Shown piece by piece: positions 1-64,000 of a stretch of DNA of 64,000 nt. The DNA is from Corynespora cassiicola (taxonomy: Eukaryota > Ascomycota > Dothideomycetes > Pleosporales > Corynesporascaceae): assembly GCA_022059125.1 (NCBI GenBank), contig JAEUWY010000020.1:2170001-2234000 (forward strand), written 5' to 3'. Under the pieces are notes generated by a model. It was not told where the DNA came from and searched no databases. It saw nothing but the letters and a program-made list of their open reading frames with translations. The translations under genes and the position numbers were made by a program. The stretch's first letter is position 1. Each line of letters begins with the position of its first letter.

Positions 1-1989
1 AGGTCCTCAATGATAATGTACAGGACACTCTTCCAGCAGTCAACGATATCCTGGTCCTTAAGTGAAGCCAAAAGCGAGGCAAAATCCATAATTCCCCTTT
101 CTGTGCTTTTTTTCATCATCATGAAAACTTCTAGCATCTTCTTCACTAGATCTTCCGATAGCTTTGTGGCTTGCTCGAAGCATCTGCAACGCAGAACAAA
201 ATCCGTACCAATGCATCGCGATGATACTATGGCCAGCTGTCGCCTATCAGGATCTTCTGTATTTTTCCAAACATTGAGGATCGCATCAACAGTCTTCTTG
301 TGAGCGTGGGAGATGTTGATTCCCTCAACGTAGGCTTCGATGGACTCCTTGATAGGGTTGTAATTAGTAAGACTAGCAATAAAGCCTTCGTTTCCTAAGT
401 TAGGTGTCAGTACACCTTAATAAAAGTGGTTTCTTTTTTTTCAACTTACCGGTTGCGTCGTAAATTGCGATCAGCCATGAATGCATCTCCCTCGACGGTA
501 ATTTATCAAAGTTGACTTTCCCGTTTACATTCAGTAAAGGATACACAGTCTTCGATTCTTTGATCACCATGCACATTTTGTGCAGCTCCATCGAGAATTC
601 TGTCCATGTTTTTCCCATGGAGATATGTTCTCGCACAGCATCCTGGCATTGAAGTAGGCATTTTTCCATGCCACTTATCATCCAAGGTTTGAGTAGAGCT
701 GCACGCAACTGTTCCGCAGATTGATAATCAAACAGAGGAATCAAGTGCGTCAGGTGTTCGATATGCCCACCATCAATGTCTTTCTGATCGTGAAACAGTG
801 TTTGGACTGCGTTGTACATGGCAGGTGTGGGTATTGGCGAAGTTATCTTGTTCATGGCTTCCATAATCTCAAGCCTTTCCCTGTTTATTTGTCCGGATAT
901 CAGAAGGTAGATGAAGAGATCGAATGCGGCGACGATTCCATGGGCCACAATGCCATCCAGAGCTTCCGCGACTCTATCCAGCATTTCCCTGAACTCTGTT
1001 TTGCTGCAGTCGACGACTTGTATTGACAAAGACTGAAAGCGCGCGGTCGAATTTTCGCTTTTGTATCGAAATATCACTCCTTCTCTTAACGTAGATTGAC
1101 CAGTGATAAAATCTGGGCCTTCGAGTGCGAGGAGATCGGGAAGGATGCCACGCTTTGTGGGTTCTATGCTATTATAAAGTATAATACGCTCTAGATATGG
1201 CGTCCAATTGGCCCATACTCGCCATTCGTGGAACTGTGAATCCAGGAAATGACTTATGAGGAGACGATTGGGGGCCACGTTAGTAGGCTTTGAGTTCGCA
1301 AAGACCGACATCCAATGTTTTGCTTTGTTTGCTGCTGCCCACTCGCACTTGAGTCTGTAACCCTCGAGTTGTACTGAGAAAGCATGGACTGCGCGGCGTG
1401 TGAGAAGCAAAAAATCCGGCAGGGCGCTCATGTTGGTGGTCTTTGTTTCCAAAAGGACATGGGAGATGCCTTGGAGGAACTGGCCTGCCGCGTCAGTGCC
1501 ATGGGTAACGGCATATGGAAGAAGTTTGCGTGCCCATAGTGCTTCGAGTGGGGTTATGGATTGTATGTTGCTGCCGTTTGCAGCAATAAGGGATTCGAGA
1601 TAAGTTCTAAGCCCGTAGAATGAGGCAGGTGCGACTTGGAGTTCGACGTTCAGAATCGCTCTCACTGCAGCCGGGGACATTGCGTATGCGCATGCTGCTA
1701 TTGCCACATCTCGGGCCGCAATACTGTCAATGAGATGGTGAAGCCGGACATCCATTTCAGCTTGGCTTAGTTTTCCTTTTTTCCTCAGATAACCATCAGT
1801 GTGCTTCTGGAGGAGTGCCCAGGGGAAGTTCTCATCGGAAGGGTGTAAAAGGCCGGCCGTAAAGTTGATCTGTTGTCGCCACTCATCACTCGGTTTGATC
1901 TTATTGAAGATATTATTTTTGGTCCATGATGTAGAAAATCGTATGCCTTCACTCCGCTCCATTGTTGTTTTCAACATAAGCCTGTCCAT
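1..1989 (-). CDS. Unrecognised large fungal protein, 3' end cut by window edge
   Basis: I do not recognise the family. Exon 1 runs 1989-450, a 55-nt intron follows (449-395, GTAAG donor, CTGAC branch, TTAG acceptor), and exon 2 runs 394-1 and is still open at the edge. The frame joins cleanly as Asp-Ala-Thr-Gly-Asn-Glu-Gly. The open frame extends up to 2073, but that first codon is TTG; the first in-frame ATG is 1989 (MDRLMLKTTMERS). About 640 residues are visible. They look soluble and helix-rich (many Ala/Leu/Glu), with no signal peptide, membrane segment or obvious catalytic motif. An additional 5' exon upstream of 1989 cannot be excluded because there is an ACACAG acceptor-like site nearby. 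Existence as a gene is well supported by length and frame continuity over the intron; function is unknown. Confidence 0.7.
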
Positions 1990-3042
1990 GTGGAGACCAC
2001 TGGGTCTCGCGATGTAGTAGATGGTGAGGCAGGTGTATGATAACGGGCTAGAAAACCTGTGTACAAGCCTCAACCTCCTCCGATAAAATCATGTGCAGGC
2101 GGATGGGAACCTAAACAGTGTTGAGGCAGGTTGTTGTATATAGGTGTTGATTGGATAGCGATGCAGCTGAACTCTTGGTCGAGTACCACGGAAATATAGA
2201 TTGAGCTACAAACCAAACTGGAGACGGGAAAATGAGGTAAAATGAGGGAATATGGAGTACTACTGGGCTATGATAAGTGACTGGCTATTTTTTTGCAGGG
2301 GAAGGCAACGAACTCACTGGTGAACAATGCTAGAGACCCCGCACTGAGTACAACATGGTACAACAGCAATCCATTTACTGAACTGGCACACAGTTCATGT
2401 ACAGCTAGAGGTGCTTCGATTGGAATCATCGGCTTCATCTCAGTGCGAGATTCACTTTGCGCTAAGTGGTTGGTGGTAGGGATAGTCCATTAGGCAGACT
2501 AGAGGCTGAGCGAGGCTGAGCCGGGTCCGGACATTGCGCCGCCACCCATGTGGCTTCACCGGCCGCCCAAAACAATCATAAGAACGCGAGATCAGCAAGC
2601 CATAGTAACAGCTGTATCCCCCTAACTCTGAAACCGAAAAGCTACGCGAAAGGCTAGCCGTAGATTGGTAGGTGCACGTATCCAGGGCCAAGGCTCATGA
2701 TTGCCTGGTGGCCAAGTTGAGGCTGTACAAGTCGCATGATGCACTCAGCAAATGACCGTGTGCCATGAAGGGATCTGGGTACCGCAGATGTAGCATATGA
2801 ATATGCCTTCGTAAGTTTAGATCACTCGCATGGACCATCGTGGATGCCTTGCGGGAGGCGGGTGCCGAGTTGGTCGCACTAGCGATCGTGTGCTGAAATG
2901 ATAGGCGACTGGATTGCCCGAATACGACCTCACTGATTTGAAGCGCGAAGCACGGAAATAAACGCTTGGTGGTTTTTGTCTATACTGAAAGGCAAAGCCT
3001 GAGAATCGGGTATCTTGCATGATCCCATCAGCGCCGTCAGAG
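1990..3042. other. Intergenic region without a supportable gene
   Basis: About 1 kb between two minus-strand genes. Only short overlapping open frames occur and none has a credible start, splice structure or recognisable product. It should contain the promoter of the upstream partial gene and the 3' flank of the next one. Confidence 0.6.
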
Positions 3043-4500
3043 CTACATAACTACACATTTGTCGGCATTAGGAGATTTGCTGCTATTCCGTGCCAGATAC
3101 TCTGCTGCTTGCTTGATAAAGTCTCCAGTTTTATGGAAGCAGACCTTGTTCCCCTTGGCGTCTTGAACAGCTTCGCCAATGGTGAAATCGTAGGCCTGAC
3201 CGGTGTGACTATCCTTGGCAGGGCATTTCAGTCCATTGATGGCTTTCTGTTCCAATTCAGGCACTGAGGGTAGTTAGCAGATGATTTGAAATGCAAGCGT
3301 GATGAACGTACAAGTGGCAATATACGCCATGAATTCATCCACGGCACGGCGTGAGGGGAGCGCGTCGGAAGTCTGGTCTTCGAGGAGAATACCGCTCAGT
3401 AATTCCATCTGCTGTATCGTCTCAAGCCGCACCCCTTTTGACATCTCATGTTGCTCGACCTGAAGAGCCCTTAATTTCTCTCCATGTACATGCATAAGAA
3501 TTCCCCGCACATCCTTCGGCGTGAACATGTCTTTACTCAAGGGATTCCGCATTATACCCCCGTTGGCGGATATAGCCTGGGCGAGTTCCTCCATATCCCA
3601 TGCGAAGTTGTCCTCCGTGACATAGAAGTTTGCTCGGGGGATTTCTTTGACGGGGTCGCCTAACATGGTCTCGTCATTCACATAGTTCCTTTCCAAGTTC
3701 TCGTGTTCGACATGCATTAGACCAAGTTCGCAGTGAAGTTTCAGGTCTTCTGGCAAGGCAGATTCCAATGCACGAACCCTCTGAACAAGCACATCCCTTG
3801 CCATGTCATCGTCAGCTCGGTCAGCCTCTCTTGACCATTCCAAAGTATTCTCCAAGTCAAGTATAATTATTTCGAGAGCCTCTGAGGGCCTTGCTTGGAT
3901 ATCCCGTGCCCGTGACCGAACAAAAACGGGCCGATGCGTCTGCGTCGATGTATTCTGTTCTGCAATAGCTTTAATCCTATGCGTTTTCTTTGACTGCGGG
4001 AGGCCTGCTTGCTTCTGCAAGGCTTGGAGATGCATGAAGTCGGTCAAGAGGTATTTGGCCTTCTCGCGCAGTGCTCGATAGCCTTGCGTTAGCTCTTGCC
4101 GCGTTTCATCCAAATTTTCGGGCAATTGGATAGTAGGCTGAGGGGGTTTTCGTTTAGATGGCTTTAAGCTAGAGAATACTGATGCGGGTGCCGAAAAATT
4201 TGGCCGGGTTGCGGTGGAAGCAAGTGCTGTCGTGCTGGATGTAGGTTGGGCTGCGGGTAGCTCAGGCTTCTTCTCGAGAATAGCCAGGAAGGACTTAACC
4301 TCTGGATCTCTGGGGGCATCCTTCTTCAGTTGCTTTGCGTTTTCATTTGCGGCGTCTAGCCATCCGATGGAGATGTAATGTTCCACAAGAAGCTTCCTTG
4401 CCTCAACAGCGGGCGGGTGGCGGGAAACTTCTTCGAGGAGTTCGCTCACCAAAGCCATATCTGGGCTTCCGGATCCAGATGTACCTACTGTTGCAGCCAT
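3043..4500 (-). CDS. Unrecognised protein with U-box-like segments, two exons
   Basis: Exon 1 is 4500-3312 and exon 2 is 3263-3043, separated by a 48-nt intron (GTACGT...CTCAG); the split codon becomes Leu and the product is 469 residues. The start ATG at 4500 is the first in frame. The N-terminal 100 residues look helical and TPR-like (SELLEEVSRHP, LLVEHYISIGW), followed by a Ser/Pro/Thr linker and a charged middle. The stretch RNPLSKDMFTPKDVRGIL and the exon-2 segment GLKCPAKDSHTGQAYDF resemble half-sites of U-box-type modules, but the similarity is weak and is my inference. No membrane segments. The CDS is solid; the function is not assigned. Confidence 0.8.
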
Positions 4501-5171
4501 TGCAGCTGGTTAGCAAGTGCCCCAGAGCTTGATAGAATGGAGTTGTGAATCCCTCGGCGTCGGTCGAAATGGAAATCAAGGCTGAAGCGGTGGCATTGGG
4601 GAAGAAACAGTGCTTTTGTTGAGAAGGAAGCAAGTATGTCTGTGGCTATGAGGTTTCCAAACTGTGGTAGTGACGTCGAGCATTGGAAAATCAGATATCA
4701 ACATGCATTGTAGTCAGTGAAGCGTGAGTTGATTAGCAGCAATCAAACGCCATGGAATGGACGTGCAGTTGAGCCTTGCGGGGAGGCTGTGAGTGGAGAC
4801 ACGAGGGCGTGTGGCCACCAGAAACCACCTGCGGGCGGTCACCGGTGGATGGTTGGGGTTGGGAAGGCTGCCTGGCTGCGGTCCACGACCTCAGTAAAGC
4901 GCGTGTGCACGAGCCAATGGCCAGCCAGCACCCGTGGACGCCCGAGCGGTTGGTTCGCTACCCCATGTCCGCATAGCCACCAAGCCTCAGAAAGGAGCGT
5001 GAGTATGAGGGAACCTGTGCCAATGCGGCGGCGCATGATGTCGAAGGGGGACGGCATTCCCCCTGGTAGTCAGGCGCAGCAAAATCAAGATATTTATTTC
5101 CCGTCTCCTCCCACAACATGGTCAAATCCAAAGTGTACAGTGTCTATCTCTACAACGCTCTAAGGGTATAT
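4501..5171. other. Intergenic region, no gene seen
   Basis: Region of about 670 nt between two minus-strand genes. Overlapping short open frames on both strands are not supported by splice signals or a recognisable product. It should hold the promoter of the 469-residue protein gene. Confidence 0.6.
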
Positions 5172-6281
5172 TCAAAACAGCAGATCTGCATATTCTCCCA
5201 GAGCACCCTCTTTTCCTCCGTCAAAGACCTCGTGCAATCCATCAAGATCTGCAAACTTCTGCGCGAGCGTCAGCCCCCGTAGCCTCTCCTTCTCAATTAC
5301 ATCCCAGTTCCACTCCTCGCTCTCCGCCACCTTCTCCGGAATCACGAACTCGGCGCTTCCATTGAGGTCTCCGTTTGCCTCGCCCCGATACACCCATCCC
5401 TCGGGTTTCGGGGGCACCATGTCGGCATCGAGCAACGCCTGCTCCGGTGGCACAGTAATCCTGCCCCTCTTGATGACATAACGCGCGATTGCCGTCGCAT
5501 ACACCGCATTCTTCAGCTTCTCGGCATCCACGTCAGAGCCGTCCGTTTTTGCCTTCCTCCAAGGCTGCAGCGCCCAGCTCGTCGGCTTGCCCACGCCCGG
5601 CTTCACCAGATGCGTGACCAGATAGAACCACTTGCGATCCCAGCACAGCAGCCTCGACCACATCTCATACTTCTTGTAGGGCAGGATCTCCCGCCTGAAC
5701 ATGCAGCTGATGCCGCCCAGAGCGATCATGTGCTTGCCTCGCGTGCCCTCGGTCGCGCCCAGCGCCTCCGCCGCTTTCGGCTTCCCGTACAGTCTCGAGT
5801 TCTTCTTTATGCCGTTGCGGATTATGGCAGTGAACAGGTGCGTCCGTGATATGTCCATATCGGCGAAGTAGGTAGAGTTCGACTTGTGCAGATTGTAGTC
5901 CATTTCCAGGATCGGGGTGCGGGTCGAAGTGATGACGGGCTGGAAGAGGGCGCGCGGCGGTATTGGAGTCGGCTGCAAGTACAGATGGTAGAGGAAGGCT
6001 CGGAAGAAGCGTAGCTATATCGCTCACAGGTCAGTCTTGCTCTCCAACATGGCTCTGCCGGCAGACTCCGGATGGGGACGGGATAGACATACATGCCACA
6101 CGAAGGGTAGCATCTTTAGATTCGTCAAAGCAAACAAAATCGCTATCAGCCTCCATACGCCTCCGGGCGCATTGTAGCCAGACCATTTCGCCAGGAACCC
6201 GCGCAGGGAGGGCTGTGTCGCCAGTGCTGCGATGGATGCGCCAGCGACGGCAAGGCTGGCTGCCCCAGCCATTTTGACCAT
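5172..6281 (-). CDS. THEM6-type hotdog thioesterase-like membrane protein
   Basis: Two exons, 6281-6093 and 6014-5172, joined across a 78-nt intron (GTATGT...ATATAG) at a codon boundary, give 343 residues. Residues 1-75 contain hydrophobic stretches (SLAVAGASIAALAT; VWRLIAILFALTNLKMLPF) that probably anchor the protein in a membrane. The rest matches the 4HBT_2/THEM6 family: acyl-thioesterase-like hotdog signature with ILEMDYNLHKSNSTYFADMD, then GGISCMFRREILPYKKYEM and LLCWDRKWFYLVTHLV. Related human THEM6 and fungal homologues are proposed acyl-CoA thioester hydrolases; substrate is unknown. ATG at 6281 was chosen because it begins the only frame leading into the spliced second exon. Confidence 0.88.
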
Positions 6282-6831
6282 TCGCGGTGTGAGACGAACT
6301 GGTACTGAAGGAAAGAAAACACCGATAAATACACAAAAGGAGTGACAATATGAGAATCCTGGGCTTATGCGACGATTTCCTGATCCTGCAGGTGCTTTGC
6401 TACTCCCAAGCTGAGCCGAGGCTCGGAAGCGGTACGACTTGGTCCCGGGCCTTAGCCTCCAGGCCTCATTGGCCAGCCCCTCTACCCAGCAGTACTTCAC
6501 GCAAGCATTGCTCGATTCGAACAGCAGACTTGTAAGTAGGATCAGCGGGACAGGCAGCATAGAGGGCGCTTCTCGGGCGGAGCATGTATATTGGTCGCTC
6601 ATCCAAAATATCTCCGAGGCTGCTATGTCTTGGACCGACATGTGAACTTCAAGGCGCAATCAGCGCTGCCCCGACTCACAATGGCCTCCCTCAAACGGAC
6701 CAAAGACACCTCACTATCTGTCTGGCCTAAATCCTGTGTGATTTTGAGAGACTTTTTCCTTTATCCAATCCGCAATCCTTACATAAGTTCTTTGTGTGAC
6801 CCTGGTCTTTGTCACCGATCGCTACCATCGT
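6282..6831. other. Promoter/intergenic region, no gene seen
   Basis: 550 nt between the thioesterase start and the stop of the eIF2D gene, both on the minus strand. Small open frames here are unsupported. Confidence 0.55.
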
Positions 6832-8917
6832 TCATTTCTTCTTTTTCGTCTTGTCTATGATCTCGACCCAGTTCTTGTTGACGCCCCTCTTTTCCAAGGC
6901 TTTGATGATTGCGTCCTTTTGGGGGCCCTGCACCATCACCTCCATAACTGGGTTCTTGGGGCTGCTGCCTTGAAGACGATCCACGCTGGTGCTACCGGCG
7001 CATGTCTTTCTCAACTCATCGGCCAGCGGCTGTGGCGCAATGTAAAATGGCTCAACTCCGCTGACCTTGGTCACAGTTTTGTTGCCACTCCGTGTCTCGA
7101 TAGTAATTTGGACCTTCGGAGGGGCGCCGGCTTTCGGCTTCGAGTCGGAGACGTCGCCATCGTTCCGCAGGATGGCGTGGAAGGGCGACGCAGCGGCAAC
7201 AATACGGTCAGCAAGGGCATCACGAGCCATGGATCCTGATGCAAGTGCCGCATTGTCAGCAGCGGACTGGCCCAGGAGCGCGTCTGCGATTTGCGGGTTG
7301 ATTTTCACCAGACGTTTGTTCTGTGGCGATATCAAGTGCTCCGTTTCGATGTAAGTAGCAAGGATTTGCTTGAGCTCGGCGGGCGTGTAAAGTCCCCGAG
7401 GATCTGCTTTGGCGGCGTTCAAGATGGGAGCGACCTTCTCTTTCGGTCGGAGAAGAGAGACGAGTTTGAGCTTTTGGCCCACCGATGACTCACCAGACAG
7501 CGGTGCTGCAGGCTTTCCACCTGCGCTTGCTCCTACTGGGGCATCCTTCTTCGGCAGCCGGTACGGGACAAAAGCCTCGACTTGGCGGTCTTTAAAGTCG
7601 ATATCGAGAATGACGACCTCGTTGCCATCCCGGTCTTTGGACTTGACAATTTTCTGCTTATCTAGATATTTGATGAACTTTTTGATGTTCTTCCAACTTG
7701 TCTTTTTGATGTGCAGTGAGGCAGTCCGGGCTGGCGTGTAGGTAGGCAGAAAGGGCTGAACCAGAAGAGACATTACGTTGGATTGGGATAGAGGGAAATC
7801 GAGGCCGTATGTAGGCTGGTCTTTGTTCTGGTTCATGTGATGGCGAACACCGTACAAGAACGCATCTTTGAAGGCAGCGTCGATTTCTACAATGTGTCAG
7901 TACTTTCGGAACCATGTAATTGGGTGTTGTTCACCTTTTGTAGTAAGCTCCTTGTCATCGACGACATCGATGAAGTCTTTATTGACCGGCGCATTCTCGC
8001 CCTCGACCCCCTGTGCTCTTTCTGCCTCAGAACGAGCAGTAGGATCCGTCTCTAGGGAGACTCCTCCCTCATCTTGTCCCTCCAGGCCTACAGCAGCCAT
8101 CTGTGTTGCCAATTCAGCATCTACATGGTCCTGCTCGTCCCAGCCTTCCAGCATGCCAGGTGGCTCTGAGCCTGCTTTGCCAGTGGGGCTCCATGACCAT
8201 AGCTCGTCTCCAGCCCAGTGGAACGTATTGACGGCGTGGCCCTTCTGTCCTTGCACTTTAGCAAGCGAGCTGACGTCTATTTCGCAGGTGCCAACAGCCA
8301 TGGGAACCGTTGGTTGTTCGAGGCTCGCGATGGCTACTATGGCCCCCTTGGTCGCTTTTTTCGGAAACGGGGGCCCGCGCTGTAGGCCGGGTGTCATCAG
8401 ATCGGCACCACCCTGAAGCTTCTCCACGACAAAGAGGGGGGTGTAAAGGAGAGGTACGATTCGCGGGTTGTGCCAGAGTGTGTACACTGCCTCGCTGTTA
8501 ATGCATGCATGGAGGACTCAGCCGTGCGGTATCTGACCTGTGGGGTACATCTTCTCCCCGTATTTAACCCAAAGTATGCGCAATTCACCGTCGGTTCCTT
8601 CATGACTGCCTGCATACACGGTACCCGAAACTTGCTTTAGATCAGGCCCTGCGGTCGTGGTGAAGCGCGCGGAGAGGGCGTTTTCGGGCAACAGCGTCTT
8701 CCTCAGGGCCGTCAGCCCAGCTGTAGAGGCGGCCTTGTCCTCGGGATCCGCATTTGGGTCGACTGGAACCTCGATACCAAAGTCCGATATGATCTGGTCG
8801 GCAGTCCTGCGGCGGTCGGACGACTTTAGCGGAGAGAGTGGCTTGATCTGCAATCTGTCAGTGGACGAGGTGGCTGCCGGGGCCTTGGCGACTTGCATTA
8901 GGCTTCTTCTTGAACAT
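6832..8917 (-). CDS. TMA64: eIF2D / Tma64 (ligatin-like, SUI1 domain) translation factor
   Basis: Four exons: 8917-8897, 8847-8538, 8486-7935 and 7886-6832, giving 645 residues. The N-terminus MFKKKPN-IKPLSPLKSSDRRR matches the Tma64/eIF2D start (yeast begins MFKKEPHIK). This requires intron 1 to be a 49-nt GC-AG intron (GCAAGT...TTGCAG); GT alternatives lose the frame. Domain order follows the family: an N-terminal pre-PUA/PUA-like region ending in PTVYTLWHNPRIVP, an acidic middle, a winged-helix/SWIB-like region (SWKNIKKFIKYLDKQ; GLYTPAELKQILATY), and a C-terminal SUI1 domain (VQITIETRSGNKTVTKVSG) ending in a Lys-rich tail. In other eukaryotes it binds the 40S subunit and acts in recycling and GTP-independent initiator tRNA delivery. 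It is slightly longer than the yeast protein. Confidence 0.95.
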
Positions 8918-10626
8918 GTTGACAGATGTTGCGGTATTCGGATCCGATGAGCTACTCTCTGGCACTGCCTCGTCGCGTTGGAGCTTTATGACCTCCGTCG
9001 CGCTTGCTATGACTTCAGCGAGGGGCAGGCACGCTAGTCCGCGTCGGTCTCTAGTGCGGGGAGGGCGTCCGACGGGGAGCATGAGTCCTTCTCACTCATC
9101 CTGAGACTTTGATCGCTGCCTGTCTCTTCACCTCGACGTCGCACCTCTTCACCCCCACTGGCTGGACACGGCACTGCTTTCTTGTTGCACCTTTGTTCGA
9201 CTCATCACCAAAGCGCGGGTGCTCCACCTGGCAACGGCGCACGGAGGCTACTATTCGCCAGCCCGGGGCCCGCCTTCACACTGTCGTCACCCAGTAGAGG
9301 CACAGCTGCCCTACAAGAGCCATGGGACTGATACAAGGCAATGTCAATGTATTGCTCAATCCGAGCTGCTATTCTTGCTCCTCCGCATACAAAGGTGGCG
9401 GTCTCAGGACCCGATGGGCAGATAGTTGCCGGCGCAGTGCCATTTTTGGATAATGGCTCATTCATTCCGAAGTGCTGACCGAGCCGAGTAGGCGCAGGAA
9501 AAGAAAGCTGCGGCGAGTCGAGTCCATTCAAAGGACATATTGGACCGCAGCTGTGGTTGAGCCATGCAGGTCTGGCAAAGGTGTGAGCTGAGTACCGTCA
9601 GACGGCTGAGGGTAAGACACATGGCCTTCGCCATCGAGTCACGTTACAGTGCCCATCACCCGTCGCTCTCTCGACACGATTGACGTGCGTGCAACTTCGG
9701 CGTTGGCTGTGGCCAGCAATGCCACCGGCGAGGTGACGGGCGATGCGAGGCCTGCTCAGATCACTCCACCAGTTGAACCATGTCTGCTGCGGCTAATACT
9801 CCGCCCGCTTGCATTTCCTCTTACCGAAGGCCTCCCCGGATTTCCAGGACCGCGGCCTCGCCATTTTTCGCTCGCTGCGAAGCTACCGACCGCTGGGATT
9901 GCGTTCCTGTCGGCAGCATGCAGCTGGAGACACGGCGTCAACCGATTCCCCCTTTGAGCCAAGTGCACACCTTCTCGAATGCTGTCCTCCAGGAACTGCG
10001 TCCGCCCGTATGTTTGTGTGCCTCCTGCCGTGCGCCGTTACTCACGTGTCGTTTGCGCACCTGTGAAGTCTCAATTGCGTCAGGGGTCGCGCCTCGGTAG
10101 AGGCCAGCTGCGTTGCCGGCCTGCGCCGCATTCCCAGCGTGTCCGGGGGCGCGGTGGGTTTGTCGGCAGCATGTTGGGCTTTTGCAAATGCATGCTGCAA
10201 TCGTTTCCGAGTCTGGATCTGGCTTTGAAGGCGATTAGCGGCCCAGCCGAATCTCGCCCCGTGACTCTGGGTCGTTGGAGGACCAAACGGAGTGATGCGC
10301 CACCACCTGCGCAAGATGGGCGCCAGCTCTTGTAGCGTCACTCAGCTCGGCCTGTGAGTCGTCGCCCAGCGGTGACACGGGAACAGTCGCCGCCTGTTCT
10401 CAACGCCTCGTCAGCCAAATTGCGGAGTAGGCGGGCGGAGAGCCACGAGAGCGCAATGCATTTCTCACCCGTTATTTCCTGTTCATTCACGCCATCCTCT
10501 CCCTCTTAAGCCCTCGCGTGCCCGGCCCCATGCCTTTCTTCGCCCTCTCGCTATGATTCTTGCTGAGGCCCGCCATGCCCTCCTGACATCACCCGGCACC
10601 TCGCTTCCTCGACGACTACCCACAAC
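8918..10626. other. Divergent intergenic region (TMA64 / membrane protein)
   Basis: About 1.7 kb between divergently transcribed genes, so it should contain both promoters. Several short GC-rich open frames overlap on both strands; none has convincing splicing or a recognisable product. Pyrimidine-rich stretches (about 10480-10540) precede the start at 10627. Confidence 0.6.
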
Positions 10627-12001
10627 ATGAGTCCGCTACCTGCAGCGGTCGGACGCGCCCTCGACACAGCCGCGTTTGACAGGCGCACCGTTGTGCCCAA
10701 GCCCACCGACCCCAATGAGCTCATTCTCGAGGCATGGGCCCAGGGGTACATGGTCGGCTCCTTGATCATAATGTCCTTCATCACCCTCGCAAACATGCGC
10801 AGAGGTGTTCTACTACACAAGGTCTGTGTCGCTCACGTGTCGCTAAAGGTCATGCGCTGACTCTTGGGCTAGCTCATTTTGCTAGAGGTACCAAATTCCC
10901 ATTGTACCACTCTTCTGCAACGTTCACGTTCCTAATTGGTTACAGCTGGTCCTAGGTTTGTGGCAAGGTTTCTGGTTATTTTTCCGCTCGCCAATTCACG
11001 CCTGGTGGCTGTCCGTGTCGGCGATTTTTCTCAATGCCTCTTGGTCGCTCCACAATGTCATCGCTTGGATGAAGATCAAGCCGTTCCTCGCCCGTCCCGT
11101 TAGCTTGCTATTCATTGGTACCGTTATCCTAGCCCAACCGTACTGGATCCTGGAGATCTATGCAAACTTTGCCTACTTCCATGGAATCAACGAGCTCTTC
11201 ATCAAGACGCGGCCTTGGGAAGCCCTGTGCCGAGATCCATGGTGGATCTTCACTACAGTCTATTTGTTCTGGGTCATCAAGACCCAGTACGAGATTACTC
11301 TCCGAGAAATCATCAGGATATCCCCCCGTTTCGGCATCATGCTGGGGGCTATGGTGCTCAGCATCATATTCATCATCTGCGATGTTCTCTCCGTCACCGG
11401 AGCCTTTAGCTCGGGAAACATATATGTCGGCATCAACCCTTTCTGGAAGCTAGCGTTCGTCTTCAAATGTCTCACCGATTCGGTGGTACTGGATGACTTC
11501 AAGGTCGCATTGGACCGATTGCGGGCATTTAAGATCAGCCGTCTAGGCAGCTTCTCTCAAGACACCAGCGATCGCCGAACTCGCAATGACGGAAACTTGG
11601 TGAACACTTGGGAAGAAGTAGCACGGGAAGCCCGGAAACCATCTCGTGGAGTGATGCCAAGCCCCGATGGCGATTATGTTCATTCTAGCAATTTCCCGGG
11701 CTTCAGACCTGCTCGACTGCCAAAGGAGCACAAAGATTCCGTGGTTTCCCCTGAGCAAGTCTACTACCGCCGTTCCAATCATAGCCCCAAAGCTGAAGAC
11801 ATGGCCCCCAGTGCATTGGAAGACTTTCCAATGAGAACATTAGAGATCGCGCATGCCTCGGAAATCGATCTATCAGAAAAGAACGACAGCCACCTTGTCG
11901 CGGAAAGCGACTACGCACAAGCTTTGAGAGATCTTGAGAAGGGCAGTCAACCCAGTAGCCCTTCCAAGAGTTCCTTCCCGCGCAGGTCCTTACCACCATA
12001 G
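10627..12001 (+). CDS. Seven-TM-like fungal membrane protein with 15-nt microexon
   Basis: Exons 10627-10821, 10873-10887 and 10946-12001 give 421 residues. Without the 15-nt exon the frame also stays open, but its insertion restores a continuous hydrophobic helix (HK-LILLE-LVLGLWQGFWLFF). It is flanked by good signals: GTCTGT...CTGAC...CTAG before it and GTACCA...CTAAT...TACAG after it. About seven hydrophobic segments are visible, e.g. MVGSLIIMSFITLANM, WWLSVSAIFLNASWSL, PVSLLFIGTVILA, PWWIFTTVYLFWVIK and FGIMLGAMVLSIIFIICDVL. A hydrophilic tail of about 170 residues rich in Ser/Pro/Arg follows. I recall similar uncharacterised integral membrane proteins in filamentous ascomycetes; no ligand or activity is known to me. 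Confidence 0.88.
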
Positions 12002-13274
12002 GGCAGCGAAGTTAGCCCGTTATCACGGATCGACCTAGCAGTCCAAGGTGGATTAGCCTCACACCAAGACCGATCAGCACTCATCGCAAGGCTGACGTGC
12101 TAGCCTTCGGGCCGCCGGTGTTGTCTACGTTTAGAATACCCCATCTGCAGGTGCACGTGTATTACTAGACCACGTATCTACCAAACCCACCAGGGCCATC
12201 TACTGCGAGCATGGTTCGCACTTACGAGTACACGCATGCACTAGTTCCATGGCATTCGTATCGATCCGGGAGCCGTTAGCGGGCCCGAGCAGTGGAAAGT
12301 GGTGGCCTTTCTCAGACACACCCTTTATCGTACAGAGTGTGGATGTAACTCCAACTTTGCACATACCGAGCTGTAATACAGTCTCGTAATATTCGGAGAA
12401 GACAACCACGGATCTTCCCCCAAGGGCATGCTCTCTTTCTATGTATATAGGACTGGGATCTGTGGTTTTCCTATCCATTCTGGCTATTGTTGATTACTTT
12501 TTATATACCCCTAGCTTTGAATATCCCTATTTGCTATTTATTGTTTCACTATATAATCCACTTTTCATGTACCTCAGTCGGGCGGCGCAAGCCGCGTGAG
12601 AATTGCCACCAATCGGCCCGAGTCGACCATCGTGGACTACCCATGAGTGACATATCCAGTTCTCAACCAGAAACATTTTTCCGCAGCCTTGCGCCCACGT
12701 TTCGAAGTTTCTCAATCAAAGACAGCTATTAGTAGCATGTTTATGCAAAGACGGCACTTGCTGCCGAATTTGTGGACTGACAGGCGCCTAAGAAAACCCA
12801 CCAGTCGCCAACTGAAACATAGGTACCCCAACGTCGATCAATGCTTAGAGTGGCCCTCTAATAACCTCGAAACGCTCAATAATTCTCGTGCCGCCTTACT
12901 TCCCGAAGCTAAGGTACTGCAAGGCCGGTTCAAGGACCAGGCTTTTGCGTTTCCTGCCTATTGACCCATGTAGCGCGTTTCGTCAAATTGCGTACCTGGC
13001 AGTACCTGATATACGTCAGCATGGGAAAGTCGGGAAAGGCGCGCTGACGCCAAGATCTATACATGGGAGGATGCTCCTGACTGAGCAAGACTGCTCCGAG
13101 ATATGTATGGGGGATTGTGGTGGAGTGTGGTGGAGACAAGCTTTACAGGTCCCCTATAAGACGGGGTGGCGCTGCTCACGCTTCTAGCTTTTTACTCCAT
13201 CCACCATTCGCTCTTTTGGCTTTTGATCCTCCGCTCATTCGTCTGCGGGCAGTCATTCTTTTTGAACTTTCAAC
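12002..13274. other. Intergenic region with pectin lyase promoter
   Basis: 1.27 kb between two plus-strand genes. No supportable ORF. A TATA-like CTATAAGA lies near 13155, about 120 nt upstream of the pectin lyase ATG, and a CT-rich stretch precedes the start. Confidence 0.55.
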
Positions 13275-14517
13275 ATGCATCTCTCTCACTCCCTTCTTCT
13301 TTCCTTGATCGCCTCCACCGCAGCGGCGGCGGGTGTCACTGGTGAGGCTTTTGGCTTCGCTGCGGGCACCACTGGTGGAGGCAACGCATCTCCCGTTACT
13401 CCCAAGGACATTGAGGAGCTCACGACCTACCTGACCGACGACGAGGCCCGCGTCATTATTCTTGACAAGGAATACAACTTCCTCGGCAGCGAGGGAGAAA
13501 CCACCGAGGACGGCTGCAGGCCAGACTCCAACACTTGCCCAGAAAATGGTGGCCAGGACGCCATCAACGGTGCTGACTGGTAGGATGAATGATGTTTCCA
13601 TATTTTTGCTCTTCCTAACTTGTTTCCAGGTGCGGCTCCCAGCCCAAGGTCAGCGTCACCTATGACAAGGCTGCCATCACTCCCATCCAAGTCGGCTCCA
13701 ACAAGTCGATTGTCGGTTCTGGCGACAAGGGTGTGATCCGTGGAAAGGGTCTTCGCATCGCCAACGGCGCTAAGAACGGTATGTATTCCTCTATGAAGTT
13801 CGGTTGTATGCAAGCGCTGACGGGATACATCTAGTCATCATCCAGAACATCCACATCACCGAGCTCAACCCTCAGTACATCTGGGGTGGTGATGCCATCA
13901 CTCTCGTCGGCTCTGACCAGATCTGGATTGATCATGTGAAGACCTCTCTCATTGGCCGCCAGCACATTGTCACTGGCTACGAGCCCGCCGGCAGCGTAAC
14001 CATCTCCAACGTTGAGATTGACGGAAACACGTCGTGGTCTGCCTCCTGCGACAACCACCACTACTGGGCGCTCCTCTTCCTCGGCACCAACGACAAGGTC
14101 ACCTTCCAGTACAACTACATCCACCACACCTCCGGCCGCTCGCCCAAGATCGGTGGCACCGACTCCGGCACCCTCTTCCACGCCGTCAACAACTACTGGT
14201 ACGACAACACCGGCCACGCCTTCGACATCTCCGAGAACGCCCGCGTCCTCGCCGAGGGCAACGTCTTCGAGAGTGTCAAGAACCCCATCAACGAGGGCGT
14301 CGAGCTCCTCTTCTCCGCCCCCGATGCCAGCTCCAACGCTCAGTGCGAGAGCGGCCTCGGATACACCTGCGAGGTCAACCAGCTCACCGACTCTGGCAGC
14401 TTCGCCGGCTCGTCTACCTCGTTCCTCGGCGAGTTCAAGGGCGAGGCCGTCAAGGCGATTGCTGCCACCGAGGTGGCTGCCTACGTTAAGTCGAACGCTG
14501 GTGTCGGCAAGTTGTAA
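13275..14517 (+). CDS. Secreted pectin lyase (polysaccharide lyase family 1)
   Basis: Exons 13275-13579, 13630-13778 and 13835-14517 (introns GTAGGA...TCCAG and GTATGT...TCTAG) give 378 residues. A signal peptide is visible ([19 protein letters not shown]). The PL1 parallel beta-helix is recognisable by [36 protein letters not shown] and [10 protein letters not shown]. The substrate-binding/catalytic basic residue region is [10 protein letters not shown]. Pairing of WGGDAIT with GRQHIV and HHYW fits pectin lyases (EC 4.2.2.10), which cleave methyl-esterified homogalacturonan by beta-elimination without calcium, rather than pectate lyases. It should act outside the cell in plant cell-wall degradation. 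Codon use is strongly C-ending, as in highly expressed genes. Confidence 0.95.
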
Positions 14518-14940
14518 GCGGAACGGTGCTGGAAATGCACTGTTCTTCTGTATATAGGTTCTATTTAGGAGGATTGGAGAGAGATAGAGAGACAGATGCA
14601 TGGTTGAGGGGGGACGCATTCTTCACTTCTTTTGTATACGATATGGCATTACAATAGTGCATTTATATGCCAATACTTCATTTTTTTTAACAAGCCTCGC
14701 GACGGCGACGACAAGAAAATTATCAAGCCTTTTTTTAGGTTCAATGCTTGGTTTGATGAAGAAGAGTGAGATAGATTGCGTGCCGTGCAGATCGATTCCG
14801 CGATGGTCGTCCGTTCCGATGCAACTTGGGGCTGCTAGATAAACGGTCCCCACCGACGTTTCACCCTTTACTGGAATCAGAAACTGCATGCATGTACCCT
14901 TTCTTTGTGCGGTTCCTGGCGAACGACAGCGAAAGTAGTA
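14518..14940. other. Convergent intergenic region
   Basis: 423 nt between the pectin lyase stop and the stop of a minus-strand gene. AT-rich stretches (14660-14740) look like 3' UTR/terminator sequence. No gene seen. Confidence 0.55.
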
Positions 14941-15342
14941 TTATTGTCCGTCCCATCCCTCCCCTTCCTCCATCCGCTTGATGTCCGAGCTTGCCGTCCT
15001 GTGGTGAAATTCGCCGCGATTTGTGGGGGCGCGGAATTTGGACCGCCGCTGGGCCGAAGATGTGGTGGTGGTGGTGGTGTTGCGCGCGCCGTAGTAGGGA
15101 AGGTCTGGTGGCGGTCGGTGAGTCGGATGCGCGAACAGAAACCTGTAGCAAGCGAATAAGACGCCGGTGAAGAGCAGGGCCAAGGCGATGAGGATGTAAT
15201 AGAGTAGTTCGTGCAGGGGTGGCGGCTGGGCGATGTTTGTCCAAGCGGAGAGGGGGGTTGCGCGCTTGAGGTTGTGCGGGTTTATGGGGTGCTGGAGCGG
15301 GTAGGAGAGCGCTTGGGAGATGAGCTCTAGAATGTAGTACAT
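14941..15342 (-). CDS. Small single-TM hypothetical protein
   Basis: Uninterrupted 133-codon frame starting at an ATG (15342). One clear membrane segment, LLYYILIALALLFTGVLFAC, lies near residues 46-65, preceded by a short amphipathic N-terminus and followed by a Pro-rich and polar tail with a run of six Thr. No signal-cleavage motif. I do not recognise it. Support comes only from length, the organised TM plus tail composition and the lack of a better frame, so it may be spurious. It neighbours three other small membrane ORFs. Confidence 0.5.
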   Translation of the reverse strand: MYYILELISQALSYPLQHPINPHNLKRATPLSAWTNIAQPPPLHELLYYILIALALLFTGVLFACYRFLFAHPTHRPPPDLPYYGARNTTTTTTSSAQRRSKFRAPTNRGEFHHRTASSDIKRMEEGEGWDGQ

Positions 15343-15814
15343 TCTATTGATTTTATTCTATTCTGATTTTTGGTTTACGTAGTATGCACCGCGAGAGTGG
15401 CTTGATTGGTGCGTCTTCTGGGGTGCGTGTAGTGTATGGCTGATTTTTTGAGCGAAAACGAAAATTCAGCGATATGTCTGCACAAGGTATTTTTCTAGCC
15501 ATTACAGTATGGGTATCATCCATATATGTATCTTCAAAGATTTTGTTGAGAAAAACCCCGAAAACCCCGAAAAAAACCGAAAAACCCAACATTGTCAGCA
15601 TGAACGCGTCCATCAATCGCCATGGTACTTGCAGTATAGCGTCGTGGCTCAACCATAGGTGACTAGATTCAATGCATTGTGCTCTTACTATGAACATATC
15701 GTTATGAACATACGTACTCTTTGCGCCCAACATTTGCTTGGGATTTATAATTCCTCATCGCCGTTAACACTACGCAACATAACACCGTGGGATAGAAACC
15801 TACACTGATCAATC
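15343..15814. other. Divergent intergenic region with A/C-rich low-complexity tract
   Basis: 471 nt between two divergent small genes. Around 15550-15592 there is a repeated AAAACCCCG-type low-complexity tract. It produces a spurious 126-codon open frame on the minus strand with a Phe/Gly-rich false hydrophobic stretch. Confidence 0.5.
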
Positions 15815-16300
15815 ATGGACACACCGATATCTGACTTCCGTCAAGGGCAAGACATTTTGACCTCCTCCAAAGCCCCCAAGAGCGCCTCGCAAAAAGTCCG
15901 CGACCTTCTTGCCGAAATTCTAGGTAACCTCGCGGGCTTCATAGTCGTTGTCACACTCCTCATCTTTATCTTCTTGTCGATTGTAAAAGCCATACAGTTT
16001 GCGCAATTCCTCACCGTTATTTTACAGAATGTTTGCTTCTTCATCGGACTGCTCTTATTCCGCTTCATCATCTTCTTTACTAGACTCTTCATCGACTTCA
16101 TGAAATTACTCCCGTATGCGGTATTTCAAATGCTATGGTTCAACGCGAGCTATTTACTCGCCATACCTCGAGAACTGTATAGGATTTACAAAGAGGATCA
16201 CGCAGACGAAGAGAATGATGAGCTGAGTGAGCGACAGTGGGATGCGAGCGAGTTTTTGGAGGAGTATTGGACCAACCATATGGGGCCACATCTTGGTTGA
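15815..16300 (+). CDS. Small hydrophobic membrane protein, unknown
   Basis: Single-exon 161-residue frame with ATG at 15815. After a polar 35-residue N-terminus there are two or three adjacent membrane segments (FIVVVTLLIFIFLSIVKAI; FLTVILQNVCFFIGLLLFR; FIIFFTRLFIDFM). An acidic C-terminus follows (EDHADEENDELSERQWD). The hydrophobic/polar partition and acidic tail argue for a real protein. I do not recognise the family. A hairpin-type membrane topology is an inference. Confidence 0.65.
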   Translation: MDTPISDFRQGQDILTSSKAPKSASQKVRDLLAEILGNLAGFIVVVTLLIFIFLSIVKAIQFAQFLTVILQNVCFFIGLLLFRFIIFFTRLFIDFMKLLPYAVFQMLWFNASYLLAIPRELYRIYKEDHADEENDELSERQWDASEFLEEYWTNHMGPHLG

Positions 16301-16558
16301 TGCCCCTCTACATATGAGGGTCAGATCAAACTAGCAAGTAGAATAGAGCAGCGTGGAGATAAAATGGCCATATGGCTCTCGTCAGATTTTCGTCAGACTT
16401 CCCAGTAAGTGGCTTTGAACAAAAATACAAACAAAAGAATAATCAATAGCATCATCATGTTGAAAGATTTTGTTTCGAATGTCGTGAGCCTTACTCAATC
16501 TCAGTTTACATGTGCAGTCCGTTCACCCAAGTGACGACCCAAACGCCAAACCCTTTTC

Positions 16559-17245
16559 TCAGTAAACCAAATACCCATCTAGCGCCTCCGGCCTCGAATC
16601 CGCAAGCTCCTCCTCAAATCCATCCGGAAATCCATGAGAAGATTCCATGCGAATATCATATTCCTCGTAGCCATCAATCTCGACACTCTCAATAACCACC
16701 TCACTCTCGCCCAGACTCTCCACTTCTTCTCTCTCTTCCAGAACCCCCAGCCCCTCCCTCACCCACGGCTGCCTCGCATGATCGACCGCCTTCTTCGTCT
16801 GCGTCCCATGCCTGTCTAAGAACCCCGCCTGCTGCAGCGTGGCATAGCTATCCGGCGTATGCCGTGCCAGGATGGAGAAGTTGCGCGTGTCAAAAGCGTC
16901 GGCGAAGGGGGTCTCTGAACCTGGGGTGCTGATGTGTGCGCCCCGAGGCACGGGGACTGGAGTTTCCGAGTAGAAGTATAGCTGCCTTGAGGTGGCGGTG
17001 GTGGTGGTGGAGGGTGTACTGGGAGTGGAGGTGGTATCGCTGGGAATGTGGTTGTTTGGAGCGATGGGGGCTTTGTGGAAGTCTGTGTCGTTGTCATTTT
17101 TGTTGGGCTCTGGTTTTTTGCGGCTGATGCTGAGGAGGGCGAGCCAGATGGTGCTGATGCAGATGACGGTTGCAAAGAAGAGGAGGGTTTGGCCGTCGGG
17201 GTCATTCCAGTACTTGGATCGGAATCTCGTGTAGTGGGCCTCCAT
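16559..17245 (-). CDS. Single-TM hypothetical protein with acidic tail
   Basis: 228 residues from ATG 17245 (MEAHYTRFRSK); the frame is open a little further up but only with a TTG. One membrane helix (TLLFFATVICISTIWLALLS, about residues 20-39) is followed by a basic RKK stop-transfer, a Ser/Thr/Pro linker, and an acidic C-terminus rich in Glu/Val (ESLGESEVVIESVEIDGY). The type-III or N-out topology is inferred. Not recognised. A 16-G homopolymer lies about 55-70 nt upstream of the start. Confidence 0.68.
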   Translation of the reverse strand: MEAHYTRFRSKYWNDPDGQTLLFFATVICISTIWLALLSISRKKPEPNKNDNDTDFHKAPIAPNNHIPSDTTSTPSTPSTTTTATSRQLYFYSETPVPVPRGAHISTPGSETPFADAFDTRNFSILARHTPDSYATLQQAGFLDRHGTQTKKAVDHARQPWVREGLGVLEEREEVESLGESEVVIESVEIDGYEEYDIRMESSHGFPDGFEEELADSRPEALDGYLVY

Positions 17246-17668
17246 GGTGAGCAACTTGGGTGAGGGAAAATATGTTGTTGAGTGGAGGGGGGATTATATG
17301 GGGGGGGGGGGGGGGTCTAGTGCAAAAGAGAGGGTTCAAGCTGACAGAAAACAGGCTTGAAGTCTCAAAGTGAGTATTGGTGAAATTAGGGACCCAGTGT
17401 TTGTATCTTATCAAGTTTTGTCTCTATAGAATGTTTACGCTGGGAGTGATGAGTGAAAGCTGATCAGGTAAGAAACACAGTATTATCGTCTGTATCTGGA
17501 AAGAGCGCCACTAACGCTTTTATTTCCACGCACAAAGTCAGGCACTAAAATTCCCCCTCCACACTGTTGGCCCTCTTCTAAGTGCTCATAGCTTCTCTAT
17601 CCTGCCCGCATCCACCACATATATATTTGTTGTTAATATCGACTCAATTATTCCTTGTCTTCCTCCAC
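17246..17668. other. Intergenic region with G16 tract
   Basis: 423 nt between two minus-strand genes. Carries a run of 16 G (17300-17315) next to a TATATGG motif. No gene seen. Confidence 0.55.
17300..17315. repeat. Homopolymer G16
   Basis: Sixteen consecutive G on the plus strand (C on the coding strand of the downstream gene), in the presumed promoter of the 228-residue membrane protein. Such runs are unstable and prone to length errors in assemblies. Confidence 0.9.
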
Positions 17669-18058
17669 TTATATCTCCACCTCCACCTCCACCTCCCACT
17701 CATTCTTAGATTGTAGCGGCAACAGCTGCCCTCGACCATGAGCGGCCCACTTGTCAAGCACACGATCAAATTCCATGCCCGGAGGGAACTTTGAAGGTTC
17801 TCCCTCACCACCTGAGCAGGTGCTCCGGTCAGAGGAAGGACTGCGAGGGTAAGTGGAGCCACCTGGCCTAAGCAGCCACCGCACACTGTCAAAGATGTAT
17901 ATGCAAGAAAAAACTGATACAAAGACAAGACAGAAGTCGAGCTCCGGGTAGACACCCGGGCCTGAAGTAACATAATCTTGGATCTTGGAGTGGAGGGTGC
18001 GAGTAGTGTTGCTCAGCAAGCTCAGGTAAAAATTGTGGCCTTGGTCCATACCTAGCAT
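17669..18058 (-). CDS. Small single-TM hypothetical protein
   Basis: 129-codon frame starting with ATG at 18058 (MLGMDQGHNFYL). One membrane helix, LDFCLVFVSVFSCIYIFDSV, is followed by a polar tail ending in alternating Glu/Val (EVEVEVEI) encoded by a short GAGGTG repeat. Not recognised. It could be spliced differently: an alternative frame runs through the same stretch. Confidence 0.5.
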   Translation of the reverse strand: MLGMDQGHNFYLSLLSNTTRTLHSKIQDYVTSGPGVYPELDFCLVFVSVFSCIYIFDSVRWLLRPGGSTYPRSPSSDRSTCSGGEGEPSKFPPGMEFDRVLDKWAAHGRGQLLPLQSKNEWEVEVEVEI

Positions 18059-18517
18059 TCGTACAACAGGGCTTTATGCGTGGTCGCAGTTGGAGTAGGT
18101 TAAGGGTTATGGAGGTGGGGATTGAGAAGCAGCAGGGAGGTTTAAGATGATTCACTTGAGCGTTCAATACTACTGCTACCATTTCACATGTCTAAAATCC
18201 ACTGGCTGTGCTTTAGGACCCGCTAGGGCGGAACATTTCCGACTCACTTTTGACTAATGAAGATTGCAAGCACCTCTTATTACGGACACAGAAGACTGGC
18301 AAAGTGTAGAACAATGGCTGAAGAGCATGATTAAAACGTCATTTTGGCAGAATTTGATTGCATCGGCAAATGGAATACCTGGTATCTATCTACATGGAAG
18401 GTGAGGTGCAGGAGCCTTGAACTGAAAATCACGAGATAGACCAAATCTAGCACAGTGGGGTGCAAGGGAAGAGCCTCCAATTGGCAAGTATTGAGAACAA
18501 TGGAGGCCAAAGGGGAT
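18059..18517. other. Intergenic region, no gene seen
   Basis: 459 nt between two minus-strand genes: the 5' flank of the small membrane ORF and the 3' flank of the RNase H1 gene. Only short unsupported frames. Confidence 0.55.
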
Positions 18518-19827
18518 TTAGTCAATAAAATCAAGCACTCCCAAAAGCTGCTGAGCCACTCTCGCGCCATTGACGGCCAACTCGTCGGCCTTGGTGTTGC
18601 CGTAGTCGCCTGCATGGCCCTTAAGCCATTGAAATTCGGTCTTGGCCTTGGCAAGCGTCCTCTCCTCGATGCGATTCACAATGGGTTCGATGAGGTCCTG
18701 GTTCTCCACCTTGGATCCGGACGAGGTAATCCATACCGATCGCTTGTTCTTCTTTGCGGTCGCAATCCACTTCTTGCACCACTCAGTCACACACTTGATA
18801 CTGTAGTGAGAGTCGGTGTAGATCTTCACGTCTTTGTCAATCGGGGTGATGTCGAGAGCGCGCGATATGGCTTTGAGTTCTGCGCGTTGATTGGTCTGCG
18901 TCGGTCCTTCTAAAGGTTCCGATACGTTCCTACTCCATGGTCAATACTGGCACGCAACCAGAAAGGAATGATGAACACACCTGGGATCATTCGAGCCAAA
19001 ATACACGCCAACACCAGCGATAGCCCCATCAGTTCCGTTGCCGAGAGAGCTGCCGTCTGTCCAAATACGAATGGGGCCGGTAAATTCACCAGTAGGCTGC
19101 AGCTTTCGAGCGTTCCGCTGGTCTTCATTTTTGTGTACCAAACTGCCCGAGGCAGGATCGAGCATGATGGTAGGATCAAAGCCGTCTTCGGCACCCGGAG
19201 GTAAAGGGCCGGTGCCGAGCTCGAATGTGCTATTGTAGAGCTTGATAGGCACAGAACCATCATTCTTCTTCTGCTTTTTCGAAGGGGGTTCGCTGGCTTT
19301 ACAACCTTGGCGAGCATTCAGCGTCGACGCATCTGAGTCGGCATCGCCCCTGATGCTCATGGAAGCACTGGCATCGGACGGAAATGGGGCGAAACCAGCT
19401 TTCATGTATTCTTGAGCAGCTTCCTCAGTGGTGAAGGACCTCATGTCTGGCTTCTTGACTCCAGTCACTAATGGCTTGACCAGGCTCCAGTCGGTGTAAA
19501 TTCCAGGGGCATTGCCATTGCGCACTGCATACCATTTTCTCTTGCCAGCCTTGGGTTTGGCGGTGGCAGCTCCCTCTTTGACATATTTCTCGGCATCAGC
19601 TAGCGAATAGAATTTTCGGTCTGCCGACAGTTAGTCTTGGTGCTTGACTTATGCGTTGGTCTGCACCTACGATCGGCATCTGGACAGCCTGAAGTCTGGT
19701 TCTGGCAGTCGTCCCAGCTGAGGTACACTCCCGGAACGCGGCCGATCCTGACGGCATAGTAGGCAGTGCCGCCCCTTTTGCGCCTAGATCCACTAGCGGT
19801 GGTAGAGGTCGACCTGAAGTCCGACAT
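18518..19827 (-). CDS. Ribonuclease H1 with two viroplasmin (hybrid-binding) repeats
   Basis: Exons 19827-19671, 19620-18981 and 18929-18518 give 402 residues; introns are GTAGGT...GGCAG and GTGTGT...AGTAG. Two N-terminal caulimovirus-viroplasmin/HBD repeats are seen, starting YYAVRIGRVPGVYLSW and WYAVRNGNAPGIYTDW; these bind RNA/DNA hybrid. A Lys-rich linker (PPSKKQKK) that could be a nuclear signal follows. The RNase H fold has its DEDD catalytic set: IWTDGSSLGNG, NQRAELKAI, KIYTDSHYSIK and GNTKADELA. It degrades the RNA strand of RNA/DNA hybrids. The frame remains open upstream of 19827 through a Glu-rich repeat but reaches only a TTG, so the start at 19827 is preferred. A mitochondrial leader from another exon is possible. 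Confidence 0.93.
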
Positions 19828-20786
19828 AATTCCGTCCTCGTGTTCCTCCTCTTCCTCCTCCTCCTCGTATTCCTCCTCTTGTTCTTCTTCTTGTTGCTGT
19901 TGATCCAAGAGACGTTCTGGCTGGGGCGCAAGGTAGGAAGGATCTTGATAGCGCTGACGATGAGCGTGCAGCTGCCGTCCGACGTGGTGTGGGAGGAGGC
20001 GCGCAGTCGTCGCAGGCTGCGGGCGGGAAGGGAAGTAGATTGGGCGGCTTGACAAGGGCCTGAACCGCGGGTCAGTCGCTGGTCAAGGGCGTTTGAGCAA
20101 AGCGTGGCCGACAAAGGGCGGGCGGAGGCAAGGTACCTGCAGAAACGTCGCAGTGCGCAAGAAGCAGCAAACGGCAGGGCTGCCGCTTTCATGTACTGCT
20201 GCGTGGTATAGACGGCGAGAGGAACAGGCTGTAGGAGGGCGCTTCACCGAGGACAGGTGGGGGGTTGCTGGGCGGGCGCTGGGGTTGCTGGGGTTGCTGG
20301 GGGGTTGGCGCGGGATGTGCAGGTGGTGACCAGAGCCGCTGCTTTCACCGAAGGGGAGGGGTGAAGGCGAGCCAACCGTCGTGGAAACGCCGTGAAGAAG
20401 TTGGAGCTTGGGCCCGCGAAGGACGACGACATGGCCGCAGCGGGCCGGCTGCAATTGTGGTAGCAGGCAAACAGAGAGGCGGTAATGAGACTGCGTGCCC
20501 CAGAAGACGCCTCTGCGCGTGCAGGAAGCAGGATGGAGGGCGTCGTGTGCAATTCTGGTGAACGCGACCACGCCTCGGCGCGTCTCGCTACCGCATCCCT
20601 CCCTCCTCCACCGCAACCTGATAGCCACATGCCCTCCTGATCACGGTACTTTCCGCACCGCGCATCCGACTTATTGCGCAGCCGCCCACTCCGGCCTGGC
20701 CAAGGACGTCGGCAGTGGGCGAGGGCCTCTATCTATTAACCCCCCCTCCTCCAGCTCCCTCAGATTGCATCATAACCCTAATCGCC
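19828..20786. other. Divergent intergenic region with simple repeats
   Basis: 960 nt between RNase H1 and the DUF202 gene. It holds a GAG/GAA-type repeat (about 19839-19905 on the minus strand), a GGGGTTGCT tandem near 20270-20308, and a 7-nt CCCCCCT cluster just ahead of the DUF202 ATG. The long overlapping open frames here are GC-driven and not supported. Confidence 0.55.
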
Positions 20787-21318
20787 ATGTTCGAGGTAAG
20801 CCGACGGGTCCCCCCGCGTGCATCGTCAAGCACCCCGTGTTGCTCACCACAGACCCCCAGGGACGGCACGCAGCGGATAGGTATCAGCTCCGCCTCCACC
20901 GCGCGCGGTCGGTAGTGCTGTCGAGCGCTGAATTGGTCGAGATTCGCGCTGCACAGCGCACCTTCGAGGGCGCGTACATTCGGACGGCCATCGGACAGTT
21001 TTCCTTTGCTCTCATTGTCCTCAAGATCTTCACCGCCGAGTTCTACTCCATCGGTGCTCTATTCGCCGTCTACGGGGCCGGCGTGCTCTTCACCAGCCTG
21101 TTCCGGCGGAAGCACGGTGCGCCCGCCAACACTGGCCTGGATTACTTCACAGACTGACGAAGCGTCTAGGCAACAAACAGTTCTTCTCCGAATTGGGCGA
21201 GGACGGGTTGCACCGCAAGAGATTCAGGACGAGTGGGAACGTCGTGTCAGTCCTGACGGCCTTGTCCATGGCCGCCTACATCTGTCTGCTTGTCCTCACC
21301 CTCCGGCTTGGGACCTAA
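20787..21318 (+). CDS. DUF202 (YidH-like) small membrane protein
   Basis: Exons 20787-20795 (only ATG-TTC-GAG), 20861-21116 and 21170-21318 give 137 residues. The acceptor at 20860 is the only one that keeps the first exon in frame with the conserved core. The core SSAELVEIRAAQRTFEGAYIRT is the DUF202 signature (arginine-rich first helix region). It is followed by segments FALIVLKIFTAEFYSIGALFAVYGAGVL and, after the second intron, NVVSVLTALSMAAYICLLVL. Three membrane helices are expected. Its role is unknown; family members are small membrane proteins widespread in bacteria and fungi. Confidence 0.88.
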
Positions 21319-22399
21319 TGCGGAAGTGCATGCACGGCTGACCCTCGCACTCCACTACCACCATGCTTCTGCCCCGGGGTTTGATTCAAGCACTCTGGGA
21401 AATGGAGGATCTACAGGTGCTGGCCCAGCCTCACTCTGCCCGACATGGCTTTGGGGAAGCGGGATGCAGCACGGCCGTCTATCAGATTGCACGCCAAGGG
21501 CTTGGTCGGTTGCACTCCGATAGTTTCTGACGTCGCCGGATTGAGGGCACCGCTGGGTCGGACGACGGGCGGCGGGCGAGGCAGTGAATGCCACAGAAGC
21601 GCGGTGAATGGCAGGGAAGGCCAGGGAATGGCAGCGAGGCTCGAGTGCGGGCGTGCGGGGAGAGCTTATCGCAGGGTGGGCGGAGACGAGCAAACAAGTA
21701 CAGAGTTGGTTGTGTGGTCCGTAGATGGCTAAATTTACACGGATCGTCTCGAGCGCTCGCGTGTGTGGTTGATTGGATGCCGGCGGCTGTGGGGAGACGG
21801 TTTGACCAGCAACCAAGCCAAGCAGGGTGTAACTCTACTCTGCGCTCAGACGGAGGGCCAGAGGGCAAGGGCGAGGGCGAGGGCGAGGGCGAGGCCGCCT
21901 TCACACGACATTATAAAGCGCGTGCTGGCCGGCGGGCCTGGCGGAGGGTGTGCACCTGGGCCGCCTGCAACCATCACTGTTGTTGACCCGCCGATGCTGC
22001 GGAGAGCCCAGACGGTCCTATCACCTTCGCCCGCCTGCTCTCAGCAGCAACCTTGTTTCGGCGCAGCCATCCAGCAGCCATCATCTACCTTCTACCCTAC
22101 TGTACTGCCTGCCTGTCCTGCCCCTACATAAGAGCGCGTCGGCTGCCCGTCCGCCTAGTCAGAGGGCGCCCAACCTCGACCCTCGACCACGCCGCGCACC
22201 CTCGCACCCTCGCACCCTCGGTTCCTCGCAGTCAACAGCCCTTCCCTCCCCACAGCGCCCACCCGTGGGCAGCACAGACAGTCAACGCGTTCTTGCGACA
22301 TCGCCTGCCCAGCGCCTGATCTGCGCCTGGGTCGTCGGCGACGGGCGTGGGCCAGATCGCTTCGGGCCTAGCTGCTGGGCGTGCGCAACCTTGTCCAGC
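21319..22399. other. Promoter/5' leader region of the PFKFB gene
   Basis: 1.08 kb without a supportable gene. Contains a (GGGCGA)n repeat at about 21868-21896 and a CCCTCG/CACCCTCG repeat at about 22176-22226. An open frame in phase with the PFKFB exon extends up to 21950 but has no homology that I can see. Confidence 0.55.
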
Positions 22400-24739
22400 A
22401 TGGCCGCCTTGCCGATTATGGCCGGCAGCGCTGAGAGTATATCATCATCGCACCGACGTCGGTCGTCGTCCTCATCCACCTCCGCCCATTCCAGCGCGCC
22501 GCGTCGCTTCAGCCAGCACTCCGTCTTCGCCAAAAACGTTCTGATGAGCAAGATAACCCTTCCGAGCCCCCCAGAATCCGCTCCGCCCCCCGTCGCGCGC
22601 GGCGAGGACCCCCCGCGCCCCGTCTCTGCGCAACCCGCATTATCTTCGTCCGCACAGCCCGGCGCACCGCGCAGCGTGCCGCCTTCCAATGACCCTGCCA
22701 CAGCGCCCGCTGCTGCCCCGCCGAAGCTCCATCAGCATGCAGACCTGAAGCCTCTACCCTATGTGGGCGCCCGCCATGGCCATGGCCCCAGTATTGCCAA
22801 AGATGGAGTAGGACCGGCGCTCAGCGACACTCCGGCCCCATCCCAGCCGGGTAGCCCACCAATGTAAAAATCTGCGCCGCCCACGCCTTGAGCAACCATC
22901 GCGCGCTGACATTGCTGCAGGAACGCCATGAAGAACGGTTCTGCCGCCTCGACGCCTCGAATCCGGCCCACCACCCTCGACATCCCCGGCCTGACAAAGT
23001 CAAAGGTCTCGCCCGACGGCAAGATTGCCCAGCGCGATGTGGGCTCCAAGCTGGTCATCGTCATGGTCGGCCTGCCCGCCCGCGGCAAGAGCTACATCAC
23101 CAAGAAGATGACGCGCTACCTCAACTGGCTGCAGCACGACACGAGGATCTTCAACGTCGGAGAGAGGCGTCGAGTCGCCGCCCATGGCCACAACTTCCGC
23201 CTGTCGTCAGCGAGCTGGGAGAGGATCCCGCCCAAGGTCGCCGAGGCTCTGCAGGACCACAACGCCACCCTGCCCGAGATTGCCGCAAAGATTCTCATCA
23301 ACGGTGACTCCGCCGGCACAAATGGCTTTTCGCCCCTGAACCTGCCCGAGCCCATCCGCCAGGAGCTCGAGACCGCCGTCGAGGATGCACCCCCCCGCGT
23401 CGAAGTGACCTCCCCCGAGGTGAATTCGCCTGGCCCCAAGAAGCCTGCCGAAGCCAACGGCGATGCCGCCGAGTCCGATGGGATGGATCAGTCGGCCAGC
23501 TTCTTCGACCCTGAGAACAAGAAGGCTGCCCAGATCCGCGAGCAGTGCGCCATGGAAACACTGGACGAGCTCCTGGAATGGATCCTCACCTCTGGTTCCG
23601 TCGGTATCTTCGACGCCACAAACAGCACCCTGGCCCGCAGGAAGCAGATCATGGAAAGGGTCCGCGAGCGGGCCGGTCCCGAGCTCAACGTCCTCTTTGT
23701 TGAGAGCGTGTGCAAGGACCCGACGCTACTCGAATCGAACATGCGCCTGAAACTCTCGGGCCCCGATTATGAGGGCAAGGACCCGACGGCTGCCTTGGAA
23801 GACTTCAAGAAGCGTGTTGCCATTTACGAAAAGAATTATGTTCCCCTTGGCGACTATGAAGAAGATAATAACATGCCCTACGTCAAGATGATTGATGTTG
23901 GGCGCAAGATGATATCTCACCAGGTCAAGGGCTTCCTCGCCGGCCAAGCCGTCTATTACCTCCTCAACTTCAACCTGGCGCCCCGCTCCATTTGGATCAC
24001 CCGCCATGGCGAGTCGGAGGACAATGTGGCTGGCAAAATTGGTGGAGACTCCAATTTGAGCGAGAACGGCCGCAAGTACGCCCAAGCCATCACTCGCTTC
24101 ATCGACAATCAGCGCAAAGCCTGGGATGTGCATCAGGCGGACAAGATCGCCAACAGCCATTTCCCTCCTGTTCCAGGTGACCACACGCCTCCTAACCCAT
24201 ACTTTGCGACCGAATCTGAGCCCAAGAACTTTTGCGTATGGACATCAATGCTGAAACGCAGTATCCAGACTGCAGAATTCTTCTGCGAAGACCAGTATGA
24301 TATCAAGCAGATGCGCATGCTTGACGAGCTCAATGCCGGCTTGATGGAAGGCCTGACTTATGACGAGATCAGGTCCAAGTTTGGCGAAGAGTTCCAGCGC
24401 CGCAAGCTCGACAAACTGTCTTATCGGTACCCTGGCCCTGGAGGTGAAGGTTACTTGGATGTAATCAACCGCGTCCGGCCAGTCATTGTGGAGCTCGAGA
24501 GGATGACTGACCACTGTCTGTTGATCACCCATCGCTCAGTTGCACGCGTTCTGCTCGCCTACTTCCAGGGACTGAACCGTGAGGATGTGGCGGATCTAGA
24601 CGCACCTTTGGGCATGCTATATCAGTTGGAGCCTAAGCCATACGGAGTCGAGTTCAAGGCTTGGCGGTACAACTCTGACACCGGCGGCTTCGACCATCTC
24701 CCTCACTACAAGCTGCGCAGAGCTCTCTCCCACCACTGA
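22400..24739 (+). CDS. 6-phosphofructo-2-kinase/fructose-2,6-bisphosphatase
   Basis: Exon 1 22400-22863, 57-nt intron (GTAAAA...CTGCAG), exon 2 22921-24739; 760 residues. The first 195 residues are Ser/Pro/Ala-rich and disordered, likely regulatory. The kinase domain has the Walker A GLPARGKS (about 205-212). Between FNVGERRR and SFFDPENKKAAQIREQ there is an insertion of about 90 residues. The phosphatase domain has ITRHGESEDN, with the phosphorylated His near 517, and LMEGLTYDEI and LLITHRSVARVL. Both halves therefore keep key residues. The enzyme makes and breaks fructose-2,6-bisphosphate, the activator of phosphofructokinase-1. The ATG at 22400 is chosen as the first Met of a plausible N-terminus; the frame is open further up to 21950, so the start is uncertain. 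Confidence 0.93.
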
Positions 24740-27692
24740 TACCCCTTCGGTGTTTCCGATCTTGCCTCTCTTTCCTTCAGCAATCTGTGTTATTAATACT
24801 TTTCGCCTCTACGTTGGACTTTGATTTTTCTTTCGTTGCTTGGCTTATCGATTCCCGATGCTTTTTTTCCAACAACTCTCAATGGTCTTCAAACTCACAT
24901 TTGTTTGTCTTCAATGTTCCTTCTCACGCTGATGAATCATCATGGCATTTATCTGGCGCTCGGAGGGTAGCTTGAAGACAGTAGACGGCCGCGGCTTCCT
25001 TTTTTCTTTCAAGGCCACGGATCCCCCCTTTATCTCTATCTACGACTGGCGTTTTAATGGACACGGAGGTGATGGAGGTGGTCAGTCAATGGATTTTGTT
25101 TTTCTCCCATGGCACTCACGATTTGTCATGACGAAAGGGAGAGCGATAGCTAACGGGAAATATGGCCGGTCCTGTTTGTTCTCTTCGACAAGCTTGAGAT
25201 TTGCCAGCATTCCCCATGCGCGCAGCCTTTTTTTTATTCCTCCCCCAACGACTGCCTTGGTGAGGTAGACCTTTATGATTGTACCATCGAACTCTATGAC
25301 TTTTCCCTCCCTTTCCTCCACGAACTATCTACTGCATGGCTGTCTATTGGCATGCGCGGTGTATATTAGACGGCTGCAATAGACTAGAGTCTACGTACGC
25401 AACAGCGTATCCTTTTTTTTTCCCTCTAGCTCAAATGCAACACCAGATCTCGTGTACGTGCCTGTGTATCTTGTGCACGTACCTAGCCACACTTCCAACA
25501 CACCTTGTGTCCTCTCCCCCCCTCGTACATGTGTAAACAGCACCCAGGGTGACATGGTACCGTCGCAGCAACGGCAACACCAACACGCCAATTGCGCAAG
25601 GCGTCTTTGGTGAGGGACCCGACCTGACGCGACCCGACGCAGAACCCTTTCAAACACCTCAACAGGATAGCATTTTCGGCTAGGTACCCTCCAACGCCCC
25701 CCTCCCAGGACCACGCCATATACTGCAGCACTTTTTCTTTTTTTCTTTCTTCCTTTCCCCTGCATCTGCGGTCTGCATTGTCTTCTCCGCGGAACGGCAG
25801 GGGCGAATTAAGCTCTTCCCCTCTGGCTGCGTTTGCGCAGGTCCAAGACCTTGGCTAAAACGCCACACGCGCGCCCCGCTTGCTTGCCTGCCTGCTTGCT
25901 TAGTATTAGGGCAAAAGTGTTGGGTCAGCTTGTTTGATGAGATCGAGAGCCTAGTGGTTTGGATTAGGATAGGCTGTATTGTAATGGGATATGTCGAGTT
26001 TAGGGGACGAGATGAGAGGGTTTTGTGGTTGATGGTCTCACTAGAGTGGACATATACACTGGCTGGTATCCTTGAATGCATGAGATGAAAGAGCACGATA
26101 AGAGGTCTTGAGAGTACACTGGTGTTGATTGGGATGATCGTGGGCTTAGGTGCTAGCCTTTTTCTAAAAAGAAAAAAAAAGAGTTGATCTAGTGCAAATA
26201 GACATGACAGTTGGAATTGACGTTTCCCTCTACTATGTTTCATTCACTCTGTGGCTCAATGCTCATGCTACCAGATACCAAGATTGCGCAAAGTGTGGGT
26301 AGTACTACTAGCGGGTTCAAGATGCTCAATATGTCAATACGGCCCAACGCCCCAATGCTGAGAATATCCAACTCTTCACACTTCTCTGCTAGAAGCTGTT
26401 ATGAACACAACTATCCTCCAGCCTTTCCCTCATAAAATGGATTTCTTACAAAACTTGCAGCCATATTCCAAAGCCAGTCTTCACCTTCGCGCACTCCAAC
26501 CTCCAGCATCCCCCCACAACTATACCACGCCATCCCGCCATGTACCCGCAACCAAACCCCCCCGCCCCGAAAACTCTGCCCCTGCCAACCGCAAAATGTG
26601 TAGCCCCTCCATAACCCACCCTTCCCCCCCTCCTCCTAACCATTTCTCCACCACTCGATTGAGCAACCGAGCACATGTACCGCCGCGCTCGGCCCGACAG
26701 TCCATCCGAATTACCCCGGCCACGCAAATCCCTTCCCTCTTTCCCCTCTCCCTTCCTTCGGCTCTAGCAATGATGTCACATCCTGCACTCGTGTGGGTAT
26801 ACCCGGGGAAAAAAGACGTCACGGATGCTGCAGGCAGGCAGGCAGGCAGACAGACAGACAGGCAGCGGTGAAGAGCGCTTCGCTGGCGTGCGTCGTTCGG
26901 GAGAGAGAAAAAAAAAGGGGGGTGGCGGCGTGGGGAATACCCACCGAACTTCAAGTCAATGGGAGTAATCGTTTTCCTTTCGCTCCCAACTCTGACTTCA
27001 TGGTGCAGGTGGGAGTGGTCAGGCAAGGGCGTGGTACCGGGTAGGTGGGCAGGGGTTAGTGCTTGGCATGGTATAGTATGGTAAATGGCGCCATGCATAG
27101 GCTTGCTTTTTTTCGCGGCCCTGTTCTTGGGATCGGGTCCCCTACAAGATTCCAGGCGAGCGAGGCCGTCAGCATCAACCCGAATGCATCCGGGTCTCCG
27201 TGGTGCAGACGCGTTCGTCGGCGCAGTGTCCCGGAAGCATTCGGACACAAAGAACACGATGCCCTGTGATGCAACCATGACTTACCAAAGCAGTTCCGAG
27301 GTTGAATCAAGGCCTTCGCTAATGAACCAGGAACAGGAAAGTCTAGCCTGATCAGGCAACATTGCGTTGCCTGAACGGGATGGCGTGATGCAATCGGACT
27401 TCACGATCGGCCTACTGCGCCGCATGCTCGCTTCACGCTGTCGCCATATATGCAACCTTAAAAAGACGTGTAAAGCTATAGGCGAGCACGATTACTGTGC
27501 CCTGGTGTACAATAGATAAGACGTATCATGGGATGCCACCAATAACAAACCACAATAAAAACTATTTATATATCATGATAGCTAGCAAAGTCGCACCAAT
27601 CTTTATCATAGTAGCGCTGTGCTCATTGATCCAGGACGAGCACTTGCAATTTTGAGCGCAATATAAACAAGCTATTTTAGAGGGATTTTCTT
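24740..27692. other. Long intergenic region (about 2.95 kb)
   Basis: No supportable gene. 24740-25300 looks like T-rich 3' UTR. A CAGG/CAGA microsatellite sits at 26831-26865. Several open frames of 80-250 codons overlap on both strands without splice logic or recognisable products. The region lies between the stop of PFKFB and the stop of the CCCH gene, i.e. between convergent genes, so its length is unusual. Confidence 0.5.
26831..26865. repeat. CAGG/CAGA tetranucleotide microsatellite
   Basis: About nine tandem units of CAGG and CAGA in direct succession. Likely length-variable. Confidence 0.85.
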
Positions 27693-29567
27693 TTAGGCCG
27701 CATAGCTTTGGATGCCGCTCTCGTCCCATCTTTCATACTTGACCTTGTCCATGCCGTGGGTATGTCTGAGGTTGCAAGTATCTGGGTACGGGCAGCGTCC
27801 TTGGTCACGTTCAAATGAACATTGGTGACCTAGATCTGTTTACGACATCAATTCTGGACCAGCCTAGGCCGCAAAAAGGGCCTCAACTTACAACAGTCAA
27901 GATTTTCGCAGTAGCGGTTTTTACAGGCGAGCGAACGCGTCTTATATCGCAGGGCATTGGTTTCGCTAGCGCTCAATCTTGGTTCGTGCTGAAAAAGACA
28001 AAAGTCTCCCTGGTTGCATTTCCCTCTGTTCAGATGCCAGTGATTGCACAAGTTACGGCCAGTTTTGCCCATGCGCTTGTCAATTGATTCGGCAGCAGCA
28101 CGGTCACGAGGTGGGAGCGGTTCATCAAGGCGCTCGCCATCTTTGTTGTAGTATACGTATTTCTTCTTGGGAATTTTAGCAAGTGATGAATTTCCATTGG
28201 CTGTAACTGGAGCAGGATTGGAAGAGGTCTTTCCAATCGTCGACCAGGACGCCCCAGACGAGTCTGTAGATTGGCCAGCTAGAGAAGACGCAGTAGTACT
28301 TGGAGATGAAGCCATCGGGACAGACTGAGCGCCAGATGAAGTCGGCGCAGGCGACGCAGAAGGCGACGGCTTCTTGTTGGTCATGCTCCTTACAAGCTGC
28401 ACTGGCGAAGCCTGGGCGGTAGTGGCAACTGGAGCCTGTATCGGAGGCTGAGTATAGGTTTGAGGAGAATACTCTGGTAATGGATCTGGCCTGAAGATAT
28501 TATCAAACCTGACGTGCCTGAAGTTTGGCAATTCAACGAAGCCTCGTTGGGCCGGAGTCGACTCAAGTAGGGAGATGCGTGCGGCTTTGGCCGCATTATG
28601 CTTATATTGATCTAAGTTGAGGAGATACCCGGCGTCATGGCACCCTCCAAAGATGATGTGCCTACAAGTGGGATTGTCGCTGAATGTGCGAAGCATTTCT
28701 GCGAGCATCCAGGCGTTAGCGACAGAACGAGCTGGTCGCGAACCAGGATAGTGGTGGTGGTAGTAGTAGTAGTAGTAATAGTACCTTTAATCTTGTGATC
28801 GGCGCGTTCCTTTCCTTGCCCAACATCAATAATATTAAAAAAAGGTTGATTGACATTGAAACTTTGGGCAAACGATCGTAGATCTTGTGAATGTCGTACA
28901 AGCTGTACTGAAGCCAATTTTTGAGCCAACTTATCCAGGCTGACGTAAACATTGACCATTACGGACCAATTGCCTGAATTGCTGTAAATAGAGGCAATAT
29001 GGTCATGAATTGCGTGTTGGAGCATCGAGGCAGCCTCAGACCCACCGTTTCCGGCCGCCTGAAGCAGCTGATCCTGAAACTGTCGAGGTGTTAGATGGGG
29101 TCAGACAAGATGAAAGAGCCGAAGAGGGGGGGGGGGGGGCTACAAGAACGCCATCTCCGTCAATAAGTGCTAACACGAAAGAGCTATTTTCCTGCAACGC
29201 GGGGGTCAGCGTGAGACGAGCGAAGGTGAGGCTGGGCGAGGACAGCGCACCAACTCGCGCTGGGTGTCGGTGACCTGGCGCTGCATTTGTTCGACGGACC
29301 GCTGATAATTTCGCCGAATATCTCGCTCGCTCGCATAGTCGTTTTTCAAATTGGCATGTTCTTCAGTTAATGCAGCATACCTGTGTAGCACGTCCTGGCG
29401 GAGGGGTCAGCAGCGGAGTCATCAGAGGGCAACGAAAGCCAACGCACAGCGAGTAGCTTTTGTCGCTCGTCGTCGGAGCGCTGAAAGCCCTGCATCTTGG
29501 CCACGAAATCGGGCAGATCGCCGTCGCCCATGATACCGACCATGTTGGCGCCGTATGTCATGGCCAT
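27693..29567 (-). CDS. CCCH zinc-finger protein with NYN/PIN-like N-terminal domain
   Basis: Six exons: 29567-29448, 29394-29251, 29191-29144, 29079-28785, 28698-27892 and 27829-27693; 516 residues. A coiled coil (about 40-90) is followed by a globular domain with acidic motifs at strand ends (SFVLALIDGDGVLFQ, FNIIDVGQGKERADHKI, HIIFGGCHDAGYLL). I read this as an NYN/PIN-like nuclease fold; this is inference from pattern. A Ser/Pro/Thr linker leads to CCCH zinc fingers: LCNHWHLNRGKC...FCLFQH and a second cysteine cluster (CKNRYCENLDCCHQC...CPYPDTCNLRH). Such proteins are common in Pezizomycotina and probably bind RNA. Intron 3 begins GTAG followed directly by 14 C, and intron 4 contains a (TAC)n repeat. 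Confidence 0.88.
29126..29139. repeat. Homopolymer G14 inside an intron
   Basis: Fourteen G on the plus strand, i.e. C14 on the coding strand, starting 4 nt downstream of the donor of the third intron of the CCCH gene. Confidence 0.9.
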
Positions 29568-30134
29568 CAGAGCGCAATGTCGCAGTTCAGGCTTGGAGGC
29601 ACGCAGGCACGGAGAGGATGGTCGACGAAGGCAACAGCTGAAGGTGGCTGCGATTACTTAATTCTGGGAGCTTGGCTCGCTTGCTGTCGAATCGCCTGGT
29701 CACCGGTGGGTGCACCTATCACAGCGCCACGCTCCGCTGCCATCACGGCTGCCACCATACCATGGCGCACGACACCGCACGGCCGGCCCACGCCTTGCGT
29801 GCCTGGCCTATATTAGTCGCTGGGCTGTGCTAGAATCTTCGCCTTGTGCCCGCTTGTGCCCGCCTGTGCCACCCCGCCGTCGGCAGAGCATCCCTCAGCT
29901 CACCCTCCCATGCGCGACGCGGGGGCCGAGCACCGCGAAGCTTCCCCCCCCCGACCCCACAGTATGACGCTGCAAATCGCATGATGGGACAGCCTTCCCG
30001 GCCAGCTTAAAGGCGGGGGAGCCCATCCGCCGCGCCCGCCGTGCTTGACGTGCTTGACGTGCTCAACCGCAACTCAACCGTCGTTGCTTTCTGGCCCCCG
30101 TCGTACCGTCTCCGCCCGCTTCGCACACGCAACA
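29568..30134. other. Divergent promoter region (CCCH / GST)
   Basis: 567 nt between divergent starts. No gene seen; C-rich stretches near 29940-29960 and TATATTAG near 29809. Confidence 0.55.
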
Positions 30135-30929
30135 ATGGCCACCACCAAGAAGGCCCGCACCCACCCGCCCTACGAGCTGCTGTACTGGCCCGAGATCCCT
30201 GGCCGCGGTGAATTCATCCGTCTCGCCTTCGAGGCCGCCGGCGTGTCCTACACCGACGTCTGCAACGAGAAAAAGGACGGCATCAACGAGGTGCTGGCCA
30301 TCAAGGACGACAAGCTGACCGTCGACAAGGACGGCAACCCACCCGTCTTCGCCCCTCCCGCTCTGCGCGTGCCCGGCGAGGGTAAGGACGGCAAGAGCCT
30401 AGTGCTGTACCAGACGCCCAGCATCCTCGCCTACCTGGGCGACCGTCTAGGTCTTGCTGGCGAGGATGAGATTGAGAAGCACTGGATCCTGTCCCACACC
30501 CTCGCCGCACTCGACCTGAACAACGAGGCACATGACACCCACCACCCAATAGCCGTAGCGAAATATTACGAGGAGCAAAAGGATGAGGCCCTCAAAAAGG
30601 CCCAAGATTTCAGAGAGAATCGCATCCCCAAATTCTTCGGCTATTTCGAACGTTTGCTCCAGGGCAACGAGCCTGCCGGCAAGGGAAAGCACCTGGTAGG
30701 AGGGAAGCTGTCATATGCAGACACGACCCTGTGGCACATCCTCAACGGTCTCAAGTTTGCTTTCCCCAAGGAGCTGGAGGCCAGGGAGAAGGACTTCCCT
30801 TTGCTCTTTGAGACCTTTTACCCGAGCGTGCAGGAGCACAGCGGTCTGAAGGAGTACTTGGCCAGCAGCCGGAGGAAGCCATTTTCCATGGGCATCTTCC
30901 GCCATTACCCAGAGCTAGACAGGCACTAA
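30135..30929 (+). CDS. Glutathione S-transferase
   Basis: Intronless, 264 residues. The start at 30135 has a good context (AACAATGGCC); the frame is open to 30045 but the upstream part is low-complexity. The N-terminal thioredoxin-fold domain has YELLYWPEIPGRGEFIRLAF, with the probable catalytic Tyr at the first strand end, and the glutathione-binding turn VLYQTPSILAYLGDRL. The C-terminal helical domain includes GGKLSYADTTLWHILNGL, the N-capping Ser/Asp box. Compared with short sigma-class enzymes it has an insertion around KDDKLTVDKDGNPPVFAPPALRV. Role: conjugation of glutathione to electrophiles in the cytosol. Confidence 0.92.
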   Translation: MATTKKARTHPPYELLYWPEIPGRGEFIRLAFEAAGVSYTDVCNEKKDGINEVLAIKDDKLTVDKDGNPPVFAPPALRVPGEGKDGKSLVLYQTPSILAYLGDRLGLAGEDEIEKHWILSHTLAALDLNNEAHDTHHPIAVAKYYEEQKDEALKKAQDFRENRIPKFFGYFERLLQGNEPAGKGKHLVGGKLSYADTTLWHILNGLKFAFPKELEAREKDFPLLFETFYPSVQEHSGLKEYLASSRRKPFSMGIFRHYPELDRH

Positions 30930-31125
30930 GTTGGGGTAGCATGCGCGAAACAGGAACATCAGCAGTGGCTCAGATAAATCCTTCTGTCACATCAAACAAA
31001 GTCAATTGAAAAAAAAGTGGTATCCGTATGCCCTAATCTGGGCTCATGTCATTTTTGATGCCGAGTACACATGATGCATAGCCCAAGCCGTACTCCCAAC
31101 CCGTTAAGAACCCAACCGAAGCCGT

Positions 31126-32025
31126 CTAGTAGTCAGCAGCAGCGCTCTGGGGGAACTCGAAGTTGACGCCCTTGCCAGTGAGGCGCTTGTAGACCTCGGA
31201 GTAGGTGTCGAGCCTGTAGTCGACGCCGCCACGCTCCTTCTCGTCGAGAACAACCTTGAGGATCTTGCTGCCGTCCTCGCGGGTCCTGAGGCGCTTGCCG
31301 ACAATCTCGACGGGGTAGACGAGGTCGGTAAGGATGGCGTCGTGGACAGCAGTCAGGGTGCGCGAACGGGGGCGCTTCTGGGTCTGCGAGGTGCGCGAGC
31401 GGTTGGAGCGCTTGGGGCGGGGCAGAATGCGGCGGGAAGCAACGATCAGAACGTGGCGGTCGGAGAACTTCTTCTCGAGCTCACGGGTGAGACTGCAATC
31501 AATATTAGCCCACCTGCTTGCGACCTTCGCAAATCCGGCGCAGATACATACCGCTGCTGGGACTTGTGCCAGCCCTGGAGGAGAGGAACAGGGACGAAGA
31601 TGACAATCGCCTTCCTGCCGTGGCCAACCTCGATCTAAGAATCCTGGTGTCAGCGTACTGTATGTACGTAGCTGCCCAGTGCCCACCGCCTCTTCGATTC
31701 GACCAAAATGTATGTGTGCAAGCGCTTTCGGCGAACGAGAGCGCGGCGATGGGACGCTGAATAGGCCTGCGGACGAGGTAGTGCTTCATCTTACCTCGCG
31801 AGCGGAGACGAATTGGAGAGGGCGCAGAGAGCTCTTCATGTCGGGGATGTTCTGCTCGAGATCGTAGAGAGCATTGGCGATGCTCGTCTCGATCTCAGAG
31901 GGGTTCTGCCTCGACGGGCTGTTGGGGGCGATCTTGTTGAGCGCAGGCGACGACATTTTGGCGGCTTCGTCGAGGTTGTCGAGGAGGTTGTCGAATTCCG
32001 GGTTGAAGTTCGCTGTGCTGGACAT
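31126..32025 (-). CDS. RPS7: 40S ribosomal protein S7 (eS7)
   Basis: Exons 32025-31795, 31634-31552 and 31492-31126; 226 residues from the first ATG. The protein from Met24 on is classic eS7: [75 protein letters not shown]. Intron positions conserve the frame (GTAAGA...CTTAG; GTATGT...TGCAG). Homologues normally start at the residue equivalent to Met24 (ATG at 31956). The 23-residue extension is therefore either an alternative N-terminus or leader sequence. Both ATGs share the context AAAATGTC. Component of the small ribosomal subunit, high expression expected. Confidence 0.95.
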
Positions 32026-32236
32026 TTTCGAAGTTTGTGCCAGTCGCTAAGCGAAGCGCGCTAGTGCCGATGCGCTAACCCATATCCGGATAGGGGTCGC
32101 CTTGGCCCCTTCCATCCCAGGCACGCGACAAGACCACACCAGAGAACAGGAGATGTAGTCGACAAATCATCTATTTCTATTGATCTAACAGTGATCCCCT
32201 CTTTCAAACGATACTGAGTAAACTAATGGATACATC

Positions 32237-33392
32237 TTATCGCGTTGAATCCTTGTATATGGGAATTGCCCAGTACATCAGCCCATTCAGAATCGCCGTG
32301 CTGATATCCCCAGCCCAGTGGATGTAGTGATAATCGAATCTCTCTGTATACCGTCAATTCCCTTCCTTCTGATTGACTCAGATATGCTCTTCTTACCTCC
32401 GGCTGCCATTAGTCCCAGACAACGGGCTGGGTTAAGACTGGCTCCGGAATAACCTTGCCGCGCGATGCCAGACGCGAAGCTACAAAGTGCGATTGCGAGA
32501 CCAATCTGCCGGCATCAGTACCTGCATTCTCTCAGATATGCATCACAACTTACCAGTATTGGAGAAAGCGCTGGTCCGAAAACGTCCCGCTGTCTTGGGT
32601 CAAGACCGACGCCGAAAGCGATCATTACCAGTGCAAAGGACGACATGGTTTCCAACACATAACTGCATACTGTTAGCCTACATGGCATGAGAATTCCACC
32701 ATCACTTACGCCTCAGCCGGTGCTACAAGACTCGGGTCTACATAGCACCCAGGGATTATATGAAGCGACTCTGCCGGTGTGCCCAAGCTTGCTCGGACAA
32801 GGAACCCAGCTACCACTGCTCCCGCACACTGGAAGAAGACATACAGAACGGTTCGTGGGAAGATGGACAGGCGAGCTGTGAATGTAGAAATGGTGATGAG
32901 AGGGTTGAAATGGCCACCAGACACTGGACCGCCAGCGAAAATGAACAGCGATATCAGGAGAAAGTTTGTGATTGCACCGAAGATTGCTGGAGTAATGGGC
33001 CCCAGTGATGTCGCCGTACCAGCTGGTCCAAGTCCGACTGCAATCAATCCCGAAAGGTAAATCTGTAGACAGCTTCCAACGCCTTCGATTGTGGACTCCT
33101 TCCATAGCTCGACATCGGCGAAACCGCGTAGACTGAAACTTTGCGCCCACGAGAAGGAAGCAGCGGCATCGGGTACCTTTGAGATGATACTGACAAAAGA
33201 TGCATCGCTGGGCGACAGTGTGAATTCCTGGTTTCCGCCGATACGTCCTGCAAATGGTCTAGAAGCAACCGGAGGCGTTCGTCCGTGTGACTTTCGCCGC
33301 TGACGAAGCTCGCTCTGTGATCCGGTCTCTGCCATCTCGACGTCCTCGGAGCGTGCCATGGTGATGTCGAAGTGGTTTATATCAAGAACCAT
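32237..33392 (-). CDS. MIP-family aquaporin/glycerol channel
   Basis: Exons 33392-32710, 32662-32554, 32505-32397 and 32343-32237 give 335 residues. The long polar N-terminus (about 100 residues, with RRKSHGRTPP) is followed by six-helix MIP topology. The two pore half-helix motifs are visible: SGGHFNPLITI (Asn163-Pro-Leu, a variant of NPA) and SGASLNPARC (Asn289-Pro-Ala). The C-terminal helix contains HYIHWAGDISTAILNGL. Start: ATG 33392, the codon before it is GTG. It should conduct water or small uncharged solutes across a membrane; the substrate cannot be decided from sequence. The neighbouring upstream DNA is AT-rich. Confidence 0.9.
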
Positions 33393-34887
33393 CACTTCCA
33401 GTGCGGTCTTCTTCAGATATAACCTTCAACAAAGATCTTCCATCTCATAAGCATTGTGGCATCCGCTCAAAATGGAAAATGTCACGGTTAGAGTTTAAGG
33501 TTGTGGGGTGCAGTGTGGTAGCGGCGTTTGTCAGCTGCTTACTCACTATAGTGCACAAAAGCAAAATTGTAATGCACCGAATTTCAAAGCTCCTACTAAT
33601 AAGACTCGTATATATTCATTTAGAAAAAACCACTGAACATGATTATAATGACTAGCGGTCTGGCTAAACCAGGCTTTTAGCTGCGCAACCAATAACGTGC
33701 ATCGCCGTGTTTTGTAGAATAGCAAGCTCTCGGCCGCAACCCGAAAAGTCCGGCCGGTGCGATCAACGGCCCAGCCCGCACCTCGCATTGGAATGATCAT
33801 TGACCATATTAATATTAGTGGGATTATAAATGTAATGTTGTGCTGCTTAGCTTTTTTGCGCATTTTGTGTAAAGGCGAAGCGCCACTGTCGTGCGTACTC
33901 AGCCTCAAATGGCTCGTACCACATCCACGAAAATAGACTAATCAGTTGAAAAATGAAGCAATGGACATGCCTTTGAACTAAGAAACTGCCTACTATACTG
34001 TTCTTTAGAATCAAAAGGAGGAAGTAGGTGCTCGGCTTGAATCTACTTTAAACCTGATAAGTATCCTCTAAGCACATCATATCAGCTCACGGCTCAGTAC
34101 CACACGTGCAGTTGGTAAAGGTCACAACAGGCAAAAAAAAAATCACTTCTTCAGTATACCTGCTTTAGGAACGCCTTATCACTACGGTATCTACCGTGTC
34201 TTGCTTCTTGCAATCTCCAATACACTTCCACCGTTTTGGGGGGCAGATTTGTGCTCTATTTAGCGCAAAAGGACATATATCTACCTATCATTATTAAGCT
34301 TACGATGTCTTTTCAAGTGTTACTAGATCATCGTAAGATAATACTATCACTGTGAGTACTCTTCTGAGTGGTAACCCGCGCCAAGGACACAACTGTACTG
34401 CACGCTTCCCACCAGCCAACCGCCCTCATTTTCCAGATAGAAGTGACAAAGAATGGTATATAAAGCTATTCAGATATCATTTTATTAGTCAAAAGGGCTT
34501 GTTAATAAGAATTCAACAATTAATACATATGATAAGGGTGCCAGGTTCATACCGCTATGCTAACGAAACTGAAAATCCATTTCAGGGGATAACGAGTTTA
34601 CGCATACATTAGTTAGATTTTTGAATTGAATGCCACATCTATCAACACAAACAACATGTAGAAGTGCTTGACAGGCTTATTCACTGTTATTATTGAAATC
34701 AGTTGCATCATAAAATACCATTATTACATTGTTCAATAACGGTCTCACACTTGAGTTCCTTTAGCAAAATGTTTGACTTTTATTCCAATTTAAGTTGGAA
34801 AGTTTAGATACATACATAGGCTCTAGATGATAAAATCATGGATCGTGCTACTGGCACGAAATCCAGCTGATCGTGTACCTTCTTCAA
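33393..34887. other. AT-rich intergenic tract
   Basis: About 1.5 kb. By eye the part from about 33560 to 34860 is distinctly AT-rich compared with the rest of the window, with no intact gene. No terminal repeats or transposase fragment could be identified. It may be decayed repeat sequence, but this is a guess from composition. Confidence 0.5.
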
Positions 34888-35682
34888 TCAAAGGACGTTT
34901 GTAACGTCGATCTCTTGATGGTACAATTCTCGAAATTGACACATGGTCTCCCATCGTTGAACAGCCATGTCTCTTGCAGCCTGTGTCTTCACCAAAGGAA
35001 GGTATTTAATAAACCTTGTGTGATGAAGCCGGATGCCCTCGTGGATCGACTGTACCTTTCGCTCTTCATGAATCCCACCATACACAAAACAGCGGGCAAT
35101 TCCAATGGCTCCAATGGCGTCCAGCTTATCAGAGTCTTGAACAAAAGCTAGTTCTGGGCATCTTTGAACAGCCTTGAGGTTTTCTTCCTCGTTGTTTTTC
35201 TCCCTAGAGAAGGAAACATTTGTCGCAATGAAAGTCACTTTGTCAGTGATATCACATGAAGCTCCGCAACTGAGCATCATATCGCAAACAATTTCTTTCT
35301 GAGACCTGTCCTTCTGGAAATACTTCCTCTCCCCTACGTCGTGCATCATACAGCCCAGATACACGATGAGAAGATCGATTTGGCTGCCCCATTTAGGGTT
35401 CAGCTTGAATTCCTCCGCCATGATTCGGTGGGCCAGGGCGACTACTCGCTGAACGTGTTCGTAGTCATGTGAGGGGCCATAATCTTTGCCGTACATGTAT
35501 TCACGGACTTTGATATTGGCTTCGGTGAACATCTCGCGATGCTCCTCAGGAATGCCTAACTTTTCCATGTCTAACAGGAGCTGATTTCTTTCGGCACTGC
35601 AGTCTAAGTATCCACCCGGGAGGTGGGGATTGGGAGCCAGATGGTCGAAAGCGGGCTTGGGTAAGTTGGAAAGGCCAGTCAT
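34888..35682 (-). CDS. HD-domain phosphohydrolase-like protein (paralogue A)
   Basis: Intronless, 264 residues, ATG at 35682. HD superfamily metal site: SHDYEHVQRV (His72), then CMMHDVGERKYF with the His-Asp pair (114-115), and the later Asp in VQDSDKLDAIGAIGIARCF. The C-terminal stretch SIHEGIRLHHTRFIKYLPLVKTQAAR matches the family core too. Proteins of this type (bacterial YedJ-like and fungal homologues) are predicted metal-dependent phosphohydrolases without an established substrate. It lies about 1 kb from paralogue B on the same strand, within AT-rich flanks. Confidence 0.88.
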   Translation of the reverse strand: MTGLSNLPKPAFDHLAPNPHLPGGYLDCSAERNQLLLDMEKLGIPEEHREMFTEANIKVREYMYGKDYGPSHDYEHVQRVVALAHRIMAEEFKLNPKWGSQIDLLIVYLGCMMHDVGERKYFQKDRSQKEIVCDMMLSCGASCDITDKVTFIATNVSFSREKNNEEENLKAVQRCPELAFVQDSDKLDAIGAIGIARCFVYGGIHEERKVQSIHEGIRLHHTRFIKYLPLVKTQAARDMAVQRWETMCQFRELYHQEIDVTNVL

Positions 35683-36739
35683 TGTAGAATTTTCGTAATG
35701 TGCGAGATTGGCCTGTTAGTTCTTGGTTTTTATAGATACTTTTAGTTGTAGCAGTCGTAGTACTCTTGTAATGGGAAGAATTCATATAGGATAGGGGGCA
35801 CATTTTTATACATGAAAGTCAAGGAAGGTAATGGGAAAATTTGTTCGCCGTCTTTTCACAATGTTGTTCCTCAATTCCATGACAATTCCTTGTAAGTTGC
35901 GAATTGAAAAATACTTGAGCACGAAGTACCCGCATGTATGTTATCACGGGTGAATTCTTTGTGGCATTTGACCGAACGACCGTTCTTGCAATACAGAAGC
36001 TCTTTTTAACCGAAGCTTGGAAAAGAATGTTGAGTAATGGCTAGACTGTAGCAAGAAGGTGGCTTAAATTGGCCTTTGGGGGCTGATTGCTCGGTGTTGT
36101 TTCTTAAATCCCACGCAACCAGAAATATTGTCATGATGTGATGGCTCTAAGGAGAGTTGGTTTGACGGAGACTGTAACGACGGTGTAAACATTTTGTGGA
36201 GATCATACAGACGTAGTGAATAGAAAACATTAGATATGCGTCTGATCAGAGAGTGATCGTGCTTCTATAATTACGCCTCATCAAGCAAGCATAGTGACAC
36301 CGATTGCCTGACAAATGAACTCGTACGAAACACATATATGATTCGGAAAAAACAAAGGTGTTTGATTAGCTTAGGAAGAAACCGCCAAATAGCAGCTTTC
36401 CATAATGAATACTTGGTAACAAAGACAAAGTGATGTTTTCACAAACTATCCTTTGACTAACATTTTCACGAGACCCAGAGTTTTCTGGGTTCTTGAAAGA
36501 CAGGGCGAAGCTCACCGCGAGCTTGGACTTGTATGAGAATAGAGTACAGAGTCTGATGGCAAGGTCAGCTTGGGTTCTTTTAGTATAAATCGCATGTTTG
36601 AGCCTAGCTGAAAAGGCAAAATTCGTCGTGAGCGATGCGTGCATACACACATTCAAAGCGTTGCCCCAGCAGTAAGAGAAGGCGAATTGATAATTCTTCA
36701 AAACTGATCACTCTGCATATTATATTACGGCTCGCAATC
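35683..36739. other. AT-rich spacer between two HD-domain genes
   Basis: About 1.06 kb, AT-rich, no supportable gene; a 111-codon minus-strand open frame (36366-36701) has no recognisable features. Confidence 0.5.
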
Positions 36740-37429
36740 TTAATTGTATCCAAATGAAAGCCTGGACTCTTCCTCAAATTGACGCCGAAAGGTCTCCAAA
36801 GTATTCTTTCTTGATATGGCGACCTCCCTTCCTGTCCTCGTCTTCATTGTCCCAGGCAGTTTGTATAGCTTCGCATCGTAGATGTCGAAACATGCGCTCA
36901 TTGGAAGATCCATCCTTCGGGCACCCCCATAAGCGAAGCATCGTGCTATACCCACTGCCCCGATGGCATCTAATCGATCTGCGTCTTGCACAATGGCAAG
37001 CTCAGGGAACTCGGCGAGGGTGTCTGCGACCGATTGCGGATCTCTCATCTCATTTGTCCAACTAACATGTTTGGCGATAGCCTGTACTTTGAAAGCCATG
37101 AGGTCATGTGCACCATGTTCGCGCATAATGCGATATATTTGATTCTCTGCATCCTCGCCTGGTTTGGCGTATTTGTGGTCGCCAACATCGTGGAGGAGTG
37201 CGGCCAAGAACAGAGCAGAAGTATCATACTTCTGGTCTGGATTTTCCTTCATCTCTTCCCCCAGCAGTGTTTTGGCATTGGATACGACCCGCAGGATATG
37301 AAAGTAATCGTGGGAGTTGTCATGACCCGGTTGTGCCATGTAGGCATGAACGAAGGCATTGATTGATTTGATAAGCGCCTTGTCTTCGTCACGAACTGGC
37401 AAATTCGGGACTGGAATCTCAGTAGACAT
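36740..37429 (-). CDS. HD-domain phosphohydrolase-like protein (paralogue B)
   Basis: Intronless, 229 residues starting at ATG 37429 (MSTEIPVPNL); the open frame continues upstream without need. HD signature: NSHDYFHILRVV (His40), LAALLHDVGDHKYA (His80-Asp81), and VQDADRLDAIGAVGIARCFAYGG. The same motifs in the same order and spacing as its neighbour at 34888-35682 show they are paralogues; B is shorter at the N-terminus. Predicted metal-dependent phosphohydrolase of unknown substrate, probably cytosolic. Confidence 0.88.
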   Translation of the reverse strand: MSTEIPVPNLPVRDEDKALIKSINAFVHAYMAQPGHDNSHDYFHILRVVSNAKTLLGEEMKENPDQKYDTSALFLAALLHDVGDHKYAKPGEDAENQIYRIMREHGAHDLMAFKVQAIAKHVSWTNEMRDPQSVADTLAEFPELAIVQDADRLDAIGAVGIARCFAYGGARRMDLPMSACFDIYDAKLYKLPGTMKTRTGREVAISRKNTLETFRRQFEEESRLSFGYN

Positions 37430-38169
37430 TGTTCTTTGTTTTTTTTGGCAAGCCTTGTGGGCCAAATAGAAGAACACGATTATGCTGCGGGCACTTGAAG
37501 TGCAGGATTGATATAGTTATATAGCTGAGATATGTCGGCAAGATACACACCGCAAATCGGAAAATAAAAGACTGCTGCACTATGCATGATGAATGGGGCA
37601 GACCGAGAGAGGAGTCATAGCGAAAGGGCGCCTTCGTACATGATGTTGTATGCAAAAGGAAAAGCGCAGGAAGCCTAAAACGCGTAATCACATGTTCAAA
37701 GATACTTGACTGGACATCCCGAAGGTGGCGCACACGTTCCTTTTGCTGCTTGAACGGATGAGTGGCTCGGACAAGGCAGCTGTGACAAGACTATTGTACC
37801 ATCTCAAGTTGCGCCCTGTCAAGCGTGCTAAGGGCACGTTGATAGAAGGGCGCCATTAGCGTGTTTGTTTTCACCGGAAGGCGGAACAGGTGGTTATTGC
37901 TTCTTGTTGTGGGGAGGGGTTGCGCATGTACCTCACAAGATCTGCATGCAGCTGCAGGCAGAGAACGGTTCTGTTGAAAAGGGGTGGGTTTGGTACCTAG
38001 GTAATTTGTTATCCCTTTTGTCTTGGGATCTGGGGTCGGTAGCGCGGGACCTCGGCAGCCACGCGAGCATGAGATCACGCCCCTCGACGATTGCGACCTG
38101 CCTCCTCCACACCACCACGGCCTTCCGCGATAAGCCGAGATAGAGCCTCCAGCGAGGGGCGATATCAAA
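37430..38169. other. Divergent intergenic region (HD paralogue B / PEX16)
   Basis: 740 nt between divergent starts; no supportable gene. Should contain both promoters. Confidence 0.55.
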
Positions 38170-39465
38170 ATGTACAAGCAGGCGACACAGCGGACCGGCG
38201 AGGTCCTGTCGCTCCCTCCAAAATGGATCGGGATGTACTCCGACTTCATCACCAAGAACAGCAGCGCTGTGTCGCAAATCGAGTCGGCGCTTCGGTCCCT
38301 GACATACATTATTCCTGGTACACATTTCAAAGTCGCAGCGTTTGCTATCCCGCAGGCTGACAACATCCAGGTCGTTTCCGCGAGTCTGAAATCGCATCCG
38401 AATCTCGTAGGCTCGCCCCAAGTCCACCTGTCGCAACTTGGCTAACACCGCGCAGTGCACAGCGGCGTCCAACTTTTATCACTATACCATGACTCCCTTC
38501 TTGCGAAAGCCATGGCTCAGATGCCAGGAACAAGACGACACCAGCCCACTCCACACAACCGCTACACCAAGTTCTGGACAGAGAAATCGCCCATGTACAA
38601 GCGAGTCGCCCTAGTTCTTCAGATGATACAATATACGGAGTTGTTATGGGAGATGGCCGCGAAGAGAAAGGGAGAGAAGGTCCGATGGCGCGTGATTGTG
38701 CTGCTGGAGGTTGTCAAGGCCGTCTGCCGACTCATTCTGATGCGGCTGACGAAATCGCGACCGCTCTTGTCACCACCACTACCACAGAGAGAGGTTGATC
38801 CCAGTTCGCTGGAAGACTCATCAGCATCTGCCGATGGAATGGACACTCCGCCGAGCGAACGTTCGGTGGAATCGGAGAACTGGACCATGCCCCGCACTGG
38901 CCTGTCGATGCCCAGCCTACCTGATTCGTCTGATATCTCGAGCTACCTCCTCTCCAAAGTACTTACTGCGGATGACATCAAACCTCCCAAGGCATTACTC
39001 CATCGTGTTAGCGGAAAGGGTGAACTGGCGGAAATTCTTTACATCATCCGTCCCGTGGCTTACGCTCTTGCCATGCAACATTTCAGCGGTGACAGAAAGA
39101 GCTGGCGACCGTGGCTGATTGGCTTGAGTATCGAGTATGGGGCGAGACAGCTGGCCAAGAAGGACTTCCAAGAAAGACTGGCTGGTGGTCTACGTGGCTT
39201 GACGGGATTAGAGAAGGAAGAGCTCCGGAAGCGCGGATGGGCGTTGGGTTGGTGGGTGATGCGTGGTGCCTTTTATGAGAACATCACCAAGTCAGTAACT
39301 CATTCTTCAACTATTCGAAATGATTTGCTAACGGAATACAGGGCTTGGATTCATGGCTTCACGCGGAAGCTACAGGGTAAGCCTGTTCTGGATCTTCTCG
39401 GCGGCGTCATTGAGGACTATGAATTCCTCTGGGACCAATACTACTTTCCCACGGCTACTCTTTAA
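38170..39465 (+). CDS. PEX16: Peroxin-16 (peroxisomal membrane protein)
   Basis: Exons 38170-38317, 38371-38406 (36 nt), 38456-39290 and 39342-39465; 380 residues. The second, very small exon supplies GRFRESEIASESL, which completes the conserved PEX16 segment IPGRFRESEIASESLHSG. Other family features are LSLYHDSLLAKA, RYTKFWTEKSPMYKR, LLEVVKAVCRLILMR, EILYIIRPVAYALAM, and the C-terminal ALGWWVMRGAFYENIT and LGGVIEDYEFLWDQYYF. PEX16 is an integral peroxisomal membrane protein needed for membrane assembly in animals, plants and filamentous fungi. The last intron has a textbook branch site (GCTAAC). Confidence 0.93.
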
Positions 39466-39790
39466 TCTTTTTCCCTTTGTCTGCTTCTATCGCTTGATAT
39501 CACGGACGGGACGGATGGTGTACGAATAATCATTGGATGTTGGATGACACGAAACTTCTGGCAACGGCTAGAAGTGAACAAACAAAGTGCCTACGTTACA
39601 CCAGGCTTCTGATACCACCTCTATTGCGCGGCTTCCTCTGCTTACCAAGTACCTATCTCCAAACAGCTGTTCCCTGTGATGGCGCCGCGCTTGGGCCGTG
39701 CGAATGATTTTCGACTAGTGGTGGATACCACAGGGCTCTGCCGACCCCGGAGCACCACCAAGGAGCAAAAAACTTTGCAAAAAAAGATGT
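39466..39790. other. Spacer between PEX16 and the tRNA gene
   Basis: 325 nt; 3' flank of PEX16 and the downstream flank of the minus-strand tRNA gene, including its T-run terminator. No other gene seen. Confidence 0.55.
39779..39785 (-). terminator. T7 Pol III terminator of tRNA-Leu
   Basis: Seven T on the minus strand begin 5 nt after the discriminator base of the tRNA. This is the standard RNA polymerase III stop signal and position. Confidence 0.8.
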
Positions 39791-39974
39791 TGATGAGGGT
39801 GGGACTCGAACCCACGCGGATTGCTCCACTAGTACCTGAAACTGTGGCAACTGTTAGAATCGTGCTTGATATGACTACGGTGGTGTTGACTTGCCTAGCG
39901 CCATAACTGTGAAATGTTAGAGGACGAATATTTGAGTTGGAAATGATTGCACATACCCACTCGGCCACCTCACC
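39791..39974 (-). tRNA. tRNA-Leu(CAG) interrupted by two spliceosomal-like introns
   Basis: Exons on the minus strand: 39974-39957 (18 nt), 39906-39895 (12 nt) and 39841-39791 (51 nt). Joined, they make an 81-nt tRNA. Acceptor stem GGTGAGG/CCTCATC (one G-T), D-arm GCC/GGC, anticodon stem CTAGT/ACTAG, loop TTCAGGT (anticodon CAG, T33 present), long variable arm GGA-GCAA-TCC, T-arm GTGGG-TTCGAGT-CCCAC, discriminator A73 as expected for Leu. Intron 1 (39956-39907, 50 nt, in the D-loop) runs GTATGT...CTCTAAC...CACAG. Intron 2 (39894-39842, 53 nt, between positions 30 and 31) runs GCAAGT...TTCTAAC...CACAG. Neither lies at the usual 37/38 site. Box A (TGGCCGAGTGG) ends exactly before intron 1, and box B (GGTTCGAGTCC) is intact. 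Reads CTG codons. Confidence 0.9.
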
Positions 39975-40253
39975 GCGCTGATGCGGGTTATTTATAGAAA
40001 TATCATGCATTATTTGAAGTATATTCCTGGCTACTTGGTCCGCTGAAGATATCGGCTCGGCATCCACTCGCGCAACCCCATGTGCCTGGCGATGGTCCGA
40101 GCTTTCGGAAAGCTTCGATGACCATCACAGAGCCTCATCAACGCCGACATCAACTAACCCGCCACCAACAACCGCCCGCCCCATCTCCCACCTTCTAGCC
40201 ACCTTTATCAGCTCTACAACTCCCCACCGACCGCCAGATACGCCCTACACACG

Positions 40254-41509
40254 ATGCCTGCTACGACAGCGGAGACGCTGTCTCTTGTCACCCGCAACGT
40301 CTCGGTCGCACCTCTCGTGCTCCTCTCCGCAGCAGATCATTATGGCCGACAGGCAAAGGGCACGCGGAAACGAGTTGTCGGCGTTCTGTTGGGACAGAAT
40401 GATGGCAAGAATGTGAGGGTGTCAAACAGCTTTGCTGGTGTGTTCCCCCACCATGTCGCCGCCTAAATATTACATATCATGGGCGGAGGTAAACACACGG
40501 CGACACATTGCTGACACCAAATGCAGTCCCATTCGAAGAAGACGAGAAAGACCCCTCGGTATGGTTCTTGGATCACAACTACGTCGAGTCGATGAACGAC
40601 ATGTTCAAGAAGGTGAACGCGCGGGAGAAGCTCATCGGCTGGTATCACACAGGCCCCAAGCTGAGGGCGTCGGACTTGGAGATCAACGAGCTGTTCAAGA
40701 GATACACACCAAACCCATTGCTGGTCATTATCGACGTGCAACCAAAGGAGGTGGGCGTGCCGACGGATGCGTACTTTGCGGTGGAAGAGATCAAGGATGT
40801 GAGTCGCCCCCGCCCGTTATCGCGGAAGCATTCAGCTTGCTATTAGCAGCTAGTAATTGCGGCTGCAGCTGACACTGAAATGTAGGACGGCACAACAACT
40901 TCCAAGACCTTCGTACACACCCCATCAATAATCGAAGCCGAAGAGGCAGAAGAGATAGGTGTCGAGCACCTTCTCCGCGACATCCGCGACGTTGCCGTCG
41001 GCACACTCTCCACCCGCATAACTTCGCAGTTGCAGTCACTTCAGGGTCTACATCTCCGGTTGCGCGACATTGGACAATACTTGCAGAAGGTTTTGGACGA
41101 GGACCTTCCGGTCAACCACGCCATTCTTGGAAATCTCCAGGACGTCTTCAACCTTCTCCCGAACTTGTCAACACCGAAGCCTACCCCTGTCGGCGGTGCG
41201 ACCAATGGTGTAGGCCCTGCGTCAGGCGCCGCCGGTGCGCTGGACAACTCGGAGCTGGCAAGGGCTATGAGCATTAAGACGAACGACCAGCTGATGGCAA
41301 TCTACCTGTCGAGTTTGATCCGCGCCATCACCGCCTTCCACGACCTGATCGAAAACAAGATCCAAAACAGGCAGCAGGCTGAGGAAAAGGAGGCCAAGAA
41401 GGAGGAGGCCAAGGAGGGCGAGAAGGACAAGAAGGCGAACGGCGTCAGTGGAGACGCCAAGGAGGGTGACAAGGATAAGACGAAGGAGCCCGAGAAGAAG
41501 AAGGGATGA
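40254..41509 (+). CDS. RPN8: 26S proteasome regulatory subunit RPN8 (MPN-minus)
   Basis: Exons 40254-40437, 40527-40798 and 40886-41509; 359 residues. MPN domain in the first 150 residues: [43 protein letters not shown], then [23 protein letters not shown] and [20 protein letters not shown]. The JAMM zinc motif is degenerate, as in all Rpn8/PSMD7, so it is structural. It pairs with the deubiquitinase Rpn11 in the lid of the 19S particle. The C-terminal helices ([38 protein letters not shown]) form the lid helical bundle, followed by a Lys/Glu-rich tail of about 45 residues typical of fungal orthologues. Confidence 0.96.
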
Positions 41510-42504
41510 AGAATGGAGGAATGAATGAATGAGTCTGGTTAGCACAAACGATTGGACGGAGAATGCATACTTGGAGGTGTACAATACGACACTCTGGGGA
41601 TGGTGGAGACAACGGCTATCTGCGCCGAGATGCACGGCATAATGGCATGATAGAATTGACATGATATGCAACATTCAATGAAATCTAATTGCGTATGCAA
41701 TTGCTGTGATTCAATATGTGTGATTCAGCTGTGGCCAATTTTGGAGTCACTCTACCCCCCATGCACGTCCGGCCTGTGCAGTCATTCGGAATGACTCTTA
41801 CTATAATTGTGTGCAACCCATTACCCAGCTAGCGCAATGCAATTGAAAAATACGCCGCATTCCTTTTCTAATTCTCCCATATTCGGTCGCACCGTCATCC
41901 CCTCGCCGTTCCAACTATACAAAAAAAAACAAAAAAACGGACAGGGCTTTGTCCTCAACAAACCCGTATCCCACATCCCGCATTGAAGAAACCCCGCCCC
42001 AACAATCAGCACCTTGCAGTTCTCAAGGCAAAGCAAGGCTCTTCCCTCCCGCCCCCTCCTCCAAAAAAACATACCTTCTCAAAAGTGCCAAAAACTCATG
42101 GACACTATTCACAATGGAGCAAACTGACCAATAAACAGCAACAAAATGGGCGTATTGTACGCCGGACGACTAATTGTGGAATTGAGTTGAGCCAAAAAGA
42201 GCGGTTCGGCTAGGGAGCCGTGGTTGACATCCATCTCCAACGACGAATGCGTGCCGGGGAGTCTTGAACCCCCTGAGCCATATCACCGCATAGGCAGAGA
42301 CAGGGGCTGGGGTGCTCCCAACGGCCGATTTGATCGAGTCAAAAAAGGAGATGAGGCGGAATTGAAGCACCACATAATGGAGAGGTTGTGTAGCTCTAGT
42401 GCTCGAATGGAAATTACATGGTCATGCTGCGGGGGCCGGGTATCAATAGTGTACAGCATCTTGCTAGAAGACGGGGAGATGGCATTAGGGCCAGATGTGC
42501 GTGC
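41510..42504. other. Convergent intergenic region
   Basis: About 1 kb between the stops of RPN8 and the SWIM-finger gene. No supportable gene. A tRNA-T-arm-like segment at 42255-42275 (minus strand) was examined and not accepted as a tRNA. Confidence 0.5.
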
Positions 42505-43473
42505 TCAATCGCTCCATCCAGCGGCCCATCCAGCTGCTTCCAGCACATCTACATTCCTCTCTTCCACAAATGCCCCGAAGAGCCCCGCACATCGTTCCAC
42601 CAGCACGCATGCCAGGAGGTGCTTACACACGGGCGGAGTTCCTTCTCCGATACTTATCCCGCCAAATGACCATTCCTCGTTGCCATCCTCGTCTTTTCCT
42701 ACAGTGCCCCATGTCTCATGATCGTCTGGGTTGTACACGGGCGCGGGGGGTTCCGGATGGACAGCAGGAAACGAGGCAAAAGCAAAGGCAGGGCACGAGC
42801 AATTCCAAGCCGTGAGCCTCACTTCATAACATGTCGTCGCGTCGTATGACGTGCTGAAGCGCGAGGAGCGCTGCTGGGCAGAGCGTACATAGTATACTGG
42901 GGTCCCTTCATGCTGACAGTGGCGATCCTCGTGGGCATGGAGAGGATGCTGCAGCGCTGACACGTCGCGTGCAACCTGTCCTTCCCGGTGGATGATCTGG
43001 GGAACATGTGTCACTTGCTCCCCGTGGGGTGGCGCAGATCCTACACGCTGCGTTTCTGCATCCGAGGGATGCCATTGTCGGGTTGACGTTTCGCCCGAGC
43101 GTGCGTTCGGTTCATCAATTGAGCTTTCCGCTGCAACCTTATCGCCATGTCGGTTTCCTCCAATGCGTGACTCAGTACCGTGTTCAGACCCGGCGGCGGC
43201 TATCGCTTGCGGCGTCAGCTTGGTGGAAGATTCGGGGTCTTTCTGGATCCGGAATCGCGTTATGAGCCGCCGGTCCAGCAGATCCAGGGCAGGCAGAAGC
43301 TCATTGGGGAACAGGACGTGCAAGGCGAGGAGCTGCTTCTTGACTGGGTCGGGCGCTGAGTCCAGAGGGTTCGATACAGCGGCGTTGGTGGCGTCGACGG
43401 CGGAAGGGGCAATCGGTAACGAATTGAGCAATTGGGTTATGAAGCCACGCGAGGCAGGCAAAGGTTGTGCCAT
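42505..43473 (-). CDS. SWIM zinc-finger protein, Shu2/Sws1-like
   Basis: 322 residues from ATG 43473 (MAQPLPASRGFITQLL). The frame is open to an ATG at 43698, which would add 75 residues of low-complexity sequence; I prefer the shorter form because the compact helical segment begins there. The C-terminal half holds the SWIM motif: CYEVRLTAWNCSCPAFAFAS, then after an acidic insertion GTPPVCKHLLACVLVERC, i.e. CxC...CxH. Proteins of this shape in fungi are related to Shu2/SWS1, part of a Rad51-paralogue complex in homologous recombination. The function is transferred by motif only. Confidence 0.82.
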   Translation of the reverse strand: MAQPLPASRGFITQLLNSLPIAPSAVDATNAAVSNPLDSAPDPVKKQLLALHVLFPNELLPALDLLDRRLITRFRIQKDPESSTKLTPQAIAAAGSEHGTESRIGGNRHGDKVAAESSIDEPNARSGETSTRQWHPSDAETQRVGSAPPHGEQVTHVPQIIHREGQVARDVSALQHPLHAHEDRHCQHEGTPVYYVRSAQQRSSRFSTSYDATTCYEVRLTAWNCSCPAFAFASFPAVHPEPPAPVYNPDDHETWGTVGKDEDGNEEWSFGGISIGEGTPPVCKHLLACVLVERCAGLFGAFVEERNVDVLEAAGWAAGWSD

Positions 43474-46400
43474 TGTCGCCCATGTCGTGATGACATGCTG
43501 ACGATGGGGAGATGTTAGCGGGGCAGCATGTTCACAGCGAAGGTCAGAATAAACTTCCGCGACTTCTAGCAAGGAAGCTGCGGGCTGCAAGCGAGAAAGC
43601 GAGAAGCTTTGGGCAATCACCGTCACGTGTGGGATCGTCGATCGACCCCAGATCGGAAACGGCCGGTATATGAGGGCACTCGAAGATGACACGGTCATTG
43701 TTGGAATTGCGCGCCGAAACGGTGCGTAATCATGCGGTTGATATTGCTAATAAGGTAAGCTGGACGCGCTGATGTCGTGTGTGAATACGGTGTCAGCATT
43801 GGGAGGCTGGCACTGCAACTGTGCGATTCTGGACGTGTCCCAGCGAGGAGCCCGGAAGCGGAGGAGGGGTACTCTAGCGACGACACGGTACAACTCTGTA
43901 GTCGCATGCAAGGCCCGACGGCTCCCTCTGGCGTCTCATTAGAGTTGTATGGGGTGGCCCTGCGAGCGCCCGGCCCGCGCGGTCGACCGACCTCTACCTG
44001 TGTCGTCATGGGCCATGTGACCCAGCGCAGAGGCAGCTGGACAGTGCCTCACTCTGGATTGACCCAATCGAGTCAATGGTTTAATTTCCGGCCTAGGAGG
44101 GTTCATGCCCTACGCGCCCTCGATTGCTCGTCTGAAGCGCGCGTTCCGGTCACCGAAATACGGCCCCCGCGATACTGCCTTGGTCGACGTCTCACCGGCA
44201 GGGTTACAGCCGTCTATTTCCAGGGAGGGCGAGCAGAAGGCGCGGGTTATGTGGCAGGCCAATACAGGGCAGCGGCTGCTGTGGCTCGCCATGCTGACGC
44301 CATTGACGACGTGGAGAAGATGAAAGGGCTGCCCCATATTGCTTTTGCTGGAGGCTCGAAACAGGTTACTGCAGCGGGCGCTGTGCGGGCGCTGTTGGAC
44401 GACAGGCTGGGAGCGTGGCAGCTGCAGGGACTCCGAAGGGCTGCCCGCCAGCACGTTACGCCCTGCAAAGCGGAGTCAGGGCAGCAAACGACGAGGGGCG
44501 GCCATCCGGCATTGGCCTATCGCTGGCCTATCGGGCTGATCAATCATGTGCGGCCCGGGAAACGCAGATCGCGGCGCGCAGAGGTGTCGCGCATGGCGTG
44601 GTCCGTCCGCCGACACGTCCAAACAAACAGGCCACGGACAGGCAGTGATCCCATGATGGACACGACATACGAGACGAGATGGGGGATCAATGGGTGAGGG
44701 GCTGCATGCGATGCGCGAGGCCTAGGCGATTGCAACTCGGTTGGACTCTGGCGATGGACAGGCTGAGGGGGTGGCATCGACGATCGCCGTCCAACACCGC
44801 CCATAGGGTGTGGTGTCGCTCGGCAGCAGTTTGGCCGGCGAAGGAGCGCAGCGGTGCATTGGGCATTGAGCAGCGGAAGAATAGGTGAGGGGTACGTCGC
44901 TCGCAGAGGGTAATATGGCCATGGGCGTGTGGGCGTGCGGGCGGCGGTGGGCCGCGGTCTGCAGCGGCTTTGCGGTGTTGGGCAACAGGCGCCGTATGCC
45001 CTCAAAAATAGGATCACCAGCACCCCCGTCCGATCAGATATGTGCCGTACCGTGCGTACCCCACACCCTCACTAGCAAGCACCCCGCTGCACAGCGCGCC
45101 GCCGTCCGCCATCGCACGGTAATCGATAAAGCGATAACGATAACGCACCTCGGGGCGGTAAGCATGACCCTCCCTCGACCCTCCACGGCAGGCCATGATG
45201 GTGTGACGGGGCCATCTCGTGAGGAACTCAGCTGCCCTCGGGGGACAGGGCATGAATCGCAGCATGCCTGCCGGGCAGCCGTGGGGGGAGCGCGCTGGGG
45301 GGAGGGGGACGGCCGCTGTCCAGCTGAGAGGCGCCGCGCTTTCACATGCGAGCAGCCCGTTTCCGTGACCTGTCAGATGGACTCGATGGCATTTGCGGGA
45401 AAGCGATGCGATCATGGACAGTGGCAGTGGGCACTTGATGCAGGCATCGTCTGGCGCTGCTGCTGCCCGCTGCAAGACATGTTTTACTCGCCCTGGGCCC
45501 GGCCGGCGTCAGATTGCAGCCGCGTGGCTGGTGGCGATGCCTGATAGAGGGCACATCACACGACGGCCGCCCAGGTCGCACGCATGGGGGGGGGGGGGCA
45601 AATGGGAGTGTTGCGAGCAGCGGCGGCGGCTATTTCGGTTCTCGCCTGGCCAGCGTGGGCAGAGGGCAGAGGGCAGAGGGGAGGGGCTTGGAGGGGCGCG
45701 AGCGGTGCGAGGCAATGAGAGAAAAAAAACGGACGCGGTGTGTGAGCGGTCAAACCCCGCTAAAAGCGCGTCCCAGGTAGGCAAGTCGAGTGAATGCACA
45801 CGCCAGGGCGCCATGATTGGGCGGCAGGTTGCGCGAGGCCCGCGAACAGCAGCAATTGCGGCCGTCTGATAGCTCAATTGCGCAGCCCAAGGGCAGATGC
45901 GCCCAGGTGGAGCGGACGGGGGCCGTGTGGAACCACAGTGGTTGCCTCTGCGGCGGTCAGGCTGGCGCTGCTGCTCCTGCTGGCTGCTGCTGGCTGTGGT
46001 TCTGCGCGCCGTAGCGGCCAGCAGGATGACGGAGGCGGTGACCTGGGCTCCCTGGGGCGCCGCAGCGTCTCCACCGGCCGCGAGATGACGCCCTCGCTCT
46101 GCTCTGCTCTGCCCTGCCCTGCCCGCAGCACAGCAGGTGGGTATAATAGCTGGCGGGCAGCGGGCGGCGGGCGGGCAGGCTGGCAGGCAGACAGGCAGAC
46201 ACGTGTTGGGGCCCGGCAGGCAGCCCAATGGCACCGCGACAGGTCTCGCAGGCCAGCCTGGGGGGAATTGGCCGTCGTCGACGCGCATTGAGCCCGCAAT
46301 GGCTCGCCGGCAGGCCGCGCAGGGCAGAGCAGGTCGCGCGGCGGGCCTGGCGGTGGTGGTGTGCTGCTGCTACTGCTGCTGCTGCTGCTGCTCCGGGCGT

Positions 46401-47337
46401 GGTGGTGGTGGTGATGACGGTTTGGGAAATGCATGTTGATGTCCTAGCTGCTTTCGCGCGTTGGGCTGCCTGGCCGCTCGCTCCAGCGCTCCCTGCATCC
46501 CAGCACCCCGGCATCCATGCATCCCAGCAGCCATCCCTCCCAGCAGCAGCCCAGCGCGCGACGACTGCGCCAGCCCGCCAGGCCTCTCCTCTGACTCCCA
46601 CGACCAGCGCTGCCCGCCAGGCCCTGGCCGCTGGTCACACGCCCATTGGCTGCCTCCGCCTTCGTCGCCCTTCCATTCACTTCTTGGCCACGCCGTTGGT
46701 CAGCTCCCGGCCGCGCATAGCACCGCGCATGGCATATTGGGGATGCCTGGCACTATGACTGTGTGTCGCGCCCTCCACACACCCTCTCCCTCGCTGCGGC
46801 GTTCTTTGTCCGGCCCGTCCAAGGCACATGGTTTCAGCAATAGTCATCTGCGCTTCCTTGTCTGTCCCTCTGGCGGTGCAGCCTGCTGAATGCCCTTTGA
46901 AACACTGCCGCCGCTGCCCACCTGCTCATTCATAAGCCCGTCTACCCCCATCGCTTTCGGGACTTTTGGCCCACGCTGCACCAGTCACCCCCTATCTCCG
47001 GTGCCTCGCTCCAAGTTGACTAAACCTTGGATCATCTAAGCACTTCGTCCGACAATTGGCAGCAATTCCGCCGCGTTCCACGGTCACGTTTACGACCGGC
47101 CACCTTCTGACAGACCCAGCCAACATAAACCCGTGGGGCTCGCCACCGTTCGACCACTCTTCACAGCCCACTCATATCCCAACCATTGTTCGTCAGACTC
47201 AAACCCTCAGCAATTCTCCTGCTGCCTAGACGCCCGACTTTAAATTCCGCCCGCCCCTACTTATCTCCACCACTCCCCCCTCCCTCTCCGCGCCCGACAA
47301 ACCGCTCTCTCCCCACACCCGCGCCTGCACACGCACA
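43474..47337. other. Long GC-rich region without a supportable gene (about 3.9 kb)
   Basis: The divergent interval between the SWIM-finger gene and the SWIRM gene. Open frames up to about 300 codons occur in several overlapping frames on both strands, as expected from GC-rich DNA poor in stop codons. None shows a domain, a splice pattern or a typical start. It carries a G13 run near 45586-45598, a (TGC)n repeat at about 46362-46393, CAGG-type repeats near 46180-46200 and CCAGC-rich tracts. It presumably includes long promoters. Confidence 0.5.
46362..46393. repeat. TGC trinucleotide microsatellite
   Basis: About ten TGC units with one interruption (CTAC), in a gene-free GC-rich interval. Confidence 0.85.
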
Positions 47338-48483
47338 ATGGCAAACCCGGAATATAAATCGCCCACGAGCAACCGCCTCACTGTCTCCTCCTTGCTCTCT
47401 CCCCCAGAAATGAAGCGGTCCGAGTCGTTCGGCTCGTCAATTGGCCCCGCCGCTGCCCGCACCCCCTTCACCTCCTTCAACTCGGAGCCGCCCAAGCCAC
47501 CAATGGACACCCACATCATCGCCTTCCAGGCCTCTGTCCCCTCCAACCGCGAGGCCTACGCCTCGCCGCCCATCTCGCCCTACGAGTCGCAGCAGTCGCA
47601 AAAGGAGAACATGGAGTGCGACGAGCCCCGCGGCACGCGCGACCCCCAACTGTTCCGCTCCAGCGATGCCGCCAGCTCCGTCGCCGCCGACGAGCCACTC
47701 TTCCCCCAGGAGCACGTCGACCCCGTGGCCAACAGCCTCATCGACGAGCACATGAAGTCTTCCGACTTCGCCAGGCTCCAGAGTAAGCCTGCTCGCGCCG
47801 ACTACGAATTGGCCGTCTCCTTCGTCTCCACCGTTTACCAGTCGTACAACAAGGACCCGCGAGCGTGGTACAAGCAGGAGCGTGAGTTTGACCAGCGCTA
47901 CGGCCGCCCAAGCGGCGTCCAGAAGCGCCCCGCCCTGAAGAAGCTCGCTCCCGCTCCCTCCTCTGGACCCCGCAGGCAGAAGGTCGCTCTTCCACGCCTT
48001 CCTCGCGCCCCTCGCGCTCCCAAGCGCACCCCTCAGACTCAAGTCCTTGACTCCTTCGACCTGACCACCTCATCGGCGTCGCCGAAGCCCGCGAGGCCGG
48101 CCACCAACCGTGACGATACCGACTACAACTCACTCCCAGACTACTCGCCACCCGTCGACACTCTGCCCAAGGGCAACAGCAAAGTCCTCAAGGCCGACTG
48201 GAAGGGTCAGATGCTCGATCTCTCCAACGATCCAGACCGCCACCTTCTCCACGAGGCTGAGCTCAACCTCGCCTCGACGCTCCGTCTCTCGTGTGCCACC
48301 TACCTCTGCAGCAAGCGCCGCATCTTCATCGCCCGCATCGATGCCCTCCGCATCGGCAAGGAGTTCCGTAAGACCGATGCCCAGCAGGCGTGCAAGATCG
48401 ACGTCAACAAGGCTAGCAAGTTGTGGCAGGCTTACGAGAAGGTCGGCTGGTTCAAGCCAGAGTACTTCCGCGAACACGTCTAA
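47338..48483 (+). CDS. SWIRM-domain protein (Fun19-like)
   Basis: Intronless, 381 residues, ATG context CACAATGGCA. The first 290 residues are Ser/Pro/Arg-rich with a short helical block (ADYELAVSFVSTVYQSYNKDPRAWYKQERE). The last 90 residues form a SWIRM domain: LHEAELNLASTLRLSCATYL, CSKRRIFIARIDALRIGKEF, NKASKLWQAYEKVGWFKPEYF. SWIRM modules bind DNA or nucleosomes; yeast Fun19 and fission-yeast relatives have this arrangement of C-terminal SWIRM only. Probably a nuclear chromatin-associated protein. Identity beyond the domain is an inference. Confidence 0.9.
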   Translation: MANPEYKSPTSNRLTVSSLLSPPEMKRSESFGSSIGPAAARTPFTSFNSEPPKPPMDTHIIAFQASVPSNREAYASPPISPYESQQSQKENMECDEPRGTRDPQLFRSSDAASSVAADEPLFPQEHVDPVANSLIDEHMKSSDFARLQSKPARADYELAVSFVSTVYQSYNKDPRAWYKQEREFDQRYGRPSGVQKRPALKKLAPAPSSGPRRQKVALPRLPRAPRAPKRTPQTQVLDSFDLTTSSASPKPARPATNRDDTDYNSLPDYSPPVDTLPKGNSKVLKADWKGQMLDLSNDPDRHLLHEAELNLASTLRLSCATYLCSKRRIFIARIDALRIGKEFRKTDAQQACKIDVNKASKLWQAYEKVGWFKPEYFREHV

Positions 48484-49331
48484 TTTCAGCCTCGCACCTT
48501 CTCTTCTTCATCCTTTTGCACTACTTCGCACGCACAAGACACTTAAGCGGCAGCTCTTCATCTTTACACAGGCTGCCGTCGTTGAATACCAAGTTGCATA
48601 TCACACACGACCGCGACTGGTGTTGCGGGTTGTCTCATTTCGGTTCAGATTGATACCACGGCATGGGATGCAGCCGTCGCTGCTTTCCCCACTCTTCTTT
48701 ACACGATCATCATGAACGGCGTTTTCTTTTTTAGGCTGGGTCACGGGCATATCAGGGGGCATCATCACTGGACACAGTCCGGGCTGGGTATTGTTTATGA
48801 CGGCGTTTCACTGCACTCCCCCACCGCTTTTCTTATGTCTACATCATTGCTGATACCCCCCATCCCCATGATCTGATGTTTTAGTCTATACATGACTGAC
48901 CCGTGCTGCTGAGCACAGCGGGTCGCTTCCACTTGGTCCACTTCTATGTAGCTTAGACCGAACAATCTCATTATTCTATACTTGTCACCACTTTCGCCCT
49001 GATGATGCCATCTGTCGTGATGTCATGCACGTGATCTGCTGCGATGTGTCGTAATGTGCAGTGCGAGCGTGGCCGGCGAAGCGCATGGCGGTGCAAGTGG
49101 ACGGTGAGCGCGGGCGCCCTTATCTGCGATATCACGGTCCCCGGGGGTTCAGGGTGCTGCGATGTGGCGTTGGAGGGGGCTCGCCTGTCAGCTCTAAGAT
49201 TAGCTGAGGCTAAGCCTTGGGAAACGCCGGCCCGGGACTCTCATACCTCCGCGCGAACATCACCGTTAGACTTCGACAACGACACCTTTCCCCCCACGCC
49301 CCAAGCCGCGGAACAGCGCGGATTCGTCGCC
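48484..49331. other. Intergenic region, no gene seen
   Basis: 848 nt between two plus-strand genes: 3' UTR-like T-rich sequence up to about 49000, then the promoter of the CDC50-like gene. Confidence 0.55.
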
Positions 49332-50889
49332 ATGTCGCAAACCCAGCAGGTCGAGCACACCGATTCGATATCGAGCCAGGATCCTCACAAGGAGGACAAG
49401 AAGAAGACAAAGAGCAGGAGGCCTCCAAGTGAGCGACACGCCAGCAGCTGCCGCGCAAGCTGCGTGCGAGAAGAGGCGATACTGACGACACCACAGATAC
49501 GGCTTTCCGGCAACAGCGCTTGAAAGCATGGCAGTATGTTCAGCATCTTGCATCATCGTCATATCGCGACGCGACTAACCCCAAGGCCTCAGACCCATCC
49601 TTACCCCTAAAACTGTTCTGCCTCTCTTCTTCATCGTCGGCATCATATTCGCACCCATAGGTGGACTGCTTCTTTACGCGAGTTCTCAGGTGAGCTCTAT
49701 TTCTCCAAAGGCAAGACTGGGCCGCTGACTGGGACTCAAAGGTCCAAGAGATTTCGATAGATTACACCGACTGTGCGAACAGGTCTCCCGAAACCTCGCC
49801 TGATTTCAACGAGACTCAGTCCAACAATCTCGCAGAGTTGCCATCAGACAGAGTTAGCGCCAGTTTCAAGGAGTCGATGCGATCGAAGCCCAGGTGGGGA
49901 CATGCCCGACAAAACTACACCTGGCCCTCTGGCAGGGAGCAAGAGACCGATGTCTGCGTCCTGAGCTTCGAAATTCCAAACGACATCAACCCTCCCGTTC
50001 TGTTCTATTACCGTTTGACCAACTTTTACCAAAATCACCGTCGATATGTCAAGTCGCTGGACATGAGCCAGTTGAAGGGAGATGCCCAAAGTGCGTCAGC
50101 CATTCGTTCAGGAGACTGCGACCCGCTTGACGTCAATTCCGATGGGAAGCCCTACTATCCGTGCGGACTCATCGCAAACTCCATGTTCAATGACACATTC
50201 ATGAACCTTTCCGCGTCCAACCCCCAGCAGAACCAAGACGGCCAAGCCAACAATACCTACAACTTTAGTAACAAGGGCATTGCCTGGAGCACAGAAAAGG
50301 ACCTGTATGGGATATCTGATTACAAACCAGAAGATGTGGTGCCTCCGCCAAACTGGCAAGACCAGTACATTGATGGCGAGTATGAGCAACTTCCTGATTT
50401 GAGCACCTGGGAGGAATTCCAGGTCTGGATGCGAACGGCAGGTCTTCCTACCTTTAGCAAGCTTGCCATGAGAAACGATAACGATCAGCTGAAGACCGGC
50501 ACCTACCGGCTTAAAATCTATGACCGTAAGGAAGATTGCCCCTCAAACCCAAGATCTCTGTGCTGACTTCGAGCTAGGTTTCCCTGTCCAAAAGTATGGG
50601 GGCACAAAGTCAATCCTGATCTCGACGCGGACCGTCATGGGAGGCAAGAACCCCTTCCTTGGTATTGCCTACGTTGTTGTGGGTGGTCTCTGCATTCTGC
50701 TTGGTGCCGTCTTTACTGCCACTCATCTCATCAAGCCAAGGTAGGCCAGACCCATTGCGACAACGCGAGACAACATGCTGACAACCTTGCAGGAAACTTG
50801 GAGATCACACCTACCTCTCGTGGAATAACGATCAACCGAGCACGGCAACCACAACCGGACGTAGCGCTCGCCCCGGCGACAGCGCATGA
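49332..50889 (+). CDS. CDC50/LEM3-family P4-ATPase (flippase) subunit
   Basis: Six exons: 49332-49428, 49497-49533 (37 nt), 49593-49689, 49742-50525, 50578-50740 and 50793-50889; 424 residues. Two membrane helices flank a large extracytosolic domain: TM1 [20 protein letters not shown] (about 53-73) and TM2 [21 protein letters not shown]-terminal motif [18 protein letters not shown] is a family hallmark, as are the YTDC start of the ectodomain, [16 protein letters not shown], the CDPLD...[15 protein letters not shown] block with paired cysteines, several N-glycosylation sequons, and [12 protein letters not shown]. These subunits chaperone type-4 P-ATPases out of the ER and support aminophospholipid transport at Golgi, endosome or plasma membrane. 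Confidence 0.95.
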
Positions 50890-51427
50890 TCATGACGAAT
50901 CTTTTTTTTCCCGTGCAGGAGCCGGTTGTATCTTTTTTTCCTTTTGCACTTGAATCAGGACCGGCACCCGGGTCTTTGGCAATGTATTTGTATTACGGGG
51001 GAAACTTGGCAGTCTGGAGTTGGGCGTTCCAGAAAGAAATTGAATGACATTCCCTAAACGCTTTCAGTACGCCTGCGGTCACTTTGCTGAGGGTGAGATT
51101 GGAAGATTTCAGATCGAACATATTGAAAATTAGGTTCCATGAAATATCATACATGTGGCGGTACCCGAGACAAGTCTTCATCCCGCACTGCTTGCATCGA
51201 CCTAGGCGGCCCGGCCGGGTGCCTGGACGGTTGTCAAAATATCCCCACATGGACATTCTGAGACTTTGGAATCCAGACCGTCCAACAGATGAGATATAAG
51301 CAGTGTTTGGTGCCCTGGACAGTGACGATCATCGCCATCAGCGTCCTTGACTTGCACCCAAATTATACATTCTGGAAAACTACAGACAGATTTTGTTACA
51401 TTCTTTACAACGCATTCGTCATCGAAC
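50890..51427. other. Intergenic region, no gene seen
   Basis: 538 nt between the CDC50-like gene and the M43 protease; 3' UTR followed by promoter sequence. The short open frames are unsupported. Confidence 0.55.
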
Positions 51428-52297
51428 ATGATCAGGCATCTGCTCCTTGCCTCGCTAGGGCTCCTAGCAACGGCAAGCAAACCTTTTGACTGTGGAACCG
51501 ACGCAGCACATGCTTCCGAAGACTTTCTCGCGTCCATTTCGTCCCTTCACGCCAACCAGAATAGCGGATCGCCTGCATCTCGAGCCGCCCTTGCAGCACA
51601 TGATAAGCAAATCACCGTGAAGACTGTTTTCCACATTGTTGCCAAGGCCGAGCACAAGGACGACATCAGCAACGACATGCCATCGGCTCAGCTTGACACG
51701 CTCAATGAAGTATATAAAGAGTATGGCATTCAGTTCGACCTTGTCAACGTAACCTGGAACACCAACGACGCCTGGGCAGTGGGTGAGAAAGACGCCGACC
51801 AGGAGATGAAGAAGGCTCTCCGGCAAGGCACCTATTCGACATTGAATATCTACTTCCAGACTGACCTGAGCGGCGGGGTGCTGGGTCGTTGCACTCTACC
51901 CTCCAAAGTGAGTGATGGCGGCAAAGTGGATCCCTCTGTCTATGTCCACGATGGATGCAATGTCAATGCCAATACGATGCCTGGTGGCGTCATGGACGGT
52001 TACAACCGGGGAAAGACTGCCGTTCATGAGACTGGCCACTGGCTGGGCTTGTTGCACACTTTCGAAGGCTACTCGTGCGATGGCCCTGGGGACTATATCG
52101 ATGACACACCCCAGGAGAGCGTGGCAACCGACGGTTGTCCTGAGTCGCCAGCAAAAAGCTCTTGCCCAAATGCACCAGGCGATGATCCGATCCACAACTT
52201 CATGGACTACTCAATCGATAGCTGCTACACTGGGTTCACTTCTATGCAGCATGACCGTATGCATTCCATGTATAGCATGTATCGAGAGGGCAATTAG
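51428..52297 (+). CDS. Secreted M43 (pappalysin-like) metalloprotease
   Basis: Intronless, 289 residues from ATG 51428; the upstream in-frame ATG at 51347 would place a polar stretch before the signal peptide. Signal peptide MIRHLLLASLGLLATASKPF. The zinc site is HETGHWLGLLHTF (His200, Glu201, His204, His210), the extended HExxHxxGxxH of metzincins, with the Met-turn in HNFMDYSID. Conserved Cys pairs surround it (CTLPS, DGC, YSCDG, DGCPESP, SSCPN, SCYTGF). Preceding strand NIYFQTDLSGGVLGRCTLP also fits. Fungal members are secreted non-specific proteases used in nutrition or virulence (the MEP1 group). Confidence 0.95.
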   Translation: MIRHLLLASLGLLATASKPFDCGTDAAHASEDFLASISSLHANQNSGSPASRAALAAHDKQITVKTVFHIVAKAEHKDDISNDMPSAQLDTLNEVYKEYGIQFDLVNVTWNTNDAWAVGEKDADQEMKKALRQGTYSTLNIYFQTDLSGGVLGRCTLPSKVSDGGKVDPSVYVHDGCNVNANTMPGGVMDGYNRGKTAVHETGHWLGLLHTFEGYSCDGPGDYIDDTPQESVATDGCPESPAKSSCPNAPGDDPIHNFMDYSIDSCYTGFTSMQHDRMHSMYSMYREGN

Positions 52298-53592
52298 TCT
52301 ACCAGTGGGCTTTGATGCCTACCTCGGTATGGATGAACGGAAGACATTGGAAAGCTGAGTTTTGCTTTGCTGGTCGCTGCCTGCCCTTTTTTTTCCCCTA
52401 CCGCTCTTTGCCTTTCTGTACGTGAATTTTTCTTTTCTTTTAACGGCTTCAAATTGTACATAGGCCAGTTGTAATAGACACTAGAATGATCAAATGCCTA
52501 CTCATTTTATGATGAGCAGCCTCTTCACGAAGTTTTCAGACATCATAACCACTCTATGTTCGCTTTTCTTGGGTTGGAGCCTTCAGTGCGGTCAGCAGGG
52601 CGACCCTTGCACTCGGATTGAAGATCCTCTTGACCGCGGTAGCTTCTCGGAAACACAGAATTCCTGAAGCACTCGGCTCGTGTTAGACGACTTGCGGAAC
52701 GCCACAATCCATGCGTCGCATTCCAAAGCTCTGTTCTGGCAGTCCAGCACATATTGCATTAAACTTTTGGCTGAAGCATATTGCATATGCCCCCACCCGT
52801 GGAGCTATTTGTGTATGCATAGGAACAGGATACACCTGGACACATGCGTTCTCTTTTCTCATGAGGCATGTGGCATGCCGTCACAGTCGCTTTGTGTACC
52901 TCGGCCCACAAATGGTTTCCTTCAAGATCTTGCACGAGGCTAAGGCTTGGATGTCTATGCAAAATGTCTTAGATCCATGCACAGCGGTCCAGGCCTTTTT
53001 GCTCCTAAAACACTCTCACTTGTCTTCCATGCACCCCGCACTTCCAGGCGCTGGCGGGGAGAGACAATGTCAAGTCCAGATGCTGGGCCGCCATCCCGTC
53101 TCTTGGGTGGGGGCTACTTCCGCAACCATGTAGGACTCTGGTAAAGACGGCAGGCGCAGCCGAATCGTGACAGAGGTGCGTGCCTTCCGCAAACGGAACA
53201 AAGCGCAAATCAGAACCCTGGGGGTCAGCGTTCATGTGATGCTAGCCAAAACGAGACTGAATCCAGTCCTATGCCTGCTCTCTATCGTGGAGAGAGCAAG
53301 CGCGGATATACCATATCCCCTGTCTCAGGTGGGATTCCGCAGCGCAACCCTCACCCAACGCATCCCTACAATACTCTGCCATGTTATCCACCTGGGAAAC
53401 CACACTTGGCATATGATACGGAAAAACACCACATCACAAGCCTCGAATTACACGAAACCGCCAAAGCCCTGCTCAGGCCAAGTCCCCCCGCACGTTGCTT
53501 ACCGTCCGCCTGTGCCGCCGCCACCGCCATCACCACCATCTGCACAGCTTATCCTGTAGCCTGTCGCTCCTTTGACGCGCCGTGCCATTCAA
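52298..53592. other. Intergenic region, no confident gene
   Basis: 1.3 kb. Overlapping frames on both strands lack splice patterns, signal peptides or recognisable products. Confidence 0.5.
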
Positions 53593-53949
53593 ATGTCGAG
53601 CCGCATGCTGTTCCCCCGCCGCACCTCTTTGACCCCCTCCACCTCCAATTCCCCTCCGTCTCCATCCCGCTCCACACCAGCAGACCAAAAGCCCCCCTCA
53701 GTCCTCCGCTACACATTAATCCTGCTCAAAGCGCGCCCCTCAATCGCAGACTTGGACGCAATCTCCCACTTCTCGACTGTTAGGAGCAACACGTCTGCAG
53801 CAGCAACAGCCGCCACCACCACCACGCTTCCTATACATTCCACCTGGCAGGCGGCCCAACGAAGAGACTCCGGGGTGGGCTTCGCGGTAAATGAAGAAGG
53901 GGGGCAAGGTCGAAGGATCGAGACGCCCCCGCCGCCCTACTCGCCCTAG
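53593..53949 (+). CDS. Small Ser/Thr/Pro-rich hypothetical protein
   Basis: 118-codon frame with ATG at 53593. Composition is organised: a Ser/Pro/Arg-rich start, a short conserved-looking block RYTLILLKARPSIADLDAI, Ala/Thr repeats, and a Pro/Tyr end (ETPPPPYSP). No signal peptide or membrane helix. The PPPPY ending resembles a WW-domain (PPxY) ligand. I do not recognise it, and it may be spurious. Confidence 0.45.
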   Translation: MSSRMLFPRRTSLTPSTSNSPPSPSRSTPADQKPPSVLRYTLILLKARPSIADLDAISHFSTVRSNTSAAATAATTTTLPIHSTWQAAQRRDSGVGFAVNEEGGQGRRIETPPPPYSP

Positions 53950-54032
53950 AGTGCTGAGGCCCCGAGGAATCCCTGAGAATCCCGGGTCCAATCCCCTTCT
54001 ACCCCAGCAAAAGCCTTCTTGGCAAGAGATAC

Positions 54033-54371
54033 ATGGCCGCGAGGATGGGGCTCAAGATGCTGATTGACGGAGTTGAGTGGGTTGTTGGGTGGGTGGAGGG
54101 GAATGGGGGGTTGGTGCTGAAGGGTGCGGTCTTGGCCGTGCTGGCGGTGGGTTTGCTCGTCTGCTTTATTGCGCCGTTTGGGGGTCAAGGCCGAGAGGGG
54201 CAAAGAGCAAAGGGGAAATCTGGGCTGGGTGCTGCGGCCATGGCGCTCAAGAAGTCGGATCTGGCCGATGTCGCGGGGAATTTCAAAGATGCGGGGGTGG
54301 GGGCGAAGAGCAGGGGGCACAGGGGTCGCGATGAAGGGCCCGATGTGAAGGATTCGTGTTGCGTACAGTGA
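54033..54371 (+). CDS. Small single-TM protein ending in CCVQ (doubtful)
   Basis: 112-codon frame with one hydrophobic segment (LVLKGAVLAVLAVGLLVCFI), a Gly/Lys/Arg-rich tail and the C-terminus DSCCVQ. The last four residues fit a CAAX prenylation box. A longer, low-complexity frame overlaps on the minus strand, so coding status is uncertain. Confidence 0.35.
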   Translation: MAARMGLKMLIDGVEWVVGWVEGNGGLVLKGAVLAVLAVGLLVCFIAPFGGQGREGQRAKGKSGLGAAAMALKKSDLADVAGNFKDAGVGAKSRGHRGRDEGPDVKDSCCVQ

Positions 54372-54496
54372 GGTTGTTCTCTGATACCAAATTGATTGAC
54401 CGATATCGTTCTTGTCATGTTGGAGTCTTTTTGAACGCGCCAGTCGTTGATGAAGAAAAGACTGCACATTACTCTCTCCCGTCTTCCATATTTCCA

Positions 54497-55785
54497 TCAG
54501 TATTCTTCCTCCTTGTCCACACTAGTTAGATCCATCCTCATCCTTTCCCCCCTCGCAAACAAACTCCCCAGCAACGCCCCATTAACACACTTCGGAGCCG
54601 ACACCACACAAACCCCATGCCCACAACAAGTCCCCAGCGTGCAAAACCCGCCCACGCCCTCGCAATCCGCATTCCCAGCGCACTGCCTGACACTCGCGCA
54701 GCTCGTCGTCCCATCGATGCACAGCGTGCGCCTCTCGTCCGCATCCTCGAAGCAGTAGCACTGGGGCCCGCACATGTCGAACCGTGCCTCGTGGCAGCGC
54801 ACCGGCGCGCACGCCTTGCACACGCCCCGGTCGCACGCCGGGAGCGAGTCCGGGCAGCGGGTCCCGCAGGCGCCGCAGTTTTGCGCGTCGGTTTGGAGGT
54901 CGAGGCACTGCTGGGGGTCTTGGGAGCAGAGGTTGGGGGTGGGCGGGCTGCAGGGGCAGGTTGTGGGGTGGGAGGTTGTGGTTGTGGTGGTGGTGGTTGT
55001 GCTGGGGGTGATTGTTGTGGTTGTCAAGGGGAGCTGTGGGTTGGGAGGATTTGCGTCAGCGTGCTTTTTTTTTTCTACTTTCACGGTGCTGTTGTTCTGG
55101 ATGTAATAGGAGGGGGGAAGGAGACTGCCGGCTTACAGTGATGTAGTCTACGTTGGTCAAGGTCTTCGTTTTGGTGGTGACTTTGGCCACGGTACGGGAT
55201 TCGGTCAGAGTAGTCGTCGTTGAAGATATAGACGTTGCGGTGGCGATGGGCGGGAGACCGAGGCAGCTGCAGGCAAGGGAGATCTTGGGGCATGAGTATC
55301 CCTTGACTCCCAGAGGAGGTGTACCACATCCGACCAGTGCAGGTGGGTACTCGGGGAGTGCATTTCGGGCTTGAAGTTCTGCAGGGCAGCTGTAGATTGG
55401 CTCAACTCTATTTGACAAAGTCAGTGCCTGGAGGATCCAGTCAGGGGTGGTGTTTTCGCTAGGCTTACATGGTGGTTATGACCTAGTCGGTAACAGTAGG
55501 CGCTGTCGAGGTTGATGTCCCGCTAAGTACAGTCAAGAGTTCAATTGTTGATGTAGTGGAGGTGATTGTGCTTGGTGTCGTAAAAGTCGTCGTGCTCGTC
55601 TCGGAGAAGGTCGTTGTGATCGTGGAAGTTGTGGTTGCAACGTTCAAAAGAGAAGAACAGTACTTTGTGCTCAAGGGGACCTTTTGAAGCATTTGCACGA
55701 TGGTAGTTACGGAACGACATTCTCCTACCATTGGCTCACATGCAGCAAAACCGGCTAGTAAGGATAGCAGCGTAAAGAACAACAT
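54497..55785 (-). CDS. Secreted Thr-rich, Cys-rich protein with an in-frame stop
   Basis: Reading from ATG 55785: signal peptide (MLFFTLLSLLAGFAACEP), CRSVTTIVQMLQ...YCSSLL and a Thr/Ser-rich linker. An in-frame TAG at 55484-55486 then sits 15 nt before a good donor (CCAT-GTAAGC). Beyond it two more exons are clear: one ending at 55137 (VEPIYSCPAELQ...GCGTPP...CSCLGLPP, Thr linker) and 55033-54497 (Thr run, then a Cys-rich domain: CPCSPP...NLCSQDPQQCLDLQTD...CGACGTRC). With acceptor AATAG the frame continues in phase through the TAG. With acceptor CTCCAG (exon from 55427) a weak donor before the TAG would be needed. So this is a gene with a premature stop, an unusual splice, or a sequence error. 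Likely extracellular; function unknown. Confidence 0.6.
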
Positions 55786-56753
55786 GATGCTAACGAACCA
55801 AGGGGAAAAAGCTGTGGTTCTGGCCGCCTTAAGAAGACCTGACTATTATGAATATTGTGGAATGCAAATGGGCCTTGGCTCTTGATTGGGATTTGATATT
55901 CTCCCCAAATGCCATCGCGAGGTAGAGAACAGCCCATGTTCACTAGCGAGTGGTTAGTTCAAATGCCAATAAGTTGTTTGGATGGCAGCAACATGGCAAA
56001 TTTTGGCACAGCATCTCTAAGTAGGAATAGGAACTGCCCTTGGGTCTGGAGAATGTTTAATGGGGGTGGATCTTCAAGTTTCTTTAGCAAGGCGAAGAAG
56101 AACTAAAGTCTGAACAAGAATGTAAAAGCCAAATAAAATTGAATTGAATCTTGTATTTAGTGTTAGGTATGAAATCTTCGGGCTTCATCCAGATCGGCAA
56201 ATAATCCTCGAAATGAACGCCAGTCTCCGTTATTCGTTCACATGTGAATCCAAATTTGGCAGGCTACTTGATTAATAATAGCAGAGGTTAGCTATCTATT
56301 CACCAAGGACAAAACTACAGTAGCATTGCAACAGAATCGCGTAGATTTGCAAAAAAAAAAAAAAAAAGGCATTCCTACATGGATACATGTGTATAGGCAG
56401 CTGGCTGTTAGGCAGGTACCAAGTCTGGTTGACTACGTCACGTGGCTGAGCCATCGGCGCTACGATTGGCCGCCCTCACAACTTGCTTCCGACGCTGCGT
56501 CGGTGACGCCCTGGTCATTTCTACTTCACCACCTCGAGGGCGCGCATATATTGATACCCCTTCTGTCGCTTCTCTCGGTCTCTGTGCTTATCCGGGACGT
56601 ATTGTCTTCACACTCCACCACCGCGCCTCCCCACCACTCCCGCCTTATCTCCATTTCAGCGTCTCGGCGCACGCGAGGCTACAATGTTCTGCCTACGCAG
56701 TTGGATACCAGTGCTCTTTTTCCTGTATGCTGCACTCAGTGTCGCCTGATGTG
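55786..56753. other. Intergenic region with A17 run
   Basis: About 970 nt. Holds an A17 homopolymer at 56351-56367. An ATG at 56684 opens a short hydrophobic leader (MFCLRSWIPVLFFLYAALSV) that might be a first exon, but no acceptable splice to the following frame was found. Confidence 0.45.
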
Positions 56754-57179
56754 ATGTGTGCTAACAGTGGTAGCCTGAGGACAAATGCGTCGCCCGTTTA
56801 CCTGATCCTCTCAATCTCCGCGACCTACTTCCTCAACCGGCCATGCGTCTACTGCTCGCTCCTCCTCTTCATCCTCGTAGTCGCCCTCTTTGACTTCCAA
56901 ACCCCCTGGTTTGAGCCGCCGCTCTCGTCCGACACAGCCGAAATTGCGCTCAATGGAACGACACCCTTCCGAGACACAATCTTGGAGACGGCCGGTGTTT
57001 TCGCGCAAGCGGCAAACAACACGGCGCAAGCTGTCATCAAAGGCGCCGTCGAGGGCCTGCGAGAAAAGACCATGGGTGTGCCCGAAGTGAGTGACGGCGC
57101 AAACTACGAATGGGTCAAGGGCCTGCTGGGCAAGAAGGAGTGGCGCATCAACTGCCTCGACGTTTTGGTGAGGATCTAG
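56754..57179 (+). CDS. Possible membrane-anchored small protein (start uncertain)
   Basis: 141 codons from ATG 56754. Contains a hydrophobic segment YCSLLLFILVVALFDF followed by a soluble Ala/Thr-rich part with regular helix pattern (FAQAANNTAQAVIKGAVEGL) and KGLLGKKEWRINCLDVL. The composition looks coding, but the N-terminus is arbitrary and an upstream exon is likely. Not recognised. Confidence 0.4.
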   Translation: MCANSGSLRTNASPVYLILSISATYFLNRPCVYCSLLLFILVVALFDFQTPWFEPPLSSDTAEIALNGTTPFRDTILETAGVFAQAANNTAQAVIKGAVEGLREKTMGVPEVSDGANYEWVKGLLGKKEWRINCLDVLVRI

Positions 57180-58153
57180 AGGGTTGGCCGGTGATATGCC
57201 TGAAACGTTCGAAGCTATATTTTATAATGGGCAACATGAGGGCTGGTCAGATCTATGCTTGTCGCGGTCTGGATGTTTTAGTACAGATGCACGGTTGGGC
57301 GCATGGTTCAGGAGCATTTCCCTGGCGTTGGTATGGACTTTTTGCGCCTCGAATATTTGACTTTGGTCACCTTGCACCAATTGCGATGCTTTTCGATCCA
57401 CTTGGGACGGAAGGACGCGGACTCGTGGAAGTGTATGGTGCGTCGCGATTAATCATGGAGTACGAGACTCGTAGCTGTAGGGGCCTTAGGCCCGGAATAT
57501 ACCTTCCTATTACAATAGTAACCTGCCATTGTGATATCGTAAAGACCCAGCGGTTGGTGGGTCCGCTGGATATGGCAAAAGCATGGTGGTTCACCACCTG
57601 TCAAACGCCAATTTCCGTGAGCCACGAACGAGGCAGACAAAGCTTACATCAAGGGCATCAGCGCAGCAGCCTCACTCGCCCTGTCAGATACATCCGACTA
57701 CGGAGACCCTTTCCCGCAGCATGCTCGTCGCAGCCCATGTCGATGATGCATTTCTGGTGGACCCCTGCTCGGCTAGCGCGGGGCCCTACAGGGCGAGGGG
57801 CAATTGGCCGCCTCTGGCCGTGTCACCTGCTCCAGCCGTGCCCGTAAACGCACCCTCACGCAATCGTACTCCGCCATTCCGCAGCCTACTCCGACCCCTC
57901 TCCGAAACTGGCCGCCCTTTCGCTTCTGTCGAGACGCTGTTCTCGACCACAGCTCTGGACCAAGCTTCTTGCCCGATCCTCAGTCTGTCACCTGTCGACC
58001 TCGAGCTATACAAACAAACAGCACCACTTACCTAGGTTCACTGGACGCCCGCTTCGATCGCGCCCACAATTCAACCCCGCTCTCGCCTCTGCTACAGCTC
58101 TCGCCCGCCAAGCTAGGTCTTGCTCCTCAGAAGTAACCAGCAGCTTTGCCATC
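57180..58153. other. Promoter region of the M1 aminopeptidase
   Basis: About 970 nt with no supportable gene; long overlapping frames are GC-driven. The last 200 nt are pyrimidine-rich. Confidence 0.5.
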
Positions 58154-61100
58154 ATGGCGTCGGACAGGGACATTCTCCCCAGCTGGTCAGTCAAGCTTCT
58201 CATCGCGTGATCCTGTCACGAACAACTCGAGCCGGCTTCCTCCGCTCCGCAATCGTGCCCATCATCTTGTCGCTTTATGATGCCTGCTATACTGGACCCA
58301 TTGACTGACCAGAAAAAAAACAGGGTCAAACCCACGCACTACGCGCTCTCCCTTTATGACCTCGAGTTTGGCGGAAACTTCACCTACCAGGGAACCGTCA
58401 CCATCAACACCAGCATCAACAAGGACGGCGCGTTTAACGACATTGTGCTGAACGCCCATCAGCTCAAGGTTCACGGTGCCGAGCTCAAGACGGGAGACGC
58501 TGTTCGTCCAGCCAAGGATATCTCGTACGATGAGAAGCGCCAGCGCGTCACTCTTGACTTTGGAGAGCAGATCCAGTACAATGGCGAAGCCAGCCTGACA
58601 ATTAAGTTCCAGGGCACCATTAACAACGTGAGCATCCAGACAGTCACAATCTGAAAAATTACTAAATCCTTGAACAGATCATGGCCGGTTTCTACCGCTC
58701 CAAGTACAAGCCCAAGGGCGACGTTCCTGCCTCAGTGGCCAAGGACGACGAATTCCACTACATGTTCAGCACACAGTTTGAGTCTTGCGATGCTCGTCGT
58801 GGTTTCCCTTGCTTTGATGAGCCGAACCTCAAGGCCACCTTCGATGTCGAGATTGAGATTCCGAAGGACCAGGTCGCACTCAGCAACATGCCTGAAAAGG
58901 AGACAAAGCCGAGCAAGAGGGAAGGTTTCCATAACGTGGTCTTTGACCGTACACCCATCATGTCCACCTACCTCCTTGCATGGGCCATTGGTGATTTCGA
59001 ATATGTTGAGGCCTTTACCAAGCGCAAGTATAATGGCAAGAGCATCCCCGTGAGGGTCTACACCACGCGCGGGCTCAAAGAGCAGGGGCGCTTTGCCTTG
59101 GAGAACTGCCACCAGATCGTCGACTACTTCTCGGAGGTAGGGAATGTTCCACCTCGACACAGGTTAAAATCTAACGTACCCAGGTCTTCCAAATCGACTA
59201 CCCGCTTCCCAAGGTCGACCTTCTTGCCGTTCATGAATTCGTAAGTTATCTGTTTCTTGTTGGCCGTACGACGAATTGCGCTGATTTATTAGCCAATTAT
59301 ACGTACTGCCCCCCTTGGTGTTTGGAGTCATACTGATCGTTGTTTGATAGTCTCACGGTGCCATGGAGAACTGGGGTCTCATCACCTACCGGTCAGTATC
59401 CATCTGCGAGTCAACCATTAATGCGCTAATGCAGCTACAGAACCACTGCTGTGCTGTTCGACGAGAAGACATCAGCCGACAGCTACCGAAACCGTGTTGC
59501 CTACGTCGTGGCACACGAACTCGCTCACCAGTGGTTTGGTAACCTAGTCACCATGGACTGGTGGAGTGAGCTATGGCTTAACGAAGGTTTCGCTACATGG
59601 GTCGGATGGTTCGCCATTGACCACTTGTACCCAGGTATGGATAGCCAAAGGCCAAGTTTGGGACCACGCTAACACTGCTGCAGAATGGAATGTCTGGGGC
59701 CAGTTTGTCGTACGTTCAAGATCCAGAGGTATCCGCTCCTTGCAAATGCTGACTATTCTCTTCTAATCTAGACCGACTCTGTCCAACTAGCCTTCGCTTT
59801 CGACGCACTCCGATACTCTCACCCGATCGAGGTACCTGTGTATGATGGTCTTGAGGTCGATCAGATTTTCGACCACATCAGCTACCTCAAGGGAAGCTCT
59901 GTGATCCGCATGTTGAGCTCCCACCTGGGAGAAAAGGTGTTCCTCCAGGGTGTTGCCGACTACCTCAAGGCTCACCAGTACTCCAATGCCACGACCAATG
60001 ATCTGTGGTCGGCTCTGAGCAAAGCCTCGGGTCAAGACGTCAACAGCTTCATGGACCTCTGGATCCGAAAGATTGGCTTCCCAGTTGTTACAGTCGCGGA
60101 AGAGCCCGGACAAATTGGCTTGCGCCAGCAACGTTTCCTTCTCTCAGGAGATGCCAAACCTGAAGAGGACGAGACCGTTTGGTGGATTCCTCTGGGTCTT
60201 CACACTGGAGCTGATGCTTCCGCAGCTTCTGTGCACAAGACTGGAGCTCTAACCCAGAAGGAGGAGACCATTCGTGATGTCAACGATTCCTTCTACCAGA
60301 TCAACAAGAACCTCACTGGATTCTATAGGACCAACTACCCACCTGAGCGACTCACCAAGCTTGCTGATGCTCGTCATCACTTGACTGTGCAGGACAAGAT
60401 CGGCTTGGTTGGTGATGCTTACGCAAACGCAGTTGCCGGATACGGCTCTACTTCTGGCCTGCTTGCTCTGGTCGAGCGCTTCCAGGACGAGTCCGAGTAC
60501 TTGTAGGTGCCTTTGTTCCCCGAAGCGTCAGTGGATTCTCTAACAGTCATGCAGGGTGTGGTCTCAGATTCTTACCAACTTGGGCAATGTTCGTAGCATC
60601 TTCTCCGGTACCGAAGATATCAGCGAGGGTCTCAAGAAGTACAGCTTGAAGCTGGTTACGCCAGCTGTTGAGAAGGTCGGATGGGAGTTCAAGCAGGGCG
60701 AAGGCTTCCTCATTGGCCAGCTGCGCGCTGCTCTCATCTCTTCTGCTGGTCTCCTTGGCCACAAGGGTACTGTCGACGAGGCCCTGCGTCGCTTCGACCT
60801 CTACACTTCAGGCGAAGACAAGGCCTCCATTAACCCTTCCCTGCGCCAGGCAGTGTTCTCCATCGCCATCAAGGAGCGCGGTGAGCCGGCTTTTAAGGCT
60901 GTCCAGAATGAATATTTGACCACGTCATCTATTGATGGTAAAGAGATCTGTCTCCGAGCTCTCGGCCGCGTTCAGTCTCCTGAGCTTGCCAAGGAGTTCA
61001 TGTCTTTCATCTTCTCCGACAAGGTTGCCATGCAGGACAAGCACTCTGGTACCATTGCTCTTGCCAACAACTCCAAGGTCCGCCTTGAGGTGTGGAACTT

Positions 61101-61365
61101 TGTCCGTGACAACTGGGATTCTCATATCCACCCTACGCTCGCGGGCAATCTGGTTGTGCTAGAGCGCTTCCTGAGGTTCGGCCTGAACAAGTTCGCCGAC
61201 ACTACAGTGGCTGATGAGATTGCCGCGTTCTTCAAGGGCAAGGACACTCGCGGCTACAACAAGGGCTTGGACGTCATCGATGACACCATCAGGAGTCACG
61301 CAAAGTACCGAGTCCGCGACGAGGGAGTGGTAAGGGAGTGGTTGAAGGCTAATGGCTACGCCTGA
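58154..61365 (+). CDS. M1-family zinc aminopeptidase (Aap1/Ape2, puromycin-sensitive type)
   Basis: Nine exons: 58154-58185, 58324-58627, 58678-59136, 59184-59240, 59351-59391, 59441-59634, 59684-59709 (26 nt), 59772-60502 and 60555-61365; 884 residues. Opening [19 protein letters not shown] is the family N-terminal beta domain. The exopeptidase motif GAMEN is at 287-291 and the zinc site HELAHQW (His323, Glu324, His327) with Glu346 in WLNEGFATW. The helical C-terminal ERAP1-like domain fills the last exon ([10 protein letters not shown] to [10 protein letters not shown]). It removes N-terminal residues from peptides, in the cytosol or vacuole. The 136-nt first intron contains an A8 run directly before the CAG acceptor. 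Confidence 0.96.
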
Positions 61366-61910
61366 CTTGGACCGAAGTTGTAAAAGCAGAAAGGAGAATC
61401 TTAGGGCCATCTAAATGATGAGCTGAAGAACGACCTAGCGCTATATATGTAAAATATAACAAAAATAATGGCATGCAAGACGGGAAAGCCTTAATCTGCA
61501 CTGATCTGTGAAGTTTTCCCTCTGGTTCATATAGGCCGCTATATCCAGTCATACCACAGCGTATAAGGTGATGTCGATACAGGCGAGCTTTTGAGCAACT
61601 GGATGTATGAATTCATAGAGATTCTATTTTGTTAATTTCTGAATGGCTCTCCTTGGGTATCTTGTCTCATCCTCACGGACCTCCTAGAAAGCTCCTTCTG
61701 ATAGCTGGCACGCATACTCCCTCTCCCGCCGAGAAGCAACCCTCCCAAACAAGCACAAGGCACCCATAAGAGTTGACACTTGCAGCATGCGCCACTTGCC
61801 GCCTCCAGTCTCCCATATCTCGGGACTCCATTGCCACGGGTCTACTCGTACACTATTGCCACCAAGAAAAAAAAAATCCGCCCCAGCTTGTGCATGCGCT
61901 CCCCCAAAGT
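61366..61910. other. Convergent intergenic region
   Basis: 545 nt between the stops of the aminopeptidase and the NCE101-like gene; AT-rich 3' UTR-type sequence, no gene. Confidence 0.55.
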
Positions 61911-62162
61911 TTACTTCCTCTCGCCCTCCCAAACAAGGGCCCACCGCCTCTTGAAGACATCCAGCGTCTCCCCCGTGTTCCTCCCCTTTTCCTTTTCTTC
62001 GCGGTTTATACGGGTGGCGGCGGCAGCGAGGCCCATGGATATGGCGAAGATGGGGTCGAGGGTTCTGTTTTCGGGAGAAGGTTGGCATTAGAAAGGGTTG
62101 TGCGGGCAGGAAGGAGTACGGGGATAGCGTATTCACCTTGAGATGATGTATTTTCCAGACAT
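61911..62162 (-). CDS. NCE101: NCE101-like non-classical export protein (59 residues)
   Basis: Exon 1 62162-62137, 72-nt intron (GTGAAT...AACAG), exon 2 62064-61911; 59 residues. The joined protein begins MSGKYIISRTLDPIFAISMG and continues AAAATRINREEKEKGR, GETLDVFKRRW. This matches the fungal NCE101 family: N-terminal YIISR-LDP-F, one membrane helix, then the highly conserved RINREEKEKG. Yeast Nce101 was found in a screen for non-classical export; its mechanism is not settled. The coding sequence is too short and split for simple ORF scans, which instead show a longer, meaningless frame on the same strand. Confidence 0.88.
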
Positions 62163-63777
<1,615 letters not shown>

Positions 63778-64000
63778 GTTGGCGGTGTGTGAGACTGGGT
63801 GTGTTTCTGTGTGTGGTTGGGATAGCGAGGGCGTTGTGGGATCTTGTGGTCGTTGAGGGCGTGGCGGGGGAGTTATGTAGGAGGGTTGGTTTGGCGGCGG
63901 TGAGAGAGGCGGTTCTTGTTGCCTGGGCGGGGCGCGTGCTATTCCCCGCTTAGTCAAACCCACTGCATGCCCAATTCACTTAAAGTACAGTACCGCTAGT

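Follow-up and report, generated by a model that had tools for sequence, protein, structure and literature searches.

Several nuclear tRNA genes of the ascomycete Corynespora cassiicola are interrupted outside position 37/38 by introns with the anatomy of mRNA introns, and these ectopic introns are, judging from their sequence, very probably removed by the spliceosome (U2 type, major class). One of the genes lies in a stretch of 64,000 nucleotides, here called the window (contig JAEUWY010000020.1, positions 2,170,001 to 2,234,000 of assembly GCA_022059125.1). It is a tRNA-Leu(CAG) gene on the minus strand (39974..39791) made up of three exon blocks of 18, 12, and 51 nt with spacers of 50 and 53 nt between them (Table 1). 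The joined exons form an 81-nt tRNA-Leu with the anticodon CAG. After joining, the gene is intact and cloverleaf forming, with anticodon, U33, box B, and a terminator-like T-run all present, and no internal T-run is longer than 3.

Table 1. Parts of the split tRNA-Leu(CAG) gene (window coordinates) and the four further split tRNA genes (contig)
Feature	Location	Strand	Basis or remark
Exon 1, 18 nt; tRNA positions 1-19, acceptor 5' strand and box A	39957..39974	-	Identity to intact gene C23:1160561; cloverleaf once joined
Intron 1, 50 nt; GTATGT..CACAG, GT-AG; D-loop, between positions 19 and 20	39907..39956	-	Sequence; genome-wide copy search negative
Branch-site motif CTCTAAC, intron 1; 9 nt from 3' end	39916..39922	-	Motif
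Exon 2, 12 nt; D-loop 3' part, D-stem 3' strand, anticodon stem 27-30	39895..39906	-	Sequence and intact gene
Intron 2, 53 nt; GCAAGT..CACAG, GC-AG; anticodon stem, between positions 30 and 31	39842..39894	-	Sequence; genome-wide copy search negative
Branch-site motif TTCTAAC, intron 2; 11 nt from 3' end	39853..39859	-	Motif
Exon 3, 51 nt; positions 31-73: anticodon CAG, variable arm, T-arm and box B, acceptor 3' strand, A73	39791..39841	-	Intact gene; cloverleaf
TATAAA, 22 nt upstream of the gene	39991..39996	-	Motif only
Run of 7 T, presumed Pol III terminator	39779..39785	-	Motif only
Leu(TAA), L110; 51-nt intron in the T-loop, 58/59	C23:1276919		
Ala(CGC), L211; 53-nt intron at 25/26, plus a 37/38 intron	C5		
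Ala(CGC), L215; 54-nt intron at 25/26, plus a 37/38 intron	C8		
Thr(TGT), L202; 52-nt intron at 24/25, plus a 37/38 intron	C4		Weaker case

No tRNA was found in the window by ARAGORN or by the Rfam tRNA model at its cut-off. With introns of up to 100 nt allowed, ARAGORN returned nothing before splicing, but once both introns had been cut it drew the whole 81-base cloverleaf of tRNA-Leu(cag); with introns of up to 300 nt, it wrongly took the unspliced locus for a Trp(cca) gene holding an intron of 106 nt. At a lax threshold, the full Rfam model aligned to exactly the 184 bases of the split gene at 27.2 bits (cut-off, 29). An uninterrupted Leu(CAG) gene at C23:1160561-1160641 scores 57.5 bits against the same model. 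This intact gene came from a whole-genome search and equals the joined window exons at 81/81 bases (E = 2e-35). The exon and intron boundaries and the tRNA-Leu(CAG) identity had been proposed by a sequence-only reading of the window, and they turned out to be correct to the base. The 81/81 identity confirms the boundaries independently of any splice-site rule, except that intron 1 could still slide by 1 nt and intron 2 by 2 nt. In the BLAST alignment, exon 3 corresponds to query bases 29 to 81, matched at 100%, the first two of which result from the sliding ends.

We searched the whole assembly (44.35 Mb in 23 contigs) for tRNA genes. A box-A pattern occurred at 83 places, all of which were scanned. 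A box-B pattern occurred at 78 places (91 in a backwards control); 26 were in known tRNAs, and the remaining 52 were all read. Two more box-B patterns yielded 76 and 79 places (controls, 160 and 69), from which we retrieved 60 stretches holding 63 of the 155 places. Applied to 241 loci, a strict structure parser recognized 91 tRNAs: 74 with a 37/38 intron, 15 without introns, and the two Ala(CGC) genes with ectopic introns. The split Thr(TGT) and Leu(TAA) genes emerged because their arms were present yet no whole tRNA could be read. Among the shorter loci, 76 box-B sites had a five-pair T-stem. Three of these (L202, L211, and L215) lacked a direct reading but had a GT/GC-AG solution, L235 had solutions of other kinds only, and 13 had no reading, four of which (L118, L177, L199, and L232) are named tRNAs by ARAGORN. 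With six approximate fungal tRNA queries, the sixth being Pro(AGG), genes for Phe, Tyr, His, Ser(GCT), and Ile(TAT) were not located; all nine matches were to the Pro part (Ala and Pro genes). The list of tRNA genes is therefore incomplete, and further split cases may exist. According to the available part of an earlier report, two C. cassiicola strains were assigned 192 and 214 tRNAs (PMC8235470).

Four tRNA genes besides the window gene carry GT-AG introns of 51 to 54 nt outside 37/38, giving six ectopic introns in five genes. In the four genes outside the window, each segment of 30 to 90 nt was removed in turn, whatever its ends, and a strict tRNA was required afterwards. Few removals restored one (8 in Thr(TGT), 39 in each Ala(CGC) gene, and 5 in Leu(TAA)), and in every gene a single GT-AG solution was among them, giving the anticodon listed in Table 1. 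The L211 copy of Ala(CGC) had one additional GC-AG solution with another anticodon. For the joined sequences, ARAGORN gave Leu(cag), Leu(taa), and twice Ala(cgc). Because it put the 37/38 intron elsewhere, it named the joined Thr(TGT) gene SeC(tca); together with the 5' site GTCAGT and a C13-A22 mismatch, this name is a weak point of the Thr(TGT) case. For the unspliced Ala(CGC) genes, ARAGORN offered Asn(att) and Glu(ttc) as alternatives, both with imperfect anticodon stems.

All six ectopic introns start with GT or GC, end with AG, are 50 to 54 nt long, and have a YTRAY motif 9 to 11 nt from the 3' end. Their signals are those of the U2 type, namely, a GTRNGT-like 5' site (or GCAAGT for GC-AG), a branch motif, and a YAG 3' site, with looser 5' sites in two. 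Of the four introns outside the window, two begin with GTATGT and GTAGGT, and the other two have the looser sites GTAAGG and GTCAGT. In the window gene, the 5' sites, branch sites, CACAG ends, and lengths are as the sequence-only reading had given them, and the likeness to neighboring mRNA introns that it had noted was borne out by seven protein-guided introns in three window genes, which are similar in length (47 to 56 nt) and branch spacing (YTRAY 8 to 13 nt from the end). For intron 1 of a pectin lyase gene in this set, the GT-AG reading was taken (score, 169; the GC-AG reading scored 170). The protein-guided introns replaced a de novo set obtained by joining open reading frames, whose 35 rows were too noisy, many of them without a branch motif. 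Canonical 37/38 introns, which are present in 74 tRNA genes of this genome and also in the split Ala(CGC) and Thr(TGT) genes, differ from the ectopic introns in position, length, and terminal dinucleotides. Two of the 74 start with GT and 7 end with AG, but none does both; 14 have a loose branch-like motif, and the median length is 19 nt (range, 11 to 53). The full signal set occurred by chance at a rate of 4e-5 (12 of 300,000 random 50- to 54-mers from 30 loci of the genome), under criteria fixed after the introns had been seen. We also considered an introner-like element, which would have near-identical copies at many loci. No second copy of the two window introns or the Leu(TAA) intron was found in the genome, making a recent introner family unlikely for these three, and the idea was dropped for them.

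At the sensitivity of the searches used, and in this possibly incomplete 23-contig assembly, Leu(TAA) was found once, as a split gene, whether by BLAST, by a D-arm/anticodon pattern, or among the 83 box-A places. The split gene was the sole BLAST match of the joined sequence and the sole exact match of the D-arm and anticodon pattern. Allowing one mismatch added five places; the four that were retrieved are three Leu(CAA) genes and one Leu(TAG), and the fifth carries GGAG for GGCG. To our knowledge, no nuclear tRNA other than Leu(UAA) reads UUA under the decoding rules. TTA codons occur, with 20 among the 3,326 codons of nine mechanically listed window open reading frames. The cell must therefore splice the Leu(TAA) gene, unless an unseen gene exists. 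Besides the split genes, the corresponding search for Ala(CGC) and Thr(TGT) returned a 3' fragment of Ala type and intact Ala(AGC) at 91%; wobble could take care of the Ala(CGC) and Thr(TGT) codons. Removal by the spliceosome is the best-supported reading of the ectopic introns because mRNA-type signals occur in six of six, no canonical intron is GT-AG, and the only Leu(TAA) gene found is split. The proposal of the sequence-only reading that the window tRNA is matured by the spliceosome thus gains support from intron anatomy, recurrence in five genes, and conservation. The recurrence suggests that the mRNA-splicing machine also helps to mature some tRNAs. We consider it likely that in this lineage the spliceosome is a regular tRNA maturation machine, needed for the only tRNA-Leu(UAA) and hence for UUA, with Ala-CGC and Thr-UGU passing through both spliceosome and tRNA endonuclease.

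The two Ala(CGC) genes offer a comparison within the genome. Their exons are identical (72/72) and the position of the ectopic intron is shared, whereas the ectopic introns themselves are near background (55.9% identity versus 49.4 ± 3.6% for shuffled sequences), as are the 100 nt upstream (54.2% versus 50.9 ± 2.2%). The 25 nt downstream, including the T-run, are more alike (61.5% versus 47.4 ± 5.4%), and the 37/38 introns differ, at 16 and 13 nt. Identical exons and a shared position in spite of diverged introns may be read as selection on the exons, the intron position, and the splice signals, and the ectopic intron is probably older than the duplication of the gene. Just downstream of one of the two genes, at about 472-501 of the L211 stretch (C5:5965194-5965723), lies the Ala-type tRNA 3' fragment, 30 bases equal to Ala(CGC); no 5' half for it was recognized in that stretch.

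The flanks of the split genes point to the polymerase that would transcribe them. A T-run of 5 to 9 starts 6 to 20 nt downstream of all five genes, with no internal T-run longer than 4, and a regular expression found a TATA-like motif upstream of four of the five, Leu(TAA) being the one without. Given these motifs along with box A and box B, RNA polymerase III would make the tRNA precursor. The spliceosome would then excise the 50- to 54-nt introns via the 5' site, the branch site, and the 3' AG, as their anatomy suggests. In Ala(CGC) and Thr(TGT), the 37/38 intron would be removed by tRNA endonuclease and ligase; having an ectopic and a 37/38 intron in one gene, these tRNAs would need two splicing machines. 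The window introns flank an exon of 12 nt, so their removal probably proceeds one after the other. A possible source of the introns, by analogy, is reverse splicing, which the available excerpt of PMC10484740 gives as the presumed origin of the fission yeast U6 intron.

The window gene could be a disused copy: of the two Leu(CAG) genes, one would have received introns while the cell relies on the other, intact one. The sequence-only reading had asked whether the window gene is the only one with a CAG anticodon, and it is not. It had also named an intact Leu(CAG) gene elsewhere, combined with a lack of spliced reads from the locus, as the mark of a pseudogene, and the first half of that pair has now been found. 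Since the intact gene is identical, the cell might not depend on the window copy, which could be silent. In addition, the downstream 60 nt of the two Leu(CAG) genes are alike (64.7% versus 46.0 ± 4.0% shuffled), so their duplication may be fairly recent and the exon identity then less telling. According to the portion of a review at hand, short D- or T-arm insertions in eukaryotic tRNA genes mostly affect one among many synonymous genes, and the genes concerned are supposed pseudogenes (PMC4090602). Against disuse stand the 81 intact exon bases in a gene whose upstream 100 nt are near background relative to the other copy (55.2% versus 50.0 ± 2.8%) and the full splice signals kept in both insertions. 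Moreover, Leu(TAA), Thr(TGT), and Ala(CGC) were found split only, apart from the one Ala-type 3' fragment. We regard disuse as unlikely, and our confidence that the window copy itself is used is lower than that in spliceosomal removal in general because of the intact twin. Either a gain of the introns in one Leu(CAG) copy or their loss from the other would fit.

Ectopic tRNA introns are also known from systems in which the tRNA splicing endonuclease is proposed to remove them, as in Cyanidioschyzon merolae and archaea, and the mRNA-like ends seen here could then be incidental. In the accessible parts of the literature, such introns occupy partly the same positions in C. merolae, nucleomorphs, and archaea (PMC9602550, PMC3978253, PMC4090602), and two of our five ectopic sites, 25/26 and 30/31, are on a list of archaeal endonuclease-cut sites in the consulted section of a review (PMC4090602). 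One of three registers of window intron 2 gives the four central pairs of a bulge-helix-bulge; the other five ectopic introns reach one to three of four in the given registers. When either end may shift by 3 nt, all six reach three or four pairs. This test decides little, for or against, because only 17 of 78 canonical introns reach four pairs themselves (78 here and 74 in the signal count, the two having used different keys to discard duplicates). An exon-intron pair at position 32 is found in 62 of the 78 canonical introns, a measure tied to that position and inapplicable to ectopic sites. The window introns (19/20 and 30/31) are away from 37/38, the usual position of endonuclease introns. 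The case against the endonuclease comes from the splice signals: all six ectopic introns have spliceosomal ends plus a branch motif spaced as in mRNA introns, and none of the 74 canonical ones has a GT-AG pair. Removal by the endonuclease is accordingly very unlikely. A variant of spliceosomal removal, in which RNA polymerase II reads through the gene and the tRNA is trimmed from the transcript after splicing, is highly improbable in view of the T-runs behind all five genes, the TATA-like motifs ahead of all but Leu(TAA), and the spliceosomal introns known, in the text available, from polymerase III and I transcripts (U6, PMC10484740; rRNA, PMC8527467).

The U6 genes of C. cassiicola are uninterrupted in at least nine matches above the Rfam cut-off, each covering the whole model (48 of 2,690 candidates scored). 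Nine U6 copies are more than expected for a fungus. An mRNA-type intron in the U6 snRNA gene of fission yeast was reportedly described by Tani and Ohshima in 1989 and 1991, and spliceosomal introns in ascomycete rRNA genes are said to have been reported by Bhattacharya et al. in 2000. As far as the available text goes, the U6 case shares with ours a spliceosomal intron in a short polymerase III noncoding RNA of a fungus (PMC10484740). It differs in that U6 is part of the spliceosome, whereas the hosts here are tRNAs for three amino acids, with two introns in single genes. The rRNA introns, found especially in lichens, are likewise ectopic and in noncoding RNA genes of filamentous ascomycetes, but they belong to polymerase I and multicopy rDNA rather than to polymerase III-type tRNA genes in one or few copies; yeast can remove them too, from polymerase I transcripts (PMC8527467, available portion). 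Of these precedents, the sequence-only reading had named the U6 introns, which stand (PMC10484740, in the extract consulted), and had omitted the rRNA introns (PMC8527467, likewise in extract). The introns of C. merolae, nucleomorphs, and archaea resemble ours in occupying the D-arm, anticodon stem, and T-arm, sometimes several per gene. In the excerpts available, they are mostly linked to a bulge-helix-bulge and tRNA endonuclease, unlike the GT-AG or GC-AG ends, branch motif, and 50- to 54-nt length seen here, and many ectopic tRNA introns of Guillardia theta form no defined motif, with their removal unexplained (PMC9602550, PMC3978253, PMC4090602).

Among the matches listed in the literature on introns and noncoding RNA, as far as their text was available and with subscription journals thinly covered, none described spliceosomal introns in tRNA genes, which does not prove absence. 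Nuclear tRNA introns and mRNA introns have been taken as separate worlds with their own enzymes, and the available part of the tRNAscan-SE 2.0 paper limits eukaryotic tRNA genes to one intron (PMC8450103). If our reading is true, single tRNA genes can hold two introns, and some use both splicing machines. It makes testable whether the spliceosome can act on a polymerase III precursor that is folded and can handle an internal exon of 12 nt, how noncoding RNA genes are invaded by introns, and how many tRNA genes annotation has missed.

Several minor observations were made on other genes. A window aquaporin matches one from the Philippines strain of C. cassiicola at 99% identity across 95% of the query; in exon-wise tblastn the alignments reached 97%, 100%, and, where one crosses an intron, 81%. 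The window pectin lyase gene (13275-14514, plus strand) has its best match, at 79% identity, in Dothidotthia symphoricarpi. The sole C. cassiicola match noticed among the 120 matches listed, from the Philippines strain, is 55% identical; judged by the matches listed, that strain may lack the gene, or the gene may have been gained. Two adjoining minus-strand open reading frames of the window (34888-35715 and 36740-37516) have similar motifs, with the look of HD-type hydrolases, and are perhaps a tandem duplicate. Elsewhere in the genome, a GC-rich insertion precedes the anticodon loop in L199 and in L235; neither has a GT-AG solution, and both were excluded from the case count. With a relaxed stem, each gave one short GC-AG solution with another anticodon. 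L199 (C2:2968499-2968779) is tRNA-like at about 109-252, named Thr(ggt) by ARAGORN, with 6 of 7 acceptor-stem pairs. L235 (C12:452113-452393) is Ser(TGA)-like at about 119-252, with a 52-nt GC-rich insertion near position 32; an intact Ser(TGA) gene is present (L020 and L164). ARAGORN also placed tRNA genes in tandem pairs 9 to 33 nt apart at L120, L125, L194, and L200 (Gly-Gly, Glu(ctc)/Gln(ttg), Arg-Arg, and Ala-Ala).
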